Positions 1-64,000 of a stretch of DNA of 64,000 nt are shown here, in pieces. This DNA comes from Seonamhaeicola sp. Its GTDB lineage: Bacteria > Bacteroidota > Bacteroidia > Flavobacteriales > Flavobacteriaceae. The notes beneath the pieces were generated by a model that was not told the origin of the DNA, made no database searches, and saw only the letters and a list, made by a program, of their open reading frames with translations. Each line of letters begins with the position of its first letter. Position 1 is the stretch's first letter. The translations under genes were made by a program, and so were the position numbers. Where the stretch lies: contig NZ_JANQJQ010000043.1 of the NCBI RefSeq assembly GCF_028281565.1, forward strand, positions 62,001-126,000, written 5' to 3'.

Positions 1-140
1 TAATAGATGGAAATTCCAGCAGAAACTATACTATTAATGATGATAAGCTAATTGGAGCGGCTACCATTAATATCTATGATGAAAGCTTTACCAATATAAT
101 TGATACTAAAGCGTTGCGTGTAGTTTATACTAAAGTGTAA
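1..140 (+). CDS. 3' end of an unidentified protein (partial)
   Basis: The reading frame beginning at base 3 is open from the window edge to a TAA at 138-140 and encodes the last 45 residues of a protein (starting IDGNSSRNY, ending VVYTKV). The composition, with alternating hydrophobic and polar residues, would fit a beta-rich domain, but there is too little to assign a family. The gene converges on the acetyltransferase gene that ends at 160. The 5' part lies outside the window, so I make no functional call. Confidence 0.55.
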   Translation, partial: IDGNSSRNYTINDDKLIGAATINIYDESFTNIIDTKALRVVYTKV

Positions 141-159
141 TTATTATTTGGAAAGAAAC

Positions 160-456
160 TTATATTCTTACCCCAACAGGTAACATACGTTTATATTTTC
201 TGTTGCTTCTTACAAATTTGGCTATTTCAGGGCTGGTTGGAACCACGCTTAGGTTGCGTCCTTCAATTTGTTCAAAAACGGCTGCAATAAACTCTTTTCT
301 AAAGTCTTCGCTTTTAATTTCCTCAGGAATAATAAGCTTTGTTAAAAAGATCTTGCGCTCTTGTAGTGAGTATTCAATTTTTGCTAAATGATTATCAACT
401 TTAATTTCAAATTGGCGTAAAAAATCATTATCTATTAGTTCAGCTACATCAACCAT
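160..456 (-). CDS. Small GNAT-like N-acetyltransferase (YjdJ/Gcn5-related type)
   Basis: This 98-residue protein has the layout of the short bacterial GCN5-related acetyltransferases of the YjdJ type. An N-terminal antiparallel sheet (NHLAKIEYSL, RKIFLTKLIIP) precedes a helix (DFRKEFIAAVFEQI), then a strand with a conserved proline (LSVVPTSPEIAKFV) and a C-terminal helix with a tyrosine (NRKYKRM). Such proteins bind acetyl-CoA; the acceptor substrate is usually unknown. The length fits the family. It is monocistronic, divergent from the hydrolase at 578. A TAATTTTG -7-like element lies on the minus strand at 525-532 but without a clear -33 box. The family call is from fold pattern only. Confidence 0.6.
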   Translation of the reverse strand: MVDVAELIDNDFLRQFEIKVDNHLAKIEYSLQERKIFLTKLIIPEEIKSEDFRKEFIAAVFEQIEGRNLSVVPTSPEIAKFVRSNRKYKRMLPVGVRI

Positions 457-577
457 TTGTATAAATTTTTTAATTTAAGCGGAGAATTAAAATAAGCAAA
501 CGATGCTTGTTTCGATTTGCGATGCAAAATTACTAAAAAAAAACCTTAATGTAAAGAAAAAGTTAAGTTAATACCCT

Positions 578-1243
578 ATGAGTCAAGAACTAATCCATGT
601 GTATTTAATGCCGGGAATGGCTGCCAGCCCATTAATTTTTGAAAATATAAAACTTCCGGAAGACAGATTTAAACTTCATTATTTAGAATGGATGGTTCCT
701 TTGGAAGATGAATCGTTAACCGACTATGCATTAAGAATGACGGACCATATAAAATATGATAACATCGTTTTATTGGGCGTGTCATTTGGTGGTGTGTTGG
801 TTCAGGAAATGAGTAAACATCTTAATGTTAGAAAGTTAATTATTGTTTCCAGTGTAAAATCTAAAAATGAAATACCAAAGCATATGCAATTGGCCGGATC
901 TACAGGTATCTATAAACTGCTACCAACACAATTGGCAAGTAAGGTGGATTTACTGGAAAAATATGCTTTTGGAAAAAACTTTACTAAACGGCTGAAGCTT
1001 TATAAACGATACCTGTCTGTTAACGATAATCGTTATTTGAGTTGGGCTATAAAGCAAATGGTTAACTGGGATCAAAAAGAGCCACCTGAAGGCATTGTTC
1101 ATATTCATGGCGATAATGATGCTGTTTTTCCAATTAAAAGTATTCATGGCTGTATGACCATATCAAAAGGGTCTCATATCATGATTATCAATAAATACAA
1201 GTGGTTTAATGAGCATTTAACCGATATTATTCTTGAAAATTAG
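578..1243 (+). CDS. Alpha/beta hydrolase
   Basis: A 221-residue cytoplasmic protein with no signal peptide. The nucleophile elbow GVSFGG places the catalytic serine at Ser69. Asp179 or Asp181 in HGDNDAVFP and His200 in KGSHIMI complete a plausible Ser-Asp-His triad in the right order. The oxyanion region is the LMPGMAAS segment near residues 10-17. Substrate cannot be told from sequence; family members include esterases and thioesterases. It lies 32 bases upstream of a co-directional lytic transglycosylase gene, so the two may be co-transcribed. Confidence 0.8.
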   Translation: MSQELIHVYLMPGMAASPLIFENIKLPEDRFKLHYLEWMVPLEDESLTDYALRMTDHIKYDNIVLLGVSFGGVLVQEMSKHLNVRKLIIVSSVKSKNEIPKHMQLAGSTGIYKLLPTQLASKVDLLEKYAFGKNFTKRLKLYKRYLSVNDNRYLSWAIKQMVNWDQKEPPEGIVHIHGDNDAVFPIKSIHGCMTISKGSHIMIINKYKWFNEHLTDIILEN

Positions 1244-1275
1244 TCCGTTTTTATTAATTTTAGGCAAAACTTTTA

Positions 1276-2208
1276 ATGATGAAGATAGTAGAACGCCTTT
1301 TAGCGTGCGTTGGATTGTTAAGTTTGTGTATTGTATTTATTTATGCCCTCCAAGACGCACCTACGGATGAAAATTTTGAAAAGAAATTAATAAACGATTA
1401 TAACGTTTATGCACTGCAAGTTCCCGATGATCTAGAATTTGCAGGAGAATCATTGCCTTTAAGCAACCCTGATATTTTAGAACGTATGGACAGAGAGCTG
1501 TTGGTAAATACCTATTGGCAGTCTAACGGTTTGCTGATGTTCAAGCGTTCTAAAAAATATTTCCCTATTATAGAACCTATTTTAGCTAAACATGGCATTC
1601 CGGATGATTTTAAATACCTGGCAGTTATTGAAAGCGGGTTAACAAACGCCGTGTCGCCTGCAGGAGCCCGGGGTGTATGGCAAATCATGAAAGCTACTGG
1701 CAGGGAAAATGGATTAGAGGTGAATACAAATGTTGACGAACGTTACCATTTAGAAAAAGCTACCGAGGTGGCTTGTAAATATTTGTTAGAAGCCAGAGAG
1801 AGTTTAGGATCCTGGACTTTAGCAGCTGCTGCATATAATGCCGGCAAGTCCGGAATTTCCCGCAGGTTAAAAGAACAAAATGTCTCTGATTATTACGATT
1901 TACTTTTAGGTGAAGAAACCGGACGTTATGTATTTAGAATTGTAGCGTTAAAGGAAATATTGTCTAATCCAGACAAATACGGATTCAATTTTAGAGATAA
2001 AGATCTATATACCAACATTCCAACCTTTAAAGTTGAGGTTGACACTGCAGTAACGGACTTTTCCAAGTTTGCCGAAAAATTTGGAATTAATTATAAGATA
2101 TTAAAATTGCATAATCCCTGGTTACGAGAAAGGCATCTTAATAATAAATCCAAAAAGCTTTACGAAATAGAAATACCTAAAGAAGGGTATTATAATTTAG
2201 CACAGTAG
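1276..2208 (+). CDS. Membrane-anchored lytic transglycosylase (MltD-like, SLT domain)
   Basis: A 310-residue protein with an N-terminal hydrophobic anchor (residues 5-25) and an SLT/goose-lysozyme-type transglycosylase domain. The catalytic glutamate is Glu119 in AVIESGL, followed by SPAGARGVWQIM (about 127-138) and the AAAAYNAGKSGI motif (about 183-194). The last 70 residues resemble a degenerate LysM-like peptidoglycan-binding segment. It cleaves the MurNAc-GlcNAc bond of peptidoglycan with formation of 1,6-anhydro-MurNAc, at the inner membrane/periplasm. Start is ATG 1276 or the adjacent in-frame ATG 1279. Full MltD proteins carry more LysM repeats; this one is short, as is common in Flavobacteriia. 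Confidence 0.88.
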   Translation: MMKIVERLLACVGLLSLCIVFIYALQDAPTDENFEKKLINDYNVYALQVPDDLEFAGESLPLSNPDILERMDRELLVNTYWQSNGLLMFKRSKKYFPIIEPILAKHGIPDDFKYLAVIESGLTNAVSPAGARGVWQIMKATGRENGLEVNTNVDERYHLEKATEVACKYLLEARESLGSWTLAAAAYNAGKSGISRRLKEQNVSDYYDLLLGEETGRYVFRIVALKEILSNPDKYGFNFRDKDLYTNIPTFKVEVDTAVTDFSKFAEKFGINYKILKLHNPWLRERHLNNKSKKLYEIEIPKEGYYNLAQ

Positions 2209-2217
2209 AAATATTTA

Positions 2218-2306
2218 TGTCACCCTGAACTTGTTTCAGGGTCTATTACTTATAAATCTAAATCAGATGCTAAAACGATCCCGATAGCTATCAGGACAGC
2301 ATGACA
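2218..2306. repeat. REP-like intergenic inverted-repeat element
   Basis: An 89-base element between two convergent genes. It is bounded by TGTCA (2218-2222) and TGACA (2302-2306). Inside are two nested palindromes: CCCTGAAC...GTTTCAGGG (about 2223-2242) and the symmetric core GATAGCTATC within CCCGATAGCTATCAGGA (about 2280-2296). This style of element (GTCA-CCCTGAA ... TGAC) is widespread in Flavobacteriia intergenic spacers. It may serve as a bidirectional terminator here; no T tract follows it directly. Confidence 0.7.
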
Positions 2307-2314
2307 AAGAGTTT

Positions 2315-2893
2315 TTATCTACTCCTTCTTTTTTGAGATCTTAAGGAGCCACCGGCACCAAAGTGTTGGTTAGGGCCTACAGCACGTTTCATGTTTTGCT
2401 TCATCATTTTAATTTGGTCAGTAAGCATCCCATGTTTATCAAGTTGCTGTGCCTCGGTCAATAATTTTTGTGCTTCCTGCTTTCGTCGTTTTGAAAAAGC
2501 AATACCGGCCAGGTTTAATTTGGCCATGGCCAAATCATGTTTCATGGATAATCCTAAACTAACCGCCTTTTTAAAGTACTTTTCGGCCTCATTCATATTA
2601 CCCTGCATGACCATTAACCCGTGTAAATAGTTATAGTAGCCTTGTTGTTTTTTTACTAAAGCACCCTCAGGATGTTTTATCCTATCTAACCACTTTTTAG
2701 CACCAACAAAATCTTGCTTGCGCAATCTTAAAAAGGCAAGCAATATAAATTCATTTTTAAAATAAAGAAATACAAATACACCGGCCAGTAATATCAGGGC
2801 AATACCATTTCCAATTTCGCCTTCTGTAAATTGATATACGGCATAAGCAATAATTCCGACAGCTATAATAAGTTTTATAATTTTATTGTACAT
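2315..2893 (-). CDS. Membrane protein with tetratricopeptide-type helices
   Basis: A 192-residue protein. Two hydrophobic segments at about residues 5-22 and 30-48 would anchor it in the inner membrane. They are followed by helical repeats resembling TPRs (QGYYNYLHGLMVMQGNMNEAEKYFKKAV and KLNLAGIAFSKRRKQEAQKLL) and a basic, Gly/Arg-rich tail ending RSQKRRSR. TPR units usually mediate protein-protein contacts; the partner is unknown. It is monocistronic, convergent with the transglycosylase and divergent from rpmH. Confidence 0.65.
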   Translation of the reverse strand: MYNKIIKLIIAVGIIAYAVYQFTEGEIGNGIALILLAGVFVFLYFKNEFILLAFLRLRKQDFVGAKKWLDRIKHPEGALVKKQQGYYNYLHGLMVMQGNMNEAEKYFKKAVSLGLSMKHDLAMAKLNLAGIAFSKRRKQEAQKLLTEAQQLDKHGMLTDQIKMMKQNMKRAVGPNQHFGAGGSLRSQKRRSR

Positions 2894-3001
2894 ATCTGGT
2901 TTTGAATATTATTTACAGGCTACTTGGCCTGTATTTATAGCAATTTTGTTTTGAAATGCAAAGAAACTAAATTTTTCTATAAAAAATATTATTAAAATAG
3001 G

Positions 3002-3031
3002 TTTGTGATATAAAAAACTGTTGTATATTTG
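3002..3031 (+). promoter_or_regulatory. Bacteroidetes-type promoter of rpmH
   Basis: TTTG at 3002-3005, an 18-base spacer, then TATATTTG at 3024-3031, an exact match to the Bacteroidetes housekeeping consensus TTTG-N17-20-TAnnTTTG. Transcription should start near 3037, about 65 bases upstream of the rpmH start codon. Confidence 0.75.
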
Positions 3032-3102
3032 CGCTCAGTTTTGAGCAAGGGTCAAAATTCGAGTTTAAAAATTACATTTCAGATATTTAAAGATATAAGA
3101 CA

Positions 3103-3264
3103 ATGAGTAAAAGAACGTTTCAACCATCAAAAAGAAAGAGAAGAAACAAGCATGGTTTCAGAGAAAGAATGGCTTCTGCTAATGGAAGAAAAGTACTTGC
3201 CCGAAGAAGAGCCAAAGGAAGAAAAAAATTGTCTGTATCATCTGAAACAAGACATAAAAAATAA
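3103..3264 (+). CDS. rpmH: 50S ribosomal protein L34
   Basis: This 53-residue gene starts with ATG at 3103 and ends with TAA at 3262-3264. The product begins [20 protein letters not shown] and continues with the family hallmark [23 protein letters not shown], an Arg/Lys-rich peptide of the large ribosomal subunit that lies in the 23S rRNA. The short C-terminal extension ([10 protein letters not shown]) makes it slightly longer than the E. coli protein, as in other Bacteroidetes. It has a consensus promoter and its own terminator, so it is an independent unit here. The usual L34 neighbours rnpA and dnaA are not seen. Confidence 0.97.
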
Positions 3265-3287
3265 TGATTAACAATTGTTTATAATTT

Positions 3288-3319
3288 AAAGGTGTTGCTT
3301 GACTGTAACGCCTTTTTTT
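3288..3319 (+). terminator. Rho-independent terminator of rpmH
   Basis: AAAGGTGTT and AACGCCTTT form a stem with one G-U pair around a loop of about nine bases, followed by a run of seven T. It lies 24 bases after the rpmH stop codon. Confidence 0.75.
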
Positions 3320-3375
3320 ATGTTTTCTAATTACTATTTTTGCAACTAATTTATTTACACTAGAATACTTAAAAA

Positions 3376-6228
3376 ATGCCAAAAAATCCAAATTTAAAAT
3401 CTATACTAATTATTGGTTCGGGCCCTATCATTATCGGGCAAGCATGTGAGTTCGATTATTCTGGGTCACAATCATTACGATCATTAAGAGAAGATGGAAT
3501 TGAAACTATTTTAATTAATTCGAATCCGGCAACAATTATGACTGATCCGTCCATGGCAGATCACGTTTATTTGTTACCGTTAAATACCAAGTCGATCGTT
3601 AAGATTTTAAAGGAGCATCCTCAAATTGATGCCGTTTTACCAACCATGGGAGGGCAAACCGCATTAAACCTTTGTATTGAAGCTGATGAAAAAGGTATAT
3701 GGGAAGATTTTGGGGTGGAACTCATAGGTGTAAACATTGATGCTATCAATATTACTGAAGATAGAGAGCAGTTTAGAGAGTTAATGGAAAAAATAGGCGT
3801 TGGAATGGCGCCTCAGGCTACGGCGTCTTCATTCCTTAAAGGAAAAGAGATTGCCCAGGAGTTTGGATTTCCATTATGTATTCGTTCCTCATTTACCTTA
3901 GGAGGTGCCGGTGCGGCGATTGTTTATGAAGAAGAAGATTTTGACAAGTTGTTACGTCGTGGTTTGGAAATTTCTCCTATCCATGAGGTTATGATAGATA
4001 AAGCACTACTTGGATGGAAAGAGTATGAGTTAGAGTTGCTCAGAGATTCCAATGATAATGTTGTTATTATCTGTTCTATTGAAAATATGGACCCTATGGG
4101 GATCCATACCGGAGATTCTATTACGGTGGCTCCGGCTATGACCTTAAGTGACAGAACCTATCAAAGAATGCGTGATATGGCCATTCATATGATGCGAAGT
4201 ATAGGTGATTTTGCCGGGGGATGTAACGTACAATTTGCAGTAAGTCCGGACGAAGAAGAAGAGATTATAGCCATTGAAATTAATCCTCGTGTATCGCGAT
4301 CTTCGGCATTGGCGAGTAAAGCAACAGGTTATCCGATTGCTAAAATAGCTACGAAACTGGCTTTGGGATATCATTTGGATGAATTGAGTAACCAAATTAC
4401 TAAGTCAACATCAGCATTATTCGAACCAACGTTAGATTATGTCATTGTAAAGATACCACGTTGGAATTTTGATAAGTTTGAAGGGTCTGACAGAACATTA
4501 GGGCTTCAAATGAAAGCCGTGGGAGAGGTGATGGGAATTGGACGTTCGTTCCAGGAAGCCTTACATAAAGCAACACAGTCTCTTGAAATTAAACGTAACG
4601 GATTAGGGGCTGATGGTAAAGAAAACACCAACTATGATAAGGTTATAGAAAAACTTACATATGCATCATGGGATCGGGTATTTACCATCTATGATGCCAT
4701 TAAAATGGGGATCCCTCTGAGTAGAATTTTTGAAATCACCAAGATTGATATGTGGTTCTTAAAGCAATATGAAGAACTGTATTTCTTAGAAAAAGAGATT
4801 TCTACTTTCAATATAGACACTATTGAAAAACCATTAATGCTTGAGGCAAAGCAAAAGGGATATGGCGACAGACAAATAGCCCACATGTTAGGTTGTTTAG
4901 AGAGCCAGGTATACAATAAGCGTGAGGAAATGGGTGTTAACAGGGTGTATAAATTAGTAGACACCTGTGCTGCCGAGTTTAAGGCACAAACACCATATTA
5001 TTACTCAACCTTTGAGAGTGATATGCAAACGGCAGACGGCAATCGTTATGCGGATAATGAAAGTGTTGTTACTGATAAGAAGAAGGTCATTGTATTAGGT
5101 TCCGGACCAAACCGGATCGGACAGGGTATTGAGTTTGATTACTGCTGTGTTCATGGGGTATATGCGGCAAAAGAATGTGGTTATGAAACCATCATGATTA
5201 ACTGTAATCCTGAAACTGTTTCAACAGATTTTGATACGGCCGATAAGCTATATTTTGAACCGGTTTTCTGGGAGCACATTTACGATATCATCAAACATGA
5301 AAAACCTGAAGGGGTTATTGTGCAGTTAGGTGGGCAAACCGCTTTAAAACTGGCTGAAAAACTTGATAGATATGGTATTAAGATTATTGGTACCAGCTTC
5401 CAGTCATTAGATTTAGCAGAGGACAGAGGAAGTTTCTCTACACTATTAAAAGACAATGGTATTCCTTATCCAAAATTTGATACTGCCGAAACGGCCGATG
5501 AAGCACTGGCAGTAGCTAAAGAATTAGATTTTCCAATTCTTGTAAGACCATCTTATGTATTAGGTGGACAGGGCATGAAAATTGTGATCAATGAGAAGGA
5601 ATTAGAAGAGCACGTGGTGGGCTTACTAAATAAAATTCCAAATAATAAATTATTATTAGACCATTATTTAGAAGGTGCGATTGAAGCTGAAGCTGATGCT
5701 ATTTGCGATGGTGAAGAGATTTATATCATCGGTATCATGGAGCATATTGAACCTTGCGGTATTCACTCGGGAGACAGTAATTCCACGCTCCCTCCGTTTA
5801 ACCTGGGAGAGTTTGTAATGCAGCAAATAAAAGACCATACGAAAAAGATAGCTTTAGCGCTTAATACGGTTGGATTAATAAACATTCAGTTTGCCATTAA
5901 AGACGATATGGTTTATATCATTGAAGCTAACCCGAGAGCATCACGTACGGTTCCTTTTATAGCCAAAGCTTACGGGGAGCCTTATGTAAATTATGCTACT
6001 AAGCTGATGTTAGGAAAAAACAAGATAAAAGATTTCAATTTTAAACCTGAATTGGAGGGGTATGCTATTAAACAACCTGTGTTCTCATTCAATAAATTCC
6101 CGAATGTGGACAAAACTTTAGGTCCTGAGATGAAGAGTACCGGGGAAAGTATCTTATTTATAGATAGCTTAAAAGATGATGAATTCTACGACCTCTATTC
6201 CAGGCGTAAAATGTACTTAAGTAAGTAA
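3376..6228 (+). CDS. carB: Carbamoyl-phosphate synthase large subunit, lacking the allosteric MGS domain
   Basis: A 950-residue protein with the duplicated ATP-grasp architecture of CarB. The first synthetase half starts KSILIIGSGPIIIGQACEFD and carries MGGQTALNL; the second starts near residue 570 (VIVLGSGPNRIGQGIEFDY) and carries QLGGQTALKL. With CarA it makes carbamoyl phosphate from bicarbonate, glutamine-derived ammonia and two ATP, feeding pyrimidine and arginine synthesis. The protein stops right after the second ATP-grasp half (ending RRKMYLSK), about 120 residues short of E. coli CarB, so the C-terminal MGS-like domain that binds UMP, IMP and ornithine is absent. No carA lies alongside. 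A TATTTTTG -7 element is at 3335-3342. Confidence 0.97.
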   Translation: MPKNPNLKSILIIGSGPIIIGQACEFDYSGSQSLRSLREDGIETILINSNPATIMTDPSMADHVYLLPLNTKSIVKILKEHPQIDAVLPTMGGQTALNLCIEADEKGIWEDFGVELIGVNIDAINITEDREQFRELMEKIGVGMAPQATASSFLKGKEIAQEFGFPLCIRSSFTLGGAGAAIVYEEEDFDKLLRRGLEISPIHEVMIDKALLGWKEYELELLRDSNDNVVIICSIENMDPMGIHTGDSITVAPAMTLSDRTYQRMRDMAIHMMRSIGDFAGGCNVQFAVSPDEEEEIIAIEINPRVSRSSALASKATGYPIAKIATKLALGYHLDELSNQITKSTSALFEPTLDYVIVKIPRWNFDKFEGSDRTLGLQMKAVGEVMGIGRSFQEALHKATQSLEIKRNGLGADGKENTNYDKVIEKLTYASWDRVFTIYDAIKMGIPLSRIFEITKIDMWFLKQYEELYFLEKEISTFNIDTIEKPLMLEAKQKGYGDRQIAHMLGCLESQVYNKREEMGVNRVYKLVDTCAAEFKAQTPYYYSTFESDMQTADGNRYADNESVVTDKKKVIVLGSGPNRIGQGIEFDYCCVHGVYAAKECGYETIMINCNPETVSTDFDTADKLYFEPVFWEHIYDIIKHEKPEGVIVQLGGQTALKLAEKLDRYGIKIIGTSFQSLDLAEDRGSFSTLLKDNGIPYPKFDTAETADEALAVAKELDFPILVRPSYVLGGQGMKIVINEKELEEHVVGLLNKIPNNKLLLDHYLEGAIEAEADAICDGEEIYIIGIMEHIEPCGIHSGDSNSTLPPFNLGEFVMQQIKDHTKKIALALNTVGLINIQFAIKDDMVYIIEANPRASRTVPFIAKAYGEPYVNYATKLMLGKNKIKDFNFKPELEGYAIKQPVFSFNKFPNVDKTLGPEMKSTGESILFIDSLKDDEFYDLYSRRKMYLSK

Positions 6229-6230
6229 TA

Positions 6231-6280
6231 AAAAAAAGCCGCTGTACTTCGAGTAACCTCAGTAACCAGCGGCTTTTTTT
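6231..6280. terminator. Bidirectional terminator between carB and the YceI gene
   Basis: Perfect stem AAGCCGCTG (6236-6244) / CAGCGGCTT, with an A-run before and a T-run after, between two convergent genes. The symmetric A/T flanks let it serve both strands. Confidence 0.9.
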
Positions 6281-6821
6281 ATTTCTTCAACAAGTTAAAA
6301 TTAAAGTGAACTTCAATATCTTCAGCTATTTTATTCCTTATAATTTTGGGAATTTTAATATTAAAATCCGAAGCGAGTGCTTTAAAGGCTCCGGACATAG
6401 AAATGTTATCTTGTTCCTTTGAAAGCACTACCGAAACATCATTAAGTTCTTTTGATTCGCCATGGAACGTAAGTGTTCCATTCACACTTAACTTTGATTC
6501 TTTATTTAAAGTTGTAACGTCAAAGTCTTTAATGGTTCCTTTAAAAGTAGCTTTGGGATAGGTGTCAGACTCTGCATAATTCTCATTAAAATGCTCTTCC
6601 ATTAAGGCATTTTTGAATCGGAATCCTTTAACCAAAACTAAAGCTGCAAATTCGCCATTATCAGTATTAATAATTGCTGTTACAGATTTGTTTGTAGCTT
6701 TTACTTCTTCAAACGAAGGAACCGAAGCCTCAAAACTTACAGTTCCCGTTTTTGTTAGGTATTTGGTTTGCCCAAAAGCATTTATACTTAAAAATGCTAA
6801 AATGTATAGGAGATTTTTCAT
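6279..6821 (-). CDS. YceI family periplasmic protein
   Basis: A 180-residue protein with a signal peptide (residues 1-17, ending NAFGQ) and a YceI-type lipocalin-like beta barrel. Family hallmarks visible are the N-terminal TGTVSFEASV strand, the charged segment EEHFNENYAESDTYPKATFKGTI and the terminal strand EDIEVHFNFNL. YceI proteins bind isoprenoid or other long hydrophobic ligands in the periplasm and are often encoded beside cytochromes. Here it is the last gene of a minus-strand operon, 2 bases after the cytochrome c lipoprotein gene, which supports a redox-linked role. The ligand is not known. Confidence 0.9.
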   Translation of the reverse strand: MKNLLYILAFLSINAFGQTKYLTKTGTVSFEASVPSFEEVKATNKSVTAIINTDNGEFAALVLVKGFRFKNALMEEHFNENYAESDTYPKATFKGTIKDFDVTTLNKESKLSVNGTLTFHGESKELNDVSVVLSKEQDNISMSGAFKALASDFNIKIPKIIRNKIAEDIEVHFNFNLLKK

Positions 6822-6823
6822 TG

Positions 6824-7180
6824 TTAATTTTCTAATAGACCATCATCTTTCCATTGTTGAATTTTATCTCTCAAAGATTGGGCCATAAGGCCGGTTGGAG
6901 GCATTGGGCTGCCGGCATTATTAATACGGCTAATAATTTTATCAGCGTCATTCTTTACCTGATTATAAGTAGTATACGAAGTAGGCGCTCCATTTGTTGG
7001 CGTAGCCCCGTGACATGAAGTACAATTACTATTGATAATGGCTTTAACGTCATCATCATAAGTTACTTCTGTAGTTGGACCTGGATCCGGATCCGGATTC
7101 ACGTCGTCACTGCTGCTGCTTGAGCAGGTAAAAAATAGCATTGAGATGCCTAGTAAATAAATTAAATGATTCGTTTTCAT
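6824..7180 (-). CDS. Small c-type cytochrome lipoprotein
   Basis: A 118-residue lipoprotein: hydrophobic leader with the lipobox cysteine at about Cys19, then a Ser/Asp/Pro linker (PDPDPGP). A single haem c site, CTSCH, puts the ligands at Cys53, Cys56 and His57; the likely sixth ligand is Met93 in GSPMPPTG. It should be a membrane-tethered electron carrier outside the cytoplasm. Neighbours are a DUF5777 barrel upstream and YceI downstream in the same operon. The redox partner is not evident; the DOMON-domain protein of the operon is a candidate. Confidence 0.88.
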   Translation of the reverse strand: MKTNHLIYLLGISMLFFTCSSSSSDDVNPDPDPGPTTEVTYDDDVKAIINSNCTSCHGATPTNGAPTSYTTYNQVKNDADKIISRINNAGSPMPPTGLMAQSLRDKIQQWKDDGLLEN

Positions 7181-7205
7181 AGCAAATTGTTTTAGTGTAT
7201 AATTA

Positions 7206-8054
7206 TTAAAATCTTCTACTTAAATTAAACCCAAAATAGACGTTACCATCACTCCAATCTCCAGAGGCCTGGCCTAAAAATGAATTGGTATTCATACCTT
7301 CGGCATTGGTAAAGTGCATTTGAAACACATGCCCGCCGGTTTCCAAATCTATACCAATAGAGAACGGATTTTTAAAAGGAGAATTGTCTGCCCTGTTAAA
7401 ATGAAGCCCGTAATCGGCGTTTACTGACCATCTTTTACTTAGTTTATAGCGACCGCCAACGCCCAGGGCGTATTGGGTATTATCCTGTTCATCCAGAACC
7501 ACAAAGTTGTCATGAAATACCGTTGGAGCCAATTCAACAGACAAATTAGTGCTCATTTTTCTGGCAATTAGAATTTGAGTGGTATAACCAACTCTATGTT
7601 TAAACTCCAAAAGGGGATAATTAGCCTTGTCCAAAGCAGTATTAATTAAAATGGAATTATACCCTACGATAGTAAAAGGGAACCCGTTTTTTTCTTGTCT
7701 GAATAACCGGTATTTTATAGAACTTTCATAAATTTTAAGAAATGAACTTCTTGAAATTCCAATGTTTAACCCATCGGAAATTCCGAAAATAAAATTGATA
7801 CGCGTAACGGCATCATCCAAACCAAAAAAGGTGTCGATGCCATTTTTGAGACTACCAAAGCGGTGTGAAACCACAAGGGTAAACTGATTATCTGCTACGA
7901 GTTTGGTAGATTCGAAGTTTACAATTTTTAAACCTTTAAATGTGGCAGATTCGTATTGAGTACCGGTTGAATCTGAATCTATTTCTGCTAATAAATCATT
8001 TTGCGAAAAAGTAAAGATGGGAACGAATACTAGTAGGGAAAACAAATGTTTCAT
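7206..8054 (-). CDS. DUF5777 family outer-membrane beta-barrel protein
   Basis: A protein of about 282 residues from ATG at 8054; an upstream in-frame TTG at 8069 is possible but would put five polar residues before the signal peptide. After the signal peptide (ending TFSQ) the chain is a run of amphipathic beta strands with turn motifs such as GLNIGISRSS and NVYFGFNLSRRF, ending in phenylalanine as outer-membrane barrels do. It matches the pattern of DUF5777 proteins, which have no settled function. It sits between the DOMON-T9SS gene and the cytochrome c gene. Confidence 0.8.
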   Translation of the reverse strand: MKHLFSLLVFVPIFTFSQNDLLAEIDSDSTGTQYESATFKGLKIVNFESTKLVADNQFTLVVSHRFGSLKNGIDTFFGLDDAVTRINFIFGISDGLNIGISRSSFLKIYESSIKYRLFRQEKNGFPFTIVGYNSILINTALDKANYPLLEFKHRVGYTTQILIARKMSTNLSVELAPTVFHDNFVVLDEQDNTQYALGVGGRYKLSKRWSVNADYGLHFNRADNSPFKNPFSIGIDLETGGHVFQMHFTNAEGMNTNSFLGQASGDWSDGNVYFGFNLSRRF

Positions 8055-8087
8055 ATTTAAACGTGTCAAATAGTTTTAGAAAAAGGT

Positions 8088-8858
8088 TTAATATTTTACA
8101 AAGCGTCTAGTTTGCGTATTTTCATTAGAGGTTATTTTTAATATATAAATTCCTGTATTTAAGGTTGAAACATCGATAAAGGACTGTAGATAGGAAAGCT
8201 TGTTACTATAAACTTTTTTACCTAAGCTAGAATAGATGTCGGCATGACTATTATGATAATTATCAAATAATTTAATATTCAATAAAGAAGATACCGGGTT
8301 AGGGAATATTTTGAAGCTGTCTACTACCAGGTCATCAATTCCCAGGGTAATTCCGCTTGATGTAATTCCTCTATTACTCCCTCCGTGATTACCTAGGTTA
8401 AACGTTGAACCATTGCCTCTTGCCCAAACCAGATTAATTGAGGTATCTGATGTACTAAATACATAATCATTGCCTTCACCTGTGTTTAAAGCTCTGGTAG
8501 CAACTAAAGTACGTACACCCAATGAAGTGTTGTTTGAAGATATAGACCAGTCCTGATTAGTGTCTAAAACCGGCATACTACCTATTCCTTGAAAGGTTCT
8601 GTCGGTAAGATTAGTACCATCAAAAACTACTACATCTCCATTGTTTGTCATAGACTGTACTCCAAGTCCAAGGCCAAGCCAACGGTCATCAGGCCCTATT
8701 AATGTTAATGTAACCACTGTACTTGTAATATCAATTTGAGCGGAGTATTCCAAACCAGATGTGGTGGATAGTGTTACGGTACCGGTAGAATAAGTTTGAG
8801 CGTTTAAACATACATTCAAAGCAAGTAGTGTTGCGATAGTTAGTGTAATTTTTTTCAT
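8088..8858 (-). CDS. Secreted DOMON-like domain protein with T9SS type A sorting signal
   Basis: A 256-residue protein: signal peptide (about 1-20), a beta-sandwich of about 150 residues, and a C-terminal T9SS type A sorting domain (FKIFPNPVSSLLNIK ... GIYILKI ... FVKY, about 183-256). The central part carries DOMON-like features: DRWLGLGLG, GDVVVFDG, a QDWS segment, RTLVATRALNTGEGNDYVFS and NLGNHGGSNRG. DOMON domains bind haem or sugars in extracellular redox proteins; whether this one binds haem is inference. The sorting domain predicts outer-membrane translocation and surface attachment or release. Confidence 0.75.
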   Translation of the reverse strand: MKKITLTIATLLALNVCLNAQTYSTGTVTLSTTSGLEYSAQIDITSTVVTLTLIGPDDRWLGLGLGVQSMTNNGDVVVFDGTNLTDRTFQGIGSMPVLDTNQDWSISSNNTSLGVRTLVATRALNTGEGNDYVFSTSDTSINLVWARGNGSTFNLGNHGGSNRGITSSGITLGIDDLVVDSFKIFPNPVSSLLNIKLFDNYHNSHADIYSSLGKKVYSNKLSYLQSFIDVSTLNTGIYILKITSNENTQTRRFVKY

Positions 8859-8862
8859 GACC

Positions 8863-9378
8863 TTAATTTTTAAATAGTGAAAGTAATTCTTTGTTGTTGT
8901 TGATTAGTGCATAGTCGTAAGCCGACTTACCATTTCCGTCTTTTAAATCATAATTGGCACCTGCCCTAACTAAAAGTTCAGCTATTTCATTTTGTTTAAA
9001 TAATGTGGCATAATGTAACGCCGTTGTACCATTAGTATCGGCAATATTAGGATCAGCTTTTTTTTCTAAAAGCATGTTAGTAATGTTTAAATTTTGTTTT
9101 ACAACGGCAGCCATTAAAGGTGTACCATTATCACTATTGGAATTAACATCACAATTTTTGTCCAGTAAAAATTTTACGATAGATTCGTTACCATGGTAGC
9201 AGGCCAAAATTAGCGGGGTATAACCGGCATCATTCTTTGCATTAATCATTGAAGGGTCTTCATTAAAAACTTTTTCAATGTCATGGACATTTCCACTACG
9301 ACAAATGTCGAAAATATTGTTTTGGCAATAAGCAAGCATGGAAATGAAAAAAGCTAGTGATAGTAAGGTACTTTTCAT
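8863..9378 (-). CDS. Secreted ankyrin-repeat protein
   Basis: A 171-residue protein with a signal peptide (about 1-18, ending AYCQ) and four to five ankyrin repeats: NDAGYTPLILACYHGNESIVKFLLDKNCDVN, a degenerate NGTPLMAAVVKQNLNITNMLLEKKADPN unit, NGTTALHYATLFKQNEIAELLVRAGANYD and a final NGKSAYDYALINNNKELL. Ankyrin stacks bind proteins; periplasmic ones often protect or stabilise redox enzymes (catalase-associated AnkB-type proteins are an example). It is the second gene of the operon, between the OB-fold protein and the DOMON protein. Confidence 0.9.
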   Translation of the reverse strand: MKSTLLSLAFFISMLAYCQNNIFDICRSGNVHDIEKVFNEDPSMINAKNDAGYTPLILACYHGNESIVKFLLDKNCDVNSNSDNGTPLMAAVVKQNLNITNMLLEKKADPNIADTNGTTALHYATLFKQNEIAELLVRAGANYDLKDGNGKSAYDYALINNNKELLSLFKN

Positions 9379-9380
9379 AA

Positions 9381-9767
9381 TTATGGATTAATAATAATAC
9401 ACTGATCTAATTTAATTTCTTCCAAAAGGTCATCATAACCAATACACCGTCCTTTTATTTTTATAGAATTACCTTTTGAGATAGAGGCATTAACCGGTTT
9501 TTGTAACTGGCAAAATATCTTTTCATCTAAAACTATGTTTTGGTCATTAACTACTGATATTGACCCGGAAACTTCAATGACTTTATTTAAATATTGTTTT
9601 TCAGAATCAGCCGGTGCTATTAAAAATTCATTTGAAAGGGCTACCGAGGTCACTGTAAATTCGGCTTTTTCTCTTTCTATATTTCTATGCGCCTGGTATA
9701 TGTAATTATATGTAATTACACCTGCAATAATTATCAATAGTAATAAGATTATTAATCTTTTTCTCAT
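9381..9767 (-). CDS. Membrane-anchored OB-fold protein (tRNA_anti-like)
   Basis: A 128-residue protein with one N-terminal transmembrane helix (about residues 5-24) and an extracytoplasmic OB-fold-like domain: NKVIEVSGSISVVNDQNIVLD, then FCQLQ and KGNSIKIKGRCIGYDDLLEEIKLDQCIII. The pattern (KxVxVxGxI ... IxLxxxxxCxL ... VxIKGxCxGY) matches the tRNA_anti-like family of Bacteroidetes membrane proteins, whose function is not established. First gene of the six-gene run to 6279, with 2 bases to the ankyrin gene. Confidence 0.75.
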   Translation of the reverse strand: MRKRLIILLLLIIIAGVITYNYIYQAHRNIEREKAEFTVTSVALSNEFLIAPADSEKQYLNKVIEVSGSISVVNDQNIVLDEKIFCQLQKPVNASISKGNSIKIKGRCIGYDDLLEEIKLDQCIIINP

Positions 9768-9784
9768 TTCAGCATTCTTAAAAT

Positions 9785-9813
9785 ACTGCTTCAGTAGGGA
9801 CTACTGAAGCAGT
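9785..9813. terminator. Perfect 13-bp hairpin between lipoprotein gene and OB-fold operon
   Basis: ACTGCTTCAGTAG (9785-9797), loop GGA, CTACTGAAGCAGT (9801-9813). The arms are exactly complementary. On the minus strand, where both flanking genes lie, it is followed by ATTTTAAG; on the plus strand by TTTTAG. It probably ends transcription of the 9908-10978 gene, but it lies only 17 bases upstream of the OB-fold start codon, so it could also sit in that gene's leader. A second, weaker inverted repeat (AATCAAGT...ACTTGATT) is at about 9822-9847. Confidence 0.6.
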
Positions 9814-9907
9814 TTTAGCTAGAAATCAAGTGCTCAATAGAACTTGATTATAAAAAAACTTTCTTTTTCATAGAAGAGTAAGTTATACTAGCTTAATGTT
9901 TTTAATT

Positions 9908-10978
9908 TTAATCACAAATGTTATTATATCTTAGTCTGTTATTGTATCCTACCCTTAGGTCTATTTTAGTTTCAGAATACTCAGATATTTCATGTAATAT
10001 CCAGTCTTCGTTACAGTAATCTAAACCTGGTATATTAATAGCCACTGTTATATTATTCCCTTCTCCAGTGGCAACCCAGGTGCCATAGGCTCTCTGCCCA
10101 TCCCAGTAAGCACCAACACTACCATTTTTGCGAAAATTAAATGTGTAGCCTTCGTAATAATCATCCAGGTCGTTACCATATCGCTCTAACTTATCAATGG
10201 TCCAACTTCCACAACCGGTTAGAATAGACGCCAGTGTTTCGGTGTCACAGTCATCACAATCATCATCATTATAGTTATAATCATCATCTTCATCACAGGC
10301 ATTTCCATAGGTATCAATGGCACTTTTTAATTCATTAAGGTTGCTAATGTTTAGCACGGTATTATTGAAAAGCGTGATAGAGATAGGGAAATTTATGGTT
10401 ACAAAGTCTGAGGCACTTAAATTATCAATAAAGCCATATAAATCTTCATCTGAATGAATAGTAATAATATCAAGGGTTTCGCTATCGGTATTAAATAAGG
10501 AAGCGCTTATCGGGTATTGAAAATCCAAACACTCAATATCGTCATCCAATTCGTTTTCTCCATTGCAGTTTTTAGAATAGTTAGCCAATTCTTCAGCATT
10601 AGTAACAGTTACTTCAGTGAAATCTCCAAGAATGATTGTAACAGGGTATGCAATATCAAGTATGTCGGTATCATCATCGGAGTCGTCAAAAATATATTCA
10701 ACAATTTTGTAATCCTCTTTAGAGTTAACATCTATTTTTAAGCCATTTACTGTAACTTCTACAGGTAATTTAATATTAAAACAGTTTGAATAATCTAGAA
10801 TGTTATCCTCAGACCCGTCATTGATTGCAATCTTTTGAATTAAATTGGTAATAACTGAGTTTTTAACCAGTTTTTCCTCTTCGGGAGCTTCAATAAACTC
10901 CATATCTTCTTTTCTACAACTTATAAATAAGAGCAGACAAAGCATGGTTAAAAGGAAATTTAAAGTATTAATTCTCAT
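9908..10978 (-). CDS. Acidic repeat lipoprotein of unknown function
   Basis: A 356-residue lipoprotein (leader with lipobox FISC, Cys21). The body contains four diverged copies of one unit of about 60-70 residues, each with a (hydrophobic)-P-(V/I) strand, a turn and a strand ending in an acidic helix start: IKLPVEVTVNG...NSKEDY, IAYPVTIILGD...TNAEEL, FQYPISASLFN...HSDEDL, INFPISITLFN...SNLNEL. A highly acidic linker (about residues 228-243) separates them from a C-terminal beta domain (TGCGSWTIDKLERYG ... GTWVATGEGN) that resembles lipocalin-like domains. It is divergent from the ECF sigma gene. The role is unknown; adhesion or ligand binding at the surface is speculation. Confidence 0.7.
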   Translation of the reverse strand: MRINTLNFLLTMLCLLLFISCRKEDMEFIEAPEEEKLVKNSVITNLIQKIAINDGSEDNILDYSNCFNIKLPVEVTVNGLKIDVNSKEDYKIVEYIFDDSDDDTDILDIAYPVTIILGDFTEVTVTNAEELANYSKNCNGENELDDDIECLDFQYPISASLFNTDSETLDIITIHSDEDLYGFIDNLSASDFVTINFPISITLFNNTVLNISNLNELKSAIDTYGNACDEDDDYNYNDDDCDDCDTETLASILTGCGSWTIDKLERYGNDLDDYYEGYTFNFRKNGSVGAYWDGQRAYGTWVATGEGNNITVAINIPGLDYCNEDWILHEISEYSETKIDLRVGYNNRLRYNNICD

Positions 10979-11081
10979 ATAATCAGTAAGGCTAACTTAA
11001 GCCATCTAATATTATAACAACCGGTTTTTAAAAACTCCTGAAAAAAATAAATATTTTTTTACATAACTTTAGACAAAAAAA

Positions 11082-11606
11082 TTGTCAGAAGAGCTTAACG
11101 AAGATATTTGTAAAGAAAGGGTGTTTGAGCATATATACAATAAGTATGTGCAAGATTTACAAAGTTTTTTGTTTTATAAATACGGAGATAAATCTAATCC
11201 CAATGATTTAGCTCAGGAAGCATTTATTAAGTTATGGGATAATTGTAAGGATGTAAGTTTGTCAAAGGCAAAGTCTTTTTTATACAGGGTTGCTAATAAT
11301 ATGGCGTTAAATGTTGTAAAGCATGAAAAGGTAGTTTTAAAATATAATCAGGCTCATAAAAAAGATTATACTAATGAGTCCCCGGAGTTTCTCCTGGAAA
11401 AAGATCAATTTTTAAAACAATACCAAAGTATTCTGGAAAATTTAAAGGAAGAACAACGCGTTGCTTTTTTATTGAGTAAGGTTGAAGGAAAAAAACACCG
11501 TGAAATAGCACAGATTATGGGGGTGACTCAAAAAGTAGTAGAGTACAGGATTTATACGGCTTTCAATACTTTAAAAGAAAAACTGGAAGGATTTAAAATA
11601 AAATAA
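11082..11606 (+). CDS. RNA polymerase ECF sigma factor (FecI-like)
   Basis: A 174-residue sigma-70 ECF protein. Region 2 reads YVQDLQSFLFYKYGDKSNPNDLAQEAFIKLWD, and region 4 has LKEEQRVAFLLSKVEGKKHREIAQIMGVTQKVVEYRIYTAFNTLKEKL with the helix-turn-helix. The start must be TTG at 11082: an in-frame TAG lies at 11070-11072 and no ATG occurs before the conserved region. It precedes a FecR-like anti-sigma gene and a TonB receptor with an STN domain, the standard order of a FecI/FecR/FecA signalling cassette in Bacteroidetes, in which substrate binding at the receptor activates the sigma factor. A TAACTTTA -7-like element at 11065-11072 would make the transcript nearly leaderless. Confidence 0.92.
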   Translation: MSEELNEDICKERVFEHIYNKYVQDLQSFLFYKYGDKSNPNDLAQEAFIKLWDNCKDVSLSKAKSFLYRVANNMALNVVKHEKVVLKYNQAHKKDYTNESPEFLLEKDQFLKQYQSILENLKEEQRVAFLLSKVEGKKHREIAQIMGVTQKVVEYRIYTAFNTLKEKLEGFKIK

Positions 11607-11653
11607 TCAGGAGAATTTAAGCTGGAGTTGTTATATATATAGCTTACGTGATT

Positions 11654-12562
11654 ATGGATAAAGAAGATTTAGTAAAAAAATGGCTTAATGAAGAACTTAC
11701 CGATGCTGAAAAAAAGCAGCTCAGTAAGTCAGGTGATCATGAATTCAATGAATATATTGTTAGTAGTGCTCACCATTTTAAAGCCTCTAACTTTTATGAT
11801 ACCTCTACTTTTGATTCGTTTAAGAAGTCTTATAAACAACAAAAACCGACAAAAAAGTTAATCCGGTTTAATACTTTGTTAAAAGTAGCCAGTGTTGTAA
11901 TAATTGGTTTGGGGTTATATTATGCGTTCTTTTTCAATGCTCAAACCTGTATTGAAACCCTGGCCGGAGAGAAAATGGTTATTGCATTGCCGGATAATTC
12001 CAAAGTAGAATTAAATGCGTTATCATCGGTTACATACCATGTCGGGAAATGGAAGGATGACAGGACCTTGTTGCTGGAGGGAGAAGCCTTTTTTAAGGTT
12101 GAAGAAGGTAGTTCATTTAAGGTTAAAACAAGCCATGGTTTAGTGGCTGTTCTGGGGACGGAATTTAATGTTAAACAACGGGATAATTACTTTGAGGTTA
12201 CATGTTTTGAGGGTACGGTCAAAGTTAATTTTAATGAGTTTAATAAAACACTATTTCAAGGGGATACTTTTTTGGTTTTGAACGGAAAATTGATCCAAGG
12301 AAAGATAGATAGTAAAGTGCCCGTATGGACAGAAAATATGAGCGCGTTTAATGCCATACCTTTTAAGGAGGTGCTTGCTGAAATTGAGAGACAGTATAAT
12401 TTACAGATTGTCTATAAAAATATTAATATTAACAGGTTATTTACGGGAGGCTTTCCGCATGATGATCTTGAAAATGCTTTAATAGCGATTACCCAACCAA
12501 TGAACTTATCGTATGAGTTAAATACTTCAAACATGGTAATAATTCATGATAAGGAAAACTAG
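11654..12562 (+). CDS. FecR-like anti-sigma factor
   Basis: A 302-residue protein from ATG 11654; an in-frame GTG lies at 11648. A cytoplasmic N-terminal region of about 70 residues (LVKKWLNEELTDAEKKQL) should hold the sigma factor. One transmembrane helix follows (about 74-94), then the periplasmic FecR domain (LAGEKMVIALPDNSKVELNALSSVTY ... GEAFFKVEEGSSFKVKTSHG ... VLGTEFNVK) and a C-terminal STN-like segment (FKEVLAEIERQYNLQIVYKN). It transmits the receptor's ligand-bound signal to the ECF factor. It overlaps the TonB receptor gene by 17 bases, suggesting coupled translation. Confidence 0.93.
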   Translation: MDKEDLVKKWLNEELTDAEKKQLSKSGDHEFNEYIVSSAHHFKASNFYDTSTFDSFKKSYKQQKPTKKLIRFNTLLKVASVVIIGLGLYYAFFFNAQTCIETLAGEKMVIALPDNSKVELNALSSVTYHVGKWKDDRTLLLEGEAFFKVEEGSSFKVKTSHGLVAVLGTEFNVKQRDNYFEVTCFEGTVKVNFNEFNKTLFQGDTFLVLNGKLIQGKIDSKVPVWTENMSAFNAIPFKEVLAEIERQYNLQIVYKNININRLFTGGFPHDDLENALIAITQPMNLSYELNTSNMVIIHDKEN

Positions 12563-15071
12563 TAAAATAATCATTTCCTTTAGTTTTTTACTTCTTGTTT
12601 CATTTAGTATTAATGCTCAAGATGCCAGTAAACCAAAGCCGCTAGCATCTGTTCTTGCTGACCTTCAGAATAAGTTTAAGATCAAGTTTAATTATGCGGA
12701 AGATATCGTAGAGCATATTTTTTTAACGCCACCGGAAGAAAATCTAACACTGTCGAAAGTTTTAATATATCTTGAAAGTAAAACCACTTTACTGTACACC
12801 AAACTTAATAATGATATAGTATTAATTAGGCCTAAGTCCAAAAAGGAAGAAGTAATAGAAATTTGTGGTTATTTAAAGGATAAGAACAAGTTACAACCTA
12901 TATCATTAGCTATAGTGCAATCAGGCGATAACCGAACCACCACAGATGAAGACGGCTACTTTCAAATCCAGATATCAAACCTTGAAACGCTCGTTAAAAT
13001 TACCCATTTGGGGTATAAAACAATTGAGAAACCATACGATCAATTTGTTTTAAGTACCTGCGCAGATATATACTTAACACAGGACTTTCAACCGTTGTCA
13101 GAGGTCGTTATATCCAATTACATAGCTACAGGAATCAACAAAATAAGTGACGGCTCTTATGAAGTGGATTTTTCTAAGTTCGATATTTTGCCGGGTTTGA
13201 TAGATCATGATATTTTACATTCCGTACAGGCGTTCCCGGGTATCATTAGTGCTAACGAAACGGTTTCAAATATCAATATTAGAGGCGGGACACACGATCA
13301 GAACCTAATACTCTGGGATGGTATTAAAATGTATCAATCCGGTCATTTTTTTGGCCTTATATCCATGTACAATCCTCATATTACCCAAAAGGGATTTTTA
13401 AGAAAAAATGGTAGCGACGTAAGTTATACCGATGGTGTTTCTGGTACCATTATAATGGAAACCGAAAATAGGGTTAATGATGTTTTTAAAGGTGTTGTAG
13501 ATGTTAATTTAACCAATATTAACGCCTTTGCTGATGTGCCTGTTGGTAACAGGTCTTCTTTTCAAATAGCGACCAGAAAGTCTATTAGTGATTTTTTTGA
13601 AACTCCAACGTATAATTCATTTTTTGATAGAATTTCACAGAACACAGAAGTGGCGGGTAATGCAACGGCCATTTCAAACACGGATGAAGCGTTTGATTTT
13701 TATGATATTTCATTGCGATGGATATTTAAAATTAATGATAACGAAGAATTGCGTTTAAATTTTATTAATGCCCATAATAAGCTTCAGTTTAATGAAAATG
13801 CCATAGTTCGTAATCAGGCTGAATCTAAAACAAGTACATTAACTCAAAATAGTATTGCCGGTGGTTTGCAGTATAAGAGGTACTGGAATAATAAACTAAA
13901 CACCACTTTTGAGATTTATGAGACAGATTATAAGCTTAAGTCTTTGAATTCAAATGTATTGGAGTTTCAGCGTTTTTTGCAGGAAAATGTGGTTTCGGAA
14001 ACCAGTACCAAGTTAAAACTGAACTATTTTCCAAACAATGACCTAAACCTTTTATTCGGGTATCATTTTGTTGAAACAGAAGTGTCTAATTTAGATGATG
14101 TAGACAATCCTGTTTACAGGTTATTGGTTTCAGAAGTATTGAGAACACATGGTATTTTTTCTCAATTTTATTATAAATCTAAATCTGGAACAACTAATGT
14201 CAACTTCGGATTAAGATATAATTACATTAGTAAGTTTAAAAAAACACTTTTGGAGCCCAGATTCAGCTTTATGAAGCGTTTTGCAAACCATTTTACTTTT
14301 GAGTTGTTAGGTGAGTTTAAGCATCAGAATACCTCTCAAATTATAAATTTTCAAAGTGATTTTTTAGGAATTGAAAAGCGTAGGTGGCAACTATCCAATG
14401 ATCAGGATATTCCTGTAATAACCAGTAAACAGTTTTCTGCAGGCCTGAATTATAATCATAATAATTGGCTGTTAAGTGTTAAGGGGTATGTAAAAAAAGT
14501 TAATGGTATTACCGCACAAAGTCAGGGTTTTCAAAATCAGTACGAGTTCGTTAAAAGTAAGGGAAGTTATGACGCCTACGGTTTGGATATGTTATTTAGA
14601 AAGCAGATAAGCCATTTTAATTTATGGTTAAGTTATTTCTGTTTAAATAGCGATTATCATTTTAAAGATTTAGAGCCTCGTGCGTTTCCAAGTAATTATA
14701 GTATATCTCATGCTTTAACTTTTGGAACCACCTATGCCAATAAAAAAGTCAAACTCTCCGGAGGATTAAATTGGCATTCAGGCAAACCGGTAACCAGCCC
14801 AATAAGTAACAATGAAATCATAAATGGCAACATTAATTTTGGAGCTACTAATGAAGCAACGCTACAAGACTATTTAAGGTTAGATATGTCTGCGCTATAC
14901 AATTTTAGGTTAAGAAAAGCTAAAACGGAAGTGGGAATATCTCTTTGGAATGTATTGAATAGAAAGAACGCGCTTAACAATTTTTATAGCGTCACCAGCG
15001 GCATGCTTAATGAAACCGTGCAACAGTCATTGGGGTTTACACCAAATGCCGTTGTAAGGGTTCAATTTTAA
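12546..15071 (+). CDS. TonB-dependent receptor with STN and carboxypeptidase-like domains (FecA-type)
   Basis: An 841-residue outer-membrane protein. In order: signal peptide (1-25), STN signalling domain (about 30-97, LASVLADLQNKFKIKFNYAED), a CarboxypepD-reg-like beta-sandwich (about 105-185), a TonB plug (LHSVQAFPGIISANETVSNINIRGG...) and a barrel to a terminal VVRVQF. The STN domain and the preceding FecI/FecR pair mark it as a transducing receptor that reports substrate uptake. The substrate is not evident: no siderophore enzyme, SusD homologue or polysaccharide lyase lies nearby. The gene ends by overlapping the convergent thioesterase gene by four bases. Confidence 0.93.
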   Translation: MIRKTSKIIISFSFLLLVSFSINAQDASKPKPLASVLADLQNKFKIKFNYAEDIVEHIFLTPPEENLTLSKVLIYLESKTTLLYTKLNNDIVLIRPKSKKEEVIEICGYLKDKNKLQPISLAIVQSGDNRTTTDEDGYFQIQISNLETLVKITHLGYKTIEKPYDQFVLSTCADIYLTQDFQPLSEVVISNYIATGINKISDGSYEVDFSKFDILPGLIDHDILHSVQAFPGIISANETVSNINIRGGTHDQNLILWDGIKMYQSGHFFGLISMYNPHITQKGFLRKNGSDVSYTDGVSGTIIMETENRVNDVFKGVVDVNLTNINAFADVPVGNRSSFQIATRKSISDFFETPTYNSFFDRISQNTEVAGNATAISNTDEAFDFYDISLRWIFKINDNEELRLNFINAHNKLQFNENAIVRNQAESKTSTLTQNSIAGGLQYKRYWNNKLNTTFEIYETDYKLKSLNSNVLEFQRFLQENVVSETSTKLKLNYFPNNDLNLLFGYHFVETEVSNLDDVDNPVYRLLVSEVLRTHGIFSQFYYKSKSGTTNVNFGLRYNYISKFKKTLLEPRFSFMKRFANHFTFELLGEFKHQNTSQIINFQSDFLGIEKRRWQLSNDQDIPVITSKQFSAGLNYNHNNWLLSVKGYVKKVNGITAQSQGFQNQYEFVKSKGSYDAYGLDMLFRKQISHFNLWLSYFCLNSDYHFKDLEPRAFPSNYSISHALTFGTTYANKKVKLSGGLNWHSGKPVTSPISNNEIINGNINFGATNEATLQDYLRLDMSALYNFRLRKAKTEVGISLWNVLNRKNALNNFYSVTSGMLNETVQQSLGFTPNAVVRVQF

Positions 15072-15604
15072 AGTTCAATTCTTACATTATGCTGCTTTAA
15101 GGTATCTATATGGTCTTCGATCTTAAATTCTGAAGATTTAAATAAGGTTGTTCTTTTTTTAGACTGTTCCTGCCTGGCAATACTTCTGGAAAAGCGTCTG
15201 GCACTTTGTTCACTGTCTAAAATAAGCCCGGGAACCGGAACATTATGGCCGTTTTTGTCTTTGGCAACCATGGTAAAATAAGAAGAGTTACAGTGTTTCT
15301 TTGCACCGGTCTGAACATTCTCGGCTTCAACTCTAACACCTATAACCATAGAGGTCCTACCCGTGTAATTAACCGAAGCTTTTAAAGTTACCAGTTCACC
15401 AACATCAATGGGATTTAAAAAATCAACGCGGTTTACAGAAGCCGTAACACAATAATGCCTGGAATGTTTTGAAGCACAGGCAAAAGCAATTTGGTCCATT
15501 AAATTTAAAATATAGCCACCGTGAATTTTTCCACTAAAATTGGAATGTGCGGGCAACATTAATTCTGTAATAGTTACCTGGGATTCTTTTGCGCTTTTAA
15601 ACAT
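15068..15604 (-). CDS. Acyl-CoA thioesterase, hotdog fold (YciA-like)
   Basis: A protein of about 178 residues. The hotdog hallmarks are PAHSNFSGKIHGGYILNLMDQIAFACASKHS (central helix), then VDFLNPIDVGELVTLKASVNYTGRTSMVIGVRVEAENVQTG. Members hydrolyse acyl-CoAs in the cytoplasm and form trimers of hotdog dimers. I use ATG 15604; an in-frame TTG at 15616 would overlap the upstream DUF3307 gene by eight bases. A charged C-terminal extension of about 45 residues (from about residue 130) is typical of Bacteroidetes homologues. It is the last gene of the satD-DUF3307 transcription unit. Confidence 0.9.
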   Translation of the reverse strand: MFKSAKESQVTITELMLPAHSNFSGKIHGGYILNLMDQIAFACASKHSRHYCVTASVNRVDFLNPIDVGELVTLKASVNYTGRTSMVIGVRVEAENVQTGAKKHCNSSYFTMVAKDKNGHNVPVPGLILDSEQSARRFSRSIARQEQSKKRTTLFKSSEFKIEDHIDTLKQHNVRIEL

Positions 15605-15608
15605 AGTT

Positions 15609-16313
15609 TTAAACAATTAAATTGTATAGCACTCCGGTTATAATGGCAATGCCAAAACTTATTAGTGTACCTATTAAGATGTATTCGGTAAGTTGCCTGT
15701 CTTTAGATTCCCGCAGATCACCAAAACGAAAAACCGATTTAGCTGTAATTAAAAAGCCCACAGCTTCCCAATGCCCCAATACAATGAAAATGAACACTAA
15801 AATGCGCTCTAAAATACCAATATATTTGCCGGCATCCTCAAGGGATTCGTTACTTTTAGTGAGTTCTGAAATATTCCACTTTAAAAAAATGGTTTTCATA
15901 ATAATAGACACCGGAATTGTTAAAAATAATAAACAGGTAATGAGCAAGACGGTGTCTTCGGTCACCACTATTTCAATGGTCGATGCTTCTTTTGAAACCA
16001 TAAAATAACATATTGAAATGACTACTATATGGCAAAGTTGATCGATAAAAAACAATAATCGTTTTGTTTTTTTCTTTTGAATTGAAAGTTTAATGGCATC
16101 GATTATGAAATGCGACACTCCAATTATCAAAGGAATAAACCATAAGGTTATATCCCAAATCAATAAGGCGGTAACCGCTATATGGATTAATACGTGGAAA
16201 TACAGCTTTGGTGATCTTAGTTTCTTCTTTTCCTTTTCTTTTACCCATTTGGCAGGTTGCAGAAAAAAGTCACCTATAATGTGTGCTAAGAATAGCTTTA
16301 AAAATAAGGTCAT
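15609..16313 (-). CDS. DUF3307 family membrane protein
   Basis: A 234-residue integral membrane protein with six or so hydrophobic helices and charged loops. The N-terminus (LFLKLFLAHIIGDFFLQP) and the GVSHFIIDAIKLSI segment are typical of DUF3307. The family has no assigned activity but is repeatedly encoded with SatD-type proteins. Here its ATG overlaps the satD stop as ATGA (16310-16313), strong evidence for translational coupling. It is probably controlled by the operator cluster upstream of satD. Confidence 0.88.
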   Translation of the reverse strand: MTLFLKLFLAHIIGDFFLQPAKWVKEKEKKKLRSPKLYFHVLIHIAVTALLIWDITLWFIPLIIGVSHFIIDAIKLSIQKKKTKRLLFFIDQLCHIVVISICYFMVSKEASTIEIVVTEDTVLLITCLLFLTIPVSIIMKTIFLKWNISELTKSNESLEDAGKYIGILERILVFIFIVLGHWEAVGFLITAKSVFRFGDLRESKDRQLTEYILIGTLISFGIAIITGVLYNLIV

Positions 16314-16918
16314 AGTTCACTGATTTTTTGTTGGTACATTTGGTTTAACGCTAAAATGTTTTCCAGTCCGGCACGTTTTTGACGCTTGCTAATGGCATCT
16401 TGTTTAGTGCCTAGCTGTTTAGCCAAGGTTTCCTGAAGCGCATAAGGATTTTCTATACTAAGTTTGACAATTTCGGCTGAGTTCACGGTCCAATGATCCA
16501 TATTGGTCAGGGCCAGTTTAAAATAAAGATTGAGCTCTTCATTGATTGTATTATTGCTGGTTTTAATCTGTAGGTTTTGCTTGTTCTTTTTTAAAAGATC
16601 TAAAGTTTCACCCGAAAAAATAAAAGCTTCACCATGTGATAAAGACACCTCTTTACCTTGATAAGTTTTGTTACCTATACCAATAGCGAGTCTTACATCC
16701 AAACCCTTTTCCATTTTAATACAGGCTTTGATATATACAGCTGCTAAAAAGGACTTGGAAACATCGACTATCTCAATTTGGAAGCTGTCACCACGATAAA
16801 TTTCCCAGTAGGAATTGTTTGGGTTAAGCTCAGATAGGGCCGATTTGAGTATACCTGTCCAAACCTCCGGATTTTGGTCGCGGGACTTAATGATATCTCC
16901 TGTAATAACACTAGTCAT
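16310..16918 (-). CDS. SatD family protein (candidate autoregulator)
   Basis: A 202-residue protein with the SatD family start (MTSVITGDIIKSRD), the core IYRGDSFQIEIVD ... CIKMEKGLDVRLAIGIG and a C-terminal helix-turn-helix-like stretch (LQETLAKQLGTKQDAISKRQKRAGLENIL, about 164-192). In streptococci satD lies in an acid-tolerance locus; the biochemical role is not established. The GDSFQ and R-A-IGIG motifs resemble a nucleotidyl-cyclase-like fold, but I would not call an activity. Three copies of an inverted repeat directly upstream, placed on a consensus promoter, suggest that this protein or another regulator controls its own operon (satD, DUF3307 gene, thioesterase). Confidence 0.82.
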   Translation of the reverse strand: MTSVITGDIIKSRDQNPEVWTGILKSALSELNPNNSYWEIYRGDSFQIEIVDVSKSFLAAVYIKACIKMEKGLDVRLAIGIGNKTYQGKEVSLSHGEAFIFSGETLDLLKKNKQNLQIKTSNNTINEELNLYFKLALTNMDHWTVNSAEIVKLSIENPYALQETLAKQLGTKQDAISKRQKRAGLENILALNQMYQQKISEL

Positions 16919-16919
16919 A

Positions 16920-16995
16920 TATGCTCTTTTTAAGGAATAATTTAAAATATTCCTTTTTTAGGGAATAATCAAATATATTCCTTTTTTAGGGAATA
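16920..16995. promoter_or_regulatory. Three operator copies at exact 28-base spacing upstream of satD
   Basis: On the minus strand the 20-base motif TATTCCCTAAAAAAGGAATA (half-sites TATTCC and GGAATA, 8 bases between) occurs exactly at 16976-16995 and 16948-16967, and with 16 of 20 matches at 16920-16939. The period is exactly 28 bases. Copy 16976-16995 fills the spacer between the -33 and -7 elements, copy 16948-16967 covers the predicted start of transcription, and the weak copy abuts the start codon. This is the geometry of a repressor-bound promoter. Confidence 0.85.
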
Positions 16996-17001
16996 TGCAA
17001 A
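16970..17001 (-). promoter_or_regulatory. Bacteroidetes-type promoter of the satD operon
   Basis: On the minus strand: TTTG (17001-16998), 20-base spacer, TATATTTG (16977-16970), a full match to the phylum consensus. Transcription is expected to start near 16963, giving a leader of about 45 bases. Confidence 0.78.
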
Positions 17002-17023
17002 TTCATCATTACTTCGGGTAGTA

Positions 17024-18343
17024 TTATTGATCTTCTTCGGCACGTTTTAAAATAGCTTCCGGAAGTGATTTTTTAGCCTTAGCTCCCATTTTTTTAAGCT
17101 TTTCTACACTGGTAATAAGGTTGCCGCGCCCATCAACGAGTTTGTTCATGGCAGCCGAATAATCCTTTTTCGCGTCGTCAATTCTCTTACCGACACCGGT
17201 AAGATCTTTTACCAATCCCTCAAATTTATCGTATAGGGCTCCGGCTTGGCGTGCGATTTCCATAGCATTGCGTTGCTGCTTTTCATTGTTCCACATGGTG
17301 TCAATGGTACGTAATGTAGCCAATAGCGTAGAAGGTGTTACAATGACAATGTTCTTTTCAAAAGCTTTGTTATAAATACTGTTGTCTTCGTTAATAACCA
17401 CGGCAAAAGCGGGTTCAATAGGAATGAACATAAGCACAAAGTCCGGTGATTCTATATCGTACAGATCCTGGTAGTTTTTATCCGAAAGCTGATCCACATG
17501 TTTTTTAACCGAATTGATATGAGCTTTTAAAAACGTATCTTTTTGCGATTCATCAGCATTTACCAAACGCTCGTAATCCGTTAAGGACACTTTACTATCT
17601 ATGATCATTTTTTTACTATCCGGAAGGTGCAGGACCACATCGGGCATGACACGAGATCCGTCTTCTCTTGTAAAGCTTTGTTGCATAAAATACTCACGAT
17701 CCTTTTCTAATCCCGATTTTTCCAGTACACGCTCTAATACCAGTTCGCCCCAATTCCCCTGCATTTTACTATCGCCTTTTAATGCACGAGTTAAATTGGT
17801 AGCTTCTTTGGTCATTTGCTGATTCAGGTCTTTTAAGCCTAAAAGCTGTTCCTTTAAAGCCGAGTGCATGCTGATACTTTCTTTTTGGGAGGCTTCTACT
17901 TTTTTTTCAAACCCCTGGATCTTTTCCTGAAGCGGATTTAAAATATTCTTGATATTCTCTTTATTCTGATCGGTGAATTTTTTAGATTTTTCGTCCAAAA
18001 TTTTGGTAGCCAACAATTCAAAATCTTTACGTAATTGTTCCTGACGTTCTTCTAATTCTTTATCACGTTTCAGGTTTTCCTGTTGAAGGTTTTCAAACGC
18101 AATGTTTTTTTGAGCCAATTCAATATTCAGGCCTTCACGTTCATCGCGAAATTGATCACGCTCTCTTTCCAGATTATCAATAGAAGCCTTTAATTCATTG
18201 ATAGTGCTATTTAATTGGTTTTGGCGTTCTTCAAGCGTACTTTGTTCACTTTTACTCTTAAGTTTAGTGAAAAGCATACCCAGATAGGCACCAATACCAG
18301 CGGAAATAATGATGGCAAGAATAAGAATTAGGTTATCGTTCAT
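17024..18343 (-). CDS. rmuC: DNA recombination protein RmuC
   Basis: A 439-residue protein: one N-terminal transmembrane helix (about 4-22), a long coiled coil (about 25-140, Glu/Gln/Lys-rich), then the RmuC nuclease-like domain with the signatures MQGNWGELVLERVLEKSGL, MPDVVLHLPDSKKMIIDSKVSL and FVLMFIPIEPAFA. RmuC limits certain DNA inversions and repeat recombination and has the PD-(D/E)XK-like motif (PDVVLHLP...IIDSK). The length is normal. Monocistronic with its own promoter just upstream. Confidence 0.95.
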   Translation of the reverse strand: MNDNLILILAIIISAGIGAYLGMLFTKLKSKSEQSTLEERQNQLNSTINELKASIDNLERERDQFRDEREGLNIELAQKNIAFENLQQENLKRDKELEERQEQLRKDFELLATKILDEKSKKFTDQNKENIKNILNPLQEKIQGFEKKVEASQKESISMHSALKEQLLGLKDLNQQMTKEATNLTRALKGDSKMQGNWGELVLERVLEKSGLEKDREYFMQQSFTREDGSRVMPDVVLHLPDSKKMIIDSKVSLTDYERLVNADESQKDTFLKAHINSVKKHVDQLSDKNYQDLYDIESPDFVLMFIPIEPAFAVVINEDNSIYNKAFEKNIVIVTPSTLLATLRTIDTMWNNEKQQRNAMEIARQAGALYDKFEGLVKDLTGVGKRIDDAKKDYSAAMNKLVDGRGNLITSVEKLKKMGAKAKKSLPEAILKRAEEDQ

Positions 18344-18362
18344 TAAACGTTTTGATTTTTAT

Positions 18363-18392
18363 CAAAAGTACATGAATTTTTTCATTTACAAA
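18363..18392 (-). promoter_or_regulatory. Bacteroidetes-type promoter of rmuC
   Basis: On the minus strand TTTG (18392-18389), 18-base spacer, TACTTTTG (18370-18363). Transcription should start near 18357, leaving a leader of about 14 bases before the rmuC ATG. An inverted repeat TTTTTCATTT/AAATGAAAAA (18378-18387 and 18405-18414) overlaps the -33 side. Confidence 0.65.
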
Positions 18393-18547
18393 TTCACAAA
18401 AACTAAATGAAAAAGTATCATGGATTAACATAGCGGTTACTCATGTGAAACTAAATTTTCTGTTTTTTATAGAAGGAATATAAACGTTTTCCTCCTGAAG
18501 GCAGTAGGTGTTAAAGGAAAGGTTTTAACCAATAAATGGCGGACAAA

Positions 18548-20278
18548 TTACAAAACTGAGGTGTTTATATTGATGTCCGCATCCTTCCATGCTTTGTCAA
18601 ATTCTTGTTTAATTTTAGCAGCTTCATCCATTTTATTTTGAGCCTTTAAGCAATGGTAAAGCCCTATTAAGGACCAGCCGTTTCGTCTAAGAACTTCTAA
18701 ATCTTCTTTATAGATGTTTTCCGCAACCTCATACTTTTTGGCTTTGATTAAAACAGCTCCCAGGTTTTGCCTTGGTGGAATATGCCAGGCCGAAGGCTCG
18801 TTATAAGTTAATCCGTCCTCAATTTCTATAGCTTTTTCAAGATGTTCGATCGCTAAATCCAGGTTACCATTCGCAGCGGCTATTTCTCCGGAAACTATTT
18901 CAAAAGCCAATTCGGCTATGGTTGTACCGGGATCAAATCCGGTGGCCATATTGGTTTCCATATCAGCATCTGTGATAAATGCTTTAATAAATTCCAGTTC
19001 TTCTTCAGCTTCTTTTAAATTGTTCTTTTTAATAAAAGCAATACCTCTGGCATAATGCCATATTAATTTTAAATGTTTTATATCATCGTTTGGTTTTGGG
19101 TAGGTTAGAATATCATTCCATTTGCCAAAACGGGTATAAGCTAATAAAGGTGTCGCTGCAAAATTTTGCAAAAAGTGGAGGTCTTTCATTTCGCCAACCG
19201 GAACCTTTTCTGCAGTCTTTTTAGCGGCGTCGATAGCAATATCACTAGCGCCCAGTAAACTGGAAGCAGACCATAGAAAATGAATGTTATGCGGATAATA
19301 GCCCAAGGGGTACATACCCTGAGCGAAGCATTGTGAGATATAGTCTTCATCGGCTAAAATGGCCTTTTGATTGGCAGTCACGGCATCTTTATATCTGCCA
19401 ACCCTAATGTAAATATGCGATGGCATATGTACTAAATGTCCGGCTGCAGGCATTAATTGTCCGAGCTTCTCGGCCGAAGGGACCCCAAGATCAGGTTTTG
19501 GCAGCTCCACCATGTGAATGTAATAATGATGGGCTCCGGGATGATGAGGATCCAATTCAATAGCTTTTTCAAGAGCGGCTTTGGCTTCTTTTATATTTGG
19601 TTGTGCATTGCCGTCTTTATCCCAGTAGTTCCAGGGTGTTGTGTTCATTACAGAAGCAGCGTACAAAGTTTGAATATCGGCATCGTTTGGATATTTTTCT
19701 GCAACCTGTTTCATGGCTTCCATATATGCCGTATTCAATTCTGAAATATCTTTTGTTACATCTTTAGAGTACCTGTGAGACAACGCCTGTATTAAATGAC
19801 GTTCTTTTGTCGTAGCGGTACTGAGAAAATTGTTAGCCTTATGAATAGCTTCATGGCATTTTACTTTGCGTTCATCATCCGGCATCGGGTCATTGATATT
19901 AGGGCCCAGAACATAAGCTTGTCCCCAATAGGCCATGGCAGCATTGGAGTCTAACCTAGAAGCTTCTAAAAATGAGCGATGTGCCTCGGCATGATTAAAG
20001 GCATAAGTAAGTTTTAAACCCTGATCAAAGAACTGTTGCGCTTTTTTATTATCTGTGCTGATTTTATAAGTAAGATCCCCTAAATTTTCAAACAAAGGAG
20101 AAACCTGTTTTGTAGTATCTATGGCTTCCAATAAAAATGCTGGCGGTGTACATTTAATATTGCTAGCAACAAGTTTAGGACTACTTTCTAATTCATTATT
20201 ATTCGAGTTGTTACCAATGAAAAAGATTAAGGTGGCTATTATTGCTCCGGAAAGGATGATACTTAATTTCGTTTTCAT
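18548..20278 (-). CDS. Tetratricopeptide-repeat protein, membrane-anchored
   Basis: A 576-residue protein with an N-terminal hydrophobic segment (about 5-22) that is either an anchor or an uncleaved signal. Repeated helix pairs follow: FFDQGLKLTYAFNHAEAHRSFLEASRLDSNAAMAYWG, EAKAALEKAIELDPHHPGAHHYYIHM, DLAIEHLEKAIEIEDGL and so on. The HHPGAHHYYIHMVE and PSHIYIRVGRY segments are a recognisable signature of a family of TPR proteins found in many bacteria, with clustered His residues that might bind metal. Function is unknown. No operon partner is apparent; flanking genes are unrelated. Confidence 0.85.
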   Translation of the reverse strand: MKTKLSIILSGAIIATLIFFIGNNSNNNELESSPKLVASNIKCTPPAFLLEAIDTTKQVSPLFENLGDLTYKISTDNKKAQQFFDQGLKLTYAFNHAEAHRSFLEASRLDSNAAMAYWGQAYVLGPNINDPMPDDERKVKCHEAIHKANNFLSTATTKERHLIQALSHRYSKDVTKDISELNTAYMEAMKQVAEKYPNDADIQTLYAASVMNTTPWNYWDKDGNAQPNIKEAKAALEKAIELDPHHPGAHHYYIHMVELPKPDLGVPSAEKLGQLMPAAGHLVHMPSHIYIRVGRYKDAVTANQKAILADEDYISQCFAQGMYPLGYYPHNIHFLWSASSLLGASDIAIDAAKKTAEKVPVGEMKDLHFLQNFAATPLLAYTRFGKWNDILTYPKPNDDIKHLKLIWHYARGIAFIKKNNLKEAEEELEFIKAFITDADMETNMATGFDPGTTIAELAFEIVSGEIAAANGNLDLAIEHLEKAIEIEDGLTYNEPSAWHIPPRQNLGAVLIKAKKYEVAENIYKEDLEVLRRNGWSLIGLYHCLKAQNKMDEAAKIKQEFDKAWKDADININTSVL

Positions 20279-20395
20279 GACTGGAAGGTTTTAAATTTAT
20301 AAAACATCCCACAAGTAGTTAGATTTTAATGGTTGGCGCTAAAGAGTTGAATTTCAGGTAAGTGAATTTAGCGAATTTTGACGAGAAATAAAAGC

Positions 20396-21190
20396 TTATT
20401 TGTTTACCCTAAAACTCCCGGTTTCATCATCAAATGAAATTAAGTCTTTTGGGAAGAGCTTATCAAAAGTGCCTTTTAATATCAAATTACAAGGTTCATC
20501 AGAAACCACTTGATTATCGGTCATGACTACCAATTTATCGCATAATTGAATGGCCAGATCTATTTCATGAGAGGAAAACAGAATGGTTTTGTTAGTGTCT
20601 TTGGCTAACTTTTGAAGAAGCTTTAAAACATAGGCTTTGTGATACATGTCTAAATGCGTAGTGGGTTCATCTAAAATAATGATGTCCGTATCTTGAGCTA
20701 AAGCACGGGAAATCATAACCTTTTGAAACTGCCCATCACTTAACTCAAAGCATTTTTTGTTCTTTAGATCTGAGATATTGGTCTGTTCCAGCGCTTTATT
20801 GACCATTTGTACGTCATCTTCAGATAAATTACCAACCCAATTGGTATAAGGCTGTCTGCCTAAAGCTACCAGTTCAAAAACAGTCAGATTTTTAGAAACC
20901 AAAGATTCCGTAAGAACAATACTTAGTGCTTTGGCCAATTCTAAATTGGAATAGTCTTGTAAACGCTTTTCGTTTATGGCAATGTTGCCATTTAGTTCCG
21001 GTTGAACCCTGGTTAAGGTTCTTAATAAAGTGGATTTACCAATACCGTTGGCGCCTATTAAACCAACCAATTCTCCTTTTTTAAGTTCAATATTGATGTT
21101 AGAAGCCACAATGGTTTGTGCCTTTTTTGAAACGTATCCTATTGATAAAGCTTCAGTTTTAAGAACGATATGTTGGTTTTCGCTACTCAT
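20396..21190 (-). CDS. Cobalamin/iron-siderophore type ABC transporter ATP-binding protein (BtuD/FecE-like)
   Basis: A 264-residue ABC ATPase. Walker A is GANGIGKST (about 46-54), the signature is LSDGQFQKVMISRAL, and Walker B is IIILDEPTTHLD followed by a switch histidine in LFSSHEID. Start: the ATG at 21190 shares its A with the permease stop (TAATG), so I prefer it to the upstream in-frame start at 21226. With the permease and binding protein it forms an importer. The family alone does not separate B12 from iron-siderophore substrates; the B12 call rests on the surrounding cob, btuB and DUF71 genes. Confidence 0.9.
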   Translation of the reverse strand: MSSENQHIVLKTEALSIGYVSKKAQTIVASNINIELKKGELVGLIGANGIGKSTLLRTLTRVQPELNGNIAINEKRLQDYSNLELAKALSIVLTESLVSKNLTVFELVALGRQPYTNWVGNLSEDDVQMVNKALEQTNISDLKNKKCFELSDGQFQKVMISRALAQDTDIIILDEPTTHLDMYHKAYVLKLLQKLAKDTNKTILFSSHEIDLAIQLCDKLVVMTDNQVVSDEPCNLILKGTFDKLFPKDLISFDDETGSFRVNK

Positions 21191-22221
21191 TAAAACATCA
21201 TTTTTCGTTTTCTGACTAACAGCCAAATCACAACCGGGGCACCAATTAAGGAGGTGATCGCATTAATAGGTAAGGTATAATCGCTATTAGGAAGTTGCGC
21301 AATGGTATCGCAAATAAGCATTATAATGGCACCAAACAGAAATACCGCAGGTAATAAAATTTTATTATTTGAAGTATTAAAAATTTGCCGCGTCATATGT
21401 GGAATGGCTAAACCTATAAATGCAATAGGGCCGGCAAAAGCCGTAATAGTTCCTGCCAGTAGGCTTGTGGCAACAATGATGCTTAAACGACTTCGCTTGA
21501 TATTTAGTCCCAAACTTTTTGCATAGTTTTCACCCAACAGGAGCGTATTTAAACTTTTTATGCATACAATGCTTATGACCATCCCCATGCTATAGATAAG
21601 AAACAAAATAAAAAGTTCATGCCATGATAAATTACCCAGGCTGCCAAAACCCCAAAAGATATATTGCTGTAATTGTTCTGCAGAACCAAAATAAGAGAGT
21701 ACACTTACTATGGCAGCTGTCATGCTGGCAAACATAAGGCCTATAATTAGGATGGCCATAGTGTCCCGGACTTTTATGGAAACCATTAAAACGGCCAGTA
21801 ACACCAAAAAGCTTCCCAAACTGGCAGCAATAACAATACTCCATTTAGAAACAAAAAACGCTGCAAATACACCTCCGAACACGCCAGAACCTAAAATTAC
21901 CAATGCAACACCTAAACTGGCACCGGAACTTAAACCCAGCACAAAAGGGCCGGCCAAAGGATTCCTGAATAAGGTTTGCATAAGTAAGCCTGAAATGCCT
22001 AATCCGGAGCCTACGATCATGGCAGTGAATGCCTTTGGAAGCCGATAGTTTTGAACTATATATTGCCATGATTCCTGCTCAATTTTACCATCAATAAGGC
22101 TGTTGAACACATCTTTAAATGGAATATAAACCGAGCCGAAACTAATGTTTATAAAAAAACAGCCTAAGAGTATCAGTATCAATACTAAAAAAGAGAGTTT
22201 GTATGTTTTTGAGTCAGGCAA
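21190..22221 (-). CDS. FecCD-family ABC transporter permease (BtuC-like)
   Basis: A 343-residue permease with about ten transmembrane helices and the FecCD signature LPKAFTAMIVGSGLGISGLLMQTLFRNPLAGPFVLGLSSGASLG (about 60-103), plus FAGPIAFIGLAIPHMTR in the second half. The start appears to be TTG at 22221, immediately after the TAA of the binding-protein gene (22222-22224); no ATG is available until well inside the conserved region. It is coupled to the ATPase gene by TAATG at its 3' end. Predicted role: inner-membrane translocation of corrinoid. Confidence 0.9.
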   Translation of the reverse strand: MPDSKTYKLSFLVLILILLGCFFINISFGSVYIPFKDVFNSLIDGKIEQESWQYIVQNYRLPKAFTAMIVGSGLGISGLLMQTLFRNPLAGPFVLGLSSGASLGVALVILGSGVFGGVFAAFFVSKWSIVIAASLGSFLVLLAVLMVSIKVRDTMAILIIGLMFASMTAAIVSVLSYFGSAEQLQQYIFWGFGSLGNLSWHELFILFLIYSMGMVISIVCIKSLNTLLLGENYAKSLGLNIKRSRLSIIVATSLLAGTITAFAGPIAFIGLAIPHMTRQIFNTSNNKILLPAVFLFGAIIMLICDTIAQLPNSDYTLPINAITSLIGAPVVIWLLVRKRKMMF

Positions 22222-23367
22222 TTATTCTAAACGTTTGAAAAAATAGGTTTCATAATCTGTTAATAATTCCGGGTGGGCAATTTTAATGATATCCTTTAAA
22301 ATTAGATCTGGGCGCATGGGGCCCAATTCGTAATAATATAAGCCGCCTTCAGCTCCCTTTTTTTTAGTATAGGTATAGATGTTATTGTTTTTGAAAGCCT
22401 TAAAAAAGGCATAGCCTTTATGTTTCTCTGTCATTTGAGACTTGCTGTCAAAATTACCGGCACCAATCCATAATTCGGCGTTTTGTGCTTTTTCAAGGAC
22501 ACTTTCAAAATTTAATTGCAAACTACCATTGTTTTCATTCAATTTCCAAAGATAATCAGTATTGGCATCTTCCAGGTATTTGGCTACGAAGCTTTTACCT
22601 CCCGGGATATTCCACACCTCCTTAAACATAGAACCTGATAGCACTACAGGCTTATTGGCTACTGTTGCGGCCATTTCTTTTGCTTTTAAATAATTGGTTT
22701 CTATGGTTTTAAAAAGAGTTTTGGCTTCCTCATCTTTGTCAAAAAAAGCCGCAATAAACTTAATCCATTCGGCGCGCCCCAAAGGATGCTGTTCTGTCCA
22801 TGCACCGTCTAACACTACCGGAATTCCGAACTTTTCAATACGATCTAATGATTTATTATTGCCGTTTACCGAAAATCCAATGACTAATTCCGGTTTTAAT
22901 TCCAAAAGAAGTTCCATATTGAGTTCCAGATCATTGCCTAAATCTGTAATGTCACCTTCGTCAATACGTTTTCTTGTTTTTTCGGAGGAAATGAATTTCG
23001 TATTTGGAAAGCCAACAATGGCCTTATCCGCTTCCAAATATTCCAGTACGGGAATATTAGTTGTGGACATTGGGATGACTGTTTCTACAGGAACCTGAAT
23101 AATAACTGTGTTCGCTTCATGCTCAGGAACCGGCGTTCCTTTCTTGACCAATAAATAATTAAACGATTTTACGCTTCCCGGCCACGGCGCAATCACTTTT
23201 ATCTCCTTGTACCCTTCAAAACTCTTAACAGTAAACCCTTTGGCATATTTTATATGTTCAACAATACCTTCAGTTTGTGTGCCGGAATCAATTACTTTAT
23301 TTTCTTTTTCCTGCTTACATGATACCAAACAAAGAAAATAACACACTAAAACAACTAAAAAACGCAT
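22222..23367 (-). CDS. ABC transporter substrate-binding lipoprotein (BtuF-like)
   Basis: A 381-residue lipoprotein with lipobox LVSC (Cys17). The periplasmic-binding-protein fold is visible as VIVGFPNTKFIS, then DLGNDLELNMELLLELKPELVIGF, GIPVVLDGAWTEQHPLGRAEWIKFIAAFF and PMRPDLILKDIIKIAHPELL. In the BtuF/FecB family these lobes close around the ligand. First gene of a three-gene importer operon; divergent from a DUF71 gene with 89 bases between. No riboswitch lies in that gap, so this importer is not visibly under B12 control. Confidence 0.88.
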   Translation of the reverse strand: MRFLVVLVCYFLCLVSCKQEKENKVIDSGTQTEGIVEHIKYAKGFTVKSFEGYKEIKVIAPWPGSVKSFNYLLVKKGTPVPEHEANTVIIQVPVETVIPMSTTNIPVLEYLEADKAIVGFPNTKFISSEKTRKRIDEGDITDLGNDLELNMELLLELKPELVIGFSVNGNNKSLDRIEKFGIPVVLDGAWTEQHPLGRAEWIKFIAAFFDKDEEAKTLFKTIETNYLKAKEMAATVANKPVVLSGSMFKEVWNIPGGKSFVAKYLEDANTDYLWKLNENNGSLQLNFESVLEKAQNAELWIGAGNFDSKSQMTEKHKGYAFFKAFKNNNIYTYTKKKGAEGGLYYYELGPMRPDLILKDIIKIAHPELLTDYETYFFKRLE

Positions 23368-23456
23368 AAAAATAAATTGATGTTCAAAGGTCTTTATTTT
23401 TTTTGTAAAACTATACTCTATACGGTAATTAAAACTATTTTTGGATTTTTAAATGT

Positions 23457-24113
23457 ATGTCAATGAATTTTATGTGCTCCTGGAGTGGAGGAAAAGATAG
23501 TTGTTATGCTTTTTACAAAGCCATGACATCAGGTTATAAACCAACCGTACTTTTAAATGTGATGAATGAGTTTGGAGACCGCTCTCGTTCGCATGGTATT
23601 CCAAAAGCCATTTTGCAAGCGCAGGCTGACGCATTGAATTTGCCTATTCATTTTTTTAGCAGTACATGGACCGATTACGAAGTCAACTACATAGAAAATT
23701 TAAAACAACTTGCTTTGGACTACCCCATAACACACGCCATTTTCGGGGATATTGATATTGAGTCGCATCGGGCCTGGGAGGAAAAAGTATCAAAAGCAGC
23801 TAACTTAGAAGCTGTTTTACCTTTATGGCAAGGTAACAGGAAACAATTGGTTCTGGATATGATTGACGCCGGCCTGGAGGCTATGATCGTTTCCTGTAAC
23901 CAGGAATTGGGACCTGATTTTTTAGGAAAAATTATAGATGCGTCTTTAATAGACACATTCGAATCTATGGGGGTGGATGCCTGTGGAGAAAACGGAGAGT
24001 TTCATACCCTGGTGGTGAATGCTCCTTTTTTTAAACATGGCATTGCTGTAGAAATCAAGAATAAAGCGGTGTCAAGTAACTATAACTTTGCGGAATTGGT
24101 TTTGCTGAATTAG
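23457..24113 (+). CDS. DUF71/COG2102 ATP-pyrophosphatase family protein (B12-linked type)
   Basis: A 218-residue PP-loop protein. The ATP-pyrophosphatase motif SGGKDS is at residues 10-15, and the family C-terminal motif GENGEFHT is present. Archaeal and eukaryotic relatives are diphthine-ammonia ligases, but bacteria have no diphthamide; comparative genomics of DUF71 proposed a B12-salvage role for a bacterial subgroup. Context supports that here: the gene is divergent from btuFCD and next to cobCSTU. It ends one base before the acyl-CoA ligase start, so the two are co-translated. Annotation pipelines may label it diphthine-ammonia ligase, which I consider misleading. Confidence 0.85.
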   Translation: MSMNFMCSWSGGKDSCYAFYKAMTSGYKPTVLLNVMNEFGDRSRSHGIPKAILQAQADALNLPIHFFSSTWTDYEVNYIENLKQLALDYPITHAIFGDIDIESHRAWEEKVSKAANLEAVLPLWQGNRKQLVLDMIDAGLEAMIVSCNQELGPDFLGKIIDASLIDTFESMGVDACGENGEFHTLVVNAPFFKHGIAVEIKNKAVSSNYNFAELVLLN

Positions 24114-24114
24114 A

Positions 24115-25599
24115 ATGATAAACCTAATAGAACGTGCTACAACTTTCAAGAATAGAGCTGCCGTAAAAAGCAATGGCCAGACCTATACTTATAGTCAGCT
24201 TTTAGAAGCATCTAAGAATGTAGCGCTTACATTATTGAATGGGCAAAAGGACTTAGAAGGTGCCCGTATAGCATTTCTTGTCCCTTCCGGGTTTGAATAC
24301 GTATGTATACAATGGGGTATTTGGAGAGCCGGAGGGATTGCCGTTCCGCTTTGTGAAAAACATCCGCTTCCTTCCATTGAATATGTTATTAACGATACCC
24401 GGGCTTCTGCTATTATATTTTCCAAAGCATTTGAATCCTTTTTGGCACCATTGTCAAATGCTTTTGAAATAAGGTTTATACCATCAGAACATTTCGATGT
24501 TCAAGATGGACATTTGCCGGACATAGATCCAGTAAGAAGCGCTATGATTCTTTATACCAGCGGGACAACAGGTAATCCCAAAGGTGTTGTAACAACACAT
24601 CGTAATATTCAACACCAAATTACCTCATTAACGACCTCCTGGGAGTGGGATAAAAATGACCATATATTGAATGTGCTTCCCATGCATCATCTTCATGGGA
24701 TCCTTAATGTTACAAGCTGTGCATTATGGAGTGGTGCCTGTTGCGAATTTCTTCCCAAATTTGATGCCGGAGCGGTCTTTTCCATATTTTGTAACAAGCA
24801 GGTAAATGTCTTTATGGCCGTTCCTACCATCTATTTTAAATTAATTGCCCATTGGAAGACATTAAAGGCTTCCGAGCAAAAGAATATAACGGAACATTTA
24901 AAAAAATTTCGTTTAATGGTTTCGGGATCAGCGGCACTTCCTGTTAGTGTGCTCAAAGCATGGCGAGATATTAGCGGCCAAACTTTGTTGGAACGTTACG
25001 GCATGACTGAAATAGGGATGGCCATTAGTAATCCATATAGGGGAGAACGGAAACCCGGCCATATCGGGCAGGCACTTCAGGGAGTAGACGTAAGGCTTCG
25101 TAACGAAAACGATGAGCCGGTTGTTGAAGGAGTAGCGGGTGAAATCCAGGTAAAAGGAGCTAATGTATTTAAGGAATACTGGAAACGGCCCAAAGAAACA
25201 AAAGATGCTTTTACGGCGGACGGATGGTTTAAAACAGGCGATATCGGACTTTATAAAGATGGCAGTTATAAAATATTGGGAAGAAATTCTATTGATATTA
25301 TCAAATCCGGGGGCTATAAAATATCGGCATTAGAGATTGAAGAGGTGTTGCGGACCCATCCGGAAATTAAAGATTGTGGTGTTGTAGGCATTCCTGATTT
25401 AGAATGGGGAGAGGTTATAGGAGCGAGCCTGATTTTGGAGTCGGGAACTATTGATATGGAACAGTTAAAGGTATGGCTTCAGGATAAACTTCCGGCTTAT
25501 AAAGCGCCCAGACGCTATATTTTTCAGGACGATTTACCACGCAATGTCATGGGGAAAGTAACCAAGAAAAAGTTAGCAGAACTATTTATTAAAGGCTAA
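24115..25599 (+). CDS. Acyl-CoA synthetase, ACSF3-like (candidate malonyl/methylmalonyl-CoA synthetase)
   Basis: A 494-residue AMP-forming ligase. P-loop YTSGTTGNPKG (about 147-157), ERYGMTEIGMAIS (A5), GWFKTGDIG (A7), GRNSIDIIKSGGYKISALEIE (A8 hinge) and the catalytic lysine in NVMGKVTKKKL. The A8 sequence and the KEYWKRPKETKDAFTADGWFKTGD stretch are close to those I recall for human ACSF3, which activates malonate and methylmalonate, rather than to general acetate or fatty-acid ligases. Coupling to a B12-linked DUF71 gene is notable because methylmalonyl-CoA mutase is B12-dependent. Substrate is inference. Confidence 0.82.
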   Translation: MINLIERATTFKNRAAVKSNGQTYTYSQLLEASKNVALTLLNGQKDLEGARIAFLVPSGFEYVCIQWGIWRAGGIAVPLCEKHPLPSIEYVINDTRASAIIFSKAFESFLAPLSNAFEIRFIPSEHFDVQDGHLPDIDPVRSAMILYTSGTTGNPKGVVTTHRNIQHQITSLTTSWEWDKNDHILNVLPMHHLHGILNVTSCALWSGACCEFLPKFDAGAVFSIFCNKQVNVFMAVPTIYFKLIAHWKTLKASEQKNITEHLKKFRLMVSGSAALPVSVLKAWRDISGQTLLERYGMTEIGMAISNPYRGERKPGHIGQALQGVDVRLRNENDEPVVEGVAGEIQVKGANVFKEYWKRPKETKDAFTADGWFKTGDIGLYKDGSYKILGRNSIDIIKSGGYKISALEIEEVLRTHPEIKDCGVVGIPDLEWGEVIGASLILESGTIDMEQLKVWLQDKLPAYKAPRRYIFQDDLPRNVMGKVTKKKLAELFIKG

Positions 25600-25610
25600 G
25601 AAGTCTTATG

Positions 25611-26183
25611 TCAATTGAATACGTCATTTTCGGAAATTAATTTTAATTGGGTTCCTTCTTTTCTAAGTTGAAATACGTCGCCATAATTAATTTTAATACC
25701 AAATGATTTTTCTAAAGGGATATTTAAGAGCATTGCTAAAAGGCTCCGAATAGGGCCGGCATGGGTGGTTACAATTACGTTTTGATTGTCTTTGGAAAGT
25801 CGCAACTCTTCAAAAAAAGTCTGTACTCTGGATGCTAAATCTGTATAAGATTCTCCATTAGGAACTCTAACATTTACAAAATCATTCATCCACGGATTAA
25901 TTACTTCTTCGGGAATTTCATTCCAGGCTTTTAGTTCCCAGTCTCCAAAATTTAATTCTTTTAAGCGGTTATCATAATGCACCTGCTGTCCGAGGTACTG
26001 AGCCAGTAGGGCACACCGTTTTAAAGGGCTGCTAATGATTTTATAAGTATCAATATTAGGCAGTTTTTGAGCAATGGCTCTAAATTCTTCTTTGTAATTT
26101 TCAGTCAAACCCAAATCGGTTTGCCCATAGCAAATACCTTTTTCAACATCAGGGGTAGTATGTCTGATTATATAAATGTCCAT
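25611..26183 (-). CDS. cobC: Alpha-ribazole phosphatase (histidine phosphatase family)
   Basis: A 190-residue phosphoglycerate-mutase-like phosphatase. The catalytic RHT motif is at Arg7-His8-Thr9, with ISSPLKRCALLA, the acid-base region LKELNFGDWELKAW and the second histidine in VIVTTHAGPIRSLLA. It is expected to remove the phosphate from alpha-ribazole-5-phosphate or adenosylcobalamin-5-phosphate in the nucleotide-loop pathway. Its start overlaps the end of cobS by 16 bases, and it is the last gene of cobU-cobT-cobS-cobC, which supports the specific call within a broad family. Confidence 0.9.
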   Translation of the reverse strand: MDIYIIRHTTPDVEKGICYGQTDLGLTENYKEEFRAIAQKLPNIDTYKIISSPLKRCALLAQYLGQQVHYDNRLKELNFGDWELKAWNEIPEEVINPWMNDFVNVRVPNGESYTDLASRVQTFFEELRLSKDNQNVIVTTHAGPIRSLLAMLLNIPLEKSFGIKINYGDVFQLRKEGTQLKLISENDVFN

Positions 26184-26929
26184 ACCACAACAGCACTTAA
26201 ATAAAATACAACTTCAGTTAATTGTTGCACGGCACCTGCGCAATCACCGGTTTGGCCTCCCAACCATTTTCTGAACTTGGCACCTAAATACATTTTTCCT
26301 AAATACATAGGAATAATGGTTAAAAAGATCCAGGGTGTTTTAAAAAAGAACAAAGGAAGTATCCCAAAAATGGCACTAATTATAAGCATGCTTAAACTAA
26401 TGTTTTTAGCGGCAGGTTTTGCTTTGCTATCCTCCGTATCTCTCACATAGGGATGTGTATAAATTAAAGTAGTTGCTATAAATCTGCTTAAACTATGGCC
26501 TGAAATTAATGTCAGCGGAATATATTGCATTGGTATTTCCCTAAGACCGGTAAATTTTAAAGCAAGAATTAATATTAGTCCAACGGTGCCGTAGGTTCCA
26601 ACACGGGAATCTTTCATAATGAGCAGAATCTTTTCTTTGGTCCACCCGCCACCGAGTCCGTCACAAACATCGGCGAATCCATCTTCATGGAAGGCACCCG
26701 TTATATAAATAGTTGAAACCATACTCAATAGTATGGCTATTTCAGTAGAAAAAATAAAAGATGAACCATAAAAAACAAGGGCTCCAATGCCTCCAACTAG
26801 GATTCCAACCAGTGAAAAATATTTAGAACTCAGGCGTAAATATTCGGCATCATGGTTTACCCATTTAGGGCAAGGAATTCTTGTGAAGAACATGATGGCT
26901 GTGAGGAATATCCGGAGTTCTTTTTTCAT
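26168..26929 (-). CDS. cobS: Adenosylcobinamide-GDP ribazoletransferase (cobalamin synthase)
   Basis: A 253-residue multi-pass membrane protein with the CobS signature FHEDGFADVCDGLGGGW (about 80-96) and the C-terminal motif LGGQTGDCAGAVQQLTEV. It joins adenosylcobinamide-GDP with alpha-ribazole (phosphate) at the inner membrane to form cobalamin (phosphate). Length is normal. The cobT-cobS gap of 98 bases is almost wholly occupied by a 7-base tandem repeat, unlike the tight spacing elsewhere in this operon. Confidence 0.96.
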   Translation of the reverse strand: MKKELRIFLTAIMFFTRIPCPKWVNHDAEYLRLSSKYFSLVGILVGGIGALVFYGSSFIFSTEIAILLSMVSTIYITGAFHEDGFADVCDGLGGGWTKEKILLIMKDSRVGTYGTVGLILILALKFTGLREIPMQYIPLTLISGHSLSRFIATTLIYTHPYVRDTEDSKAKPAAKNISLSMLIISAIFGILPLFFFKTPWIFLTIIPMYLGKMYLGAKFRKWLGGQTGDCAGAVQQLTEVVFYLSAVVVWTFI

Positions 26930-26950
26930 TAAAAAACAATTTTTAAACTT

Positions 26951-27027
26951 TCTAACTTCTAACTTCTAACTTCTAACTTCTAACTTCTAACTTCTAACTT
27001 CTAACTTCTAACTTCTAACTTCTAACT
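26951..27027. repeat. Eleven tandem copies of a 7-base repeat between cobT and cobS
   Basis: TCTAACT is repeated eleven times without error (77 bases); on the coding (minus) strand the unit is AGTTAGA. It begins immediately after the cobT stop codon (27028-27030) and ends 22 bases before the cobS start codon. Perfect heptamer arrays are prone to slippage, so copy number may differ between strains. This is not a CRISPR: there are no spacers. Confidence 0.97.
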
Positions 27028-28047
27028 TTATTCTGTTTCTCCGCTAACCCCGGCACTTTCAAAACTTGCCATATCATTTAAAAAATTAACAGCTGCTTTA
27101 AGTAAAGGTATGGCCAAGGCTGCACCTGTACCTTCACCCAAGCGTAAACTCAGATTTAACAATGGTTTTGCATTTAGGTATTCCAACATTTTTTTATGGC
27201 CTTGTTCATCAGAACTATGGGCAAAAACACAATTATCTAAAATCTCCGGGTTTAGGGCATAAGCAGTTAAAAGAGCAGCGGTCACTATAAAACCATCAAT
27301 GACGATGATCATTTTTAATTCGGCGGCTTTTAAAATAGAGCCGCATAACATAGCTACTTCAAATCCGCCAAAAGTAGCCAGTGTTTCCAAAGGGGTCTGC
27401 GGACTATACTTTTCAAATACTTCTGAAAGAATTTGAGCTTTTTTGTTAATGCCTTCAGCGTTTAATCCCGTGCCCGATCCCACACAATGTTCAATAGGTG
27501 TTTGGGTAAAATGGGCCATAAGCAATGCCGCTGAAGAGGTGTTACTTATACCCATTTCACCAAAACCAATGGTATTACAGCCTTCATTGTAGATCTTAGC
27601 AACTATATCGCCCGATCTCCGAATGGCTTCCTGACACTGCTCTTGTGTCATGGCAGGTTGATCCTGATAATTTTTGGTACCATAATCTATTTTAGCATTA
27701 ATAATATTCAGGTCACTGTCAAATTTATGGTTTACACCGGCATCAACAATTTTAAGGGCAACATCGTTTGTGTTACTGAATACATTAATAGCGGCACCGC
27801 CATTAACAAAATTGTAAACCATTTGAGCTGTAACCTCTTGCGGAAACGGATTTACTTCGCCTTTGGTTGCTATACCGTGGTCACCGGCAAAAACCACAAT
27901 GGTAGGTTTGGAAATTTGAGGGCTTTCAGTGCTCTGAATACTACCTATTTTCAACGCTAAGTCTTCCAGCTGTCCCAGGGCACCTATAGGTTTTGTTTTA
28001 AGGTCAATTTTATGTTGAAGTGCCTGCTTTAATTCTGTCTTGATCAT
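27028..28047 (-). CDS. cobT: Nicotinate-nucleotide:dimethylbenzimidazole phosphoribosyltransferase
   Basis: A 339-residue enzyme matching CobT throughout: KTKPIGALGQLEDLALKIG at the N-terminus, VVFAGDHGIATKGEVNPFPQEVTAQMV, the substrate loop GFGEMGISNTSSAA and the catalytic glutamate in LGEGTGAALAIPLL (about Glu305). It makes alpha-ribazole-5-phosphate from a lower-ligand base and nicotinate mononucleotide. Starts six bases after the cobU stop, so the pair is tightly coupled. The stop codon is directly followed by the heptamer array. Confidence 0.97.
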   Translation of the reverse strand: MIKTELKQALQHKIDLKTKPIGALGQLEDLALKIGSIQSTESPQISKPTIVVFAGDHGIATKGEVNPFPQEVTAQMVYNFVNGGAAINVFSNTNDVALKIVDAGVNHKFDSDLNIINAKIDYGTKNYQDQPAMTQEQCQEAIRRSGDIVAKIYNEGCNTIGFGEMGISNTSSAALLMAHFTQTPIEHCVGSGTGLNAEGINKKAQILSEVFEKYSPQTPLETLATFGGFEVAMLCGSILKAAELKMIIVIDGFIVTAALLTAYALNPEILDNCVFAHSSDEQGHKKMLEYLNAKPLLNLSLRLGEGTGAALAIPLLKAAVNFLNDMASFESAGVSGETE

Positions 28048-28052
28048 TTAGA

Positions 28053-28556
28053 TTATTTTATATTGATGGGAATTCCGGATACCATAAAAATGGCTTTATC
28101 GGCATGTTTTGCAATATGTTGATTCATCCAGCCTTGTAGTTCCGTAAATTTTCTGCCAATCTCGGTTTGGGCATGAACACCCATACCTATTTCATTGGAA
28201 ATTATGATGATAGTAGCATCTATATTTAAAAGTTTATTAAACTCTTCTTTGGCAAGTTCCAAACAGGTTTCAACATCGTTTTTTGTGTCAAAATAATAGT
28301 TTGTAAGCCATAAGGTTACACAGTCAATAACCACAATATCTTTAGAATTTATAACAGTAGAAATAGCTTTTTCTTCTTCAATGGAAGTCCAGCGGTCATC
28401 CCTGTCTGCAATATGCCTGTCAATGCGCTTTCTGTGGTCGTCTCCCCAAACTCTGGAAGTGGCAACATATTTGGGTGTATTAGAAAGCGATAATGCCAGG
28501 TTTTGAGCATAACTGCTTTTTCCGGAGCGTTCGCCTCCTGTGATGTAGTAAATCAT
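28053..28556 (-). CDS. cobU: Adenosylcobinamide kinase / cobinamide-phosphate guanylyltransferase
   Basis: A 167-residue bifunctional CobU/CobP. The P-loop GGERSGKSS is at residues 7-15, the guanylylated histidine is probably His48 in RIDRHIADR, and the Walker B-like strand is IVVIDCVTLWLTNYY. It phosphorylates adenosylcobinamide and then transfers GMP from GTP. First gene of the cobUTSC operon; divergent from the riboswitch-btuB unit. A CATCTTTG -7-like element near 28585 on the minus strand is the only promoter hint; no second riboswitch is present on this side. Confidence 0.95.
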   Translation of the reverse strand: MIYYITGGERSGKSSYAQNLALSLSNTPKYVATSRVWGDDHRKRIDRHIADRDDRWTSIEEEKAISTVINSKDIVVIDCVTLWLTNYYFDTKNDVETCLELAKEEFNKLLNIDATIIIISNEIGMGVHAQTEIGRKFTELQGWMNQHIAKHADKAIFMVSGIPINIK

Positions 28557-28624
28557 GAATTGGAAATCATAAATTGAAGTACAAAGATGACATCTTTTTT
28601 TAAGAAATACCTAATAAAATAATT

Positions 28625-28653
28625 TTTGATTTTAAAAATAGATAGTACATTTG
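28625..28653 (+). promoter_or_regulatory. Bacteroidetes-type promoter of btuB
   Basis: TTTG (28625-28628), 17-base spacer, TACATTTG (28646-28653), fitting the phylum consensus. Transcription would start near 28660, exactly at the 5' edge of the cobalamin riboswitch. Confidence 0.75.
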
Positions 28654-28662
28654 CAGCGAATT

Positions 28663-28891
28663 TTGGTTCAACAAAGTCATTCTATGAGCACCTGAAAAGC
28701 TTTCAGGGAATGATGATGTTGATTAAAAGGGAATCCGGTGTAAATCCGGAACTGTTCCCGCAACTGTAAGTTTATGCTGAACTGGTTCAGCACCTTAAAA
28801 AGAGGATGTTGTTTACTACAAAACCACTGGCGTCAGGCTGGGAAGGTAAAACAACATTAGACAAGTCAGGAGACCTGCCGGATTCAAACCA
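28663..28891 (+). ncRNA. Cobalamin riboswitch
   Basis: The B12 aptamer core is clear: GGGAATCCGGTGTAAATCC followed by GGAACTGTTCCCGC and AACTGTAAG (about 28729-28770), and the 3' B12-box AAGTCAGGAGACCTGCCGG (28863-28881). The ends can pair (TTGGTT at 28663 with AACCA at 28887-28891). No strong terminator follows; a weak hairpin AAACTTT/AAAGTTT (about 28899-28918) lies between aptamer and start codon, so control is more likely translational. Adenosylcobalamin binding should lower BtuB synthesis. The 406-base gap between cobU and btuB holds this element and the btuB promoter. Confidence 0.95.
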
Positions 28892-28962
28892 TTAAGTTAA
28901 ACTTTCGGGATAAAAGTTTGCGTATGATAATCCATGCGATTCTCGAGTAATTATTCATTAAA

Positions 28963-30825
28963 ATGAAAAAAACACATGTGTTTGGTATACTATGTTTAGG
29001 TATATCCATGTTTGGGTTGGCACAGGAACAGCAAGTCGATTCAACAAAAGTAGAACAACTGAATGAAGTTGTCATTACAGATTCACGTTTTGCATTGAAA
29101 CGTGAAAATTCCGGTAAAACCGTGATCAAAATTTCCGGGCAGGACATTGAAAGAAACCAGGGAAGAACGGTTTCGGAACTAATTAGTGCGCAATCGGGCA
29201 TAGAGATCAATGGAAGCAGAAGTAATGCCGGACAAAATTTAGGGGTTTATGTGCGTGGTGGCAGAAACCGTCAGGTATTGGTATTGATTGATGGCATTCA
29301 GGTTAATGACCCTTCACAAATTAACGGCGAATATGATTTCAGGTTGTTGAACTTAAGTCAAATTGAATCCATTGAAATTATTAAAGGGGCGGCCAGTACT
29401 TTATACGGAAGTGGGGCAGCATCAGCCGTAGTTAATATCACCACAAAAAAAGCCGGTGATAAAAAGATCAGTGGTGTTTTTACTTCAAGCATAGGAACCA
29501 ATCAATCCGAATCTGATCAAAATTACAATATAGCCGATTTCAATAATAGTGTTGCCATTGGCGGTACTTTAGATAAGTTTACATATCGGGCTGCCTTTAA
29601 TAATCAGTTTACAAATGGTCTTTCTGCGGCTATTAGTGAGGCTAATGAAAAAGATGCCTTTTCAAAGTATGGTGTAGATGTCAACCTGGGGTACCAGTTT
29701 AGTAAAGCATTTTCTTTAAACGTTTACGGAAATTACACGGATACAAATGCTGAAATAGATGGTTATGATTCCAGTTTTAATTTAACGGATACACCGGATG
29801 AATTTAACAACACACAACATAGGGTGGGGCTTTCTTCTAAATTTAAATATGGTAAGGGAAGTATTAACCTGAATGCGGCTTATAGCGAATACGAAAGGGA
29901 ATTTGTTTCGGATTTTCCATCATTATTTAAATCTAAGAATTATGTGGTGGATGTATTCAATAAGTATGTGTTCGACAAAACGTTTTATACCATTGTAGGT
30001 TTAAATGCAACAGATAACAAAGCTACATTTGCTGAAGAACAGGCATTTACTATTGTAGATCCGTATGCCAATTTCGTTTATGTGTCAGATTTTGGATTAA
30101 ACATTAATGCCGGAGCTCGTTTAAACAATCACAGTGAATACGGATCCCATCTTATTTATAATTTGAATCCATCGTATACTATTAAATCCAATGGTGATGG
30201 ATATACCAAAGTTTTTGGGTCGTTTAGTACGTCTTTTATAGCACCGTCTTTATCTCAGTTATTTGGAAATTTTGGACCGAATCCGGATTTAGAGCCTGAA
30301 GAAAACAGGACTATTGAAGCCGGTGCAGAGTTTAAATTGAACAAGCATTTTAGAATTAGTGGCCTTTTCTTTAGCCGAGAGGAAACTAACTCGGTATTGT
30401 GGATCAATGGCGGGTATCAAAATGCTGAAGATGAATTAAATGCAAGAGGTGCCGAAGTTGAACTTAATACTACGCCTGTTGAAAGGTTATCTGTTACTGC
30501 CAATTATGCTTTTACCGAATACAAGGAAAGTCCGGCACGGAGAATTCCAAAGCATAAAGCGAATTTGCTTTTAGGCTATGATTTCTCTCAGAAGACATTT
30601 GCATCCTTATCGTATCAATATGTTCATGACAGGTTTGAGAGTAGTTTTGTGCCGCTTTTAGACAGTTTTAGCCTGGTGAATTTTTATGCTAGCCATACAG
30701 CTTTAAAGAACAAAATAAAATGCTTTGCAGGGGTAGACAATATCTTAAATGAAGCCTATGAGGACGTACCGGGTTATGTTACCAAAGGAAGAAATATAAG
30801 ACTGGGTTTTCAGTTGACTTTATAG
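28963..30825 (+). CDS. btuB: TonB-dependent cobalamin receptor BtuB
   Basis: A 620-residue outer-membrane receptor: signal peptide (1-20), TonB-box region LNEVVITDSRF, plug with the typical FALKRENSGKTVIKISGQDI ... GVYVRGGRNRQVLVLIDGIQVNDP and ASTLYGSGAASAVVNI, then a 22-strand barrel ending NIRLGFQLTL. The length and plug match BtuB. Direct control by the upstream cobalamin riboswitch makes the substrate assignment strong. No FecI/FecR pair or N-terminal STN domain is present, so it is a plain importer. Confidence 0.96.
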   Translation: MKKTHVFGILCLGISMFGLAQEQQVDSTKVEQLNEVVITDSRFALKRENSGKTVIKISGQDIERNQGRTVSELISAQSGIEINGSRSNAGQNLGVYVRGGRNRQVLVLIDGIQVNDPSQINGEYDFRLLNLSQIESIEIIKGAASTLYGSGAASAVVNITTKKAGDKKISGVFTSSIGTNQSESDQNYNIADFNNSVAIGGTLDKFTYRAAFNNQFTNGLSAAISEANEKDAFSKYGVDVNLGYQFSKAFSLNVYGNYTDTNAEIDGYDSSFNLTDTPDEFNNTQHRVGLSSKFKYGKGSINLNAAYSEYEREFVSDFPSLFKSKNYVVDVFNKYVFDKTFYTIVGLNATDNKATFAEEQAFTIVDPYANFVYVSDFGLNINAGARLNNHSEYGSHLIYNLNPSYTIKSNGDGYTKVFGSFSTSFIAPSLSQLFGNFGPNPDLEPEENRTIEAGAEFKLNKHFRISGLFFSREETNSVLWINGGYQNAEDELNARGAEVELNTTPVERLSVTANYAFTEYKESPARRIPKHKANLLLGYDFSQKTFASLSYQYVHDRFESSFVPLLDSFSLVNFYASHTALKNKIKCFAGVDNILNEAYEDVPGYVTKGRNIRLGFQLTL

Positions 30826-30846
30826 TGAGAGAATGAAGTCAATGTA

Positions 30847-30864
30847 TTTGGCACTTGTGCCAAA
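30847..30864. repeat. Short perfect inverted repeat after btuB
   Basis: TTTGGCAC-TT-GTGCCAAA, an 8-base stem with a 2-base centre, 21 bases after the btuB stop and just before the terminator. With so small a centre it is more likely a protein-binding site or part of the 3' structure than a terminator. Confidence 0.5.
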
Positions 30865-30870
30865 ATTATT

Positions 30871-30905
30871 AAATGCCACCATTCGGCTATTTGGTGGCAT
30901 TTTTT
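30871..30905. terminator. Bidirectional terminator after btuB
   Basis: AAATGCCACCA (30871-30881) pairs with TTGGTGGCATTT (30891-30902), followed by more T. It separates btuB from the convergent DUF71 gene and overlaps that gene's stop codon. Confidence 0.88.
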
Positions 30906-31617
30906 ATGGGATCAGATCACAATACCAAACCCCGTATTTATCACTTTTACAGACGGAGTTATCGTTGTTCGGATTATCATATTCCCGATACACTTTTTCT
31001 CCTGTTTTAAAATCAATAGGGTTTTTAAAAATAGGCCCGTCAAAACAAAACGTGTGGAACTCACCATTTTCACCGCAAGGATCTACCCCTTCAGGTAGAT
31101 TATCAATAAAATGTTTATCTATAACCGTTCCTACAAAATCTTCATTAAAGTATTTTGAGTTGGCACAAACTACTATGGTTTTAAACCCTAAGTCAAGAAA
31201 TTCCGTTAAAAGTGCTTTAGTGTCACGTTTCCAAATAGGGAACACTGCTTTAAAACCTTGTTTTGCCAATTGTGCTTCCCGGTAGGTTCGTAAATCTTCC
31301 AAAAATATATCTCCGAAAGCGGAATGCGTAAACCCTTCAGCCTTTAACCTGGAAACCGTTTCACTCATTTTCTGCTCATAGACTTCCATACTTGGCATTT
31401 CGGGTAATTCTATAAAGCTTGATTTTATATCCATGGCATCCGTTTGAGCTACTAACAATTCATTCCTGAGCCCGTGCATGGACACCCGGTTATAATGACT
31501 ATTTACTGTGGTGATCAGTTCATCTACGGAAAAGTTTTCGTCCCGCAATAAGTGATAAAGTGCCAGTGCCGAATCTTTACCGGAGCTCCAGTTAAAGTAG
31601 GTTTTGTGTTTAAACAT
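30904..31617 (-). CDS. Second DUF71/COG2102 ATP-pyrophosphatase family protein
   Basis: A 237-residue PP-loop protein with SSGKDS at residues 11-16 and CGENGEFHTF near residue 189. It is paralogous to the 23457-24113 product but well diverged and about 20 residues longer at the C-terminus (a tail with VCKSDKYGVWYCDLIP). The second position of its PP-loop is Ser instead of Gly. It converges on btuB. Two family members bracketing the same B12 island suggests two distinct steps or substrates. The diphthine-ammonia ligase label is unlikely to be right in a bacterium. Confidence 0.85.
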   Translation of the reverse strand: MFKHKTYFNWSSGKDSALALYHLLRDENFSVDELITTVNSHYNRVSMHGLRNELLVAQTDAMDIKSSFIELPEMPSMEVYEQKMSETVSRLKAEGFTHSAFGDIFLEDLRTYREAQLAKQGFKAVFPIWKRDTKALLTEFLDLGFKTIVVCANSKYFNEDFVGTVIDKHFIDNLPEGVDPCGENGEFHTFCFDGPIFKNPIDFKTGEKVYREYDNPNNDNSVCKSDKYGVWYCDLIP

Positions 31618-31643
31618 ATTTTTATTTTAATTAAAAGAAATAA

Positions 31644-31667
31644 AAAACCTTACGAAAGTAAGGTTTT
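31644..31667 (-). terminator. Terminator of the CARDB-protein gene
   Basis: AAAACCTTAC-GAAA-GTAAGGTTTT, a perfect 10-base stem with a GAAA tetraloop. It lies seven bases after the stop of the 31674-32990 gene and is followed on the minus strand by TTTATTTCTTTT. Confidence 0.9.
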
Positions 31668-31673
31668 AAATTT

Positions 31674-32990
31674 TTATGGCTGATCAGGAACTTCAATTGG
31701 AACATCACCACTATCTGGTGGGGCATCTCCAATAGCAAATTTTTTAATGTATGAGTCGTTAATATATACAGCATATAAACCGTCAGGATAATTAGAAATA
31801 TCAAGTATACCTTTGGAACTTAAAACATTATAATCAAGCATTAGTAAACCACTGCTTAAATTGTAAATTTTTAAATTAGTATTACCAGGAAGATACTCAA
31901 ATCCAACTGAGATATAAGTATTACTTGTTGATGATATCTTTAAGGAAATTTTACCGGTATTAGGCTTTTTATACTTAAAATCAAAATAATAAATATTATC
32001 CGTTTCATCGGATTCAGCAATATTACCACCAGGATCAATATCAACGAACATATAATATGTTTTACCATTTTCCAGTTTTAATAAAGAAATATAATCATAA
32101 ATGTATTCAGAAAAACTATCTTCTTTTTCAGAGTTTCCGTTGATAGCTCCGGCATTATCTGTTCTAAAAGTATAAACAGGTGTCGTGCCAAAGTTGGGAT
32201 ATTTATTTTCTTCTGAAACTAATAAGGCATATTCAGATGAGGAGGCAGAGCCATTATCTTCGTTTTTTATTTTAATATTAAACGTATGCTCTTTACCATG
32301 TACAAATTCAGGAGTTTCATGTTTGCCATATTCGTCATAAGTTTTAGAGTCCACTTTAATTGTTAGACCAGAAAGTGTTAGATTGGGTTTTGCATTAGGA
32401 TCGGGATCAGGATCAGGATTAGGATTGCTATTCTCGTCTTCACATCTATCATTGTGATTTGAAATAAAATCATCCTTATAAGTAGTTGCCATTCCATAAA
32501 ACATATTGTTAGGGTAACCAATTAAAAAATATCTTTTCATTGTTGGTACAACACCATATTCTTTAAAATACGGCTCTGGTAAATCAAAATAACCTGATTC
32601 ATAAGTGTATATGGCTCCATTACCTGGAGGATAATTAGGGTTTTCATCGAATTTACTTAAATCAATCTCTACTGTTTTTATGAGCGTTGAAGTTTTAAAA
32701 TTATCATCAGAACCATACACTTCCATATTGAGAGTGTGGTAAGTATCGTTAAAGGTAAAATCCTTGGTATGATCAATTTTATGGTCAAATTTTACTATAA
32801 TCTCGCCTCTAGTTGCGCATTCAGAGGAAGAGTTTGGAGGTGAAATGGAAAAACCATCATAATAGGCTCCATTATAAAAAGTCTTCACTAAGCCTGGAAA
32901 ATTTTCAAATGTGGTGTCCAAAGGAGAAGACTGTGAAGAAATTGAGTTTACACATAATAATAGCAAAAGAATAAATGTAAGTTTTTTCAT
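31674..32990 (-). CDS. Secreted protein with CARDB-like domain, possibly degenerate T9SS C-terminus
   Basis: A 438-residue exoprotein. Signal peptide 1-19; an N-terminal beta domain (about 25-185); an Asn/Pro/Asp linker NPNPDPDPDPN (about 190-200); then a CARDB-like adhesion module ending in the characteristic PGGNIAESDETDNIYYFDF (about 320-340). The last 80 residues resemble a T9SS type A domain (LKIYNLSSGLLMLDYNVLSSKG ... GLYAVYINDSYIKKFAI) but lack the FPNP start and end in an unusual acidic Pro-rich tail (GDVPIEVPDQP). Whether it is a T9SS cargo is uncertain. Monocistronic. Confidence 0.65.
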   Translation of the reverse strand: MKKLTFILLLLLCVNSISSQSSPLDTTFENFPGLVKTFYNGAYYDGFSISPPNSSSECATRGEIIVKFDHKIDHTKDFTFNDTYHTLNMEVYGSDDNFKTSTLIKTVEIDLSKFDENPNYPPGNGAIYTYESGYFDLPEPYFKEYGVVPTMKRYFLIGYPNNMFYGMATTYKDDFISNHNDRCEDENSNPNPDPDPDPNAKPNLTLSGLTIKVDSKTYDEYGKHETPEFVHGKEHTFNIKIKNEDNGSASSSEYALLVSEENKYPNFGTTPVYTFRTDNAGAINGNSEKEDSFSEYIYDYISLLKLENGKTYYMFVDIDPGGNIAESDETDNIYYFDFKYKKPNTGKISLKISSTSNTYISVGFEYLPGNTNLKIYNLSSGLLMLDYNVLSSKGILDISNYPDGLYAVYINDSYIKKFAIGDAPPDSGDVPIEVPDQP

Positions 32991-33072
32991 TTAACGAAAG
33001 TTTTAATTTACGTCAAAAATATGAAAAAAAATATTACAAAAATATTTTAAATTAAACTTTTAAGATGAAAAC

Positions 33073-34512
33073 TCATCGGTCGGCTATCAGACCTCCTTTA
33101 TTAGGCATAAAATCATTACTGTCTTTAAGTGCTTTTAAATTGAATTTTGAGGCTTCTTTAATAGTCATTAGTTTAGTTGTGGCATTTTCAATTTCTGCCA
33201 AAGCAAAGGCTAGAAAAGGTTCGTTTTCGTCCCCTATAACACCGTAATTCAAACCACTTTCTCTAAATTCTAAATCAGGTATTAAACCGGTGCTTGGCAC
33301 TTTAGTACCATCCTTATTGACGCCATCAGCAATTAAAGGTTGCATGGCATAGGTATGATTGGGATTAACGCCTTCTCTTGTGAAATCAGGAGAGTCATAA
33401 AGTGTTATGGAGGCCTGCGTTTTACCGGTAGTCGTTGTCCCTATTTGAACCACCTCAATATAAGGTTCTAATCCGTTTATGAGGCCCTCGCTGGCTGAAG
33501 CCGACCTTTGGGTTGTGAGTACATAAACTTTGTTCAGGCCTAAACTATTGATTGTGCCTCCATTTTCAATTTCATCTGTAAAATCATAATCAGTATTCTC
33601 AAGGTTACTATTACGGATAAGTTTAGTAAATAATTGTCCTGTGAATTGCCCTGTGATCATACTGGCTAAATAAGTTTCGATGGAAACACGTCCGCCCGGG
33701 TTATACCTCAAATCTAAAATCAGGTGTTGCACGTTGTTAGCTTTAAAATTGGCAAATACATCGTTTAACTCGTCATCATAGCCGGAAGTGAACCCATTAA
33801 ACATTAAGTAACCCACATTTTGTCCGTTAACATCAAAAACACCGGTTTCATAAATGGGGTTTTCAATGTATTCAGATTTAGTAAGAGAAATATCTACGCT
33901 TAAAGGTTCCACAGTATCATCAGCGTCGTCCTGGGTGCCTTTATCATCATAAGATCCAAGGTTTAACGTGTAAGTTTCAGAATCAAACAGATCGAAATTA
34001 TTAGCACCGGTTCCTGCATCAAAAAACAGTTCTATACCATCTATAGCATAAAAAATATCCCCTCGTTTAATACCTTTAATATCGGCATCGCTATTAGGCA
34101 ACACCAATCTAACCACTCCGAAAACACCATTACTGGTATTGGGTTCCGGGAATAATGTAAATTCCATACCGTTGGTTCCTGTAATACCTTGAAACTGACG
34201 CTCCAGTTCAAAATAATCATCAACTATCCAACTGAATCTGTCCACATTTTGTCGGTCATAAATCAAGCTTTCAAATAGTGCTTCAGGTGATGAAAATGAG
34301 TTTAAATAATCGGCATACTCGGCATCACTGGTAAAGCGGTCATTGGCAAGCACGGGCATGTTATCTTTATATAAATAAAAGATACTCATACCTTTATAGA
34401 CAAAGTCATTTATCTCACTGGCAGAAATCAGGTTGTCGTCATTATCCTCAAAACAACCCGTAAACAGAAATGATACAGCAAGCGAGAATATTAGGGCTTT
34501 ATATAATTTCAT
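33073..34512 (-). CDS. S41 family C-terminal processing peptidase, lipoprotein
   Basis: A 479-residue lipoprotein (lipobox LFTGC, Cys20). A PDZ-like segment (NSDADIKGIKRGDIFYAIDGIEL) precedes the S41 core: VQHLILDLRYNPGG, the serine cluster TTQRSASASEGLINGL and the lysine motif TTTGKTQAS, giving the expected Ser-Lys arrangement. These enzymes cleave C-terminal regions of envelope proteins or take up oligopeptides. The close GGRVSIETYLASM match supports an active enzyme. Monocistronic; divergent from the ECF operon at 34768. Confidence 0.92.
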   Translation of the reverse strand: MKLYKALIFSLAVSFLFTGCFEDNDDNLISASEINDFVYKGMSIFYLYKDNMPVLANDRFTSDAEYADYLNSFSSPEALFESLIYDRQNVDRFSWIVDDYFELERQFQGITGTNGMEFTLFPEPNTSNGVFGVVRLVLPNSDADIKGIKRGDIFYAIDGIELFFDAGTGANNFDLFDSETYTLNLGSYDDKGTQDDADDTVEPLSVDISLTKSEYIENPIYETGVFDVNGQNVGYLMFNGFTSGYDDELNDVFANFKANNVQHLILDLRYNPGGRVSIETYLASMITGQFTGQLFTKLIRNSNLENTDYDFTDEIENGGTINSLGLNKVYVLTTQRSASASEGLINGLEPYIEVVQIGTTTTGKTQASITLYDSPDFTREGVNPNHTYAMQPLIADGVNKDGTKVPSTGLIPDLEFRESGLNYGVIGDENEPFLAFALAEIENATTKLMTIKEASKFNLKALKDSNDFMPNKGGLIADR

Positions 34513-34629
34513 AGCTAATTTTTTAATAACGTTTTAGTCTTTAAAACCCTAAATTTACTTACATTATTGTGTAATAAAAAATAAAAAGTACTCTTAAATT
34601 GAATAATTTAAGTAGGCGTTAAACCTGTT

Positions 34630-34649
34630 ATTCCCTCGAAAGTGGGAAT
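34630..34649. repeat. Short inverted repeat in the S41/ECF divergent gap
   Basis: ATTCCC-TCGAAAGT-GGGAAT, six-base arms with an 8-base centre, in the 255-base gap between two divergent genes. It resembles a remnant of a dispersed GGGAATC-type repeat. I see no clear consensus promoter in this gap. Confidence 0.4.
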
Positions 34650-34767
34650 CTATTGAACGTGAATAAACTGTGATTTTTAAAAAAATTATGTTCCATGTAA
34701 CAAAATAGAAAGTGGTTCGTCGTAATATCAAATAGCAAAAAAAGCTATAAACTAAACCAAACCGGGA

Positions 34768-35277
34768 ATGACTCAAACAGAGTTTTTAAATATTGTAATG
34801 CCTTTTAAAGATAAAGTATTTCGCTTGGCTAAACGATTGCTTGTATCGACCGAAGAGGCTGAAGATGCCACTCAGGAGGTTCTGTTGAAATTATGGAATA
34901 ATAAAGCCAAAATTCAGGAGTATAAAAACGTAGAAGCGTTTTCTATGACCATGACCAAGAATTTTTGCTTTGATAAGTTAAAATCTAAACAGTCTCAAAA
35001 TTTGAAGATTGTACATAGTAATTATGAAGAAAATAATACGCCATTACAGAAGCAGGTAGAGTTAAATGACAGTGTAAGTTGGGTAGGGCGCATTATAGAA
35101 GAATTACCGGAACAACAACGTATGATCATTCAATTAAGGGATATTGAGGAATACGATTATGATGAGATTGCTGAAATGCTTGGTATGAATAATACGGCAG
35201 TACGGGTGACCTTATCAAGAGCCAGAAAAACAATAAGAGAAAAATTAACTAATACACATAATTATGGTATTAAATAA
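34768..35277 (+). CDS. RNA polymerase ECF sigma factor
   Basis: A 169-residue ECF sigma factor. Region 2: FKDKVFRLAKRLLVSTEEAEDATQEVLLKLWN; region 4: LPEQQRMIIQLRDIEEYDYDEIAEMLGMNNTAVRVTLSRARKTIREKL. Unlike the 11082 factor it is not followed by a FecR-type receptor cassette. It overlaps the next gene, a small membrane protein that should be its anti-sigma factor, by 14 bases. The operon continues with two DUF4252 genes. Confidence 0.93.
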   Translation: MTQTEFLNIVMPFKDKVFRLAKRLLVSTEEAEDATQEVLLKLWNNKAKIQEYKNVEAFSMTMTKNFCFDKLKSKQSQNLKIVHSNYEENNTPLQKQVELNDSVSWVGRIIEELPEQQRMIIQLRDIEEYDYDEIAEMLGMNNTAVRVTLSRARKTIREKLTNTHNYGIK

Positions 35278-35743
35278 TATAGAAAAATTACTTGAAAAGT
35301 ACGAGAACGGGGAAACCACTCTAAAAGAAGAGCAGCAGTTAAAACACTATTTTTCTCAGGAAACTGTAGCGCCACATTTGGAAATGTATAAACCCATGTT
35401 TGACTATTTTTTGGGAAACCAACAAGAACAGTTTACTAAAGACGTTCCATTAAAAACTAAGAGAAGATTTAATTACAAATGGATTTCTGTCGCAGCCGTA
35501 GCGGTTCTTATGTTAGGGTTTTATTTTACGCCAATTATTGACGATAATTGCAATGATTTAGGCACCTATTGTGAACCCGAACAAGCTCTGGAAGAAGTAT
35601 CAAAACAATTAGCTATGATCTCAAGTCACTTTAACAAAGGCACACAGGCCGTAGGCTATTTAGGTGAAGTTGACAAAGGAACCGCTACATTGGGATACTT
35701 AAATGAAATAGAGAATACAACCAATATTATTTTTAAGAATTAA
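35264..35743 (+). CDS. Probable anti-sigma factor, single-span membrane protein
   Basis: A 159-residue protein. The N-terminal part (IEKLLEKYENGETTLKEEQQLKHYFSQ) has the look of Bacteroidetes anti-sigma N-termini, followed by a basic stretch and one transmembrane helix (about 68-86) and a short periplasmic tail with two similar motifs, VGYLGEVDKG and LGYLNEIENT. No zinc-binding HxxxCxxC motif is present. The overlap with the ECF gene and the topology support the call; direct family identification is weak. Confidence 0.75.
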   Translation: MVLNNIEKLLEKYENGETTLKEEQQLKHYFSQETVAPHLEMYKPMFDYFLGNQQEQFTKDVPLKTKRRFNYKWISVAAVAVLMLGFYFTPIIDDNCNDLGTYCEPEQALEEVSKQLAMISSHFNKGTQAVGYLGEVDKGTATLGYLNEIENTTNIIFKN

Positions 35744-35762
35744 CAATTAAAAAACGAACGAA

Positions 35763-36353
35763 ATGAAATCAATATTAAAATTAAATAAAGAAAAAATGAG
35801 TAAAAGATTGATAGTATTTATAATGGCCGTAATGCTGGTGCCATTAACAGGGATGGCGCAAAAGAACATTTTTGATAAATATAGTGATGACCCCAATGTA
35901 ACCTATGTAAACATAAAACCTAAAATGTTTCAAATGATTGCCAAAGTGGGGGTTGACACCAGTGATCCGGAGGCCAAAGCATTTATGGATATGGTGAAAA
36001 GCATTACCAGTTTTAAAACCATAGTGACAGATAGTAAGGATATTTCGGCAGATATTGCAAAATGGGTGAAATCTCGCTCTAGTTCTTTAGAAGAATTAAT
36101 GGAAGTTAGAGATGACGGCAGTGAAGTAAAATTCTATGTAAAGGAAGGAAAAGATGAAGACCATGTAAAAGAGCTTTTAATCTTTGTAAATGGCATAGAT
36201 AAGGTGATGGATGAAAAAATTCAAATCAATGGTAAAGAACGAAAAATAGAAACTGTTGTAGTCTCATTTACGGGCGATATAGATTTAAATGAAATATCTA
36301 AGCTGACAGAAAAAATGAATATTCCGGCAGGAGAACATTTAGAGAAGAAATAA
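35763..36353 (+). CDS. DUF4252 domain protein, secreted
   Basis: A 196-residue protein. A signal peptide is best formed from the second Met (35796: SKRLIVFIMAVMLVPLTGMAQ), so the true start may be 35796 rather than 35763. The mature part (FDKYSDDPNVTYVNIKPKMFQMIAKVG ... SLEELMEVRDDGSEVKFYVKEGKD) fits DUF4252, a Bacteroidetes family without an assigned activity. It is the third gene of the ECF operon, 19 bases after the anti-sigma gene, and pairs with a second DUF4252 gene. Confidence 0.85.
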   Translation: MKSILKLNKEKMSKRLIVFIMAVMLVPLTGMAQKNIFDKYSDDPNVTYVNIKPKMFQMIAKVGVDTSDPEAKAFMDMVKSITSFKTIVTDSKDISADIAKWVKSRSSSLEELMEVRDDGSEVKFYVKEGKDEDHVKELLIFVNGIDKVMDEKIQINGKERKIETVVVSFTGDIDLNEISKLTEKMNIPAGEHLEKK

Positions 36354-36367
36354 AGACATCATCAATC

Positions 36368-36910
36368 ATGCAACGAACAATCATATATATATTATACACC
36401 GTATTTACCGCAGCTTTTTTAATAAGCTGCGGTGATGGTGTTAGCTTACAACGCTATTACGTGGATAACCAGGAAACTAAAAACTTTATCACCCAGGATA
36501 TCCCAATATCTATGGTAGAAATTGATAAATCCGGTTTCACCGAAGAACAACAGGAAGCTTACAATTCTGTAAAGAGGCTTAACTTTTTAGGGTATAAAAC
36601 CTCAGAGGCCGATATGGAAACCTATAATGCCGAATTAGCTAAAGTTAAGACTATTCTAAGTGATGACAAGTACAATGATCTAATGGAAGTAAGTGATAGA
36701 GGTAGAAAGATTATTGTGAAGTATATTGGAACCGATGAGGAAGCTGACGAAGTAGTGGTGTTTGGAAGTGCCCAGGATATGGGCTTTGCTATTGTTCGCG
36801 TGTTGGGCAATGATATGAACCCGGAAAAAATGGCCGTATTATTACGCAGTTTACAAAATGCCAACGTTGATGAAAATCAAGTACAAGATATTATGAATTT
36901 CTTTAAGTAA
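36368..36910 (+). CDS. DUF4252 domain lipoprotein
   Basis: A 180-residue lipoprotein (lipobox LISC, Cys21), diverged paralogue of the preceding gene. Shared features include the YNDLMEVSDRGRKIIVKYIG segment, aligning with ELMEVRDDGSEVKFYVKEG of its neighbour. The paired secreted and lipidated forms may work together at the envelope and are probably targets or sensors of the ECF sigma system that heads the operon; that is inference. A strong terminator follows. Confidence 0.83.
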   Translation: MQRTIIYILYTVFTAAFLISCGDGVSLQRYYVDNQETKNFITQDIPISMVEIDKSGFTEEQQEAYNSVKRLNFLGYKTSEADMETYNAELAKVKTILSDDKYNDLMEVSDRGRKIIVKYIGTDEEADEVVVFGSAQDMGFAIVRVLGNDMNPEKMAVLLRSLQNANVDENQVQDIMNFFK

Positions 36911-36931
36911 TTTATAGTAATGTTAATATTG

Positions 36932-36967
36932 AAAACCTCTGATTAAACTTAATCAGAGGTTTTTTTT
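36932..36967 (+). terminator. Terminator of the ECF-DUF4252 operon
   Basis: AAAACCTCTGATT pairs with AATCAGAGGTTTT around a short loop, followed by a T-run to 36967. It lies 21 bases after the last DUF4252 stop. Confidence 0.92.
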
Positions 36968-37111
36968 GGAATCATTTTTGTGGATAATAAGGTAATCAGG
37001 GTTGCTCCTTTTTTCTAAATGGAAAAAGGGTTTCACTCAATGAGATGAGGCGTTCCCTCATTGTTCATTTATATAAATCATCAGTCAAACTACATTTAAG
37101 AAAACAACACC

Positions 37112-38227
37112 ATGAAAACAATCACAAAAATTAGCTTACTCCTTTTTTTCAGCATCTTAACCGTTGCCTGCAATAAAGGGGATTCACAACAGAAAATTGC
37201 CGTTAATACCCCGCAAACGTCTTATACTTTAGAGGGGATTACCATTAATGCCCCCGAGACTATAGAAAACCTTAGCCTTTTCATGCTTACCGGAAAAGAA
37301 AAAATAACAGGCAAAAGTTACAGTACGTTATCGGAAGCCATGAATAATAAACAGGTAACAGTAAAAGAAACGGGTACTGTTAACCAGCTTTCAATAAATA
37401 ATAAAAGCAATGCCTATGTTTTTATTCATTCGGGGGATATTGTAAAAGGAGGAAAACAAGATAGAACCATTGCTTATGATGTTATTATAGCTCCCAACAC
37501 AAAAGATATTCCATTAGAAAGTTTTTGTGTAGAAGAAGGTAGGTGGCGGCAAAGGGCTAATGAAACGGTAAGTGCTTTTAGTTCCAATTCAAAAATGATA
37601 TCTTCCAAGGACTTAAAACTTGCTGCAAAACATGAAAGAAATCAAAGGAAAGTTTGGAGTAAAGTTTCCGAACAAAAGGGTTTTTTAAATGAAAAACTCT
37701 CCAGAAAGAATGGATATGCCGTAGATGTAACCGATAATGAATCTGACACAAGTTTACAATTAGCTTTGGAAAGTGAAGAATTGGAAAAAGTAAGAGAAGA
37801 TTATTTTGAAACGTTGAAAGGTTTAATCGATACCCCTGATGCTATTGGTTATGCTTATACTATAAACGGCGAGATATACGGTGTAGAGGTTTATAATAAT
37901 GAACATCTTTTTAAAGATCTGTGGGAAAAAATATTAGAATCCGTAGTAGTAGAGGCTATTAGTAAAGAAGGGGAAGATTTAAAGCCGCATAAAACGCAAG
38001 CGGACATTTTAACTTATATGGAATTAGTGAAATCAAATGATAAGAAAACGGTTAAAAAACTTAATGAAGTAACAAATTTTGAAACGCTTGAAAATAAAAA
38101 CGGACATTTGGTTTTTACTACTGAAGATTTAGTAAAACAAGATTGGGTGCACAAAAGTTTTATGAAAATGGATCCTGCAGAGCTGAATAAAAGAAGAGAT
38201 GCCATTGAATTAATAAACCAGGAATAG
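37112..38227 (+). CDS. ARPP-1 family lipoprotein
   Basis: A 371-residue lipoprotein (lipobox TVAC, Cys20). Residues about 95-155 carry the ARPP-1 hallmark: AYVFIHSGDIVKGGKQDRTIAYDVIIAPNT then PLESFCVEEGRWRQR. ARPP-1 (ARG and rhodanese-phosphatase-superfamily-associated protein 1) has no known activity and its usual partners are not next door. The C-terminal half is a beta/alpha region with an acidic helix. Upstream (about 37006-37063) are short overlapping inverted repeats. Apparently monocistronic and convergent with a small membrane-protein gene. Confidence 0.8.
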   Translation: MKTITKISLLLFFSILTVACNKGDSQQKIAVNTPQTSYTLEGITINAPETIENLSLFMLTGKEKITGKSYSTLSEAMNNKQVTVKETGTVNQLSINNKSNAYVFIHSGDIVKGGKQDRTIAYDVIIAPNTKDIPLESFCVEEGRWRQRANETVSAFSSNSKMISSKDLKLAAKHERNQRKVWSKVSEQKGFLNEKLSRKNGYAVDVTDNESDTSLQLALESEELEKVREDYFETLKGLIDTPDAIGYAYTINGEIYGVEVYNNEHLFKDLWEKILESVVVEAISKEGEDLKPHKTQADILTYMELVKSNDKKTVKKLNEVTNFETLENKNGHLVFTTEDLVKQDWVHKSFMKMDPAELNKRRDAIELINQE

Positions 38228-38233
38228 CCTTAT

Positions 38234-38422
38234 TTATTCCTCAAGCTCTTCTTCTTTAGTCTCAAAAGATTTAGCTGAAATAAGATTAACAACAATCGCC
38301 AGAAAAATGATGGTGAGTATGGTTAACACTACAAAATTATCGAGGGCTTCCAATAAACCGGCAACAAAAATACCACCGGCTAAAAAGCCACAAAGTATTA
38401 AAGATTGTTTGTCGGTTAGCAT
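38234..38422 (-). CDS. Small two-helix membrane protein, unknown
   Basis: A 62-residue protein with two predicted transmembrane helices (about 8-24 and 29-47) and an acidic tail (KSFETKEEELEE). It lies ten bases downstream of purB on the same strand, so it is probably co-transcribed. I do not recognise a family. The strongly biased acidic C-terminus after a membrane hairpin and the genomic order argue that it is real. Confidence 0.6.
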   Translation of the reverse strand: MLTDKQSLILCGFLAGGIFVAGLLEALDNFVVLTILTIIFLAIVVNLISAKSFETKEEELEE

Positions 38423-38432
38423 AAATAAATAA

Positions 38433-39776
38433 TTAGATTCCTGTATAATTACTAGGTGTAATACGTTTTAATTCTGATTTTATTGTATCAGATACCTCTA
38501 AAGTATCAATAAAATTAGAAATAGAATCCTGATTTATTCGTTCATTGGTTCTGGTCAATCCTTTTAAAGCTTCGTAGGGATTAGGATAGCCTTCTCTGCG
38601 TAAAATAGTCTGAATGGCTTCTGCTACAACAGCCCAATTGTTTTCCAGATCATCAGCAAATTTACTTTCGTTTAAAAGTAATTTATTTAATCCTTTCAGT
38701 GTAGCTTTAAAACCGATGATGGTATGCCCAAACGGTACGCCAACATTACGTAAAACAGTACTGTCGGTTAAGTCGCGTTGTAATCTTGAAATAGGTAATT
38801 TGGCTGACAGATGTTCAAAAACAGCATTGGCGATCCCCAAATTCCCTTCGCTATTTTCAAAATCAATAGGGTTTACTTTATGTGGCATGGCTGAACTACC
38901 GACTTCACCTTTTTTGATCTTTTGTTTAAAGTAGTCCATGGAAACATAAGTCCAGATATCCCGGTCCAGATCAATTAAAATGGTATTGATACGTTTTAAG
39001 CAATCAAACAGGGCCGCCATATGGTCGTAATGCTCAATCTGCGTGGTTGGGAACGAATGGTGTAATCCTAATTTTTCCTGAACAAAAGCATCTCCAAAGG
39101 CCTTCCAGTCAATGTTGGGATAAGCCACATGGTGCGCATTAAAATTACCGGTAGCACCGCCAAATTTAGCGGCACTTGGTATGTCGTTCAATAAATTGAA
39201 CTGTTCTTCCAAACGCGTTACAAAAACAGCAATTTCTTTGCCTAAACGTGTCGGTGATGCCGGTTGACCATGGGTCCTTGCCAACATAGGAACATTAGCC
39301 CATTCCTGAACCAATTCTTTTAGCTTATTTAAAACAGTAAAATATTCAGGAACGTAAACACTGTTCATAGCTTCCTTAATACTTAAAGGAATAGCAGTAT
39401 TGTTAATATCTTGTGAGGTTAATCCAAAATGGATAAACTCTTTGTATTGCGATAGGCCTAAGGCATCAAATTTTTCTTTTATAAAGTATTCCACCGCTTT
39501 AACGTCATGGTTGGTAACACTTTCAATCTTTTTGATAGCCAAAGCGTCATCTGCGGAAAAATCTTTGTAAATAGTTCTTAAATCATCAAAAATTGTGGCG
39601 TCAACATCTGTAAGTTGCGGTAAAGGCAATTCGCAAAGTGCAATAAAATATTCTATTTCAACTAAAACGCGATATTTTATGAGGGCCTCTTCAGAGAAAA
39701 AAGGTGCTAGTTCGTTGGCTTTACTCCTATAGCGCCCATCAATAGGTGAGATGGCATTTAATACGGATAATGACAT
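38433..39776 (-). CDS. purB: Adenylosuccinate lyase
   Basis: A 447-residue PurB of the fumarase/aspartase superfamily. The signature GSSAMPHKVNP is at about 293-303, with the catalytic TSQDINN and THGQPASPT (about 168-176) segments. It converts SAICAR to AICAR and adenylosuccinate to AMP, with release of fumarate. The minus-strand promoter is marked by TATCTTTG at 39804-39811. Downstream follows the small membrane-protein gene. Confidence 0.97.
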   Translation of the reverse strand: MSLSVLNAISPIDGRYRSKANELAPFFSEEALIKYRVLVEIEYFIALCELPLPQLTDVDATIFDDLRTIYKDFSADDALAIKKIESVTNHDVKAVEYFIKEKFDALGLSQYKEFIHFGLTSQDINNTAIPLSIKEAMNSVYVPEYFTVLNKLKELVQEWANVPMLARTHGQPASPTRLGKEIAVFVTRLEEQFNLLNDIPSAAKFGGATGNFNAHHVAYPNIDWKAFGDAFVQEKLGLHHSFPTTQIEHYDHMAALFDCLKRINTILIDLDRDIWTYVSMDYFKQKIKKGEVGSSAMPHKVNPIDFENSEGNLGIANAVFEHLSAKLPISRLQRDLTDSTVLRNVGVPFGHTIIGFKATLKGLNKLLLNESKFADDLENNWAVVAEAIQTILRREGYPNPYEALKGLTRTNERINQDSISNFIDTLEVSDTIKSELKRITPSNYTGI

Positions 39777-39803
39777 ATTTTATGTGTGTCTTTAAGAAAG
39801 GTG

Positions 39804-39811
39804 CAAAGATA
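39804..39811 (-). promoter_or_regulatory. -7 element upstream of purB
   Basis: TATCTTTG on the minus strand, an exact TAnnTTTG match, 28 bases from the purB start codon. No TTG is found at the -33 position; that region is instead filled by GAAGACCGAAGCTGGAAG-type repeats (39821-39852). Confidence 0.6.
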
Positions 39812-39898
39812 AGTTTTTTAGACTGAAGACCGAAGCTGGAAGACCGAAGTTTTAAGTATTACTTCCATATTTTTTTAATTGTCTGTTGTCATCAGTCT

Positions 39899-40465
39899 TC
39901 AGGCGCTTTTCATTTTTTTAAGAATATGTTTTGCCCGGGCTTTAAATCCGGAACTTTGCATTTGAAAATCACGCTCTAAAATAAGGACCAACTCGGGGTG
40001 TACCCAATCATATTCCTTCCCAAGCAGGAATAACGTATTCATAGAATAGGCTTTAGGCGCAATTTTTTCATCATTGATCATATAATCAAAACAGGTTTCA
40101 ATAATACGTTCTTTATGAATGGCAGTTAAAACGCTTTTAATTCTATTATCATGTCTGGAAGTATACGCTTTGGCCAAAAGTTCACAGATCTTGGCAACGG
40201 GCCTTACGGCAGAATCTAAATGAACCTTATGCATATGTTCTGTGAATTGATCTAAATACGGAATAATAGCTTCAATATTGTCGGTACACATAAACTCAAA
40301 AACCCAGGCGGCACGAGGTGATATTTTATCGTCAACTTTAAATAAGATGTCCAATAATCCGGGAACCAAATCAGGATTATTGATTACCAAATTGGCATAA
40401 TAGGTGCGTTTTTCACGCGAATGATTAACATAGCTTAATTCGTCGTAAAGTTCGGTGGTAGTCAA
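39899..40465 (-). CDS. HEAT-like helical-repeat protein
   Basis: A 188-residue all-helical protein with HEAT-like pairs (PDLVPGLLDILFKVDDKISPRAAWVFEFMC, then IEAIIPYLDQFTEHMHKVHLDSAVRPVAKICELLAKAY). The start is TTG at 40465, since no ATG occurs upstream of the conserved region in frame. It has no adenylosuccinate lyase motif; homologues next to purB are sometimes given that name by proximity. It lies 122 bases upstream of purB on the same strand. Function unknown. Confidence 0.7.
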   Translation of the reverse strand: MTTTELYDELSYVNHSREKRTYYANLVINNPDLVPGLLDILFKVDDKISPRAAWVFEFMCTDNIEAIIPYLDQFTEHMHKVHLDSAVRPVAKICELLAKAYTSRHDNRIKSVLTAIHKERIIETCFDYMINDEKIAPKAYSMNTLFLLGKEYDWVHPELVLILERDFQMQSSGFKARAKHILKKMKSA

Positions 40466-40503
40466 ATTGTTTTTTTTATTTTTATAACCTAAAAGTATTA
40501 AAA

Positions 40504-40977
40504 ATGAAGATCATAAAAAAGCTGTTATTATTTCTATTAATTGTATTCATTGTAGCGCAATTTTTTAGGCCCGAAAAGAATAATGGAGACCTGGCTACTA
40601 TAAAACCATTTTTAACAGAAACAAATCCTCCTGAGGATGTGAAATTGATTTTAAAAGAGTCTTGTTTTGATTGTCACAGTGACTTTACAAGATATCCCTG
40701 GTATAATAATATCACCCCGGTTAACTACTGGCTGAAAGGCCATATTGATCATGGAAAAGAGCATTTTAATGTGTCTAAATGGGAAGGTAATTCTGTAAAA
40801 AGAAAAGACCACAAGTTTGAAGAACTCATTGAAATGGTTGAAGATAAAAGTATGCCTTTAAACTCTTATACCTGGACGCATACTGAAGCCAGATTAACAG
40901 ATGCTCAAATAGAATCTATTGTTGACTGGGCAAAGAAAGTACGTTTAATGTATGATATGAAACCCAAACCGGAATAA
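40504..40977 (+). CDS. Haem-binding domain protein (c-type, membrane-anchored)
   Basis: A 157-residue protein with an N-terminal transmembrane helix (about 5-21) and one haem c motif, CFDCH (Cys54, Cys57, His58), in the context typical of the Haem_bd family: LILKESCFDCHSDFTRYPWYNNITPVNYWL. Later segments MPLNSYTWTHTEARLTDAQIESIVDWA contain a candidate Met ligand. It should be a periplasmic cytochrome of unknown partner. Divergent from the HEAT-protein gene with 38 bases between. Confidence 0.9.
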   Translation: MKIIKKLLLFLLIVFIVAQFFRPEKNNGDLATIKPFLTETNPPEDVKLILKESCFDCHSDFTRYPWYNNITPVNYWLKGHIDHGKEHFNVSKWEGNSVKRKDHKFEELIEMVEDKSMPLNSYTWTHTEARLTDAQIESIVDWAKKVRLMYDMKPKPE

Positions 40978-40981
40978 AAGA

Positions 40982-41022
40982 CCAAATTCCAAAAAATCAA
41001 AAAATCAAAATATGGAATTTGG
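40982..41022. repeat. Inverted repeat after the haem-binding gene
   Basis: CCAAATTCCA (40982-40991) and TGGAATTTGG (41013-41022), perfect 10-base arms around an A/T-rich loop of 21 bases containing two AAAAATC copies. It may act as a weak terminator or transcript-end structure, but there is no T tract. Confidence 0.6.
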
Positions 41023-41049
41023 GATTTGAGTATTGAGATTTCATTTTTT

Positions 41050-42291
41050 ATGAATAAAAAATTATTGATTATTGGTTTTGTATGGCCGGAACCTAAAAGC
41101 TCTGCAGCCGGTAGCAGAATGATGCAGTTAATTGAAAGTTTTCAATTGGCAAACTACAAAATTACTTTTGCAAGTTCCTGTGCAAAATCTGAAAATGCTT
41201 TTGATCTTGAAAGTATAGGGATTTCTAAGGTCTCTATAAAAATTAACGATTCCGGTTTTGATGATTTTATCGAAGCGTTACAGCCGGGTGTGGTGATTTT
41301 TGACCGTTTTATGATTGAAGAGCAGTTTGGATGGCGGGTAGCAGAAAAATGCCCGGATGCTTTAAGAATTTTAGATACAGAAGACCTGCATTGTTTAAGG
41401 AAAGGAAGACATCAAGCACTAAAAGATGATGTTGAATTTGATAAAGCTTACTTATTCAATGATATAGCAAAACGTGAGATAGCCAGTATTTACAGATGCG
41501 ATTTAAGTTTGATCATATCTGAGGTAGAAATGGGAATTTTGATAAATGATTTTAAAATAGATAGATCATTATTGCTCTATTTGCCTTTTATGCTGGACAG
41601 TATGCCGTTAGATGTCACAAAAAAGTTACCAACGTTTCAAGAAAGAAATCATTTTATTACCATTGGAAATTTTTTGCATGAGCCTAATTACGATGCGGTT
41701 TTACATTTAAAACGGAGTATTTGGTCCTTAATAAGGAGCCAATTGCCGGATGCTCAAATGCACGTATATGGCGCTTATGCCTCACTAAAGGTCAATCAAC
41801 TCCACAATTCAAAAGAAGGCTTTATCATTAACGGATTTGCAGAAAGTGCCAGTACTATTTTGCAACAGTCCAGAGTTTGCCTGGCACCATTACAATTTGG
41901 TGCCGGTTTGAAAGGAAAACTATTTGATGCCATGAAAAATGGTACGCCCTGTGTTACTACAAGTATTGGAGCCGAAGGCATCTTTGGAAACCTTCTGCCA
42001 AACGGTTTTGTGGAGAATAACTCAGAAGCGTTTGCTTATAGAGCGGTTGAATTGTATTCTACTAAGAGTCTTTGGGAAGAAAAACAAAAGAACGGTTTAA
42101 AAGTAATTAACAGTAGATTTGACAAAGTGCATTTTCACAAAGCATTGATGGAACAAATAGAATTAATAACGCAACAACTTAACGACAGGCGACTTAACAA
42201 TTTTACCGGTCAGATGTTGCAACATCATATGCTTCAAAGTACTAAGTTTATGAGTAAATGGATCGAGACAAAGAATAAAACCAGCCTTTAA
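41050..42291 (+). CDS. Glycosyltransferase, GT4-like (GT-B fold)
   Basis: A 413-residue protein from ATG 41050; an upstream in-frame TTG at 41026 would add eight residues encoded by the preceding inverted-repeat region, so I reject it. N-terminal KKLLIIGFVWPEPKSSAAGSRMMQL resembles GT-B donor/acceptor lobes, and the C-terminal lobe carries GNFLHEPNYDAV, then VCLAPLQFGAGLKGKLFDAMKNGTPCVTTSIGAEGI, the nucleotide-sugar binding region with its conserved acidic/glycine pattern. Acceptor and sugar are unknown; no polysaccharide cluster surrounds it. Confidence 0.85.
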   Translation: MNKKLLIIGFVWPEPKSSAAGSRMMQLIESFQLANYKITFASSCAKSENAFDLESIGISKVSIKINDSGFDDFIEALQPGVVIFDRFMIEEQFGWRVAEKCPDALRILDTEDLHCLRKGRHQALKDDVEFDKAYLFNDIAKREIASIYRCDLSLIISEVEMGILINDFKIDRSLLLYLPFMLDSMPLDVTKKLPTFQERNHFITIGNFLHEPNYDAVLHLKRSIWSLIRSQLPDAQMHVYGAYASLKVNQLHNSKEGFIINGFAESASTILQQSRVCLAPLQFGAGLKGKLFDAMKNGTPCVTTSIGAEGIFGNLLPNGFVENNSEAFAYRAVELYSTKSLWEEKQKNGLKVINSRFDKVHFHKALMEQIELITQQLNDRRLNNFTGQMLQHHMLQSTKFMSKWIETKNKTSL

Positions 42292-42363
42292 TCCATCTAA
42301 TTATTTATTTGTGATCTATTTATCTTATTTTTAAAGTTCCCAAAAAAAAGAATAGCAAACATT

Positions 42364-45300
42364 GTGAGGTCTGTTTTAAACCTGTTTATAATTACTTTGT
42401 GTCTCAGTGCTTTCAATAGTAGTTGGTCACAAGCCAATGTACCCCCTAATCTTATAGCTACGGGAGATCAGGTGTATTGTCCATTAAGTCAGATAAATGT
42501 CGTTTCAAGCTTTAATATCGTAGATCCGGATGATACGGAGATAGAAGCCTTGTATATTCAAATTTCAACGGGTTATGTTAATGGTGAAGATCAATTGCAA
42601 TTAACCGGAAACCACCCTAACGTGCTTAGTTCCTGGAACAATTTGGAAGGAAAATTATCCTTATTCGGTATTGGAGGTGCTAATGTGAGTTATGCGGATT
42701 TGATTGCAGCTGTAAATGATGTTGTTTTTCGAAGTAGTTCTGCTAACGTTTCGGGAGACAAGTTTTTTTCCTTTACTGTGGGAGATGCTAATTATTTGCC
42801 GTCAACAGACCACTATTACGAATATGTGCCTAGTGTAGGAATAACATGGACGGCTGCTAAAGCGGCAGCAGAAGCCAGAACATACTTTGGCTTACAGGGC
42901 TATTTAGCTACTGTTACATCGCCGGAAGAGGCACAATTAACGGGAGAACAGGTTGCCGGTACCGGTTGGATTGGAGGCAGTGATGCTACTACAGAAGGTG
43001 TTTGGGAATGGGTTACAGGTCCCGAAGCCGGGACCGTTTTTTGGAATGGTGGCATTAATGGAACAACACCTAATTATGCCAATTGGAATATCAATGAACC
43101 AAATGACTGTTGCAGCAATATTAATGGTGAAGAGAATTATGCCCATGTTACAGCTCCTAATGTTGGAACACCCGGCTCATGGAATGATCTTCCTAATGCT
43201 GGTGATTTGAATCCGGCGAGCGATTATCATCCACAAGGTTATGTTGTAGAATATGGTGGGATGCCGGGAGATCCGATAGTTAATATTTCTGCAAGTACTA
43301 AAATTTCGGTGCCATCCATTACGAATACTGTGGATGCTGAGAGGTGTGGACCAGGTAGTGTGACTTTGGAAGCCACAGCCTCTATGGGAAATGTAATTTG
43401 GTTTGATGCTTTAACAGGAGGGAGTCAAGTACATACAGGGGCAACCTTCACAACGCCATCGCTAACATCTACTACCAATTATTATGTGCTGGCATCGGTA
43501 AATGGTTGTTTAGATGGTGCAAGAACCCAGGTTACGGCAACGGTAAAAGCAATCCCTACTATAACCTCAGTAACGGATGCTATTATTTGTGATGATGGAT
43601 CAGGAACCGTATCAGCCACCGCTTCGGAAGGCGTTATTAATTGGTATGATGCGCCAATGGGAGGCACATTATTAGCAACAGGCAATTCTTTCACTACTCC
43701 AATTATTACTGCAACTACAATCTATTATGTAGATGCCACTAATAATGGTTGTACAACAACTGCAAGAACGCCGGTAACATTAACGGTTCAAAAAACACCG
43801 GCACCGGCAGCTATTGCAACCCAGACATTTTGCGATATAGAGAATGCAGCCGTTGGCGATTTAGCAGTAACAGGAACAGATATTTTGTGGTATGCATCTA
43901 ATACAGACACCACACCGTTAAATACCACCGAATTATTAGCTAATGGGACCTATTACGCAACACAAACGATAAATACTTGCGAAAGTTTGTCGAGAGTAGC
44001 AGTAGACGTAATAATCTATGAAACTATTATTCCGTTAGCATCTGCAGATATTCCAGTATTAGAGACCTGTGATACTGATGCTGATGGTAATGATACCAAT
44101 GGCATTGCCGAATTTGATCTAACACTTCGTGAACCTATTTTGTTAAACGGTAAATCAAGTGCAGATTTTAGTTTTGCTTATTATTTAGATGCCGGTTATA
44201 CTAACCTAATTGGTAATCCCCAGGCATTTGAAAATACCATTGCTGATAATCAAACCATCTATGTAAGGATGATGAACAGTTCAGATACAAACTGTTTTAC
44301 AGACACAGCATTTGATATCCGGGTTAATCCACGTCCTGTTGTCATGCCATCAGTGGTATTTAAAAATTGTGATGAAGATGGCAATCCGGATGGGTTCACA
44401 GATTTTAATTTAAACGAAGTTAGTTCGGTTATAACGAATGGTGTTTTAACCGATATGGATGTGACCTTTTATTTGTCATTAGCAGATGCGGAACAAGAAA
44501 ATGGTGACATTAATCCGTCCCCGTTTAATAATCAAACAGCTAATACGGTGTATGCCCGTGTTGAAAATATAAATACGGGGTGCTATAGAATTTCAACCAT
44601 TACTTTGGAAGTGTCAACAACCTCTTTTCCAGTGGGATATGTCCGTTCAATGGAATTATGCGATGATGACGCCATTATTGATGGGTTAAATACATTTGAT
44701 CTAACAAGTGCTTCCACTAATTTTATTAATCAATTTCCAACGGGTCAGAATTTAAGGGTGTATTATTACCATACCTTAACCGATGCTCAATTAGAGACCA
44801 ATGAGATTACAAATGCCACCGATTATGTAAATCAAACGCCGTTTTCAGAAACCTTATTCGTAAGAGTTGAAAGCGATGATAACGGTGAATGTTTTGGTAT
44901 TGGTCCGCATTTGCAATTGACCGTTTATCCAAGACCTGAGTTTGAAGTAGATCAAGACAATATTTTTTGTTTAAATGGTAATCCGATAACATTGAGAACC
45001 TTTAATCCTAATGGGAATTATACTTATGAATGGATGAATGAAAATGGCGATGTTATAAGTAATTTATCTACTGCTGAGGTTAACAGTGGCGGTTTATATA
45101 CAGTAGTAGCAACGTCTGTTTATAATTGTGAATCTTTCCCTGTATCATTTAATGTAGTAGAATCCGGAGTATCAGATATAACCATTGATGATGTAACTAT
45201 TGTAGAGTTATCAGATAATAACTCCATCACTATTGATATATCTGATATTGGCATTGGGGATTATGAGTTTGCTTTGGATAATGAATTTGGGCCTTTTCAG

Positions 45301-45672
45301 GATGCCCCGTTCTTTGATCGTATTATATCAGGGGACCACGTGCTTTATGTAAGAGATAAAAATGGTTGCGGTACCACGCCTTTACCGGTTTTTATTTTAG
45401 GATTTCCAAAATTTTTCACTCCAAACGGCGATAATTATAATGACACCTGGAATATACGAGGATTAGGCAATGAATACACCTCGAGTTCTACGATTCATAT
45501 CTTTGACAGGTATGGTAAGTTGATAAAGCAACTAATACCTGGTGTTTCCGGTTGGAACGGAACGTTTAACGGACAGGCATTACCTGGTTCAGATTATTGG
45601 TTTGTTGCTAACCTGGTACATACTTCCGGAGAATCAAAAATATATAAAGGCCATTTTAGTTTGGTTAGATGA
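42364..45672 (+). CDS. Large surface protein with C-type lectin-like domain and T9SS type B sorting domain
   Basis: A 1102-residue exoprotein with GTG start, signal peptide (about 1-23), a C-type lectin-like domain (about 145-295: WTAAKAAAEARTYFGLQGYLATVTSPEEAQL ... GWIGGSDATTEGVWEWVTGP ... PNDCCSNINGEENYAHV ... WNDLP), two Ig-like beta repeats (about 320-480, NYYVLASVNGC and IYYVDATNNGC), further beta repeats with the FDLT or FNLN motif, and a CHU_C type B sorting domain (about 1014-1102: FFTPNGDNYNDTWNI ... IFDRYGKLI ... GSDYWFVANL ... YKGHFSLVR). It should be exported by T9SS and stay at the surface; adhesion is the likely role. Confidence 0.9.
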   Translation: MRSVLNLFIITLCLSAFNSSWSQANVPPNLIATGDQVYCPLSQINVVSSFNIVDPDDTEIEALYIQISTGYVNGEDQLQLTGNHPNVLSSWNNLEGKLSLFGIGGANVSYADLIAAVNDVVFRSSSANVSGDKFFSFTVGDANYLPSTDHYYEYVPSVGITWTAAKAAAEARTYFGLQGYLATVTSPEEAQLTGEQVAGTGWIGGSDATTEGVWEWVTGPEAGTVFWNGGINGTTPNYANWNINEPNDCCSNINGEENYAHVTAPNVGTPGSWNDLPNAGDLNPASDYHPQGYVVEYGGMPGDPIVNISASTKISVPSITNTVDAERCGPGSVTLEATASMGNVIWFDALTGGSQVHTGATFTTPSLTSTTNYYVLASVNGCLDGARTQVTATVKAIPTITSVTDAIICDDGSGTVSATASEGVINWYDAPMGGTLLATGNSFTTPIITATTIYYVDATNNGCTTTARTPVTLTVQKTPAPAAIATQTFCDIENAAVGDLAVTGTDILWYASNTDTTPLNTTELLANGTYYATQTINTCESLSRVAVDVIIYETIIPLASADIPVLETCDTDADGNDTNGIAEFDLTLREPILLNGKSSADFSFAYYLDAGYTNLIGNPQAFENTIADNQTIYVRMMNSSDTNCFTDTAFDIRVNPRPVVMPSVVFKNCDEDGNPDGFTDFNLNEVSSVITNGVLTDMDVTFYLSLADAEQENGDINPSPFNNQTANTVYARVENINTGCYRISTITLEVSTTSFPVGYVRSMELCDDDAIIDGLNTFDLTSASTNFINQFPTGQNLRVYYYHTLTDAQLETNEITNATDYVNQTPFSETLFVRVESDDNGECFGIGPHLQLTVYPRPEFEVDQDNIFCLNGNPITLRTFNPNGNYTYEWMNENGDVISNLSTAEVNSGGLYTVVATSVYNCESFPVSFNVVESGVSDITIDDVTIVELSDNNSITIDISDIGIGDYEFALDNEFGPFQDAPFFDRIISGDHVLYVRDKNGCGTTPLPVFILGFPKFFTPNGDNYNDTWNIRGLGNEYTSSSTIHIFDRYGKLIKQLIPGVSGWNGTFNGQALPGSDYWFVANLVHTSGESKIYKGHFSLVR

Positions 45673-45695
45673 TATGCTAAATTGGTTAAATTAGG

Positions 45696-46325
45696 ATGGT
45701 TGATTTGAAACACGTATTTGGTAAAGACATTCAAAAAACAATATTTGATTTACCCGATGCCGATATTGTTTTATACGACCACTTTTTTTCTGAAGAAACA
45801 TCAGATAGACTTTTCAAGCGTTTAAAAGAGACCATTAAATGGCAGCAAGATCAAATTACCTTTTATGGAAAGGTATTTAATGTTCCCAGGCTCTCCGCTT
45901 TATATGGTGATACCAATAAAGACTATTCATATTCCGGAATAACCATGCATCCGCATGCATGGACTCAAGATTTGTTGTTTATTAAAAGTAGCATCGAAAG
46001 TGTGGCAAAAGTTGAATTTACTTCTTGTTTACTTAATTACTATCGGGATGGGAAGGACAGTAACGATTGGCATCAGGACAATGAAAAAGAGTTAGGAGAA
46101 AACCCTGTTATTGCTTCTGTATCGTTTGGAGAAACCCGCCCGTTTCAATTGAGACATATAAAAAGAACTGACTTAAAGAGGGTTGATATACCATTGACGC
46201 ACGGTAGTTTTTTAATAATGCGGGGTAAAACCCAGCATTTTTGGAAACATAAAATCCCTAAAACGAGCAGAGCGATAAATCCAAGAATAAATCTTACATT
46301 TAGAATCATTAAAAATGAAAATTAA
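45696..46325 (+). CDS. alkB: AlkB-like 2-oxoglutarate/iron dioxygenase
   Basis: A 209-residue AlkB family enzyme. The iron ligands His126, Asp128 (WHQDNE) and His185 (WKHKIP) and the 2-oxoglutarate-binding arginine in NPRINLTFR (Arg203) are all present. It is expected to remove methyl groups from alkylated nucleic-acid bases by oxidative demethylation. The spacing suits the ALKBH2/3-like group of Bacteroidetes homologues. It overlaps the cupin gene by 11 bases. Confidence 0.92.
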   Translation: MVDLKHVFGKDIQKTIFDLPDADIVLYDHFFSEETSDRLFKRLKETIKWQQDQITFYGKVFNVPRLSALYGDTNKDYSYSGITMHPHAWTQDLLFIKSSIESVAKVEFTSCLLNYYRDGKDSNDWHQDNEKELGENPVIASVSFGETRPFQLRHIKRTDLKRVDIPLTHGSFLIMRGKTQHFWKHKIPKTSRAINPRINLTFRIIKNEN

Positions 46326-46734
46326 ATTAACTTTAGGCATACTGGCTCTTTTGGTAGTTTCCTGTGCAGCAAGAAAAACCAGCCATATTGAAGTGGTTAA
46401 ATTAGCTGAGACCACTAAAAGCTGGAACGGAGATACCCTTCCGGCTTATCCTGAAGGGCAACCAAAAGTTACCGTTTTAAAAATAACCATTCCACCTAAA
46501 ACCAAACTTCATAAACATTATCATCCGGTAATTAACTCCGGCGTTTTACTTAAGGGTGAACTAAAAGTGGTTGATGTTGATAATAAGGTTTTAATTCTAA
46601 AAGAAGGTGATGCCATAGTGGAGTTGGTCTATAAAATTCATTATGGTATTAATGAAACCAATAAACCGGCTCAGATTATAGTGTTTTATGCAGGTACCGA
46701 AGATTTGCCTATTACAGTTGTAGAAAAAGATTAA
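46315..46734 (+). CDS. Cupin-domain lipoprotein
   Basis: A 139-residue lipoprotein (lipobox VVSC, Cys17) with a single cupin barrel: PPKTKLHKHYHPVINSGVLLKGELKVVD (metal-binding HxHxH/E region) and GDAIVELVYKIHYGINETNKPAQIIVFYAG. Single-domain cupins of this kind bind a metal and a small ligand; the activity is unknown. It overlaps alkB and precedes the sulfatase by 13 bases, so it could share their transcript. Confidence 0.85.
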   Translation: MKIKLTLGILALLVVSCAARKTSHIEVVKLAETTKSWNGDTLPAYPEGQPKVTVLKITIPPKTKLHKHYHPVINSGVLLKGELKVVDVDNKVLILKEGDAIVELVYKIHYGINETNKPAQIIVFYAGTEDLPITVVEKD

Positions 46735-46746
46735 CCAATATACACA

Positions 46747-48225
46747 ATGCATTTATTTAAAAACTTTAAGCAGATAAGTAGTTTGTTTTTAATAGTTAGC
46801 TTGTTTACAGGCTGTAATTCTGATAAAGAGCATAACAAGCGTAATACAAAACCCAATGTGGTGCTTGTTTTTATTGATGACATGGGTTATGGAGATGTTG
46901 GATGTTATGGCGCAACAGGCTTTGAAACGCCCAATCTTGACAAGATGGCAAGTAAAGGTATGCGCTTTACCAATTTTTATGCGGCCCAACCGGTATGCAG
47001 CGCTTCCAGAGCAGGGCTTCTAACGGGTTGTTATCCCAACAGAATTGGCTTTTCCGGAGCGCTTTTTCCACATCATAAAATCGGTTTAAACCCGGATGAG
47101 TTTACGATAGCAGAAATGTTTAAAGAGCAAGGTTATGCCACGGCTTGTTTTGGCAAATGGCATTTGGGCTGGCAAAAAGCGTTTCTACCGCTGCAACACG
47201 GGTTTGATGAATATGTTGGGTTACCGTATTCAAATGATATGTGGCCTCATAGTAATGTAACGGGAGAGCACCTGGCAGCAGGAGTTAGTAGGGCTAATAT
47301 GCCACCACTTCCATTAATTGAAGGGAACAAAGTGATTGATACCATTTCAAGTTTAAAGGATCAGGATATGCTAACAACACTTTATACTGAAAAAGCAGTC
47401 GATTTTATAAACAGAAATGCCGATGAACCATTCTTTTTGTATGTGCCACATACTATGGGGCATATTCCTTTGGGGGTCTCTGATAAGTTCAGGGGTAAAA
47501 GTGAACAAGGATTTTATGGTGATGTGATGATGGAAATAGATTGGTCCGTAGGTGAAATTACTAAAGCTTTAAAGCAAAATAATATCGCGGATAATACCAT
47601 TGTCATTTTCACAACAGATAACGGACCATGGCTTAATTTTGGAAATCATGCCGGTTCTTCAGGTGGGCTTAGAGAAGGTAAAACAACCAGTTGGGAAGGC
47701 GGGCAACGCGTGCCTTTCATTATTAATTGGCCAAATAATGTTCCTGAAGGAACTGTTTGTAATAAGCTGGCTTGCGCCATTGATTTGTTACCAACGTTGG
47801 CAAGTATAACTGGAGGAAGGTTATCTGATAATAAGATTGATGGTGTGGATATTTCATCGCTTTTTAAAGGCGACCTTGAATCGAATCCCAGAGAAACTAT
47901 TTTGTATTATTTCCATAAAAACCACTTAAATGGTGTGCGTAAAGGCCATTGGAAATTAGTGTTACCGCATACCTGGGCTTCATATGATACCATACCGGGA
48001 AATGATGGTCATGGAGGCAAGCGGATTAAAAAGACCATTGATGAACCTGAACTCTATAATATGATGCGTGACCCCGGTGAACAATATAACGTTTATGATT
48101 ATTACCCTGAAAAAGTTGAAGAGCTCATGGATGTTGTGGAAAATGCAAGAACTGAATTAGGTGATTTAAATGTTGGTATTGCTAAGGGTTCTGAAAACAG
48201 AGCAATTGGAAAATTAAAAGAATAG
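46747..48225 (+). CDS. Sulfatase (formylglycine-dependent), lipoprotein
   Basis: A 492-residue lipoprotein (lipobox LFTGC, Cys23) of the type I sulfatase family. Metal ligands include Asp44 and Asp45 in FIDDMGYGD; the residue converted to formylglycine is Cys84 in VCSASRAGLLTG, a C-x-A-x-R site. Further family blocks are GKWHLGW, DNGPWLNFGNHAGSSGGLREGK and WEGGQRVPFI. It hydrolyses sulfate esters in the periplasm or on the surface. No anaerobic sulfatase-maturing enzyme or carbohydrate-utilisation gene is adjacent, so the substrate may be a non-sugar sulfate ester. Confidence 0.93.
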   Translation: MHLFKNFKQISSLFLIVSLFTGCNSDKEHNKRNTKPNVVLVFIDDMGYGDVGCYGATGFETPNLDKMASKGMRFTNFYAAQPVCSASRAGLLTGCYPNRIGFSGALFPHHKIGLNPDEFTIAEMFKEQGYATACFGKWHLGWQKAFLPLQHGFDEYVGLPYSNDMWPHSNVTGEHLAAGVSRANMPPLPLIEGNKVIDTISSLKDQDMLTTLYTEKAVDFINRNADEPFFLYVPHTMGHIPLGVSDKFRGKSEQGFYGDVMMEIDWSVGEITKALKQNNIADNTIVIFTTDNGPWLNFGNHAGSSGGLREGKTTSWEGGQRVPFIINWPNNVPEGTVCNKLACAIDLLPTLASITGGRLSDNKIDGVDISSLFKGDLESNPRETILYYFHKNHLNGVRKGHWKLVLPHTWASYDTIPGNDGHGGKRIKKTIDEPELYNMMRDPGEQYNVYDYYPEKVEELMDVVENARTELGDLNVGIAKGSENRAIGKLKE

Positions 48226-48261
48226 TATAGTATATTGGTTGTCATTGTAAGTTTTTAAAAT

Positions 48262-48465
48262 ATGCAAACAAAAAAAGTGTTTCCAAATTGGGTATGGATG
48301 ATATATACCGTATTGTTTTCCCTTTCCATTCCATGGTATCTACCGGAAGAGCAGACTATGCACCTTACCTTTGGTTTACCATTGTGGCTTGTGCTGTGTA
48401 TAGCAGCCATAGTAGTGATGGCGGTGTTCACCATTTGGGTTATTGGAAAATTCTGGAAAGCATAG
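48262..48465 (+). CDS. DUF3311-like small membrane subunit of a sodium symporter
   Basis: A 67-residue protein with two transmembrane helices (about 8-25 and 37-60), beginning FPNWVWMIYTVLFSLSIPWYLP. The tandem arrangement of a short two-helix protein directly before a sodium/solute symporter matches DUF3311-SSS pairs, in which the small protein is thought to be an accessory subunit. It ends four bases before the symporter start codon (48470). Confidence 0.8.
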   Translation: MQTKKVFPNWVWMIYTVLFSLSIPWYLPEEQTMHLTFGLPLWLVLCIAAIVVMAVFTIWVIGKFWKA

Positions 48466-48469
48466 TTTA

Positions 48470-49936
48470 ATGGATACAACTAATACAAACACTATTATTA
48501 TAGCCTGTATAGGGCTTTATTTAATAGCCTTGTTAGGGCTTGGATTTCTGGCCAACAAACGTAGAAAGTCCAATTCACTAAAAGAGTTTTATTTAGCCGG
48601 AAGCGGATTAGGGTCCTTTGTATTACTTTTCACTTTATATGCTACGCAATATAGTGCCAATACCATGCTGGTAACGCCGGCCGAGGTGGTTAATAAAGGT
48701 ATGGGGATGATCCTGATATTGGGATACATGACTGCTGTGGTGATATTTTATCTCACTTTTGCGCCGCAGTTATATAACATTTCAAAGAAGTTCAATTTTA
48801 TTACGCCGGGAGATTGGTTCGACTATCGGTTCAATTTGCCAAAGCTAACCTTATTGGCAAACGTTATTCTTGTTCTGGTATCAGTTAACTTTTTATTATC
48901 CCAGCTTATGGCTATGGGGCATGTTGTAAATGGTGTAACCGATGGGCAAGTACCGTATTGGGCAGGCGTGGTTTCCTTGGCCTTTGTGGTGATTATTTAC
49001 GAATCACTTGGAGGTATGAGAGCTGTTGCCTGGACCGATGTTATTCAAGGCGTTATGTTATTTGCCGGTTTGGTGGGACTATTTCTTATAGTGATGCCCG
49101 ATACAGACGAATTAACAAAAATAAGTGCCTGGCTTATTAAAAATGAGCCTCAAAAAATAGGGGTTCCCGAAGTTAGTTTTAGAGTGTATTGGGCTAGTAT
49201 ACTGCTCATGATCGGATTAGGAGGCGCTGTTTACCCACAGGTTATTCAACGTATTTACGCTGCAAAATCGATAAAATCATTGCGGCAGTCACTTGGAGCT
49301 ATGGTCGTTATGCCACTGGTAACAGTTCTGATCTTATTCCTATTGGGAGTCATTAGTATTCCCCATTTTGTAGATGCTCAGGATGTCTCTAAGGATACCG
49401 TACTGCCCATAATGCTAAATGTTTGGGGTGGTGATTCGGCTCTCAATTTTGGGTTGATGGTCATGGTAGTTGTTGGGTTAATAGCGGCCATTATGTCTAC
49501 GGCAGATTCGGTATTATTAAGCTTATCATCTATAGTAGCCAAAGATATTTTGGGGAAGTTCAGGTTTAAAAATGCGTCAAGTGAACGTTTGACCAAAATT
49601 GGCAAACTGTTTTCATGGGCCATCATGTTTTTAATGGTTTTGGTCGCTTTACAACCCAAGATAACGCTTTGGGGCTTGATTGAGCTAAAAATGCAGATAT
49701 TGGTACAGACTGCTCCGTTATTCTTGTTGGGAATACATTCTCAAAAAGTGACATCTAAGGGTATGTTTGTTGGTTTATGCATTGGATTTGTATTTGCCAC
49801 AGGAGCGTTCTTCCTGGGAATTAAAACCATATATAATGTTCACGTTGGTTTGATCGGTTTTGTGTTGAACATATTGTGTTGTTATATATTTTCTAATCCT
49901 AAACGAAAAGTATATGAAATGAGCCATAATAACTAA
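48470..49936 (+). CDS. Sodium:solute symporter family protein
   Basis: A 488-residue SSS transporter from ATG 48470; the upstream in-frame TTG at 48443 lies inside the DUF3311 gene. About 13 helices, with the family segments FYLAGSGLGSFVLLFTLYATQYSANTMLVTPAEVV (helix 1-2 region), ESLGGMRAVAWTDVIQGVMLF (the SSS signature) and STADSVLLSLSSIVAKDI. It imports a small organic solute with sodium. Its position in a sulfatase/esterase cassette suggests it takes up the desulfated or hydrolysed product, which is inference. Confidence 0.92.
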   Translation: MDTTNTNTIIIACIGLYLIALLGLGFLANKRRKSNSLKEFYLAGSGLGSFVLLFTLYATQYSANTMLVTPAEVVNKGMGMILILGYMTAVVIFYLTFAPQLYNISKKFNFITPGDWFDYRFNLPKLTLLANVILVLVSVNFLLSQLMAMGHVVNGVTDGQVPYWAGVVSLAFVVIIYESLGGMRAVAWTDVIQGVMLFAGLVGLFLIVMPDTDELTKISAWLIKNEPQKIGVPEVSFRVYWASILLMIGLGGAVYPQVIQRIYAAKSIKSLRQSLGAMVVMPLVTVLILFLLGVISIPHFVDAQDVSKDTVLPIMLNVWGGDSALNFGLMVMVVVGLIAAIMSTADSVLLSLSSIVAKDILGKFRFKNASSERLTKIGKLFSWAIMFLMVLVALQPKITLWGLIELKMQILVQTAPLFLLGIHSQKVTSKGMFVGLCIGFVFATGAFFLGIKTIYNVHVGLIGFVLNILCCYIFSNPKRKVYEMSHNN

Positions 49937-50006
49937 ACGGAATACCCACTAAAATGTTTAATGGCGAATTACATCTGACCTATGTAGAACAATAAAATTT
50001 AAACAG

Positions 50007-50756
50007 ATGAAAAAGTTTAGAGTTATTCTGATTTTTATGATCTCTATGATGTCGTTTCAAATGGCATGGCCACAGTCAACATCTGAAGCAACCTATGTTA
50101 TTGTGCACGGCGCATGGGGAGGCGGATGGGCTTTTAAAAAGGTCGATTCGTTATTAACAGCAACAGGAAGTATGGTTTACCGTCCTACATTGACAGGCCA
50201 GGGAGAGCGGGTGCATCTGGCTAGCCTGGAAGTAGGCCTGGATACGCATATAACGGATATTGTAAATACTGTTCTTTATGAAGAACTTGACAATATTATT
50301 TTGGTTGGGCACAGTTATGGTGGTATGGTGATAACGGGCGTTGCCGACAGCATACCGGAGCGGATATCTAAACTCATATATATTGATGCTTTTGTTCCTG
50401 AAAATAATGAAAGTGTTGGTTCCATTACAGGAAACAGGAACTTTAAAGCGGTAAACGGACATATTGTTCCTCCATGGGTTAAAGAAGGAACATTACCTCC
50501 AAAAGACGTACCACATCCCCTGAAAACATGGACTGATAGAATTTCCCTGAAAAACCCTAAAAGATTAGAGCTGGCAACAACCTATATACTTACTGTAGAT
50601 AAAGGACAGGACCCTGAAAAGGACGGGTTTGCACGGCAGGCAAAAAGAGCCGAAAAAAAAGGGTGGACCATGCTTCAATTAGAAGCAGACCATAATGCAC
50701 AATGGTCTGCACCGGAAGCCTTTGTTAAAATGTTAAAAGACATTGAAGCTAAATAG
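50007..50756 (+). CDS. Secreted alpha/beta hydrolase (esterase)
   Basis: A 249-residue protein with a signal peptide (about 1-22, ending AWPQ). The chain starts VIVHGAWGGGWAFKKV (oxyanion HGAW motif), has the nucleophile elbow GHSYGG (serine at about 97-99) and ends with a histidine in LEADHNAQWSAPEAF. The RPTLTGQGERVHLAS block is typical of the EstC/salicylate-esterase group. Periplasmic location would suit hydrolysis of the same sulfate-ester substrates released by the sulfatase upstream, 71 bases after the symporter. Confidence 0.88.
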   Translation: MKKFRVILIFMISMMSFQMAWPQSTSEATYVIVHGAWGGGWAFKKVDSLLTATGSMVYRPTLTGQGERVHLASLEVGLDTHITDIVNTVLYEELDNIILVGHSYGGMVITGVADSIPERISKLIYIDAFVPENNESVGSITGNRNFKAVNGHIVPPWVKEGTLPPKDVPHPLKTWTDRISLKNPKRLELATTYILTVDKGQDPEKDGFARQAKRAEKKGWTMLQLEADHNAQWSAPEAFVKMLKDIEAK

Positions 50757-50768
50757 GACTTGCCGCCT

Positions 50769-51446
50769 TTAAAAATAGGTTTCAACCATTTCCTTTACAC
50801 CGGCAGTAGCAGGTTTGGCAATAACCGTAACATGGTCATTACCTGAAAGCGCCGGATTCGGGTCAATATAATATACCGGGGTGCCTTCCGGGACATAATA
50901 CATTAATCCGGCGGCAGGATATACTTGCATAGACGTACCAATAATCACTAAAATATCAGCAGTTTCACAGATTTCCATAGCTTTGGTAATCATAGGTACA
51001 TCTTCACCAAACCAAACAATATGTGGGCGTAATTGATACCCTTTACGACATAAATCCCCTAATACCAGATCTGTTTTCCATTCTTGTATATCGTTTTTAT
51101 CATAAGTACTTCTCGCTTTCAGGAGTTCACCATGTAAATGGATCACATGGGTACTTCCAGCGCGTTCGTGCAAATCATCTATATTTTGGGTGACAATAGT
51201 GACTTTGAAATCGGTTTCCAATTTGGCCAAATCAACATGAGCGCTATTAGGTTTAACCTCGAATAATTGGCGGCGTCTCTGGTTATAAAAATCTAAAACC
51301 AGTTCGGGGTTTGCAGCATAACCTTGAGGTGATGCCACCTCCATGACGTCATGTCCTTCCCAAAGCCCTCCGGCATCTCTAAAGGTTTTTACGCCACTTT
51401 CGGCACTCACGCCCGCACCTGTAAGTACAACAATATGTTTTTTCAT
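50769..51446 (-). CDS. cobB: Sir2-family NAD-dependent deacylase (CobB-like, no zinc tetracysteine)
   Basis: A 225-residue sirtuin from ATG 51446; the in-frame start at 51464 would add six residues and overlaps a repeat. Conserved motifs: VLTGAGVSAESGVKTFRDAGGLW, TQNIDDLHERAGS, HLHGE with the catalytic His, RPHIVWFGEDVP and GTSMQVYPAAGL. The zinc-ribbon region (RSTYDKNDIQEWKTDLVLGDLCRKGYQ) has only one cysteine, so the structural zinc of classical CobB is absent. The FGED start of that motif and the short insertion resemble other Bacteroidetes sirtuins. It removes acyl groups from lysines using NAD. Confidence 0.9.
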   Translation of the reverse strand: MKKHIVVLTGAGVSAESGVKTFRDAGGLWEGHDVMEVASPQGYAANPELVLDFYNQRRRQLFEVKPNSAHVDLAKLETDFKVTIVTQNIDDLHERAGSTHVIHLHGELLKARSTYDKNDIQEWKTDLVLGDLCRKGYQLRPHIVWFGEDVPMITKAMEICETADILVIIGTSMQVYPAAGLMYYVPEGTPVYYIDPNPALSGNDHVTVIAKPATAGVKEMVETYF

Positions 51447-51466
51447 AAGTATAAAACTAACCATTT

Positions 51467-51488
51467 TGTCATTCTAAACAAAGTGAAG
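51467..51488. repeat. Solo diverged copy of the TGTCA...GAAG repeat
   Basis: TGTCATTCTAAACAAAGTGAAG, in the sirtuin-trmH divergent gap, aligns with the repeats flanking the GIY-YIG gene (58855-58877, 59216-59238) with about 16 matches of 23, one deleted base and several purine exchanges. It is unaccompanied by a gene. Confidence 0.55.
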
Positions 51489-51518
51489 ATTCTCGAACAA
51501 CTTTATTAAATTTGAGAT

Positions 51519-52178
51519 ATGATCGATTTGAATTTATTACAATATTTAGAAACCTATTTAACCGAAAACCGCAAAAGGCGTTTTAATGAGGTGCTACAAC
51601 AACGTACTAAACATTTTACAGTTGCTACGGAAGATGTGTACCAACTTCATAATACCAGTGCGGTTATAAGAAGTTGTGATGTGTTCGGAATTCAAGAGGT
51701 TAATATTGTTGAAGAGCAAAATACCAGGCGTATTGACAGAGAAATTGCTATGGGTGCTCAAAAATGGGTAGATTTAAACCGCTATTGTTCCGTAAAGGAT
51801 TGCATTATGGACTTAAAGCAAAAAGGCTATCAAATTGTAGCTACTACACCACATAAAAATGATTGTGTTTTAAACGATTTTGATGTTACTAAAAGATCTT
51901 GCTTTTTCTTTGGAAGAGAAACCGAAGGATTGTCTGATGAGGTTTTAGAGGAAGCAGATTGTTTTTTGAAAATACCTATGGTTGGTTTTACAGAGAGTTT
52001 AAATATTTCAGTATCTGCAGCCATTATACTGCAACATGTTACAGCAAAACTGAGGCTAACAGATATCAATTGGCAACTAACCGAAACGGAAATACAAGAA
52101 AAAAAACTGGATTGGATTGCCAAAACCATTAAAAGTTATGATGATATTGTAGAGCGTTTTAATAAACTGTCTGAGTAG
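51519..52178 (+). CDS. trmH: tRNA/rRNA 2'-O-methyltransferase, TrmH-type SPOUT family
   Basis: A 219-residue SPOUT methyltransferase. Motif 1 is LHNTSAVIRSCDVFGIQEV (conserved Asn and Arg), motif 2 FFFGRETEGLSDEVL and motif 3 IPMVGFTESLNISVSAAIIL. The length and N-terminal helix (LLQYLETYLTENRKRRF) match TrmH, which methylates the 2'-hydroxyl of G18 in tRNA with S-adenosylmethionine. A TAAATTTG -7-like element at 51507-51514 would place the start of transcription at or near the start codon, a possibly leaderless mRNA. Confidence 0.93.
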   Translation: MIDLNLLQYLETYLTENRKRRFNEVLQQRTKHFTVATEDVYQLHNTSAVIRSCDVFGIQEVNIVEEQNTRRIDREIAMGAQKWVDLNRYCSVKDCIMDLKQKGYQIVATTPHKNDCVLNDFDVTKRSCFFFGRETEGLSDEVLEEADCFLKIPMVGFTESLNISVSAAIILQHVTAKLRLTDINWQLTETEIQEKKLDWIAKTIKSYDDIVERFNKLSE

Positions 52179-52301
52179 TAATTTGGTCTTTTAGTTCAAA
52201 GCTCAGTTTGTTTTTAAAACTAAATCAAAGTGTTATAATCTTACTCAGTGTGTAATATAATTTTTGTAAATTTAATAGCTCTAAACTAAAACAATAGCAT
52301 T

Positions 52302-52829
52302 ATGTATATTATCCTTTACATCCTACTGGGATTTATAGCAATTTTTATTATACTGGCTCTTATTGCTCCTAAAAAATATCATGTTTATAGAAGCATAGAA
52401 ATAAACAAACCTATTTCAGAAGTTTTTCAATATTTAAAGCATATAAAGAATCAGAACGAATGGTCTCCCTGGAAGAAAAAAGACCCCGATATGACTCAGG
52501 AGTTTATTGGAACCGACGGTGAGGTTGGCTTTATTTCAAGATGGGTAGGCAATAAAGATGTTGGCTCCGGTGAACAGGAAATTAAGCGTATTTATAAAGA
52601 TGATGTTATTGAATCTGAATTACGGTTTTTTAAGCCCTGGAAATCACAGTCCGACGCCTATTTACGGGTGGAGTATTTAGGAGATGAAAGAACCAAAGTG
52701 ATTTGGGGGTTTTCGGGTAAGAACAAATTCCCGTTCAGTATTTTTATGCTGTTCTTTAACATGGATAAAGCGGTTGGTAAAGATTTTGATGATGGCTTGT
52801 CGTCTTTAAAATATATATTAGAAAAATAG
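52302..52829 (+). CDS. SRPBCC family protein with N-terminal membrane helix
   Basis: A 175-residue protein. One transmembrane segment (about 3-22) precedes a START/SRPBCC ligand-binding domain (VYRSIEINKPISEVFQYLKHIKNQNEWSPWKKKD ... EFIGTDGEVGFISRWVGNKDVGSGEQEIKRI ... DAYLRVEYL). Such domains form a deep hydrophobic pocket; the ligand is unknown. It leads a run of three small ligand-domain genes ending at 53693. Confidence 0.88.
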   Translation: MYIILYILLGFIAIFIILALIAPKKYHVYRSIEINKPISEVFQYLKHIKNQNEWSPWKKKDPDMTQEFIGTDGEVGFISRWVGNKDVGSGEQEIKRIYKDDVIESELRFFKPWKSQSDAYLRVEYLGDERTKVIWGFSGKNKFPFSIFMLFFNMDKAVGKDFDDGLSSLKYILEK

Positions 52830-52835
52830 ATAGTT

Positions 52836-53210
52836 ATGGACAGAAATATGGTTGGCTGGTTTGAAATTCCGGTATCAGATATGGATAGAGCTAAAGCGTT
52901 TTACGAACATGTTTTTCAGCTTAAAATTGATGTTCAGAATTTTGGCGGTTTATTAATGGGATGGTTCCCGTTTGCCGAGGGAAAAGAAGGTGCTGCCGGG
53001 ACATTAATTAAGCAGGAATCCTATATACCAAGTCAGGAAGGAACCTTGATATATTTTATGAGTGACGATATTCAAAATGAATTGGACAGAGTAGAAAAAG
53101 CAGGAGGGAAAATTTACCAACCTAAAACTCAAATCTCACCGGAACATGGTTATATGGCAGCATTCATTGACTGTGAGGGTAACCGGGTAGCACTTCATTC
53201 AAGAGTATAA
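52836..53210 (+). CDS. VOC family protein (glyoxalase/bleomycin-resistance fold)
   Basis: A 124-residue protein with the paired beta-alpha-beta-beta-beta modules of the vicinal-oxygen-chelate superfamily: MVGWFEIPVSDMDRAKAFYEHVF, then GTLIYFMSDDIQNELDRVEKAGGKIYQPKTQISPEHGYMAAFIDCEGNRVALHS. The metal/ligand positions and substrate cannot be assigned. It follows the SRPBCC gene by six bases and is probably co-transcribed with it. Confidence 0.9.
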   Translation: MDRNMVGWFEIPVSDMDRAKAFYEHVFQLKIDVQNFGGLLMGWFPFAEGKEGAAGTLIKQESYIPSQEGTLIYFMSDDIQNELDRVEKAGGKIYQPKTQISPEHGYMAAFIDCEGNRVALHSRV

Positions 53211-53270
53211 AAGGATATTCTTATAGGGAATATATGATGGTTTGAAAACTACAACAATAAATAATATAAA

Positions 53271-53693
53271 ATGAAAGCACACACTTATTTACATTTTAAC
53301 GGGAATTGTGAAACGGCCATGAACTTTTATAAAGATGTATTAGATGGCACTATGACTACTTTTATGAGGTTTGGAGAAGCACCGGAAGAGGCCTTTAAAG
53401 CACCTGATTTTGCACAAAATTGGGTGATGCATTGTACCTTAGAATTTGGAGGCACGTTACTGATGGCTTCAGATTATTTAAGCCAGGATCAGGATTTTGT
53501 TTCCGGGAGCAACTTTGCTGTAAGCATAAGTGTTGATGATGAAGCGCAAGGACAAGCTATTTGTGATTCGCTCGCTGAAGGAGGAAAATTAATGATGCCG
53601 TTTATGGACGCCTTTTGGGGTGGGAAATTTGGAATGTTACAGGATAAATTTGGTGTCCACTGGATGGTAAGTTGCGATATAGATAAGGTGTAA
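53271..53693 (+). CDS. VOC family protein, PhnB-like
   Basis: A 140-residue protein of the PhnB/3-demethylubiquinone-like VOC subgroup: AHTYLHFNGNCETAMNFYKDVLDG ... FAQNWVMHCTLEFGGTLLMASDYL ... GGKLMMPFMDAFWGGKFGMLQDKFGVHWMV. The terminal DxFGVxW motif is the usual landmark of this subgroup. Despite frequent naming it has no demonstrated methyltransferase role. Separate transcript likely, 60 bases after the preceding VOC gene. Confidence 0.9.
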   Translation: MKAHTYLHFNGNCETAMNFYKDVLDGTMTTFMRFGEAPEEAFKAPDFAQNWVMHCTLEFGGTLLMASDYLSQDQDFVSGSNFAVSISVDDEAQGQAICDSLAEGGKLMMPFMDAFWGGKFGMLQDKFGVHWMVSCDIDKV

Positions 53694-53697
53694 CCGG

Positions 53698-54471
53698 CTA
53701 AAGCCTGTTATTTCTCCCTCTGCTTAATAATTTGTATTCCTCGTAACATTCGCTTATAGCATCAAGGATCTGCAAATCGTTAGCGGTTTGAATAAACCCT
53801 TTTGAGTAGTTACACTGACTAACTATTTCATCAAGGTCAACTTTTTCAACTTTCAACAGCGCCGTAAGCATTTCCCTGTCAAAACGCGATGCCAACAGGT
53901 TTCTGATTTCATCATCCTGCTTCATCTTTTTTAGCTTTCGCAATTCATTGGGTTTTTTGCCAAACATCCGGTGTAGAAAATCGGCAGGATTAAAAATAGA
54001 ACCTATGATCTTATTTATGGCAGAGGGTTTAGACGCTTCATAACCACTCGGTAAACCTGAAATTTGATAGCGGTAATTAGTATTTGGTTCCGGTACTTGC
54101 TTGATGTCAACTTCTAAATAACCGGTGAGTCTAAGCTGGTTAACTACAACCTCCTCCAAAGCCAGGGCCAATTCAGTAAGTTTAATATCAGAACTTCCAA
54201 ACTTTAACCAGTCATTGGTAACACGCACTTTAATAGATTTAAACCCTAAATACGAAAAATGAAGTGTATCATTGACTTTGGCCTCAATTTGAAACTCGCC
54301 TTTACTATTGGTTGTAGTTCCCTTAACAGCGTTAAGATTAACAATATTTACACTTTCCAAAGGTTTATCGTTAGCTGCATTTAAAACTACTCCAATAGCC
54401 GTCTTACCATCTTGTGCCATAAGGGCGACAGATGAAAAAAGAAGGCAAATAACCAGTAGGTAGTGTTTCAT
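53698..54471 (-). CDS. Secreted carboxypeptidase-like regulatory domain protein
   Basis: A 257-residue protein: signal peptide 1-19 (ending LMAQ), a CarboxypepD_reg-like beta-sandwich (about 22-105: TAIGVVLNAANDKPLESVNIVNLNAVKGTTTNSKGEFQIEAKVNDTLHFSYLGFKSIKV), then a helical C-terminal part of about 120 residues. The domain is the one found at the N-terminus of many TonB receptors, but no barrel follows. Standalone proteins of this type are common in Flavobacteriia; function unknown. Confidence 0.88.
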   Translation of the reverse strand: MKHYLLVICLLFSSVALMAQDGKTAIGVVLNAANDKPLESVNIVNLNAVKGTTTNSKGEFQIEAKVNDTLHFSYLGFKSIKVRVTNDWLKFGSSDIKLTELALALEEVVVNQLRLTGYLEVDIKQVPEPNTNYRYQISGLPSGYEASKPSAINKIIGSIFNPADFLHRMFGKKPNELRKLKKMKQDDEIRNLLASRFDREMLTALLKVEKVDLDEIVSQCNYSKGFIQTANDLQILDAISECYEEYKLLSRGRNNRL

Positions 54472-54664
54472 ATAATTTAAATATAACTCTAATTTAGGTA
54501 TAAAAGTACTAAACTAAATAGTAACGGTGCTTTTTGTTCCATATTTTGACTAAAAATTAACAAAAGCGTTTAATTGCAAACCGTTCACCGGTGTATCGTT
54601 CCTGATATTGACATTCTGAGCATTTGCCCGTTCCTGAAAGGGAACATTCAAAATGACATAATTA

Positions 54665-56422
54665 TTACCGCCTGGAACGTCTTGGTCTTGAAGCTCCAAA
54701 GTTCCCTGAATTTGAACGTTTTACTTTTTTATTAGATCGTTTTGAGCTGTTTCGTCTGGAACCTGAGTGCTTATCACTGCGTTTGTCATCACGTTTTCCA
54801 CCACCTCTTCGGCCATCACGTTTTCTGTTTCGGCTTCTGTTTTCAGAAATTTCAACATTAACGTAGCGTCCATTGTATTTAAAGTCGGTAAAAAAGTCTA
54901 AAACTTTTTGTTGATGTTCCGGTTCGGTGTTAAAAAATGAGAAACTATCCTTGGTTTCTACTTTAAAAACATCGTCTTTTCCAAGTTCTAAAACTTCTCT
55001 TAAAAAGTCTTTTAAACTCATCCAGTCATAGCCATCTTTTCTTCCAACGTTAATAAAATAACGCGTAGAAGAGGAACTGCTTTCGTCTCTGCCATTATCA
55101 GAAACATTTAAGTTTCTGGCTTTTTGATAGTAATTATAGAACCGGGTAAATTCTACCGAAAAGAATTTTTTAATGAGTTCATCTTTACTGGTATCCTCAA
55201 ACAGTTCATTGATGCTGATTAAATGCTTGTCTATTTCGTGGTTAATCTCCGTATTGTGAACTTTATTGGCAAGTGACATCAATTGTATTTCACAGATCAT
55301 GGTGCCATCCGGAATGTCTTTCTTTACAAATTGCTTTTTAATGATGCGTTCAATGCTCTTTATTTTTCTAACCTCACTTTTAGAAACAATGACCATGGAA
55401 ACCCCTGTTTTTCCTGCTCTACCCGTTCTTCCGGAACGGTGTGTATAGGTTTCAATTTCATCTGGTAATTGGTAGTTAATGACATGGGTAATATCATCAA
55501 CATCAATACCTCGTGCAGCCACATCGGTAGCTACCAACATCTGTATCTGTTTATTTCTGAACGATTTCATCACCAGATCACGCTGATTCTGACTGAGATC
55601 ACCATGTAAAGCTCCGGCATTGTAACCATCTTCAATAAGTTGCTCTGCCACTTTTTGGGTATCACGCTTTGTTCTGCAAAACACTACCGAGAAAATATCA
55701 GGATTAGCATCAGCTAATCGTTTTAAAGCCTGATAACGATCCCTTGAATTCACTAAATAATACTCATGCGATACATTTTTACTACCTACATTTTTTTGGC
55801 CAACTGTAATTTCCTCCGGATCATACATGAATTTTTTTGCAATAGCCGCAACCTCTTTAGGCATTGTTGCCGAGAATAACCACGTGCTTTTATCATCCGG
55901 TGTATGAGATAAAATACTGGTGATGTCCTCATAAAACCCCATGTTAAGCATTTCATCGGCTTCGTCTAAAACACTGTATTCAATTTTAGAAATATCAACC
56001 AAACGTCTGCTGATCATATCCTTCATGCGCCCCGGAGTAGCCACAATAATTTGAGCACCGCGTTTCACTTCCCTGGCTTGCTCCGTAATGCTGGCACCAC
56101 CGTAAATAGCCACTACATTTAAGCCTTTACAGTATTTGCCGTAAAGCTTCATTTCGTTGGTTATTTGCAAACAAAGCTCTCGGGTAGGTGATAAAATTAA
56201 CCCTTGGGTTGTTCTGCTATCCATGTTGATTTTTTGAAGCATTGGAAAACCAAAAGCTGCGGTTTTCCCTGTTCCGGTTTGGGCTAAAGCCACCAAGTCG
56301 GTTTCAGAATTTAATAAAATGGGGATGGCTTTGTCCTGTACTTCACTGGGTTTTGTAAACCCCAGATCATTAATAGCCTGTAATAGGTTGTCTTGCAAAC
56401 CTAGATCCTGGAATGTGTTCAT
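54665..56422 (-). CDS. DEAD-box RNA helicase with RNA-binding C-terminus (DeaD/CsdA-like)
   Basis: A 585-residue helicase. Q motif near residue 26; motif I AQTGTGKT (47-54); DEAD (153-156); SAT in LFSATMP; motif VI HRSGRTGRAGKTG. A DbpA/CsdA-type RNA-binding domain occupies about 460-540 (RYFINVGRKDGYDWMSLKDFLREVLE), and the tail is rich in Arg, Ser and Gly (RRGGGKRDDKRSDKHSGSRRNS). It should remodel rRNA or mRNA, in ribosome assembly or cold adaptation. A TATCTTTG -7 element is upstream at 56628-56635 on the minus strand. Confidence 0.95.
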   Translation of the reverse strand: MNTFQDLGLQDNLLQAINDLGFTKPSEVQDKAIPILLNSETDLVALAQTGTGKTAAFGFPMLQKINMDSRTTQGLILSPTRELCLQITNEMKLYGKYCKGLNVVAIYGGASITEQAREVKRGAQIIVATPGRMKDMISRRLVDISKIEYSVLDEADEMLNMGFYEDITSILSHTPDDKSTWLFSATMPKEVAAIAKKFMYDPEEITVGQKNVGSKNVSHEYYLVNSRDRYQALKRLADANPDIFSVVFCRTKRDTQKVAEQLIEDGYNAGALHGDLSQNQRDLVMKSFRNKQIQMLVATDVAARGIDVDDITHVINYQLPDEIETYTHRSGRTGRAGKTGVSMVIVSKSEVRKIKSIERIIKKQFVKKDIPDGTMICEIQLMSLANKVHNTEINHEIDKHLISINELFEDTSKDELIKKFFSVEFTRFYNYYQKARNLNVSDNGRDESSSSSTRYFINVGRKDGYDWMSLKDFLREVLELGKDDVFKVETKDSFSFFNTEPEHQQKVLDFFTDFKYNGRYVNVEISENRSRNRKRDGRRGGGKRDDKRSDKHSGSRRNSSKRSNKKVKRSNSGNFGASRPRRSRR

Positions 56423-56627
56423 TACTTTAATAAGTATTCGATTATATTATGTAGTGTTACATAAAGAAGCGAATCGACATACTTAAACCTAAAACTCCCG
56501 GTAACACAGCCTCACCCTGAGGCATTTTAATGAAACTTAAATTTGAAGAGTCTAAAAGCGTATTCAAATTTTTTAGTTGAATTAATCCCGATGTATATCG
56601 GGATCTCATCTTTTTGGTTTCAGCTGG

Positions 56628-56635
56628 CAAAGATA
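56628..56635 (-). promoter_or_regulatory. -7 element upstream of the DEAD-box helicase
   Basis: TATCTTTG on the minus strand matches TAnnTTTG. As at purB, the -33 side has no TTG and is occupied by degenerate AAGTTAGA-type repeats. The predicted leader is about 200 bases long and contains the 56585-56604 hairpin, common for cold-responsive helicase genes; that link is inference. Confidence 0.55.
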
Positions 56636-56695
56636 AGTAAAAGTTGGAAGTTAGAGGTTAGAAGCATGAAGTAAACAAAAAAAATCTTGATTTTA

Positions 56696-56727
56696 TTTGC
56701 GTAACTGAATGGTTACATTTATATTTG
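56696..56727 (+). promoter_or_regulatory. Bacteroidetes-type promoter of the ArsR/AHSA1 operon
   Basis: TTTG (56696-56699), 20-base spacer, TATATTTG (56720-56727), a full consensus match. Start of transcription expected near 56734, a leader of about 19 bases. Confidence 0.78.
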
Positions 56728-56742
56728 TAACCAATCGGTTAC
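56701..56742. promoter_or_regulatory. Two GTAAC-N6-GTTAC operators over the ArsR promoter
   Basis: The inverted repeat GTAAC-TGAATG-GTTAC lies at 56701-56716, filling the -33/-7 spacer, and GTAAC-CAATCG-GTTAC at 56727-56742, over the predicted transcription start. Centres are 26 bases apart. The position on the promoter of an ArsR-family gene argues for autorepression. Confidence 0.82.
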
Positions 56743-56752
56743 TTAATTTGTT

Positions 56753-57085
56753 ATGAGACGAGATGTTTTTCAAGCCATTGCAGACCCCATAAGAAGGGAT
56801 ATTATTGAGTTGTTAGCAGATAATGCTTTAAGTGTCAATGACGTTGCGCAACAATTTCAAGTTAGCAGGCCGGCCATTTCAAAGCACTTAAGGATTTTGA
56901 ACGAATGTGGTATAATAAGCTTTAATAAAAAGGGGAGAGAACGCTTTTGTATTATTCAACCTGCCCAATTAATTCCGGCGTTCTTATGGATTAAACAATA
57001 CAATAAACTATGGGAAGACAGAATAGATGCATTTGAAAATTACATTAATAAAATACAAACCAAAAACGATAAAGATCATGAGTAA
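56753..57085 (+). CDS. ArsR-family transcriptional regulator
   Basis: A 110-residue winged-helix regulator: MRRDVFQAIADPIRRDIIELLADNALSVNDVAQQFQVSRPAISKHLRILNECGIISFNKKGRERFCIIQP. No metal-sensing Cys pair (CxC) is seen, so it is not a metalloregulator; it belongs to the group paired with AHSA1/SRPBCC proteins. It overlaps the SRPBCC start by eight bases. The promoter carries two copies of a GTAAC-N6-GTTAC operator, its most likely own target. Confidence 0.92.
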   Translation: MRRDVFQAIADPIRRDIIELLADNALSVNDVAQQFQVSRPAISKHLRILNECGIISFNKKGRERFCIIQPAQLIPAFLWIKQYNKLWEDRIDAFENYINKIQTKNDKDHE

Positions 57086-57527
57086 TTTAGAAAGTAGAAC
57101 TTTAACCATTGAAAAAACATTTAATGCGCCGTTGAAAGTGGTTTGGGACGCATGGACACAATCAGAGCAAATTGTGAAATGGTGGGCTCCCAGCGGTATG
57201 GAAATGAAAGTTAGCGAACATAATTTTGAGGTTGGTGGAAAATGGAAGTATGTCATGCCCATGCCTGATGGAAGCGAATTTGTTTCGGAAGGGGTTTATA
57301 AAGAAATTATTGATTACAAAAAGATAGTGTCTTCAGCAGACTTTAAACCCATGACCAGCAACGTTGAATTAATAGCTTTATTTGACGCACATGGAGCACA
57401 GACAAAGTTTACTTTTAGTGTAGTGCATCCAACAGAGGAATACTGTAAGCAACAGGAAGAAATGGGATTCTATAATGGTTGGGGGTCTGCTTTTGAGAGA
57501 TTACAACAGCTTGTAGAGGTTCAATAA
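57078..57527 (+). CDS. AHSA1-type SRPBCC domain protein
   Basis: A 149-residue protein from ATG 57078; an upstream in-frame start at 57027 lies inside the ArsR gene. It has the AHSA1/SRPBCC pattern TLTIEKTFNAPLKVVWDAWTQSEQIVKWWAPSGMEMKVSEHNFEVGGKWKYVMPMPDGSEFVSEGVYKEI and the helix EEMGFYNGWGSAFERLQQLV. ArsR-SRPBCC pairs are very common; the domain binds hydrophobic ligands and may be the effector whose level the regulator controls. Confidence 0.92.
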   Translation: MSNLESRTLTIEKTFNAPLKVVWDAWTQSEQIVKWWAPSGMEMKVSEHNFEVGGKWKYVMPMPDGSEFVSEGVYKEIIDYKKIVSSADFKPMTSNVELIALFDAHGAQTKFTFSVVHPTEEYCKQQEEMGFYNGWGSAFERLQQLVEVQ

Positions 57528-57542
57528 ATAATGAATAAGTTT

Positions 57543-57572
57543 AAAAGCTCAAGCGTATTTTCTTGAGCTTTT
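57543..57572. terminator. Bidirectional terminator between AHSA1 and M48 genes
   Basis: AAAAGCTCAAG (57543-57553) / CTTGAGCTTTT (57562-57572), a perfect 11-base stem with an 8-base loop, between convergent genes. Confidence 0.9.
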
Positions 57573-57584
57573 GCCGTAAAGAAA

Positions 57585-58817
57585 TTACTTCCGCAAATTC
57601 TTGATGCGTTGTAATAATGTAGGATGCGAGTAATGCATAAACACATAGGCGGGATGCGGTGTTAAATTACTTAAGCTGTTTTTAGATAGCTTTTTAAGGC
57701 TAGTTATTAAAGGTTCGCCTTTATAGGTGTTTTTAGCGTAGTCATCGGCTTGATATTCAAACTTTCTTGAGAACACGTTCATAATTAACCCGGTAACCTC
57801 AGAAATAGGAGAATAGAGCAGCATAAAGGCGATGAGTCCAATATGGAAACTGGCAGTTTCAGCACCTAAGGCATGTGATAATAACGGATTTGAAATAAAT
57901 AAAGATAAAATATAAAGAGTAATGCCCGTAAGTAATATAGATGCAAACAGGTTAAAAATGATATGCTTCTTTTTGTAATGACCGACTTCATGAGCCAACA
58001 CCGCTACAATTTCTTCATCCTCTAAATCATTGATCAATGTATCATAAAGTGTGACACGTTTTTCACTTCCAAAACCGGAGAAATAAGCGTTGGCTTTGGT
58101 ACTGCGTTTAGAGCCGTCAATGACAAAAATTTTGTTCAGTTTAAAACCAACGGTTTGCGCATAAGCTGATATTTTATTACGTAAATCACCTGCTTCTAAT
58201 GGAGTTTGCTTGTTGAATAGAGGTACAATAAGTTTAGAGTAAAACATGTTCATGAAAACGGTAAAAACAGCAATTAAGCCCCAGGCATATAACCAGAAGT
58301 GTTTTCCTGTTACCTGGTAAAACCAAATGATTAAAGCCAGTATACCACCGCCTAAAATAACCATCATCAACCAACCTTTTACCTTATCTAAAAAGAAGGT
58401 CTTTTTGGTGGTTTTATTAAAACCGAATTTTTCTTCAATGACAAAGGTACTGTAATACGAAAATGGTGTCGTCAATATATCACTGGCTATCATGATAATG
58501 CCAAAGAAGATTAAAGCAATAACAATAGGATTCGTGCTATAACCTCTGGCAATATTATCAACAAACTCAAAGCCATCAAGAAACAAAAAACCAAGGGTTA
58601 AAAGTATGGAGAATGTAGACGTTAAAATCCCGAATTTATAGTTGGTAGCTTTATAGTTTTGTGACTTTTTGTATTCGCTGTCATCATAAACATCCTGTAG
58701 ATCTTCAGGAAGTTCATCTTTAAAATGTTTCGCATTTAGAGCGTCAAGAATTTTATCAATGACAAAATTTAAAATTATGATGCCTACTATGATATAGAAA
58801 AGTATTGTTGATGTCAT
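57585..58817 (-). CDS. M48 family metallopeptidase (STE24-like)
   Basis: A 410-residue integral membrane zinc protease. Six or so hydrophobic helices flank the catalytic motif VLAHEVGHYKKKH, with HEVGH at 276-280; the downstream glutamate ligand is probably in SRKFEYQADDYA. The overall layout matches STE24/CAAX-prenyl-protease-type enzymes, which in bacteria act in membrane protein quality control. Length is typical. Monocistronic. Confidence 0.94.
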   Translation of the reverse strand: MTSTILFYIIVGIIILNFVIDKILDALNAKHFKDELPEDLQDVYDDSEYKKSQNYKATNYKFGILTSTFSILLTLGFLFLDGFEFVDNIARGYSTNPIVIALIFFGIIMIASDILTTPFSYYSTFVIEEKFGFNKTTKKTFFLDKVKGWLMMVILGGGILALIIWFYQVTGKHFWLYAWGLIAVFTVFMNMFYSKLIVPLFNKQTPLEAGDLRNKISAYAQTVGFKLNKIFVIDGSKRSTKANAYFSGFGSEKRVTLYDTLINDLEDEEIVAVLAHEVGHYKKKHIIFNLFASILLTGITLYILSLFISNPLLSHALGAETASFHIGLIAFMLLYSPISEVTGLIMNVFSRKFEYQADDYAKNTYKGEPLITSLKKLSKNSLSNLTPHPAYVFMHYSHPTLLQRIKNLRK

Positions 58818-58854
58818 TATTTTTTCGTTTGTTCTAAATTAAAATTAGTTTTCA

Positions 58855-59238
58855 TGTCACACTGAGCGCAGTCGAAGTGCCCATCTGCTATTATATTTAT
58901 AATGAGTAGCATTTCTACATTCTGCCAAAATTTGAAGCATATCAAAATCGCCATTGATTAAAGCTTCTTTTTTGGCCCGCGTCCATTTCTTTAACTTTTT
59001 CTCGAAATAGATAGCTTGTAAAACATCATTGAAAACCTGATAAAATTTCATTTCCAATGGTCTCCGTCTGTAAGTGTAACAATTTATGTTTTTACCCAAT
59101 TGATGATAAGTCAGACGCTGATCTAAGTTATTCGTAATTCCGATGTAATATGAGCCATCCGCACATTTTAGAATATATACATAATATGAATTCATACTTT
59201 AGGACTTTCAAAGGTCTTCGACTGCGCTCAGACTGACA
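58855..59238. mobile_element. GIY-YIG gene flanked by 23-base inverted repeats (putative small mobile unit)
   Basis: Left end 58855-58877 (starts TGTCACACTGAGCGCAGT) and right end 59216-59238 (ends GCGCTCAGACTGACA) are inverted copies agreeing at 21 of 23 positions. Between them lies only the 112-codon GIY-YIG gene, giving a unit of 384 bases. The coding frame runs into the left repeat: the last seven residues ALRLRSV and the stop codon are repeat-encoded. Arrangement is that of a REP-type repeat pair with a nuclease gene. Mobility is inferred, not shown. Confidence 0.6.
58857..59195 (-). CDS. Single-domain GIY-YIG nuclease (URI/UPF0213-like)
   Basis: A 112-residue protein consisting almost only of the GIY-YIG domain: MNSYYVYILKCADGSYYIGITNNLDQRLTYHQLGKNINCYTYRRRPLEMKFYQVFNDVLQAIYFEKKLKKWTRAKKEALING. 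Conserved features include the two tyrosines of YVYILK...YYIGIT, Arg in LDQRL, the HQLGKN/T-YRRRP region and the EKKLKKW helix with its glutamate ligand. The C-terminus is specified by the flanking inverted repeat. Function unknown; such one-domain nucleases may cut DNA or act on repeats. Start ATG 59195. Confidence 0.93.
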   Translation of the reverse strand: MNSYYVYILKCADGSYYIGITNNLDQRLTYHQLGKNINCYTYRRRPLEMKFYQVFNDVLQAIYFEKKLKKWTRAKKEALINGDFDMLQILAECRNATHYKYNSRWALRLRSV

Positions 59239-59247
59239 TTAGGAATT

Positions 59248-60045
59248 TTATGTAAAATTTCGTTGTCTTTTGGCTTCAAAAATAAGAATTCCTGCTGCAA
59301 CGGACACATTCATAGAGTCTATTTCTCCTTGCATGGGAATAATGATGTTTTGGGTAGCATTTTCCAGCCATTCATCACTTAGTCCGGTGGCTTCGGTTCC
59401 AACCACAATGGCAGATGGTTTGGTATAATCCTGGGTAATATATTCTGTTGAAGCTTGTAAAGCCGCACAATAAATGTTGATGTTCTCAGATTTTAAAAAC
59501 GCAATAATTTCAGAAGTTGAACCGGTAGCAATTTGATTGGTAAATACACAGCCTACACTGGAGCGAATAATATTGGGGTTGTATAAATCGGTTTTAGGGT
59601 TGGCTATTATGACGGCATCTACATTGGCAGCATCGGCAGTTCTTAGAATGGCACCGATATTTCCCGGTTTTTCAGGAGCTTCGGCTACTAAAATTAAAGG
59701 ATTATCGGTATCAAAGACTAAATCAGTAATAGTATGGTTCTTAGATTTTGCAACAGCTAAAACACCTTCGGTTGTATCCCGATACGCCAATTTTTGATAA
59801 ACTTCGGTAGAAATCTCTATAAGGTTTGGTGGTTTGGCTGTTAGGTCGTCAAGTTGTTCCGGTGAAAATAATTCAGGATTAAATAAGATAGTCTCTATCT
59901 CATAATTACCTTTTAGAGCTAAAGACACCTCGCGTTCCCCTTCAATTAAAAATGTGCCGCTTTTTTTGCGTTCACGTGATTTATCCTTTAATTGAACGAG
60001 TTGCTTAATAAACGGATTTTGTAAGCTGGTGATTTCTTTAATCAT
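59248..60045 (-). CDS. TrmH-family RNA 2'-O-methyltransferase (SpoU class)
   Basis: A 265-residue SPOUT enzyme with an N-terminal SpoU-substrate-binding-like domain (MIKEITSLQNPFIKQLVQLKDKSRERKKSGTFLIEGEREVSLAL) and the catalytic domain: EKPGNIGAILRTADAANVDAVII (motif 1), VVGTEATGLSDEWL (motif 2) and IIPMQGEIDSMNVSVAAGILIFE (motif 3). It probably methylates a 2'-hydroxyl in rRNA (RlmB-like) or tRNA; the exact site is not predictable here. Ten bases after the DUF3810 gene on the same strand. Confidence 0.92.
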   Translation of the reverse strand: MIKEITSLQNPFIKQLVQLKDKSRERKKSGTFLIEGEREVSLALKGNYEIETILFNPELFSPEQLDDLTAKPPNLIEISTEVYQKLAYRDTTEGVLAVAKSKNHTITDLVFDTDNPLILVAEAPEKPGNIGAILRTADAANVDAVIIANPKTDLYNPNIIRSSVGCVFTNQIATGSTSEIIAFLKSENINIYCAALQASTEYITQDYTKPSAIVVGTEATGLSDEWLENATQNIIIPMQGEIDSMNVSVAAGILIFEAKRQRNFT

Positions 60046-60054
60046 AAAGGGGTA

Positions 60055-61125
60055 CTAATTTAAATCTTTAGTTTCAAAATAATTAACCATAAGGGCCACT
60101 ACATAATTATAACTGTTCATACCTTTACTTTGGTTGTTGGCTTTTAAGTAACCACCATAAAACCCTTTAAAAACAGGCTCTAACGGGTTCTGGTGTGCTT
60201 CCCAAAATTCACGGACTTCCTCATAGTTTTTTAGTATGCCTTTGTTAACTGTTTCAACTATATCCTCAAATAAGGCTTCATCACGTCTGTGAATTTCATT
60301 AAGGCAATATTTTAATCCAAAGGAATAACCACAATATCTAAAATAAATATCATCATTGCTAATAGAAGCCAAACAGCCAATAAAATTGGCTTCATTTTCA
60401 GCGGCATACCCCAATTGATGTGCCATTTCATGTGCAGACGTTGTTGGGAACTTTATGGTTGGTATTAGCCCGTCAACCTGAGCTTCGTTGGTTAGCGGGT
60501 TTAAATAACCACTAAAACCCATATACGTTAACGGGTAACTAAACAACGACTTTTTTATACTTTTCGGATGGTATTCCAAATGCGGAAAAACAGTTTTTAA
60601 GTTATCATAACCGGTTGGTGTTATTTTAAAAATATCCCTTTTAGAATATGGTAAATCAACTTTAATAGTATCATTTTTCGCGATCTCTAAATGTAACTTA
60701 TTTGACTTTTCTATAAGTTTTTTGGTAACAATAATCAGTTGTTCAGTAGTGTAATCAGATTCCAGGTTTAAGCTTTTATGAAGCGGTAACCTGTAATAAT
60801 TCAGTCCCCAAAAAAAGTGAAAAGCAAAGTATAAAACGGCTAAAGCCGAAGCTACATCTATTAACCACTTTCGGGTGTCTTTTAAAATTCTTTTTCGGTT
60901 TTTATAAAGCCACCTTAACGCATATAAAATACCTAAAGCATAAACCAGATCGCCAAAAGAAAAGGGTAGCCAACCCAAAGTATATCGCAGCAGTTTCGAT
61001 ATATAAACATACAAACCGTTACTATAGTAGGATTCAACAAAATCAGGGTAATTTGATAATACCGTTACCAGAAAATACTGGGGAATCAGGCTAAGTGCCA
61101 GAATGAGTTTTTTATGCTTTAACAT
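60055..61125 (-). CDS. DUF3810 family membrane protein, candidate zinc peptidase
   Basis: A 356-residue protein with N-terminal hydrophobic helices (about 5-25, 40-72, 88-110) and an extracytoplasmic domain holding HEMAH (232-236) with a nearby glutamate in AAENEANFIG (about Glu245), which fits an HExxH zinc peptidase site with a third acidic ligand. The family is DUF3810, with no demonstrated substrate. A CAAAAGTA sequence (minus-strand TACTTTTG -7) lies at 61130-61137, only five bases from the start, suggesting a leaderless transcript. Confidence 0.85.
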   Translation of the reverse strand: MLKHKKLILALSLIPQYFLVTVLSNYPDFVESYYSNGLYVYISKLLRYTLGWLPFSFGDLVYALGILYALRWLYKNRKRILKDTRKWLIDVASALAVLYFAFHFFWGLNYYRLPLHKSLNLESDYTTEQLIIVTKKLIEKSNKLHLEIAKNDTIKVDLPYSKRDIFKITPTGYDNLKTVFPHLEYHPKSIKKSLFSYPLTYMGFSGYLNPLTNEAQVDGLIPTIKFPTTSAHEMAHQLGYAAENEANFIGCLASISNDDIYFRYCGYSFGLKYCLNEIHRRDEALFEDIVETVNKGILKNYEEVREFWEAHQNPLEPVFKGFYGGYLKANNQSKGMNSYNYVVALMVNYFETKDLN

Positions 61126-61170
61126 GATTCAAAAGTACGTAAATGTTTATTAATGCTCATTGGTAAAACG

Positions 61171-61178
61171 TATCTTTG
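61171..61178 (+). promoter_or_regulatory. -7 element upstream of pepD
   Basis: TATCTTTG, an exact TAnnTTTG match, 20 bases before the ATG at 61199. No matching TTTG is seen at the -33 distance. Confidence 0.5.
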
Positions 61179-61198
61179 CATGACTTGATTTTAAAACT

Positions 61199-62659
61199 AT
61201 GAGTACCGAAATAAGACAACTTCAACCCCAACAACTATGGAATAAATTTGCCGATTTAAATGCTGTGCCAAGAGCTTCAAAAAAAGAAGAACGTGTGATT
61301 GCTTTTATGAAAGCTTTTGGTGAAAACCTTGGTTTGGAAACTTTAGTGGATGACGTGGGCAATGTGATCATTAAAAAACCGGCTACTGCCGGTATGGAAC
61401 ACAGAATCACTGTTGTAATGCAGTCGCATTTAGATATGGTACACCAAAAGAATAGCGATACGGTTTTTGATTTTGATACGCAAGGTATTGATATGTATGT
61501 TGACGGCGATTGGGTAAGGGCCAAAGGAACAACACTTGGTACCGATAACGGTTTAGGTGTGGCTACTATTATGGCCATTTTAGAAAGTACTGATATTCCA
61601 CATCCTGCTATTGAAGCGTTGTTTACTATTGACGAGGAAACCGGTATGACAGGAGCCATGGGCTTAAAAGGTGGTTTGTTAGAAGGCGGTATTTTACTGA
61701 ATTTGGATACTGAAGAAGATGATGAGATTGGTGTGGGGTGTGCCGGAGGGATAGATATAACAGCTATCAGAACTTATGATGAAGAAGAAACACCTGAGTT
61801 TAAAATTGGGTTCACTATAGAAGTGAAAGGCTTACAAGGCGGACATTCCGGGATGCAAATTCATGAAGGGTTGGGGAATGCCAATAAAATAATGAACCGT
61901 TTGTTATTTGATGGTTTTGAGAATTTCGGGTTACGGATCTCTGAAATTGATGGCGGTGGTTTGCGCAATGCTATTCCACGTGAAAGCAGCGCCGTAGTGG
62001 CTATTGATGCTATTCATGAAGACGCTTTTTTGTTGGAAATGGCTTTGATTTCCAATAACATTAAAAAAGAATTGAGGACTACGGAACCCGATTTGAATAT
62101 TGCCGTTACCAAATGCGAAACTCCAAAAATGATCATGGATTTAGGCGTTCAGGAGGGAGTTACCAGAGCACTTTATGCAGCTCAAAACGGGGTTTACAGC
62201 ATGAGTGCCGACATTCCCGATTTAGTGGAAACGTCTAACAATATGGCCAGGGTACTCATCAAAGATGGTGAAATAAAAGTGTTGTGTTTAACACGTTCGT
62301 CAGTTGAAAGCGCTAAAATGGATTTAGCCAATACCTTGCGGGCTGCTTTTGAATTAACAGGTTGTGAAGTAGAGTTCTCAGGAGATTATCCGGGGTGGAC
62401 ACCCAATATGGATTCGGCTATCTTAAAGGTTATGACCAGACTTTATGAAGAACTGAATGGTGAAAAGCCACATGTGGCTGCCTGTCATGCCGGTTTGGAA
62501 TGCGGTATTCTGGGAACTAATTACCCGGATATGGATATGATCAGTTTTGGACCTAATATTAAAGGGGCCCATTCACCGGATGAGCGTACTCAAATTTCCT
62601 CAGTGCAAAAATATTGGAAGTTTGTGTTGGAGATTTTAAAGCAGATTCCGGAGAAGTGA
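61199..62659 (+). CDS. pepD: Aminoacyl-histidine dipeptidase (M20 family)
   Basis: A 486-residue cytosolic dipeptidase. The zinc-site motifs of M20 peptidases are MQSHLDMVH (His77, Asp79), LGTDNGLGVA (bridging Asp), FTIDEETGMTGAMG (Glu pair) and EVKGLQGGHSGMQIHEG (dimerisation-domain His), ending with HAGLECGILG. It cleaves Xaa-His and other unblocked dipeptides and normally is a homodimer. Length and motif set are those of the PepD subgroup. Confidence 0.95.
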   Translation: MSTEIRQLQPQQLWNKFADLNAVPRASKKEERVIAFMKAFGENLGLETLVDDVGNVIIKKPATAGMEHRITVVMQSHLDMVHQKNSDTVFDFDTQGIDMYVDGDWVRAKGTTLGTDNGLGVATIMAILESTDIPHPAIEALFTIDEETGMTGAMGLKGGLLEGGILLNLDTEEDDEIGVGCAGGIDITAIRTYDEEETPEFKIGFTIEVKGLQGGHSGMQIHEGLGNANKIMNRLLFDGFENFGLRISEIDGGGLRNAIPRESSAVVAIDAIHEDAFLLEMALISNNIKKELRTTEPDLNIAVTKCETPKMIMDLGVQEGVTRALYAAQNGVYSMSADIPDLVETSNNMARVLIKDGEIKVLCLTRSSVESAKMDLANTLRAAFELTGCEVEFSGDYPGWTPNMDSAILKVMTRLYEELNGEKPHVAACHAGLECGILGTNYPDMDMISFGPNIKGAHSPDERTQISSVQKYWKFVLEILKQIPEK

Positions 62660-62661
62660 AA

Positions 62662-64000
62662 TTATTCAGCTCGGGAATAAACAATGGTTCCATTAAAGAT
62701 GGTCATTTCTATTTTTGTTTCCAGGATTTTATTTTCTTCCACTGTCATCAGGTCTTGATTATAAATTGTGAAATCAGCTAATTTTCCAACACTGATAGAG
62801 CCTTTAATGGCTTCTTCAAAGGCTCCGTAAGCAGCATCTATTGTGTAAGATTTTAATGCCTGTTCTCTTGTCATTTTTTGTTCGGGCTCATAACCACCTT
62901 CCGGTGTGCCATTTAATGTTTTTCGACTAACACTGGCATAAAAGCTTGCAATTGGATTTATTGGCTCTACAGGAACATCGGTTCCGTTCACAATTGGAAT
63001 TCCGGTTTTAAGTAAGGTCTGCCACATATACGCACCTTCTTTTATACGTTTTTCACCTAGGCGATCTATGGCCCATGGCCGGTCTGATGACATATGTATC
63101 GCTTGCATAGCCGGTATAACCTTTAGTTGGGCAAAACGTGGGATGTCTTCCGGATGTAAGTGTTGCGCGTGTTCTATCCTGAACCTGTGATCCAGGGCTT
63201 TTTCCGGTAACTTCTTAAAGGCGGATTCATAACGGTCCAGTATTTCTCTGTTAGCTCTGTCCCCTATAGCATGAGAGCAAACCTGAAAACCATTTTTAAG
63301 CCCGTTTAATGCCGTTTTTTCTACAAATTCCATAGGTAATGTTTCATGACCAAAATGGTCTTTCCTATCGGAATAAGGTTCTAATAACCAGGCTCCTCTG
63401 GATCCTAAAGCACCGTCACAGTTTAGTTTTACAGATCTGATAGTCAATAAGTGACTGGAATCAATAGAGGGCCCTTTTAAGTACCACTCATTTAATAATG
63501 CCTCATCCCATCCTGTTAACATGGCGTATATACGCGTATTCATTTTTCCATCTTGCCTCATTTTTTCATACAAAGCGATGGTTTCTTTTGGGATACCTGC
63601 ATCATGAAAACTTGTAATACCGTTTTTTTGACATGCTTTTATAGCTAGCTCAAAGGCTTCAATATCAGATTCGGGTGTCTTATCCGGAATATGTTTGTAA
63701 ATAATGGATTGTGCGCGTTCGTTAAAAATACCGGTAGGCCTTCCAAATGCATCTAAAATAACTTCGCCGCCTTCGACTTTAAAAGATTTAATACCTTCCT
63801 TAGCCAAACCATGTAACCCCGCTACTTCCATAGCCTTTGCATTAGCAAACCCTGCATGACCGCTGGCATGACTTAAATAAACCGGGTTTTCAGGAGACAC
63901 TGCACTTAACTTATGGTGGGTTTGAAATCCTTTTACCATTTTAGAGGGTAAGGAGTCCCATTTGCTTTGATGCCAACCTCTGCCAATAACCCATTCTCCG
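62662..64000 (-). CDS. YtcJ-like amidohydrolase (5' end outside window)
   Basis: The frame stays open to the window edge at 64000, with GEWVIGRGWHQSKWD preceding the first Met at 63939, so the gene is truncated by the window and not a 425-residue protein. The C-terminal 445 residues show the YtcJ/N-substituted-formamide-deformylase-like pattern: YLSHASGHAGFANAKAM, GRPTGIFNERA, ITSFHDAGIPKETI, LLTIRSVKLNCDGALGSRGAWL, CSHAIGDRANREILDRYE, HRFRIEHAQHLHPEDIPRF and NGTDVPVEPINP. The N-terminal HxH metal motif lies outside. The substrate is unknown; the family hydrolyses amide or ester bonds with zinc. Confidence 0.9.
   Translation of the reverse strand, partial: GEWVIGRGWHQSKWDSLPSKMVKGFQTHHKLSAVSPENPVYLSHASGHAGFANAKAMEVAGLHGLAKEGIKSFKVEGGEVILDAFGRPTGIFNERAQSIIYKHIPDKTPESDIEAFELAIKACQKNGITSFHDAGIPKETIALYEKMRQDGKMNTRIYAMLTGWDEALLNEWYLKGPSIDSSHLLTIRSVKLNCDGALGSRGAWLLEPYSDRKDHFGHETLPMEFVEKTALNGLKNGFQVCSHAIGDRANREILDRYESAFKKLPEKALDHRFRIEHAQHLHPEDIPRFAQLKVIPAMQAIHMSSDRPWAIDRLGEKRIKEGAYMWQTLLKTGIPIVNGTDVPVEPINPIASFYASVSRKTLNGTPEGGYEPEQKMTREQALKSYTIDAAYGAFEEAIKGSISVGKLADFTIYNQDLMTVEENKILETKIEMTIFNGTIVYSRAE

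Follow-up and report, generated by a model that had tools for sequence, protein, structure and literature searches.

A GIY-YIG nuclease gene bracketed by outward-facing TGTC hairpins in Seonamhaeicola, a likely REP/RAYT counterpart with an unrelated enzyme

REP elements are widespread bacterial repeats. In the parts considered here, Di Nocera et al. 2013 (PMC3733652) divide them into GTAG-tagged elements, linked to RAYTs, and CGTC-tagged elements, the tag often being TGTC, which include Neisseria dRS3 and Rickettsia RPE-4 and RPE-6. The CGTC-tagged REPs are described there as having an AT-starting stem of 8-9 bp, a loop of 4-5, a CCA tail and head-to-head dimers, and as having no dedicated transposase found for them; a count of the word GIY-YIG in that article gives 0. 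According to the portion of PMC8049555 used here, a RAYT is present in single copy, is inherited vertically and has not been observed on plasmids. Among the papers listed in an open-access library, we found none tying GIY-YIG proteins to REP-like repeats, which is no proof of novelty.

The window analysed here, a stretch of 64,000 nucleotides from Seonamhaeicola sp., carries, with trmH on one side and the gene for an M48 protease on the other, a unit in which two REP-like elements with outward tags bracket a nuclease gene (58855..59238, no strand assigned). The gene encodes a single-domain GIY-YIG protein of 112 amino acids (58857..59195, minus strand), with the core domain at residues 4-76. 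The left element, 3' of the gene (58855..58880, plus strand), is identified by its sequence, its inverted arm, its family members and covariation; it comprises a TGTC tag (58855-58858) and a CACT/AGTG stem around the loop GAGCGCAGTCGA (58864-58875). The right element, 5' of the gene, is inverted (59213..59238, minus strand), with its TGTC tag facing outward and a GTCT/AGAC stem flanking the same loop. The first-pass annotation of this DNA had described 23-base inverted repeats agreeing at 21 of 23 positions. They are the same pair, one base shorter, as the 24-nt arms measured here (58854-58877 and 59216-59239; 22/24 positions, or 92%, complementary; spacing 338 nt), and the 21 bases given there between the right repeat and the start codon are borne out for the 23-nt arm, the distance to the ATG being 20 bases for the 24-nt arm. 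Two occurrences of the 16-mer CTGAGCGCAGTCGAAG were counted in the window at up to three mismatches, compared to 0.12 expected, and none of 100 shuffles contained two. The flanking inverted-repeat (IR) score of the unit was 19, whereas 400 random placements in the window, made with slightly smaller flanks, reached 14 at most. We also ruled out an RNA family of Rfam here, as there were 0 matches at the gathering score.

The likeness to REP/RAYT systems proposed in the first-pass annotation, with a GIY-YIG protein in place of the Y1 transposase, holds for the anatomy, the enzyme being unrelated. Tagged short dispersed hairpins, inverted doublets and a repeat-bracketed partner gene are common to REP/REPIN-RAYT systems and to the system described here, as is the greater abundance of repeats where the partner is present; the window repeat itself has the many dispersed copies and inverted doublets that characterize REP/RAYT families. 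The differences concern the tag, which is GTAG in REP/RAYT and TGTC/CGTC here, and the partner, which is a Y1 tyrosine transposase (PF01797) in REP/RAYT and a GIY-YIG protein (PF01541) here. Moreover, RAYTs are described in the portion of the source used here as single-copy and off plasmids, whereas several GIY-YIG genes and repeat classes are found per genome, and on plasmids too. Relative to the CGTC-tagged REPs, the window repeats, which we call class A, share the tag in its TGTC form but have a 4-bp stem and a 12-base loop instead of the published stem, loop and tail. Because of this shorter stem and longer loop, class A is best placed next to the published CGTC families and not as a textbook case within them. 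Many class C and class D flanks elsewhere do have the published stem, loop and tail, and GIY-YIG genes have CGTC-type hairpins beside them in classes C, D and E, as well as in species that the considered parts of PMC3733652 name. The GIY-YIG nuclease is likely the causal partner of TGTC/CGTC-tagged REPs, that is, a counterpart of REP/RAYT built on an unrelated enzyme. Such a REP/REPIN system with a GIY-YIG partner is suggested by the bracketed gene, the gene-less doublets, the single repeat remnants, the clade-linked hairpins, the patchy occupancy of orthologous sites and the selection on the protein.

The first-pass annotation also held that the left repeat writes the last residues of the protein and its stop codon. 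This stands in so far as the left repeat encodes the C-terminal ALRLRSV, seven residues long, together with its TGA stop (58857..58880, minus strand), but the special meaning attached to it does not. A special role of the repeat-written C-terminus was ruled out, as repeats overlap the 3' end of the gene at other loci too, with different tails (e.g. L038, L047, L048 and L065). Since, in addition, the majority of 34 aligned relatives stop short of the repeat-written tail and the predicted structure has low confidence there (pLDDT of 55 and 49 over the final two blocks), the tail looks like an incidental side effect of the arrangement.

The class-A repeat consists of a TGTC tag, one base, a four-base stem half, the 12-base loop and the other stem half. 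The evidence for its hairpin structure is covariation, because folding energies were uninformative: thermodynamic DNA folding of two window copies did not favour the hairpin (z of -0.08 and 0.71). Copies from loci of the window genome were taken if they matched a set of loop variants. In 98-100% of the 55 obtained in this way, the four inner positions of the stem are paired, compared to partner-shuffled means of 43-81%, and the stem letters vary while pairing is kept (CACT/AGTG, CCCT/AGGG, GGTC/GACC, CCTC/GAGG, CCTT/AAGG and others). The fifth stem position shows no covariation, with 56% paired versus 61% in the shuffled sets. The class-A loop resembles d(GCGNAGC), a stable mini-hairpin of DNA, with G-A mismatches on either side.

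Searching the Seonamhaeicola genome (5.27 Mb in 48 contigs) for GTCANNNNGAGCGNAGTCGA at up to one mismatch retrieved 66 sites, with 0 for the reversed pattern. Together with these 66 class-A sites, the genome holds 82 class-C and 46 class-D sites (up to one, one and two mismatches, respectively). The window repeat occurs as single copies and as short inverted doublets with the tags outward, as in the REPIN layout, and six such doublets were found in this genome. When the listed sites of the genome and its relatives were considered together, class-A neighbours at most 90 bp apart comprised 17 outward, 1 inward and 7 tandem pairs, and class-C neighbours comprised 11 outward and 1 inward. These counts refer to 209 listed class-A sites (from genomes other than G001, G012, G027, G036 and G039) and 150 listed class-C sites (from genomes other than G001, G012, G015, G027 and G037), the sites of G000 being listed in part for both classes and the own-genome class-A sites being taken from the 66-site search. 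Class-D repeats number 4 to 94 per genome in 16 genomes chosen for class-D flanks, with reversed controls of 0; individual sites in these genomes are taken from among the matches listed. In G019, class-A tandem arrays reflecting replication-type amplification were found at C8:516547-516751 (period of about 46 bp), C15:263179-263697 (about 166 bp) and C19:156873-157376 (94-99 bp). Class-C doublets and units are of mixed stem: none of 16 was a homodimer, compared to about 3 expected, and 3% of draws gave 0, in a test on 136 hand-typed stems from the listed sites. The mixed-stem doublets and units were found in G000, G002, G004, G005, G011, G013, G020 and G034. An unexplained heterodimer preference of CGTC-tagged REPs is noted in the parts of Di Nocera et al. 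2013 (PMC3733652) considered here.

The Seonamhaeicola genome contains 13 GIY-YIG hits. Three of them, namely the window gene and the two hits closest to it, are each enclosed by an outward pair whose repeat starts are 354-362 bp apart, and other GIY-YIG genes of the genome sit between different hairpins, such as GTCATTTCCGCGAAGGCGGAAAT or TGTCACCCTGAACTTGTTTCAG. A flanking-IR score of at least 12.5 was reached at 25 of 39 loci (13 own and 26 from relatives), compared to 1 of 390 random placements in the same windows, and GTC tags mark both outer ends at 20 of these 39 loci, versus 4 of 390 placements. We also scanned named genomes with an alignment of related proteins and kept the best 80 out of at least 498 loci. 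A score of at least 12.5 was found at 54 of them, against 4 of 400 placements within the same loci, and a GTC tag on both arms with a score of at least 10 at 33, against none of 400.

Orientation was assessed at 37 own and relatives' loci and 79 named-genome loci (2 of 39 and 1 of 80 having been dropped for short flanks), and the placements for the null were made in the named-genome loci only. Both sides carried outward tagged hairpins at 16/37 and 24/79 loci, respectively, and at 0 of 400 random placements; inward tagged hairpins on both sides were present at 0/37, 5/79 and 0/400. The 24 outward-bracketed named-genome loci come from eight named phyla and from records without a phylum. Among 29 paralogs not chosen by repeat (38 GIY-YIG hits of nine genomes minus the 9 recruiting loci), nine were bracketed outward and two inward. 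Paired outward hairpins were undetected at 21/37, 55/79 and 20/29 GIY-YIG genes in the three samples; outward bracketing is, therefore, general but not universal. The expectation of the first-pass annotation that several single-domain GIY-YIG genes would be flanked by repeats is, thus, confirmed by the 16/37 and 24/79 counts. The generality that it left conditional also holds, and extends well beyond this repeat, with about seven hairpin classes involved.

Plasmids carry such loci as well. In a flank survey of 17 out of 33 matching plasmid records, 11/17 GIY-YIG loci had outward hairpins on both sides and 5/17 also had inward ones on both sides, counts that have no null of their own. Outward tagged hairpins lie on both sides of plasmid-record GIY-YIG genes in Azospirillum lipoferum, Sinorhizobium meliloti and Novosphingobium aromaticivorans, and of a Neisseria GIY-YIG gene located inside a repeat cluster; these species or genera also figure in PMC3733652. 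In nine genomes, we counted 1-10 GIY-YIG hits each, with differing repeat classes inside one genome. The association between GIY-YIG genes and tagged hairpins is near-certain. That dispersed repeats just happen to lie around a small gene, the repeats being terminators or mRNA stabilisers, roles hypothesised for REP-like hairpins in the parts of PMC3733652 considered, is extremely improbable given the absence of doubly outward hairpins from the 400 random placements, the linkage of repeat classes to nuclease clades and the content of the outward pairs, described below.

Every one of the 13 outward pairs spaced 241-600 bp among listed repeats contains a GIY-YIG gene or, in one case, a frameshifted copy, and no other recurrent gene was found inside these pairs. 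The possibility raised in the first-pass annotation, that the repeats flank many unrelated genes equally often, is contradicted by this result. Four of the 13 are class-C outward pairs of 300-550 bp picked by repeat coordinates alone in four relatives: 4/4 enclose GIY-YIG sequences, which are of the class-C kind and comprise three open frames and the frameshifted copy (in G005). Inward pairs at 241-600 bp among the listed sites were only two, both abutting a unit in G008, and class C has two tandem pairs at this spacing. A 178-bp outward pair contains a 24-residue nuclease remnant, as expected if doublets derive from units by internal loss. No GIY-YIG hit was obtained in an 883-bp outward pair of G000 or in a 118-bp class-D pair of G066.

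These data bear on the possibility that the nuclease is a passenger, that is, a gene resembling those of homing endonucleases that invades REP doublets which another enzyme moves. GIY-YIG is a classic homing-endonuclease fold, with I-TevI as the top fold neighbour of the window protein by Z (tied with others), the unit resembles a doublet with a gene in its spacer, and the repeats are present in genomes where no clade-A nuclease was detected. We nevertheless consider a passenger unlikely. It is less favoured because no gene other than GIY-YIG recurs in the outward pairs (13/13 listed pairs at 241-600 bp), and CGTC-tagged REPs are reported without an associated transposase in the parts of PMC3733652 considered. 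The gene of Azospirillum lipoferum, furthermore, has a whole doublet on each side, not one split doublet. A Y1 transposase as the partner of the repeats in the Seonamhaeicola genome was ruled out, as its three Y1 hits have no paired repeats of the scanned classes.

We mapped seven repeat classes onto a protein tree of 115 out of 119 loci (all except L036, L043, L063 and L068), of which 26/115 have no class label. The tree is built on few columns and leaves many forks without resolution, and the labels B, E and G rest on few loci, the B label of L034 on one side only. The classes require 11 changes on this tree (minimum 6), compared to a shuffled mean of 38.9, and none of 200 shuffles was as low. 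The nearest relative has the same class for 82/89 labelled proteins, for 76/89 when relatives above 70% identity are set aside and for 56/89 when those above 60% are. With relatives above 55% identity removed, the figure is 37/89, against a shuffled mean of 30 and a largest value of 44; at that point the figure is near chance, so the link between clade and class is close at short range and disappears with distance. For the labelled genes of the Seonamhaeicola genome, the nearest relative in other genomes predicts the class in 9/9 cases, even though each of classes A, C and D is abundant there. Related nucleases share a repeat class, and there are about seven hairpin classes, several per genome. 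The repeats are also more abundant where their nuclease is present: all eight genomes with a class-A clade nuclease (one of them, G002, assigned by its flanks and not by its place in the tree) have at least seven class-A repeats, compared to 5/51 others (Fisher 6e-7, uncorrected for kinship). These five genomes without a class-A nuclease carry 7-16 class-A repeats.

The trmH-M48 gene order of the window is kept in 21 of 25 trmH loci analysed, its own included (25 out of 29 loci, all except L198-L201; the other 4/25 have no M48 neighbour). The unit is absent from 19/21, contradicting the alternative stated in the first-pass annotation that orthologous loci would always be filled, and present in the Seonamhaeicola genome and G001, where the copy is frameshifted with both repeats kept. 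Four of the 19 unit-less gaps carry other GTCAT-tagged repeats (L174, L176, L177 and L181), and because of these the gap after trmH seems to have been hit repeatedly. A class-C doublet lies in the trmH gap of G002, and other hairpin-like pairs lie in that of G023, G005 and G012.

The empty-site alleles anticipated in the first-pass annotation were thus found at trmH-M48, and also at Azospirillum sufB-sufC and Sphingobium fnrL. In Azospirillum lipoferum 4B, the gene occupies the sufB-sufC junction and is flanked to the left and right by a whole doublet (L217:1000-1760), and in three Azospirillum relatives (95-98% identity over matched pieces) neither gene nor repeat is visible in the alignment. 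In the gap between fnrL and a response-regulator gene on Sphingobium plasmids, seven records span the filled stretch and four lack the gene; the alignment contains three filled and four gene-lacking records. TomTYG64 has a palindrome where sister plasmids carry the unit, its letters equalling what a deletion between the stems of the two repeats would leave, and TomTYG74 has an identical palindrome save two mismatches (L232 and L233 are the TomTYG64/TomTYG74 gap loci). Since the right repeat is within two mismatches of the TomTYG64 palindrome, a lone repeat with two changes also fits. Units occupy unrelated sites and end in inverted repeats. No target-site duplication was read in the empty-site alignments, whose flanks are too diverged to show one.

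A further possibility is that the nuclease, as a factor of the host or a selfish one, controls or prunes REPs by cutting extruded hairpins, the adjoining target providing autoregulation, and that the repeats spread through nothing but replication slippage and recombination. The branched-DNA nuclease Slx1 is one of the window protein's fold neighbours, the tandem arrays of G019 show replication-type amplification, and the Sphingobium palindromes (one exact, one with two mismatches) fit an inter-stem deletion, as well as a lone repeat. However, the presence or absence of whole units at orthologous sites and the 1-10 GIY-YIG hits per genome in nine genomes, with differing classes inside one genome, resemble mobile elements more than a housekeeping controller. 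On balance, a pruning role is quite improbable.

The window protein matches PF01541 (GIY-YIG, Pfam; E 4e-19) and no other profile, and all 34 aligned relatives match PF01541; Y17, R27, H31 and E65 are invariant across the 34 sequences of the alignment. Its fold neighbours are I-TevI, the highest by Z though tied with others, UvrC, Slx1 and UPF0213. By domain and fold it is a member of the GIY-YIG superfamily, with a predicted endonuclease activity. The closest solved relatives by sequence are UPF0213 proteins, 1ZG2 (E 2e-11) and 1YWL (E 3e-9), which are single-domain GIY-YIG proteins with a fold in common with it; we know of no repeats surrounding their genes. NCBIfam has no name for the window protein, and a scan of viral contigs with it, which reaches close relatives only, found no relative. 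The nuclease is under purifying selection: between the window gene and L032, L044 and L045, pN is 0.16-0.19 and pS 0.91-0.98 (cores only).

With the nuclease as the partner of the repeats, the unit would be the gene-bearing member of a REP/REPIN-like family, in which outward TGTC hairpins bracket the GIY-YIG gene, and the short doublets and single hairpins elsewhere would be its gene-less derivatives. The nuclease may recognise its own tagged hairpin, either in extruded form or in single-stranded DNA such as that of the lagging strand, and nick at the tag, after which host replication and repair would copy or insert the hairpin-bounded segment elsewhere. Such copying would move the nuclease unit and the doublets alike. 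GIY-YIG enzymes hydrolyse DNA without a covalent intermediate; therefore, joining would have to come from the host. This particular course, with hairpin recognition, nicking at the tag and copying by the host, is possible but somewhat doubtful. That the nuclease causes the spread is an inference, as are its binding, its cut site, a single-stranded or cruciform substrate and the mode of insertion. No transposition of the unit was seen in the genome comparisons.

More broadly, a class of mobile DNA spanning many phyla may be driven by a lone hydrolytic GIY-YIG nuclease, each lineage reading its own hairpin, a proposal that we put forward tentatively, as a little short of an even call. By the same tentative reading, the nuclease would produce genome-wide doublet populations without a transposase, recombinase or reverse transcriptase. 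If this is true, the class would account for the CGTC-tagged REPs, including Neisseria dRS3 and Rickettsia RPE-4 and RPE-6; a nuclease that is not a transposase could drive repeat populations across bacteria; and REP/RAYT-like systems would have arisen at least twice with unrelated enzymes. The present data name a candidate enzyme for one of the two large REP classes, reported in 2013, in the parts of PMC3733652 considered, without a dedicated one, with the prediction that each GIY-YIG clade recognises its own hairpin class. Several repeat classes occur in a single assembly, the Lutibacter MAG G066 (L122), with ten GIY-YIG hits in 2.7 Mb. It contains many near-identical doublets about 43 bp apart, and a repeat with the same stem adjoins a truncated nuclease.
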